Shown here in pieces: positions 1-10,113 of a DNA stretch of 10,113 nucleotides (its first letter is position 1; the number at the start of each line of letters is the position of its first letter). The notes below the pieces were generated by a model. That model saw nothing but the letters and a program-made list of their open reading frames with translations. It did no database searches and had not been told where the DNA came from. The DNA is taken from assembly GCA_002784795.1 (NCBI GenBank), contig PFLZ01000075.1:1-10113 (forward strand), given 5' to 3'. Origin of the DNA: Candidatus Magasanikbacteria bacterium CG_4_10_14_0_8_um_filter_42_12. GTDB taxonomy: Bacteria > Patescibacteriota > Patescibacteriia > Magasanikbacterales > UBA922. The position numbers were made by a program, and so were the translations under genes.

Positions 1-1
1 T

Positions 2-88
2 GGAGAGGTGACTGAGTGGTCGATAGTACTACCTTGGAAAGGTAGCATACGGGAAACCGTATCGCAGGTTCGAATCCTGTCCTCTCCG
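2..88 (+). tRNA. tRNA-Ser (anticodon GGA)
   Basis: A complete class II tRNA cloverleaf can be folded. The acceptor stem is GGAGAGG (2-8) with CCTCTCC (81-87), followed by the discriminator G88. The anticodon stem CTACC/GGTAG encloses the loop TTGGAAA, with anticodon GGA at 36-38, which reads UCC and UCU. A long variable arm, ATACGG-GAAA-CCGTAT (47-62), is diagnostic of tRNA-Ser. The T arm contains TTCGAAT. After the discriminator the sequence reads CATA, so the 3' CCA is not encoded and must be added by CCA-adding enzyme. The gene lies directly upstream of a large accessory-looking gene, a setting typical of tRNA-targeted integration. Confidence 0.97.
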
Positions 89-123
89 CATAAAAATTCT
101 CGAATCCAAACGATAGTTGAAAA

Positions 124-151
124 TTGTCAGATGTTGTGCAAACAAGATAAT
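124..151 (+). promoter_or_regulatory. Candidate sigma70-type promoter for the 1086-aa gene
   Basis: A TTGTCA hexamer (124-129) and a GATAAT hexamer (146-151) are 16 bp apart, close to the -35/-10 consensus. Transcription would begin near 158, leaving about 30 nt of leader before the ATG at 188. This suggests the large gene is transcribed on its own rather than by readthrough from the tRNA. It is a pattern match only. Confidence 0.4.
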
Positions 152-187
152 CGGACGAAGTCTGGAAAATGATAACAGGCAAGGATT

Positions 188-3100
188 ATGGATCATCAAA
201 ATAAAGACTTTTCCCCAAGAAGCTTTATGGAACAACGCCGACCTGGCAGTTTTTCCGATACGCAAGTGGTAAAAGAATCGCAACTAGACAGTTCGAAGCT
301 GGAATATCACTTGTACACCCTCTCGACAAGAAAACAGGAGTACGATTTTGAAGAGTTCGCACGAAAACTTTGCCAGCTTGAGATTCAGCCAAACCTAAGA
401 AAACAAACTGGTCCTGTCGGTGGTGGTGACGGTAAAGTAGACACAGAAACAACCCCAATATCAGAGGCTATCAAAGACACCTACTATTTCGGAGTTGAAA
501 AAGCATCCAATGAACGTTGGGGCTTCGCTTTTAGTACTACTGTAAACTGGAAAACAAAAGTAAAAGGAGACGTAAAGAAAATGATTGAGACATACAGGAG
601 CTATACGAAAATATTTTTCGTAACCAGTCAGTTTATCAAGGCAGATCAGCGGGCTAAAGTTGAAGATGATCTGAGTAAACAATATGGCATTCAGGTTGTG
701 ATACATGATCGCACTTGGATAATCGATAAAGTCTTTGGAAATAAACGACAAGATCTGGCTATCGAAGAACTCAAAATAGATCCTTCATACAAGGAGGTTG
801 TAAAGATTGGACCGAAAGATACAGATCGGCAGGTTTCATTTGAAAAACTCAACAAAAGCATCGAAGAGGCCGTGCAAGAAGATAGGGTGAACTTTGCGAC
901 GGTAGACGACTCCATTTCGATAGCAATCGTTGCTGCCAAAATGAATAAACCCAAAACCGAGGTGGAGGGCTTGTTCGTGCGCGCAAAAAGACTGGCAGAG
1001 AAATACGGTTCTTCTGAGCAGGTCTTTACTGCAAAGTACCAAGAGATATGGACTCTGTATTTTTGGTACAACGATTACGATATTTTGATCAACAACTACC
1101 AAGAGATCGAATCTTTAAATGACGGTACCGTGAACATATTTGCGGTTGAAAGACTGAGTAATCTGTTGAGTCTTTTGAGAACTATTGCTGTAATCACCGA
1201 TAAAGTGGAGATTAGTTACGCAGATGCAAAAAAGAAAATAGTACAGGACAAGCTTCGGGTATTTAAAGACGATGAATCAAGGCCAAGTGCATCACTTCAA
1301 GCAGAATACATGCTACAGATACTGGAGATGCCTGATGCGAGAGATAATCAAGAAGCGATGAGTGCCATTTTCGACAACCTTAAAGATATTGTTGATCGTT
1401 CAAAGGGCTTGCTAGGATTTCCCCTTGAGATGATCTACAAGTTGACTGGTGATATGAACGATTTCTACACTGGGAACACTGCGTTTGAAGAACTTCAGGA
1501 CAAACTGGTTGATGTTATCTCGGAGAGAAAAAGCTCAGCAGAGACAGCGCATGTTCTTTTGGAACGTACCGCACAGCACATTGAGGGAAAGAGATTTTAC
1601 AAAGCAATCGCTTGCTTGGGTAAAACATTGGTGCCTCTTTATAAAGAGGAAGAAAGAGATGGTTTAATCATAGCCCTTGCTCAACTATCTTTTGCTTACG
1701 AAGCGGTCGGATTACTTTGGGCGGCGAGAGCGGCGATGTTACACGCTGCTTCTTATGCAACCATGGACTTTCATAGCGCGGGAGAAATAAACAAACTACA
1801 ACTACTATCTTACGCTCGGCTGAGATTGCTTGAGCTTCGCTTGGGAAGAGTTGGTTATTCTCTCGATTGGCACAGGCTGAATCACGGAATGAATTACCAG
1901 TTTCTTAACAGTAAGGAGGAAAAAGAAAAACTCCTTCATGACGACATACACTACGGTGCTCAGCTAGGTCTTCTTTTGATAAAGACTCCAGATTTTGCTC
2001 TCCCTGATGTAGAACTTTTACCAGACTCGTTGTTGAGTATGGACCTTGATTTTGCGGCTTACGGATTAATCTATCGATTGGGCGGAAAGAAGATTCTCCT
2101 AGAAATAATGCCTGAAAAAATGGCAGACATGGAACTTGAAGAGTTCTTTGACTCCTACATGACTCAGCCATCTCAAAAAGATTTGTCTCAAGAGCCAGCG
2201 TTCTATTCTGGCGAAAGGGTTACTTTGAAATCGGTCATATTAGGAACAACATTCATTGTTGAAACTGAAAATCAGAGCCCGAATATCGAAATCGGAGAAT
2301 ATACCCTTGCTTCACTGGAAGGATTTTTGGCAACTACGATGGAGATGAACTCTTACGGAAATAAGAGCGTCGTGAAAATAACGATTACCAGAGATAGTTC
2401 GCTGGGTATTAAGGTTTTTCATTTGATAAAGAAATACGGGTCGATCGCTTTTGATATAACCTGTGGCGATTTCAATCCACACTCATTGAAGCGTTCCGAA
2501 CAAGAAACCATTCACTCAGACGTGTTTAAAGCCGTGGTAGACATCATTGGACACTCAATATCTTTCAGAGATGCCCATACAGATCTTGAGAAACTTTTCC
2601 GTGACGAAGATGTCGGGGTCCGTGCATTCACATTCTCATCACCACTTGTCGTGCAGGGTAACGTTTTGGGCTACAAACCAAAGAGAGACATCAAGGATTG
2701 GATGCCAGAGGGAAACAAAAGATACGAATACAATGAGGCGGAATCTGGGAAACTAAAACCCGAGTTACTTGCAAATCCAAGAGATGACGAAGAAGAGGAA
2801 AAAGAAAAAAGAAACAGGAATGCGGTGCGGCATGATCAAATGGAAAATGTCTCAATTATTGAAGAGCATCTTTGGAATGAAGCTGGCTGGGAGGGCATTG
2901 CCTATCTTGTCATGCCAGAACGACCCCCAGTGCTTGCTGTGATGTTTACCAATGAAGAAAAAGCAAAAGCCATTTTCCGTAATTGGACTGATCGATTCGG
3001 AAGAGAAGATAAGGATGAAATCATACGTGTGGCGACGATAATGGGCTTCACTAAAGCTAACCCGCTTTGGTATAAATTCGTTATCTCAACCAACTTGGGC

Positions 3101-3448
3101 GATCCTAAGGACTTCAAAGGAAAGCTGATTCTAAACGCAGGAAGAACCCATACTATGACTCCTCAAACACTGAATAATCTCAATGGATTTATTGATGGTT
3201 ACGAACGATGGGGTTACTACCTTATCGCACCATCTTTTATAAAAGATAAAAAAACGTTCCCGCCTAAGGTATTTTTTGACCACGGTATCATTAAAAGAAC
3301 ATTCGTAAACAAGAATGCTTGGGAAATAGGTCCGCTGGATCCAGAAATAATGGGTCTGAGGCCAGAAGATTCCGATCCAGTTATACCTGAGGGAGTAACC
3401 AATCCGCCCATATTCGAAACAATCGAAGCTATTTTGAAAAATAAATAG
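188..3448 (+). CDS. Large putative defence protein: N-terminal PD-(D/E)xK-like nuclease domain plus helical repeat region
   Basis: This 1086-aa protein has no signal peptide or membrane segment, so it should be cytoplasmic. Residues about 38-185 resemble a restriction-nuclease (PD-(D/E)xK) fold: a helix FEEFARKL (54-61), a GPVGGGDGKVDTE segment (75-87) with candidate metal-binding D81 and D85, a strand FAFSTTVNWKTK (113-124) where the (E/Q)xK motif is expected but is degenerate, then strand FFVTSQFI (143-150) and IHDRTWIIDKVF (172-183). Residues about 210-620 are rich in amphipathic helices, consistent with TPR-like repeats. A charged DDEEEEKEK linker near residue 870 precedes a C-terminal region I do not recognise. 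A nuclease fused to a large sensor-like helical body fits single-gene phage defence, which is inference. The first ATG has AAGGA only 2 nt upstream; ATG at 227 (residue 14) is an alternative start. It sits alone behind a tRNA gene. Confidence 0.8.
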   Translation: MDHQNKDFSPRSFMEQRRPGSFSDTQVVKESQLDSSKLEYHLYTLSTRKQEYDFEEFARKLCQLEIQPNLRKQTGPVGGGDGKVDTETTPISEAIKDTYYFGVEKASNERWGFAFSTTVNWKTKVKGDVKKMIETYRSYTKIFFVTSQFIKADQRAKVEDDLSKQYGIQVVIHDRTWIIDKVFGNKRQDLAIEELKIDPSYKEVVKIGPKDTDRQVSFEKLNKSIEEAVQEDRVNFATVDDSISIAIVAAKMNKPKTEVEGLFVRAKRLAEKYGSSEQVFTAKYQEIWTLYFWYNDYDILINNYQEIESLNDGTVNIFAVERLSNLLSLLRTIAVITDKVEISYADAKKKIVQDKLRVFKDDESRPSASLQAEYMLQILEMPDARDNQEAMSAIFDNLKDIVDRSKGLLGFPLEMIYKLTGDMNDFYTGNTAFEELQDKLVDVISERKSSAETAHVLLERTAQHIEGKRFYKAIACLGKTLVPLYKEEERDGLIIALAQLSFAYEAVGLLWAARAAMLHAASYATMDFHSAGEINKLQLLSYARLRLLELRLGRVGYSLDWHRLNHGMNYQFLNSKEEKEKLLHDDIHYGAQLGLLLIKTPDFALPDVELLPDSLLSMDLDFAAYGLIYRLGGKKILLEIMPEKMADMELEEFFDSYMTQPSQKDLSQEPAFYSGERVTLKSVILGTTFIVETENQSPNIEIGEYTLASLEGFLATTMEMNSYGNKSVVKITITRDSSLGIKVFHLIKKYGSIAFDITCGDFNPHSLKRSEQETIHSDVFKAVVDIIGHSISFRDAHTDLEKLFRDEDVGVRAFTFSSPLVVQGNVLGYKPKRDIKDWMPEGNKRYEYNEAESGKLKPELLANPRDDEEEEKEKRNRNAVRHDQMENVSIIEEHLWNEAGWEGIAYLVMPERPPVLAVMFTNEEKAKAIFRNWTDRFGREDKDEIIRVATIMGFTKANPLWYKFVISTNLGDPKDFKGKLILNAGRTHTMTPQTLNNLNGFIDGYERWGYYLIAPSFIKDKKTFPPKVFFDHGIIKRTFVNKNAWEIGPLDPEIMGLRPEDSDPVIPEGVTNPPIFETIEAILKNK

Positions 3449-3454
3449 TTTTTT
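3429..3454 (+). terminator. Weak AT-rich terminator overlapping the stop codon of the large gene
   Basis: CTATTT (3429-3434) pairs with AAATAG (3443-3448) around an 8-nt loop, and six T follow (3449-3454). The right arm includes the TAG stop codon. The stem is short and purely AT-rich, so termination may be inefficient. Confidence 0.3.
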
Positions 3455-3489
3455 GTATTTTTGTCCATTACGTTACAAGTGTTGAAAGT

Positions 3490-3515
3490 CCGCCGTGCTC
3501 CGAAGAACACGGCGG
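3490..3515 (-). terminator. UUCG-tetraloop hairpin downstream of the small minus-strand gene
   Basis: On the minus strand the arms CCGCCGTGTTC and GAGCACGGCGG form an 11-bp stem closed by C(UUCG)G, one of the most stable RNA tetraloops. One pair is G-U on the minus strand but would be a C-A mismatch on the plus strand, so the minus-strand RNA is the one that folds best. The hairpin starts 21 nt past the stop of the 83-aa gene. The following T tract is poor (ACTTTCAAC), so it could be a terminator or a 3'-end stabiliser. Confidence 0.6.
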
Positions 3516-3536
3516 GTCGTGATGTATACGTTGAGA

Positions 3537-3788
3537 TTAGGTCATGCTGACCGTCTCATCGATCCTGATCGGATTGGGATCCTCCAACCCCCGTCCGAGA
3601 ACAAAGCGCGCCCGACGTGTTGTGTTGTCATCCGAGTATTGGGTGGAAGGTTTTTCCTGGAAGACAACACCGAATGGAATTCCTTCTGTCACTATGCGCA
3701 TCAACTGCTGTGCCGCAAACTCTGGGGAGTTGCAGCGCTGAAGCGTTTTTATCACGTGGTCGCGTATGGTCGCGTGGTCGTACGTCAC
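3537..3788 (-). CDS. Small hypothetical protein, 83 aa
   Basis: The start is GTG at 3788, chosen because a perfect AGGAGG (plus-strand positions 3793-3798) lies 4 nt upstream; the open frame extends further upstream but without support. The product begins MTYDHATIRDHV and ends with DETVSMT. It has a predicted N-terminal helix (about 7-35), a hydrophobic GIPFGVVF strand (36-43) and an Arg/Asp-rich tail, with no membrane segment. I do not recognise the family. It has a candidate promoter, a strong ribosome site and a downstream hairpin, so it looks like a self-contained gene. Three 60-nt rows of it that I counted hold 35, 31 and 35 G+C (about 56 percent), against 25 of 60 in a pyrD row, which hints at a foreign origin. 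It is divergent from msrA. Confidence 0.6.
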   Translation of the reverse strand: MTYDHATIRDHVIKTLQRCNSPEFAAQQLMRIVTEGIPFGVVFQEKPSTQYSDDNTTRRARFVLGRGLEDPNPIRIDETVSMT

Positions 3789-3810
3789 ATTTCCTCCTAT
3801 GGTGAGTACC

Positions 3811-3839
3811 AATGTAGATAAATTTGCTCTCTTTGCCAA
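3811..3839 (-). promoter_or_regulatory. Candidate promoter of the 83-aa gene
   Basis: Reading the minus strand, TTGGCA (3839-3834) and TACATT (3816-3811) are separated by exactly 17 bp. Transcription would start near 3804, a few bases before the AGGAGG at 3798-3793, giving a leader of about 16 nt. The -35 box is back to back with the candidate msrA promoter, so regulation of the two could be linked. Confidence 0.45.
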
Positions 3840-3845
3840 GGAATA

Positions 3846-3874
3846 TTTACATATGTCACTTTGACCTGTACACT
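3846..3874 (+). promoter_or_regulatory. Candidate msrA promoter with repeated ACATATGTCAC boxes
   Basis: TTTACA (3846-3851) and TACACT (3869-3874) are 17 bp apart and would start transcription near 3880, about 22 nt before the msrA ATG. The 11-mer ACATATGTCAC, which contains the palindrome ACATATGT, occurs at 3849-3859 overlapping the -35 box and again at 3898-3908 overlapping the msrA start codon. Two copies of a palindromic site 49 bp apart around a promoter look like a possible repressor operator pair, but no regulator is visible here. Confidence 0.4.
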
Positions 3875-3901
3875 GACATCGTGGTTTTCTGAAAAAAACA
3901 T

Positions 3902-4399
3902 ATGTCACATATAAAAAAAGCATATCTCGCAGGCGGATGCTTTTGGGGGATGGAAGAACTGTTCCGAATTCAGCCTGGCGTTGTAGATACGCAAGTAGGC
4001 TACACAGGAGGAGAAAACGATGATCCTACGTATGAATATCACCCAGGACATGCCGAAGCATTGGAAATTTCATACGACGGAGAAAAGACATCATTCAAAA
4101 ATATCCTTGATTTCTTTTTTCGTGTGCATGACCCGACCACAAAAAATCAACAAGGCAATGATATCGGATCTTCGTATCGGTCTGCGATTTTTTTTCAGAA
4201 TGATGAAGAAAAGCGAGAAGCAGAAGAGTTCATCGATCTCGTGAATGCATCAAAGCGTTGGGATAAATTTGTCGTGACGACACTCGAACCCTTCAAGGCA
4301 TTCTATCCGGCAGAAACATATCATCAAGATTATCTGCAAAAAAATCCTGGTGGGTATTCTTGTCATTTTGTAAGAGGTGATTCATATTTTAAGGATTGA
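3902..4399 (+). CDS. msrA: Peptide-methionine (S)-S-oxide reductase MsrA
   Basis: MsrA reduces methionine-S-sulfoxide in oxidised proteins and peptides, repairing oxidative damage in the cytoplasm. The 165-aa product carries the catalytic GGCFWG motif at residues 11-16 (nucleophile C13), the GHAEA segment (49-53) with the conserved catalytic glutamate E52, and the [12 protein letters not shown] motif (134-145) followed by NPGGYSCHF. Only one other cysteine is present (C154 in YSCHF), a likely recycling cysteine; there is no C-terminal second resolving cysteine as in the longer E. coli enzyme, and there is no fused MsrB domain. Its length is normal for compact bacterial MsrA. The start ATG lacks a clear Shine-Dalgarno. 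It is divergent from the 83-aa gene and is separated from pyrD by a 118-bp gap that holds a palindromic repeat. Confidence 0.96.
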
Positions 4400-4415
4400 T
4401 TAAATTGAAATTGAT

Positions 4416-4504
4416 ACGTCATCTCGAGCGAACGAAGTGAGTCGAGAGATCTCGATGCTAAGACGAGATTCCTCGATTTCGCTGCGCTCCACTCGGAATG
4501 ACGT
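4416..4504. repeat. 89-bp palindromic interspersed repeat between msrA and pyrD
   Basis: The element begins ACGTCAT (4416-4422) and ends ATGACGT (4498-4504), exact terminal inverted repeats. Its interior is an imperfect palindrome: the left arm has TCGAGCGAACGAAGTGAGTCGAG and AGATCTCG, and the right arm has CGAGATTCCTCGATTTCGC and GGAGCGCAGCGAAAT on the complement. It resembles the Patescibacteria-type intergenic palindromes I recall from many genomes, which have no coding capacity. It could act as a transcript-end hairpin for msrA or as a non-autonomous mobile repeat. Confidence 0.75.
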
Positions 4505-4517
4505 GTAAAGTAACCTT

Positions 4518-5594
4518 ATGTTCCCAATAGATCAAATCGTTCACTATACTTACAAATATATTGCAAAACCATTTCTTTTTCGACGTGATCCAGAAGACGT
4601 GCATGATACAGCCTTAACACTTGGAAAAACACTTGGAAAAAGTGTGCTTGTGAAATCTTTTTTTCGTGTTTGTTTTGGACACCAGGATGATTCTTTACGA
4701 CAAACCGTATGTGGCATTACTTTTCAAAACCCTATAGGACTCGCGGCAGGTTTTGATAAAAATGCAGATATTCTCGATATTTTGCCAACAATTGGATTTG
4801 GCTATGCAGAAGTAGGATCTGTAACAGGGGGGGCGTGTGTCGGGAATGCAAAACCACGTCTTTGGAGAATTCCAGAAGAAAAAAGTCTTCGTGTCTATTA
4901 TGGATTGAAAAACGATGGGGCCGAGGCTATTTCGGCAAGATTGAAAGGAAAAACGTTTACCTTTCCAGTTGGCGTGAGTATTGCAAAGACAAATTCGCCT
5001 GCGACTGTTGAAACAGAACAGGGGATTGCGGATTATATGAAAGCAGCGGAAGCGTTTCGAGATATTGGAGACTACATCACGATCAATACCAGCTGCCCAA
5101 ATGCATTTGGCGGAGAGGCATTTTCTGATCCAGCGCGACTTGAATTACTTCTGAAGGCATATAGAGAATTGAAGATTCACAAACCAACGTTTTTAAAGCT
5201 CGCTGCAGATCTCACGCATGAACAGCTCGATCAGATTATTGAATTAAGCAACACATACAATATCGACGGATTTATTTGTACCAATTTGAAAAAAGAAGCA
5301 GGCGAAAAAGGAGGTTTGAGTGGTAAATCTGTTGCATCTCTTTCTGATGATATGATTGCAAATATCTATAAAAAAGTTGGCAAGAAAAAAGTGATTATAG
5401 GGTGTGGTGGTATTTTTTCTGGAGAGGATGCATACCGAAAGATACGAAAAGGTGCTACACTGGTGCAGTTGATCACAGGAATGATTTACGAAGGACCTCA
5501 GCTTATTTCTGAAATCAATAGAGATCTCGTTCGACTACTCAAGCAAGACGGCTATACTCATATTTCAGAAGTAATAGGCATAAATACATTATGA
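4518..5594 (+). CDS. pyrD: Dihydroorotate dehydrogenase, class 2-like (quinone-type), with unusual active-site residues
   Basis: The product (358 aa) oxidises dihydroorotate to orotate in de novo pyrimidine synthesis using FMN. Class 2 membership is supported by the N-terminal extension (residues 1-65), which in this class contacts the membrane and quinone, and by NPIGLAAGFDKNA (71-83), VGNAKPRLWRIPEE (108-121), K227, TN at 255-256 and the FMN-phosphate loops GGLSG and GCGGIFSGED. Aligned by eye to E. coli PyrD, the catalytic Ser175 is replaced by Cys193 (NTSCPN, 190-195), the base typical of class 1 enzymes, and orotate-contacting Asn111 aligns with Val126 (SLRVYYGLKN). The other contacts N190, N195 and N256 are kept. 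No Shine-Dalgarno is seen. Its stop overlaps the ATG of the next gene by 4 bp (ATGA), so the two are translationally coupled. Confidence 0.93.
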   Translation: MFPIDQIVHYTYKYIAKPFLFRRDPEDVHDTALTLGKTLGKSVLVKSFFRVCFGHQDDSLRQTVCGITFQNPIGLAAGFDKNADILDILPTIGFGYAEVGSVTGGACVGNAKPRLWRIPEEKSLRVYYGLKNDGAEAISARLKGKTFTFPVGVSIAKTNSPATVETEQGIADYMKAAEAFRDIGDYITINTSCPNAFGGEAFSDPARLELLLKAYRELKIHKPTFLKLAADLTHEQLDQIIELSNTYNIDGFICTNLKKEAGEKGGLSGKSVASLSDDMIANIYKKVGKKKVIIGCGGIFSGEDAYRKIRKGATLVQLITGMIYEGPQLISEINRDLVRLLKQDGYTHISEVIGINTL

Positions 5595-5896
5595 AAATTC
5601 CATGCATAGGACAATATGCACAACATCCACGCATGATCATGCAACGATGTGGCTATGGCGAAATAGTAAATAAAAAAGGACAACGAAGCTATGTAAAATT
5701 GTTGCGTGGTGTTCCGTATCCACGGTTTCATGCATATATCGATGTACTCGACGATGGATTTCAGATCAATGTGCATCTGGACCAAAAAGCGCCAGTGTAC
5801 AAAAGTGTGTCTGCACATGCAGGAGAATACGATGGCGCTGTGGTAGAAAGAGAAGCCGCAAGAATTTCTGCGACGGTTGAACAGTTTCGCCAATAA
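5591..5896 (+). CDS. Small conserved-looking protein coupled to pyrD, 101 aa
   Basis: The ATG lies inside the pyrD stop (ATGA overlap), which fixes the start and implies coupled translation. The protein is soluble, with no membrane segment or signal. Distinct motifs include YPRFHAYID (43-51), FQINVHLDQK (57-66) and HAGEYDGAVVERE (76-88), separated by turns; this suggests a small alpha/beta protein with a conserved His/Asp-rich face. I recall similar short proteins in Patescibacteria genomes, but no function is assigned to them that I know. The operon position alone does not prove a role in pyrimidine synthesis. Confidence 0.85.
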   Translation: MKIPCIGQYAQHPRMIMQRCGYGEIVNKKGQRSYVKLLRGVPYPRFHAYIDVLDDGFQINVHLDQKAPVYKSVSAHAGEYDGAVVEREAARISATVEQFRQ

Positions 5897-5936
5897 ATGT
5901 ATACTGAAAGTAATGTTTTAACAAAAATCTATTTGT

Positions 5937-6008
5937 ATTTGTTAAAATCTGTTAAATCTGCTGTTATTTTACAGCAGATTTAACAGATTAGAGCAGATGT
6001 TAACAAAT
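5937..6008. repeat. Nested inverted repeat upstream of the 6028 gene
   Basis: A perfect 19-bp inverted repeat (5946-5964 with 5971-5989) encloses the 6-nt loop TATTTT. Outside it, ATTTGTTAA (5937-5945) is matched by TTAACAAAT (6000-6008), with a 10-nt bulge on the right side. The arms repeat the motif TCTGTTAAATCTGCT. No T tract follows on either side, so it is not a canonical intrinsic terminator. It ends 20 bp before the next ATG and may be a mobile palindromic repeat, a cruciform site or a binding site. Confidence 0.8.
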
Positions 6009-6027
6009 TGTTCTTAAATATTCCATT

Positions 6028-6882
6028 ATGCCTCCAAAAAAAAAGAAAAAAGACACAATGGCTGCAGAAAAGCCAAAAAAGTCCGCCCAAGGCGGATCTG
6101 CCTTGGGCGGGAAAAAAGCACGAGCAAAACAGACTCCTGCTCCTGTTGAGGTAAAAGAAACGCCTGCTCCTGTTGCTCCAATGAACAATAGTTCTTCAAC
6201 ATCTACAAAAAAACATGGCAGTGGGGGAGCGACATTGTTCATTATTATCATACTCCTCATCGCGGTAGCAGGCGTATATGCGTATCAAAAAAAGCAGACA
6301 GACTCTGTTGTCTCAAAACTTTCTACGCTCGAATCAAAACTTTCCAATAAAATTGGAGAGATAGAAGTTGGTATTGATACAGCAAAACAGCAAGCAGAAG
6401 AAGACAAAATGAACGCGATTGCTGACGCAACCACAAAAAAATATACAAGTGCAAAATATGACTATTCTTTTATCTATCCAACGAAGTATAAGGTGCTCAG
6501 TCTGAACACGGATATAGATGAAACATATAAGGAACAAATTGTCCTCATGCGTGACTCTGATAGAGAGCTGTACGCAGACTCACTCGAGGGCGGACCTACA
6601 ATAAGTTTTCAGCTCTATACCAATACAGAAAATCTTCCGCTCGTTGATTGGTTGTCAGTGAATACAAAGGCATCCAATGTTTCTGAAGAAACACAACTTC
6701 TCGATATGACGATCGATGGACGGCAAGCATATGGCTACACTTGGGAAGGGCTCGGTGCTGCAGATGCTGTGGCTGTGTCATTTGATGGATATGTGTTGCT
6801 TGGTACTGGATGGTACATGGATGAAGCAAATATAGAAATTCGAGGAGATTTTCAAGCTATAGCACAGTCGCTTTCACTATAG
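6028..6882 (+). CDS. Single-pass membrane-anchored protein with extracytoplasmic coiled coil and PsbP-like domain
   Basis: The 284-aa product has a Lys-rich cytoplasmic tail (MPPKKKKK...), a low-complexity Pro/Ala linker with the repeat TPAPV at 36-40 and 45-49, one transmembrane helix (about 68-86), a short coiled coil rich in SKLSTLESKLSNKIGEI (about 92-125) and a C-terminal beta-rich domain starting at YDYSFIYPTKYKV (about 144). This opening resembles PsbP-like domains found in many bacterial lipoproteins and anchored proteins. By the positive-inside rule the C-terminal domain faces outward. Residues 19-29 (SAQGGSALGGK) are encoded by a GC-rich palindrome. No Shine-Dalgarno is visible. The function is unknown; a surface-exposed or cell-envelope role is inferred only from topology. 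Confidence 0.88.
   Translation: MPPKKKKKDTMAAEKPKKSAQGGSALGGKKARAKQTPAPVEVKETPAPVAPMNNSSSTSTKKHGSGGATLFIIIILLIAVAGVYAYQKKQTDSVVSKLSTLESKLSNKIGEIEVGIDTAKQQAEEDKMNAIADATTKKYTSAKYDYSFIYPTKYKVLSLNTDIDETYKEQIVLMRDSDRELYADSLEGGPTISFQLYTNTENLPLVDWLSVNTKASNVSEETQLLDMTIDGRQAYGYTWEGLGAADAVAVSFDGYVLLGTGWYMDEANIEIRGDFQAIAQSLSL
6083..6110. repeat. GC-rich palindrome embedded in the coding sequence
   Basis: CCGCCCAAGGC (6083-6093) and GCCTTGGGCGG (6100-6110) are a perfect 11-bp inverted repeat around the loop GGATCT. It lies in frame inside the Lys/Ala-rich, presumably disordered N-terminal tail. A-runs flank it on both sides (AAAAAA before, AAAAAA after), so read on the minus strand it has the form of an intrinsic terminator (hairpin then TTTTTT). 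Confidence 0.85.
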
Positions 6883-6901
6883 TCTTTCGTACAATGTACA
6901 C

Positions 6902-6932
6902 AAAAAACTCGGGCAGTTGCTCGAGTTTTTTT
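6902..6932. terminator. Bidirectional intrinsic terminator between convergent genes
   Basis: The stem AACTCGGGC (6906-6914) pairs with GTTGCTCGAGTT's GCTCGAGTT (6919-6927) around the loop AGTT, with one G-T wobble. Seven T (6926-6932) follow on the plus strand and six A (6902-6907) precede, giving six T on the minus strand. It lies 19 bp past the stop of the 6028-6882 gene and also serves the minus-strand cluster ending at 7042. Confidence 0.85.
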
Positions 6933-6940
6933 ATGTGGAT

Positions 6941-7031
6941 AGAACGCAGATTACCTGGATCATCAGAACAATCCAGGATTTCACTCAAAACGATCCTGGT
7001 ACATCATGGAAATTCTGGTAATCTGTGTTCT
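6941..7031. repeat. 91-bp palindromic element
   Basis: Two 39-nt arms (6941-6979 and 6993-7031) flank a 13-nt spacer. The outer 15 bp, AGAACGCAGATTACC against GGTAATCTGTGTTCT, differ at one position, and the inner CCAGGAT/ATCCTGG is exact; the middle of the arms has diverged. Terminal inverted repeats with a degenerate middle are typical of a non-autonomous palindromic repeat. It separates the shared terminator from the stop of the M24 gene. Confidence 0.8.
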
Positions 7032-7041
7032 ATTATAAGCG

Positions 7042-8085
7042 CTATACTATGATCAATTTCTTACTTGTCTTCGTCAGCACCACTGGTCCATGTTTTGTAA
7101 TCAGCACATCATCCTCAATACGTATTCCGAATTTTCCAGGTGGATACACGCCTGGCTCTATCGTGATGTACATGTTCTCTTGCAATGGTTCTTGCACACT
7201 TGTTGATACACGTGGCCATTCGTGTACTTGCGTCCCAAGTCCGTGTCCAAGTGCATGCGTGAAGTGTCTATTCCACTCTTCACCAAGTCTCGTACGACAG
7301 TTTTTTGCGATATCAGATATTTTTTTTCCAATAAGGCATTCTTCGATAGCTTCTTCTTGCACGCGTCGTAGATGGTCATATATCTCTCCTTCTTTTTTTG
7401 ATGGTTTGCCAATATATATTGTTCTCGTCATGTCAGAACAGTATCCCTGATATCTGATACCCATATCTATCACACAAAATCCTTTTAACAGTGCTTTTGC
7501 TTCTGGATGGTGATGCGGATTGGCGGCACGTCTCCCACTCGCGACAATAGGTGGAAATGATGGTTCAGCGCCAAGCTCGATTGTTTTCATCACAATATAT
7601 GTTGCAACATCCTGCTCTGTCTTGAATTGTTTCCAATGTGTGACGACATTAGAAAAAATTGTGTCAGTGATCTGTGCCGCCTTTTTTAAGAACGCAATTT
7701 CCTTTGGTGCTTTTATTGCCATGACAGTTTCTTCGTCACAAAATGCTACAAAACGGCGTTGCACATATTTTTTTGGCATGGATGATGGGCGGTAGGCAAT
7801 ACGTTTTTTTTCATGATCTTTTGGTAGGACGTAGAGTTCTGAGCTGATCGGTACGACTTTTAGTGCAGGATATGCCTTTTGCAATTGTTCAGTTTCAAAA
7901 GAAATACTGTGCAGTATTGGCGTTCCTTTTTTTGGAATGATCATGACACCTAGTTCGAGATGTTCGAGTAAGAGATAATAGAGGAGATCATCACGTACTT
8001 GATGACCAAAATTTCCAATAATCAGATAATCAAGATTTTGTTTTTTGAGAAGTGATTGTATCTGTGCAATTTTTTCGTTGAGCAT
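7042..8085 (-). CDS. M24-family metallopeptidase (Xaa-Pro aminopeptidase / Xaa-Pro dipeptidase type)
   Basis: This pita-bread-fold peptidase removes N-terminal residues next to proline or splits Xaa-Pro dipeptides, using two divalent metal ions in the cytoplasm. Counting from the longer 355-aa reading (start 8109), all five metal ligands are present: D215 (VIDMG), D226 (CSDMTRT), H289 (HALGHGLG), E318 (TIEPGVY) and E332 (RIEDDV). The creatinase-like N-terminal domain occupies residues about 10-130. I prefer the ATG at 8085 (residue 9, MLNEKIAQIQ), giving 347 aa, because it starts just after the stop of the upstream gene; the ATG at 8109 would overlap that gene by 20 bp. No Shine-Dalgarno is clear. 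It is the last gene of a three-gene minus-strand cluster. Substrate preference within the family cannot be decided from motifs. Confidence 0.94.
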   Translation of the reverse strand: MLNEKIAQIQSLLKKQNLDYLIIGNFGHQVRDDLLYYLLLEHLELGVMIIPKKGTPILHSISFETEQLQKAYPALKVVPISSELYVLPKDHEKKRIAYRPSSMPKKYVQRRFVAFCDEETVMAIKAPKEIAFLKKAAQITDTIFSNVVTHWKQFKTEQDVATYIVMKTIELGAEPSFPPIVASGRRAANPHHHPEAKALLKGFCVIDMGIRYQGYCSDMTRTIYIGKPSKKEGEIYDHLRRVQEEAIEECLIGKKISDIAKNCRTRLGEEWNRHFTHALGHGLGTQVHEWPRVSTSVQEPLQENMYITIEPGVYPPGKFGIRIEDDVLITKHGPVVLTKTSKKLIIV

Positions 8086-8089
8086 AGTA

Positions 8090-8926
8090 TTATCGCAATG
8101 CATCATCATGGCGATGCGTCATGAGACGGATAGGTGTGATGATGAGGAGGGTAAAAAGGTAGTGGAGGATACTCATGACCAGTGCATAGAGTGTAATAGC
8201 GACAAAGACATTCAGATAGCTGGCAGAATGAAGAATATATGCTGTGATATCAAATCGGAGCAGTATAGCCGTGATATTCACCAACAGGACAATAATCACA
8301 ATCCAAAAAAATCCTGACCACATACCCTTGCGATCATATTTGCTTGGTGCGATGTGCGCACTGATAGCAAAAGAAATATACAGAAACAGCCAAAAGTACC
8401 AAGATGACATGTTTGATTTTGAAAAAATCATCAAGAATACGTCAGGCATTGCCTGCAAAAGAGATGTGGTAGAATCCTTTGCACCGACCAGGAGTGCGAT
8501 GATATCTTTGCCATTTGGCAAGATAAAATACATGAGCATGGTAAGAATCCCAACCCCAAATATCATCGGTGCAGCGCCAATAAAAAAGTTTCCTAGCGTT
8601 TGATAGATGCTTGATTTTTTATAGCTATGTTCTACGTGCCCAAGTCCTCCTGTTTCCGAGTTTGGTTCAAAAAGGGCTACTTCTTCAATATTGTGACGAA
8701 AGAGTTTTGCAAACAAATAATGGCCAAGTTCGTGAAATGGTGTGCCCAGCCACGCGGTCCAGAGAATTCCTTTCCACCCAAAGGCGCGCATGTAATTGTT
8801 GTTTGTCCATGTCTGAAACAGTGAGAGCAAAAATCCCAAAAAGAAAAAGATACCAAATACACCAAGAAGCTGTATGCCGGTGACTTTCAATACTTCGAGA
8901 GCAAAGATGACAAAAGGATTATCCAT
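8090..8926 (-). CDS. Polytopic membrane protein with HELGH zinc-metalloprotease motif (M50-like)
   Basis: The 278-aa product has several hydrophobic helices (about 14-38, 108-137, 176-193, 204-224, 238-268) and the zinc-binding motif HELGH at 65-69 within GTPFHELGHYLFAKLF. A second conserved-looking stretch, AHIAPSKYDRKG (190-201), may supply another ligand (H191 or D198). This suggests a membrane-embedded metalloprotease of the M50/site-2-protease-like kind, but the usual NPDG motif is not seen, so peptidase activity is inferred. The start at ATG 8926 overlaps the upstream stop by 8 bp; an in-frame TTG at 8947 would give seven extra residues and is less likely. The stop lies 4 bp before the preferred start of the M24 gene, so the genes are probably cotranscribed. 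Confidence 0.85.
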   Translation of the reverse strand: MDNPFVIFALEVLKVTGIQLLGVFGIFFFLGFLLSLFQTWTNNNYMRAFGWKGILWTAWLGTPFHELGHYLFAKLFRHNIEEVALFEPNSETGGLGHVEHSYKKSSIYQTLGNFFIGAAPMIFGVGILTMLMYFILPNGKDIIALLVGAKDSTTSLLQAMPDVFLMIFSKSNMSSWYFWLFLYISFAISAHIAPSKYDRKGMWSGFFWIVIIVLLVNITAILLRFDITAYILHSASYLNVFVAITLYALVMSILHYLFTLLIITPIRLMTHRHDDALR

Positions 8927-9272
8927 ACATGAGAATACCCGCAACAATGGACGTATTCACAATAAACCAAAGGCTATACATGATGACAATTGGGATGGCT
9001 TTGTGAATAACACCGTATGTGAGGAGAAAAATATTTGCTATGACGCTAAAAGCAAACATCGTCAGTGATACACCGGCAGCTGTTTGTTCTACCCATATTT
9101 TGATCGCCTGTGTACTGCCTGCGATAGGGGCGAGAATACTGACGCCATAGACAGCATGATCCATCATGGAGACAAATGCTTTTGGGTGTGGATATGGTTG
9201 ATACTTTTTCTTGAGTGACGCTTTTGCGTGTACCCGTTTTCGTTTGTGGATATGATGGATTGGGTCGGACAT
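8919..9272 (-). CDS. SemiSWEET / PQ-loop-like three-helix membrane protein
   Basis: The 117-aa protein has a basic cytoplasmic tail of about 36 residues (HKRKRVHAK, KKKYQPYPHPK) and then three transmembrane helices (about 38-60, 67-88 and 92-115), the architecture of SemiSWEET sugar transporters, which work as homodimers. Family-like features are the helix-1 P49...TQ55 segment (the classical PQ is TQ here), AAGVSL (65-70), LLTYG (83-87) and N106 in the third helix, where SemiSWEETs hold a substrate-pocket asparagine. The N-terminal extension is longer than in the usual 85-95-aa members. Its last codons overlap the start of the metalloprotease-like gene by 8 bp. Sugar transport is inferred from fold only. 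Confidence 0.8.
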   Translation of the reverse strand: MSDPIHHIHKRKRVHAKASLKKKYQPYPHPKAFVSMMDHAVYGVSILAPIAGSTQAIKIWVEQTAAGVSLTMFAFSVIANIFLLTYGVIHKAIPIVIMYSLWFIVNTSIVAGILMYG

Positions 9273-9275
9273 ATA

Positions 9276-9310
9276 GGAATGTAGAATGTGGAATGTTGAA
9301 TTCAGAATGT
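9276..9310. repeat. Five tandem heptamers in the 5' leader of the SemiSWEET-like gene
   Basis: Positions 9276-9310 divide exactly into five 7-bp units, NGAATGT, with the fourth degenerate (TGAATTC). They occupy most of the 48-bp gap between the stop of the 9321-9938 gene and the start codon at 9272, so any transcript from the nearby -10 site would carry ACATTCY repeats in its leader. Confidence 0.8.
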
Positions 9311-9314
9311 TGTA

Positions 9315-9323
9315 AGTATATCA
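9315..9323 (-). promoter_or_regulatory. Candidate extended -10 promoter for the minus-strand three-gene cluster
   Basis: On the minus strand the sequence TGATATACT fits an extended -10 element (TGnTATAmT-like). Its TGA is also the stop codon of the 9321-9938 gene. No good -35 box is seen at the usual distance. Transcription would start near 9307, inside the heptamer repeats, about 35 nt before the SemiSWEET-like start codon. Confidence 0.35.
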
Positions 9324-9938
9324 TTCTTTTATAAAAGTGTCTTCAATTTTTTTTCTGATTCCAATTTGAAATTTTTGATCGAAAGAAATACCATTTTGCG
9401 TACTTATTTTCACTTTAGCGGTGTATTCCCCTGGCACTAAAGTGTACGAATTGTTGCGCCAATTGTGAAAGTAAGATTCGTTATTCCATCCATATGCTGC
9501 TTCATCCGTTTCTGACTTGGTAAATACATCCATGATTTCTTTTTCTCCAACAGGAAGTGTTACTGGATCTGGGTGTTGGAGTTTTACGATTGCTTCATGC
9601 GGTATGTGTGGAATTTCTGGTGTGGAAGACCACCTCCCCTCATATACGAAAATTGGTGAGTTTTCATCTTTTTTATATATCTCAATTTTACCTCTGCAAT
9701 TTTCTGCTGTTTGTCTGGGAATCCATGATAAGAGTTTAGGAAATTTTTTGTTTTCTACTTCTACTCTAAAAAATTTCCATCTTTCATTCGCACGTGGATT
9801 TGGTTCTCTGTATGTATTGTCAGAATTAGCTGATTCAGAAGCCCTAATTATCAGTTTTGGCATTCTCAACCTTTCAATCCATATAGCGATTAAAACCGCA
9901 ATTAATGAAGCAATTAAAGATATCAAAAAATTTTCCAT
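9321..9938 (-). CDS. Membrane-anchored hypothetical protein, 205 aa
   Basis: A single N-terminal transmembrane helix (residues about 3-22, FLISLIASLIAVLIAIWIE) is followed by RLRMPKL. Basic residues directly after the helix place the soluble part in the cytoplasm by the positive-inside rule. The rest looks beta-rich: WKFFRVEVENKK (about 53-64), GKIEIYKKDE, FVYEGRW, and a terminal YTLVPGEYTAKVKISTQNG stretch that resembles an Ig-like or C2-like sandwich. Similar anchor-plus-beta-domain hypotheticals occur in many bacteria and archaea, but I do not recognise a named family. The start ATG at 9938 is preceded by AT-rich sequence with TATTAT/TATATA boxes and no Shine-Dalgarno. It ends 48 bp before the SemiSWEET-like gene and may be read with it. 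Confidence 0.8.
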   Translation of the reverse strand: MENFLISLIASLIAVLIAIWIERLRMPKLIIRASESANSDNTYREPNPRANERWKFFRVEVENKKFPKLLSWIPRQTAENCRGKIEIYKKDENSPIFVYEGRWSSTPEIPHIPHEAIVKLQHPDPVTLPVGEKEIMDVFTKSETDEAAYGWNNESYFHNWRNNSYTLVPGEYTAKVKISTQNGISFDQKFQIGIRKKIEDTFIKE

Positions 9939-10007
9939 ACATCTATATAATAATACTTAAAAAATTCTAGTTTATCTTAACAAATTTTTTATGATAACGA
10001 CATAAAA

Positions 10008-10028
10008 GACCCGCTTCATGAGCGGGTC
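10008..10028. terminator. GC-rich hairpin in the 9939-10085 gap
   Basis: GACCCGCT (10008-10015) and AGCGGGTC (10021-10028) form a perfect 8-bp stem with loop TCATG. On the minus strand it is followed by TTTTA, on the plus strand only by ATTT. No gene in the window ends into it, so it is an orphan terminator-like hairpin next to the insertion-sequence end. The remainder of the 147-bp gap (9939-10007) is AT-rich with nothing else I can support. Confidence 0.55.
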
Positions 10029-10113
10029 ATTTAATCTCTCCTGGGTCTAATTCCCCGCCCCTCTGGGGCGTGATACAATAGATCCATGAGTAAGTATATA
10101 CACAAAAGCCACA
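10029..10113 (+). mobile_element. Left end of an IS200/IS605-family insertion sequence (cut by window edge)
   Basis: The boundary on the left is approximate. Inside is a small GC hairpin CGCCCC-TCT-GGGGCG (10056-10070), of the kind bound by TnpA at the ends of IS200/IS605 elements, then an extended -10 box TGATACAAT (10071-10079) and the ATG of a TnpA-like frame at 10086. This class moves as single-stranded DNA using a Y1 HUH transposase and lacks terminal inverted repeats. The family call rests on the TnpA N-terminus plus the subterminal hairpin. Confidence 0.6.
10086..10113 (+). CDS. tnpA: IS200/IS605-family transposase TnpA, N-terminal fragment
   Basis: Only nine codons are in the window: MSKYIHKSH. 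The YIHKSH start is characteristic, from memory, of IS200-like TnpA proteins that continue with NVTVLxYHLVFPAKYRR. The catalytic HUH motif and Y1 tyrosine lie outside the window. The ATG sits 6 nt after a TGATACAAT extended -10 box, so the predicted start of transcription coincides with the start codon, a leaderless arrangement; no Shine-Dalgarno is present. Low expression would fit this transposon class. Confidence 0.65.

Follow-up and report, generated by a model that had tools for sequence, protein, structure and literature searches.

The gene and its family

The window (the whole stretch of 10,113 nucleotides analyzed here) begins with a tRNA gene, followed on the same strand by the remnant of a restriction gene and by a long open reading frame (ORF). 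The features relevant to this report are listed below, with residue counts taken from an alignment of 88 sequences.

2..89, + strand: tRNA-Ser with anticodon gga, at the upstream edge of the cargo site; identified with ARAGORN and 100% identical in the same-genus genomes G001 and G002
119..172, + strand: 3′ tail of a lost HNH-type restriction gene, ENCQMLCKQDNRTKSGK-stop (17 codons plus stop)
139..3476, no strand: exchanged segment, with another gene there in G001; the flanks align and there is no blastn match between them
181..185, + strand: AAGGA, a weak RBS-like sequence near the start codon, as read from the sequence
188..3448, + strand: whole gene, encoding a putative nuclease-TPR protein of 1,086 amino acids; based on the ORF and its homologues
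215..259, + strand: conserved N-terminal peptide, residues 10–24, consensus SPxxFMRxRRPExFSDS (S23 in 88/88, D24 in 84/88)
308..772, + strand: predicted Mrr-like PD-(D/E)xK domain, residues 41–195; hhalign to Mrr_cat, highest conservation in the protein
350..352, + strand: E55, candidate motif I acid (84/88)
428..442, + strand: D81-x-K83-x-D85, candidate motif II with putative metal-binding aspartates (each 88/88)
533..541, + strand: S116-T117-T118, at the place of motif III (E/Q)xK (S116 in 88/88)
557..571, + strand: K124-xxx-D128, candidate motif IV, whose lysine may replace that of motif III (each 88/88)
773..2167, + strand: helical body, possibly TPR-like in part, residues 196–660; TPR_12 matches
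2168..3445, + strand: unrecognized C-terminal region, residues 661–1086; no library match above cut-off

The ORF at 188–3448 (+) has no internal stops. It has 54 homologues at 26–96% identity, 50 of which span 98–100% of the query, and in an alignment containing its N-terminal domain 14 of 53 printed positions are identical across all 88 sequences. Because of these homologues and this degree of identity, the ORF can be considered real and chance is ruled out. Its GC3 is 0.41, with values of 0.33 and 0.29 for the neighboring msrA and dihydroorotate dehydrogenase genes. These intact downstream neighbors are ordinary, and the sole pointer to defense among the neighbors in the window is the 3′ tail of the restriction-type gene. 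A 363-amino-acid ORF in L099 ends with the same 17 residues as this tail and matches the PADLOC model REase_II over residues 1–363 (E 1.5e-136), and window DNA at 119–170 is 85% identical to the end of that gene.

By sequence comparison, the protein encoded at 188–3448 is a member of a large and widespread family that carries no name. A search with the N-terminal domain of one homologue returned 2,357 significant matches among 2,517 candidates, and relatives are encoded in 240 of 259 pattern-matched stretches drawn from 84,980 species genomes. The family reaches ten bacterial phyla, as judged from the titles of sequence records. Its presence in any one group is patchy: the gene occurs in 1 of 379 genomes from the phylum of the window, that one being the window's own, in 5 of the 198 genomes sampled from one Pseudomonas-type family (including the genome on which the sample was centered), and in 26 of 5,426 E. 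coli genomes.

The earlier note had called this protein undescribed, and no model in Pfam, PADLOC, NCBIfam, or PHROG convincingly covers it or its relatives. PADLOC-DB 2.0.0 yields no models for all 32 members scanned (E ≤ 0.01), and a search of PDB sequences with the window protein as query returned nothing at E ≤ 1. No published description of the family was found among titles and the openings of abstracts, a search that covered few subscription papers and no supplementary tables, so an earlier prediction or validation may exist. Several candidate matches were dismissed as weak and scattered, namely phage_tail_N (0.018–0.025, two members), PRK11241 (0.0026), and phrog_10100 (0.0038). PDB searches with whole-family and N-terminal domain profiles gave chance-like matches to 8g4k (0.011), 6q2d (0.063), and 8vpo (0.48); the first is a designed protein, judging by its name.

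A candidate Mrr-like N-terminal domain

Residues 41–195 have a mean identity of 49%, compared to 17–38% for all other regions (among pairs of 25–35% overall identity). A restriction-nuclease-like layout had been proposed for this part of the protein from three quoted motifs, all of which are present, with D81 and D85 correctly numbered (codons 428–430 and 440–442). Profile–profile comparison gives moderate support to this proposal and suggests that the layout is Mrr-like. Specifically, hhalign of the N-terminal domain against Mrr_cat, represented by 15 proteins picked from 33 matches, gave E values of 0.0006–0.0023 over 102–108 columns, with a low probability (13–29%). The value was 0.0023 with 46 sequences, 0.00065 when four proteins of a sister family were added, and 0.0006 with the sister set alone. 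Every decoy scored worse, the best being 0.027 over 24 columns among 19 unrelated families and 0.076 among 12 shuffled versions of Mrr and one reversal. With hhalign, no signal came from the Cap4 nuclease (4 sequences) or from DUF4365 (2 sequences), both being weak tests with thin alignments; Mrr itself reached just 0.024 against DUF4365. There is no credible sequence match to the domain in Pfam or PDB.

The sister family, also unnamed, consists of plasmid proteins of 980–1,031 amino acids from Agrobacterium, Mycobacterium gordonae, Blastomonas, and Streptomyces. It has the nuclease-like domain in common with the family of the window protein, at E 9e-7 to 2e-3 by tblastn and at E 4e-17 to 8e-26 by profile among five chosen proteins, as well as the middle repeats, where residues ~381–522 of the window protein match. 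In contrast, its motif II reads GGDQGRD rather than GGDxKxD, its C-terminal third is barely alignable, and the FSDS-type peptide (residues 10–24) is absent from the N-termini of four sister proteins. These four nonetheless retain both D81 and D85 as well as the KxxxD motif, which is also kept in one STAND-like protein with a related domain.

Six residues of the domain never vary among the 88 sequences: D81, K83, D85, S116, K124, and D128. The window protein lacks the (D/E/Q)xK pattern of motif III, with the invariant serine at position 116 and a threonine at position 118, which is lysine in 65 of the 88 sequences and another residue in 23. Because this pattern is missing, we name the domain Mrr-like rather than a canonical PD-(D/E)xK member. 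The earlier note had correctly seen no obvious lysine two residues past the catalytic position. Its term “degenerate” is misleading, given that the odd motif is common to the whole family, that the candidate aspartates are unchanged, and that K124 is invariant. That note had offered two lysines, of which K124 is the invariant one; K122 varies (K in 35/88). The alignment would place K124 in the helix that follows motif III, and PMC1913061 proposes lysine migration to the following helix for other PD-(D/E)xK families. Covariation gives no demonstration of such a migration here because K124 is found in every sequence, those with K118 and those without it.

One possibility is that the nuclease fold has been kept for DNA or RNA binding only, in which case the protein would serve as a scaffold, decoy, or regulator in defense. 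The loss of the motif III lysine, in the window protein and in 23 sequences in all, and the replacement of the usual E/Q by serine in all 88 would fit such a role. However, D81, D85, K124, and D128 are invariant across very diverged proteins, the sister family keeps D81, D85, and KxxxD, and constraint of this kind is probably seldom needed for pure binding. The lysine migration proposed elsewhere (PMC1913061) likewise speaks against this possibility, which we consider unlikely. We favor instead a domain that would cut DNA.

Body, C-terminal region, and known systems

The helical-repeat assignment made previously for the body holds in a weaker form, as a body that may be TPR-like. Of 32 members, 10 have a TPR_12 match at E ≤ 1, the best at 0.002, and one matches RPN7 at 3.6e-5; the name “tetratricopeptide (TPR) repeat protein” was given by the source to 8 among the 120 homologues listed. 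The C-terminal region had been called unrecognized and indeed matches no library model above cut-off; residues 761–880 diverge fastest, with a mean identity of 17%.

In the profile alignment, the N-terminal domain and Mrr (Mrr_cat, PF04471) follow a common order of an FE helix, a GDxGxD-type motif II, a third strand, the next helix, a TTS/TNQ strand, and an IDG/LDR strand. In contrast, the Mrr sequences used mostly carry Q-x-K in motif III where the family has S-x-(K/T/Q) and the invariant K124, and the Mrr_cat ORFs matched are mostly 200–600 amino acids long, without the body and C-terminal region of the family.

STAND/NLR-like defense proteins, such as Avs and its relatives, place an N-terminal nuclease effector first and carry C-terminal repeats. 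The family protein would have the same effector-first layout with repeats, but it is without a P-loop NTPase motif, the Walker A pattern being found in 0 of 88 sequences. STAND proteins with Mrr_cat are mentioned in PMC9122126. A related domain, aligned over window-protein positions 118–194, is present in a seemingly STAND-like protein of 1,524 amino acids (L189, 2932–7506, − strand; E 2.2e-5, in one of the 198 genomes searched). A tblastn search of plasmids with the STAND-type N-terminal domain gave no match.

Shedu and other single-gene PD-(D/E)xK proteins consist of one protein with a nuclease effector in a defense context. The family is similar in being a single protein with a nuclease-like effector and a defense context, and one sister protein adjoins a gene annotated as Shedu. 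Unlike Shedu and its kin, none of the family members scanned is matched by a PADLOC model. The DefensePredictor paper (PMC13092281) reports PD-(D/E)xK nucleases in 13 of 31 validated systems of one group, and TPR is named in the legend of its Figure 4. The likeness is one of description, not of accession, and the family may be among these systems.

Mobility, neighbors, and a possible role

The tRNA-Ser(gga) gene at 2–89 precedes the 188–3448 gene, as its described position beside a tRNA implied, and the site holds other cargo in G001. In that genome the flanks are nearly identical to those of the window (100% over 1–138, the contig beginning at 1, and 99.7% over 3477–5023), and a different gene lies between them in place of 188–3448. 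G001 matches the window up to position 138 and then continues with a diverged version of the restriction-gene tail. These comparisons support the conclusion that the gene is exchangeable cargo next to tRNA-Ser. A search of the window for a repeat of the tRNA 3′ end, which would mark an intact integrated element, found none. Elsewhere, family proteins are present in 15 plasmid records, 10 of which cover at least 80% of the protein, and on 12 viral contigs; when the window protein was the only query, no relative turned up among viral contigs.

A survey of homologue neighborhoods revealed no conserved operon. All-against-all comparison of 1,387 flanking ORFs (each 80 amino acids or more) from 84 loci on genomes and plasmids and a further 4 in E. 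coli gave no common partner gene, and the idea of an operon partner was therefore dropped for the whole family. Recurrent neighbors include integrase, resolvase, ParA/ParB, and transposase genes, and each of the four E. coli loci opened, whose copies of the gene are nearly identical, has an integrase or a fragment of one next to the gene.

Known defense genes are associated with the family above background. At E ≤ 1e-10, 122 nearest neighbors from 66 loci match 305 PADLOC models, compared to 29 for 122 control ORFs taken from 18 of the genomes that hold these loci, although these counts are of overlapping models rather than of proteins or loci and a small number of proteins could account for the 305. 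For example, one ATPase alone matches 121 models (E ≤ 0.01), and 20 or more of the 29 models matched by controls are JetB/JetC. Among the 25 models listed out of the 305 are Mokosh, type I and III restriction-modification, PARIS AriA, HEC-01, and SoFic. In Sphingobium, the family gene is followed immediately downstream by a complete Hachiman pair; of the ten plasmid loci opened, the Sphingobium locus was checked with PADLOC and the others rest on annotation names. The defense-island setting first suggested for the gene agrees with the defense and mobile-element surroundings of many homologues.

On balance, we judge it somewhat probable that the protein is a stand-alone, single-gene sensor-nuclease directed against phages or mobile elements, without an ATPase and carried as exchangeable cargo. 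The Mrr-like domain (residues 41–195) would be the effector that cuts DNA, with its metal coordinated by D81 and D85 and with K124 standing in for the usual lysine of motif III. Sensing would fall to the TPR-like body together with the rapidly evolving C-terminal region. Their cue would come from the invader and is probably a protein, and its binding would release or oligomerize the nuclease. Once activated, the nuclease would destroy the invader DNA or kill the infected cell.

More tentatively, the family may represent an overlooked and very large class of ATP-independent one-protein immune nucleases, in which a variant PD-(D/E)xK domain with its lysine moved to the next helix is joined to a TPR body and a fast-evolving C-terminal sensor. 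Such a class would span ten phyla and small Patescibacteria-type genomes, and its effector would be common to the sister family and a STAND-type protein. If true, a testable role could be assigned to about two thousand protein clusters, most of them without a name or called hypothetical, and a compact ATPase-free sensor-nuclease would be added to the designs of bacterial immunity. The tRNA-Ser exchange site would then illustrate the swapping of such genes in an organism with a small genome. The invariance of D81, D85, and K124, together with the occurrence of the gene in E. coli, makes the idea directly testable.

The presence of copies on plasmids, viral contigs, and integrase-bordered islands, with ParA and ParB genes ≤1.5 kb away in five loci, could also mean that the gene serves maintenance or competition of mobile elements, as a partition-linked, anti-plasmid, or toxin-like gene, rather than antiviral defense of the host. 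However, the five loci stem from two groups (cyanobacteria and Paenibacillaceae), and elsewhere the neighbors are of restriction-modification, Mokosh, and PARIS type. In addition, no small partner recurs across the family among ORFs of at least 80 amino acids, a size below which an antitoxin would escape. We find this explanation improbable and retain the sensor-nuclease as the better account. An ordinary cellular role such as DNA repair or RNA processing, in a gene relocated by chance, would suit the housekeeping neighbors in the window and a Pantoea locus in which the family gene lies amid metabolic and transport genes, but it is made very improbable by the patchy presence described above, by the lack of a conserved operon, and by the different genes found between near-identical flanks.

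Family size and distribution

The contig that makes up the entire window (10,113 bases) is one of 169 in a 1.04-Mb genome. Its ORF at 188-3448 (+) is free of stops and encodes a 1086-aa protein, with which a protein search recovered 54 homologues (26-96% identity), 50 of which cover 98-100% of the query. We conclude that this is a real, large, and mobile family that has no name; no model in Pfam, PADLOC, NCBIfam, or PHROG covers it, and what matches exist are weak and involve few members. The proteins are most likely single-protein sensor-nucleases of microbial defence. The DefensePredictor study reports 13 PD-(D/E)xK systems among 31 validated in one group, and its figure legends name TPR; the family may overlap with these systems (PMC13092281).

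A search with residues 36-200 of the homologue P0025 returned 2357 significant candidates out of 2517, of which the best 120 are listed. Relatives are encoded in 240 of 259 pattern-matched stretches from a genome set covering 84,980 species with one genome each, and the locus work rests on the best 80 of these 240. Matches extend to 15 plasmid records (at least 80% of the protein covered in 10), one unannotated phage record, and 12 viral contigs (with partial members in two); a viral-contig scan with the window protein as sole query gave no relatives. The family is rare within any single group. The only positive genome among 379 from the window's phylum is the window's own, and five open frames of 1081-1119 aa occur in 198 genomes of a Pseudomonas-type family (one being the genome at the centre of that sample). 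By DNA similarity, 26 of 5426 E. coli genomes match, and in 23 the match spans at least 80% of the gene.

In a tree combining the window with 58 loci, ten phylum labels taken from record titles require 15 changes, compared with a minimum of 9 and a shuffled mean of 21.4, which fits transfer between phyla but falls short of proof. Among the rows of this tree, which covers no closer relatives that lack a named host, the window pairs with Chitinophaga with full support. The labels of two homologues name Candidatus Nitrotoga fabula (P0004, 87% identical) and a Methanobacteriaceae metagenome bin (P0010, 72%), which points to very recent transfer or else to contigs placed in the wrong bin.

The N-terminal domain and the protein body

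The N-terminal domain is the most conserved region, with a mean identity of 49% versus 17-38% elsewhere in pairs of 25-35% overall identity. Residues S23, F54, T74, G75, P76, G79, G80, D81, K83, D85, S116, K124, D128, and W177 are invariant in 88 sequences, among them both aspartates (D81 and D85) that the earlier note had proposed, and E55 is kept in 84/88, E87 in 77/88 (with Q in 10), and K118 in 65/88. A strongly conserved peptide ending in FSD (window 215-259, residues 10-24) lies near the N terminus; none was seen in four plasmid-encoded sister proteins (980-1031 aa).

That note had also described the domain as restriction-nuclease-like. We compared it with an Mrr_cat (PF04471) alignment of 15 proteins, picked from the 33 hits that a search of the window's phylum had given. 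Profile-profile comparison aligned 102 columns with elements in the expected order (E 0.0023). E was 0.0011 for the opening window of the 88-row alignment, 0.00065 (104 columns) once the four sister proteins were joined to the domain, and 0.0006 (108 columns) for those four by themselves. Among the controls, the best values were 0.027 over 24 columns for nineteen unrelated families, 0.076 for Mrr in twelve shuffled versions and one reversed, and 0.14 for windows of the family itself from alignment column 200 or later; a partly overlapping family window from column 100 gave 0.054. Because the match probabilities stay low (13-29%), these data point to only a moderate link to Mrr_cat, and the nuclease-like description holds to that extent. 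Profiles of the Cap4 nuclease and DUF4365, built from thin alignments, gave no signal, but even Mrr against DUF4365 reached only 0.024. Strands and helices can be tentatively assigned by reading them off the Mrr alignment.

The same note had found the usual catalytic lysine hard to place, and indeed motif III, normally (E/Q)xK, reads S-T-T in the window protein. Of the two lysines offered in the note, K122 is conserved in only 35 of 88 sequences, but K124, eight residues past S116 and four ahead of D128, is present in all. For other PD-(D/E)xK families, one publication proposes that the motif III lysine, whose place threonine often takes, has shifted to the helix after the third strand (PMC1913061). 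K124 is retained with or without K118, so the two positions show zero covariation, which counts against such a migration. Even so, the best reading is that K124 may represent the motif III lysine moved to the next helix.

Behind this domain, TPR_12 matches weakly in 10 of 32 members (best 0.002) and RPN7 in one of the 32 (3.6e-5). A Walker A motif is absent from all 88 sequences. Hydropathy reveals no clear membrane segment in the window protein, and 3 of 88 rows exceed the 1.9 mark. Residues 761-880 evolve fastest (17% identity). The sister proteins, from Agrobacterium, Mycobacterium gordonae, Blastomonas, and Streptomyces, were found by tblastn at E 9e-7 to 2e-3. Run against five chosen proteins, the family profile detects the nuclease-like domain of the sister proteins and their middle repeats (i-E 3.7e-19, 6.7e-16, 2e-12, and 4.6e-5 for the repeats) and hardly detects their C-terminal third. 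This pattern would suit a front-end effector followed by a variable sensor. A related N-terminal domain, matching positions 118-194 of the family (E 2.2e-5 for a single genome, with 198 searched), is also present in a 1524-aa protein (L189, 2932-7506, -) that shares the KxxxD feature and reads like a STAND-like protein.

The tRNA-Ser/msrA exchange site

The family gene lies downstream of a tRNA gene, and genes for methionine sulfoxide reductase (msrA), dihydroorotate dehydrogenase, and others follow it. Its GC3 of 0.41, versus 0.33 and 0.29 for those two genes, suits a recent arrival. Features at the site:

Window 2-89: tRNA-Ser(gga)
L115 1626-4046, -: 806-aa ORF of G001, reads like a membrane protein, tRNA-Ser/msrA site

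G001, a genome of the same genus, keeps window 1-138 (100%; the contig starts at 1) and 3477-5023 (99.7%), and everything between 138 and 3477 is replaced by the gene for the 806-aa protein. That ORF has no PADLOC match at E<=0.01 and may be another unnamed cargo gene. G002, also of this genus, has the window-type tRNA-Ser followed by an ORF reading like a serine recombinase, with the msrA side on a separate contig. The related genome G003 has a tRNA-Ser(gga) that differs somewhat in sequence; two other ORFs and then msrA follow it, and a 30-base copy of the 3' end of the window-type tRNA lies displaced within this interval. Also in G003, a tRNA-Ser is followed by tRNA-Ser 3'-half fragments with short palindromes between them (L120 480-960), resembling scars of repeated integration.

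Between tRNA-Ser and the family gene, window 119-172 holds the 3' tail of an HNH-type gene, an intact relative of which matches PADLOC REase_II; we read it as the trace of an earlier restriction-type cargo. Besides the loci opened, the tail gave two more genome hits. Because G001 has a diverged version ahead of its own cargo, the shared tail may provide the homology by which cargo is exchanged. A search of the window for a second tRNA end found none, and the family gene is thus cargo rather than an intact element by itself. Satellite islands carrying genes of this kind provide a precedent in the P4 hotspot study, in the available text of which the family is not seen (PMC9122126).

Dispersed repeats lie at about 4405-4506, between msrA and the dihydroorotate dehydrogenase gene (about a dozen matches in G001), and at about 5927-5999 (several in G002). 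A palindromic repeat (6074-6118), in frame within ORF 6028-6882, has matches in several contigs of related genomes, and its counterpart, SAQGGSALGG, is missing from the G003 version of the protein.

Genomic neighbourhoods

Comparing 1387 ORFs that flank the gene at 88 loci, all against all, gave no shared partner. Recurrent neighbours, named by annotation or sequence reading, are tyrosine integrase (8 loci), resolvase (6), ParA (5), ParB (5), and transposase (5). The most frequent clade-specific neighbour is a gene about 230 bases upstream, found at 10 loci solely in Pseudomonas/Xanthomonas:

L048 9054-9773; same position in L047, L057, L059, L061, L062, L067, L075, L076, L079: ~239-aa upstream gene

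For a comparison with controls, 14 of 80 loci were removed by choice as near-duplicates or fragments, and taking the closest ORF of 130 aa or longer to either side at the remaining 66 yielded 123 proteins, or 122 after removal of one over-long protein. At E<=1e-10, these neighbours match 305 PADLOC models versus 29 for 122 control ORFs (drawn from 275 in 18 regions, which lie in 18 of the genomes already used), where the counts are overlapping models rather than proteins or loci, one ATPase alone having matched 121 models at E<=0.01. The 25 neighbour models listed, with two or three members each, represent Mokosh, type I/II/III restriction-modification, PARIS AriA, HEC-01, SoFic, HNH, PDC-M06, and PDC-S07; of the 25 control models listed, 20 are JetB or JetC models, each with a single member. 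Among the 25 of 123 Pfam families listed, counted for the case set alone, are Phage_integrase (5/122), Fic (4), and AbiEii, HSDR_N, ResIII, and DNA methylase (2 each).

We opened ten plasmid loci. In Sphingobium, where PADLOC was applied, a complete Hachiman pair (HamA E 3e-109, HamB E 2e-274) lies directly 3' of the family gene. The others, by annotation, are:

Nostoc: AbiEii and NACHT genes
Burkholderia: S8 peptidase and AAA ATPase
Agrobacterium, first: Tn7-like gene set and kinase/phosphatase group
Agrobacterium, second: SMEK-domain gene upstream, metabolic genes downstream
Polymorphobacter: HNH and HipA
Cohnella: ParA/ParB
Cupriavidus: integrases, transposases
Pseudosulfitobacter: conjugation genes
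Pantoea: among metabolic and transport genes

The sister protein of M. gordonae adjoins a gene annotated as Shedu, with a restriction endonuclease nearby; that of Streptomyces adjoins a HEPN gene, and that of Blastomonas has ABC-three component genes nearby. The four opened E. coli loci carry near-identical copies (about 98%), one divided into two ORFs, and in all four an integrase or integrase fragment lies beside the gene in differing surroundings. One E. coli locus has Drt3 genes about 10 kb away, and in one, some 1.3 kb upstream, lies a gene for an OLD-like ATPase (PADLOC HEC-04, E 4e-47).
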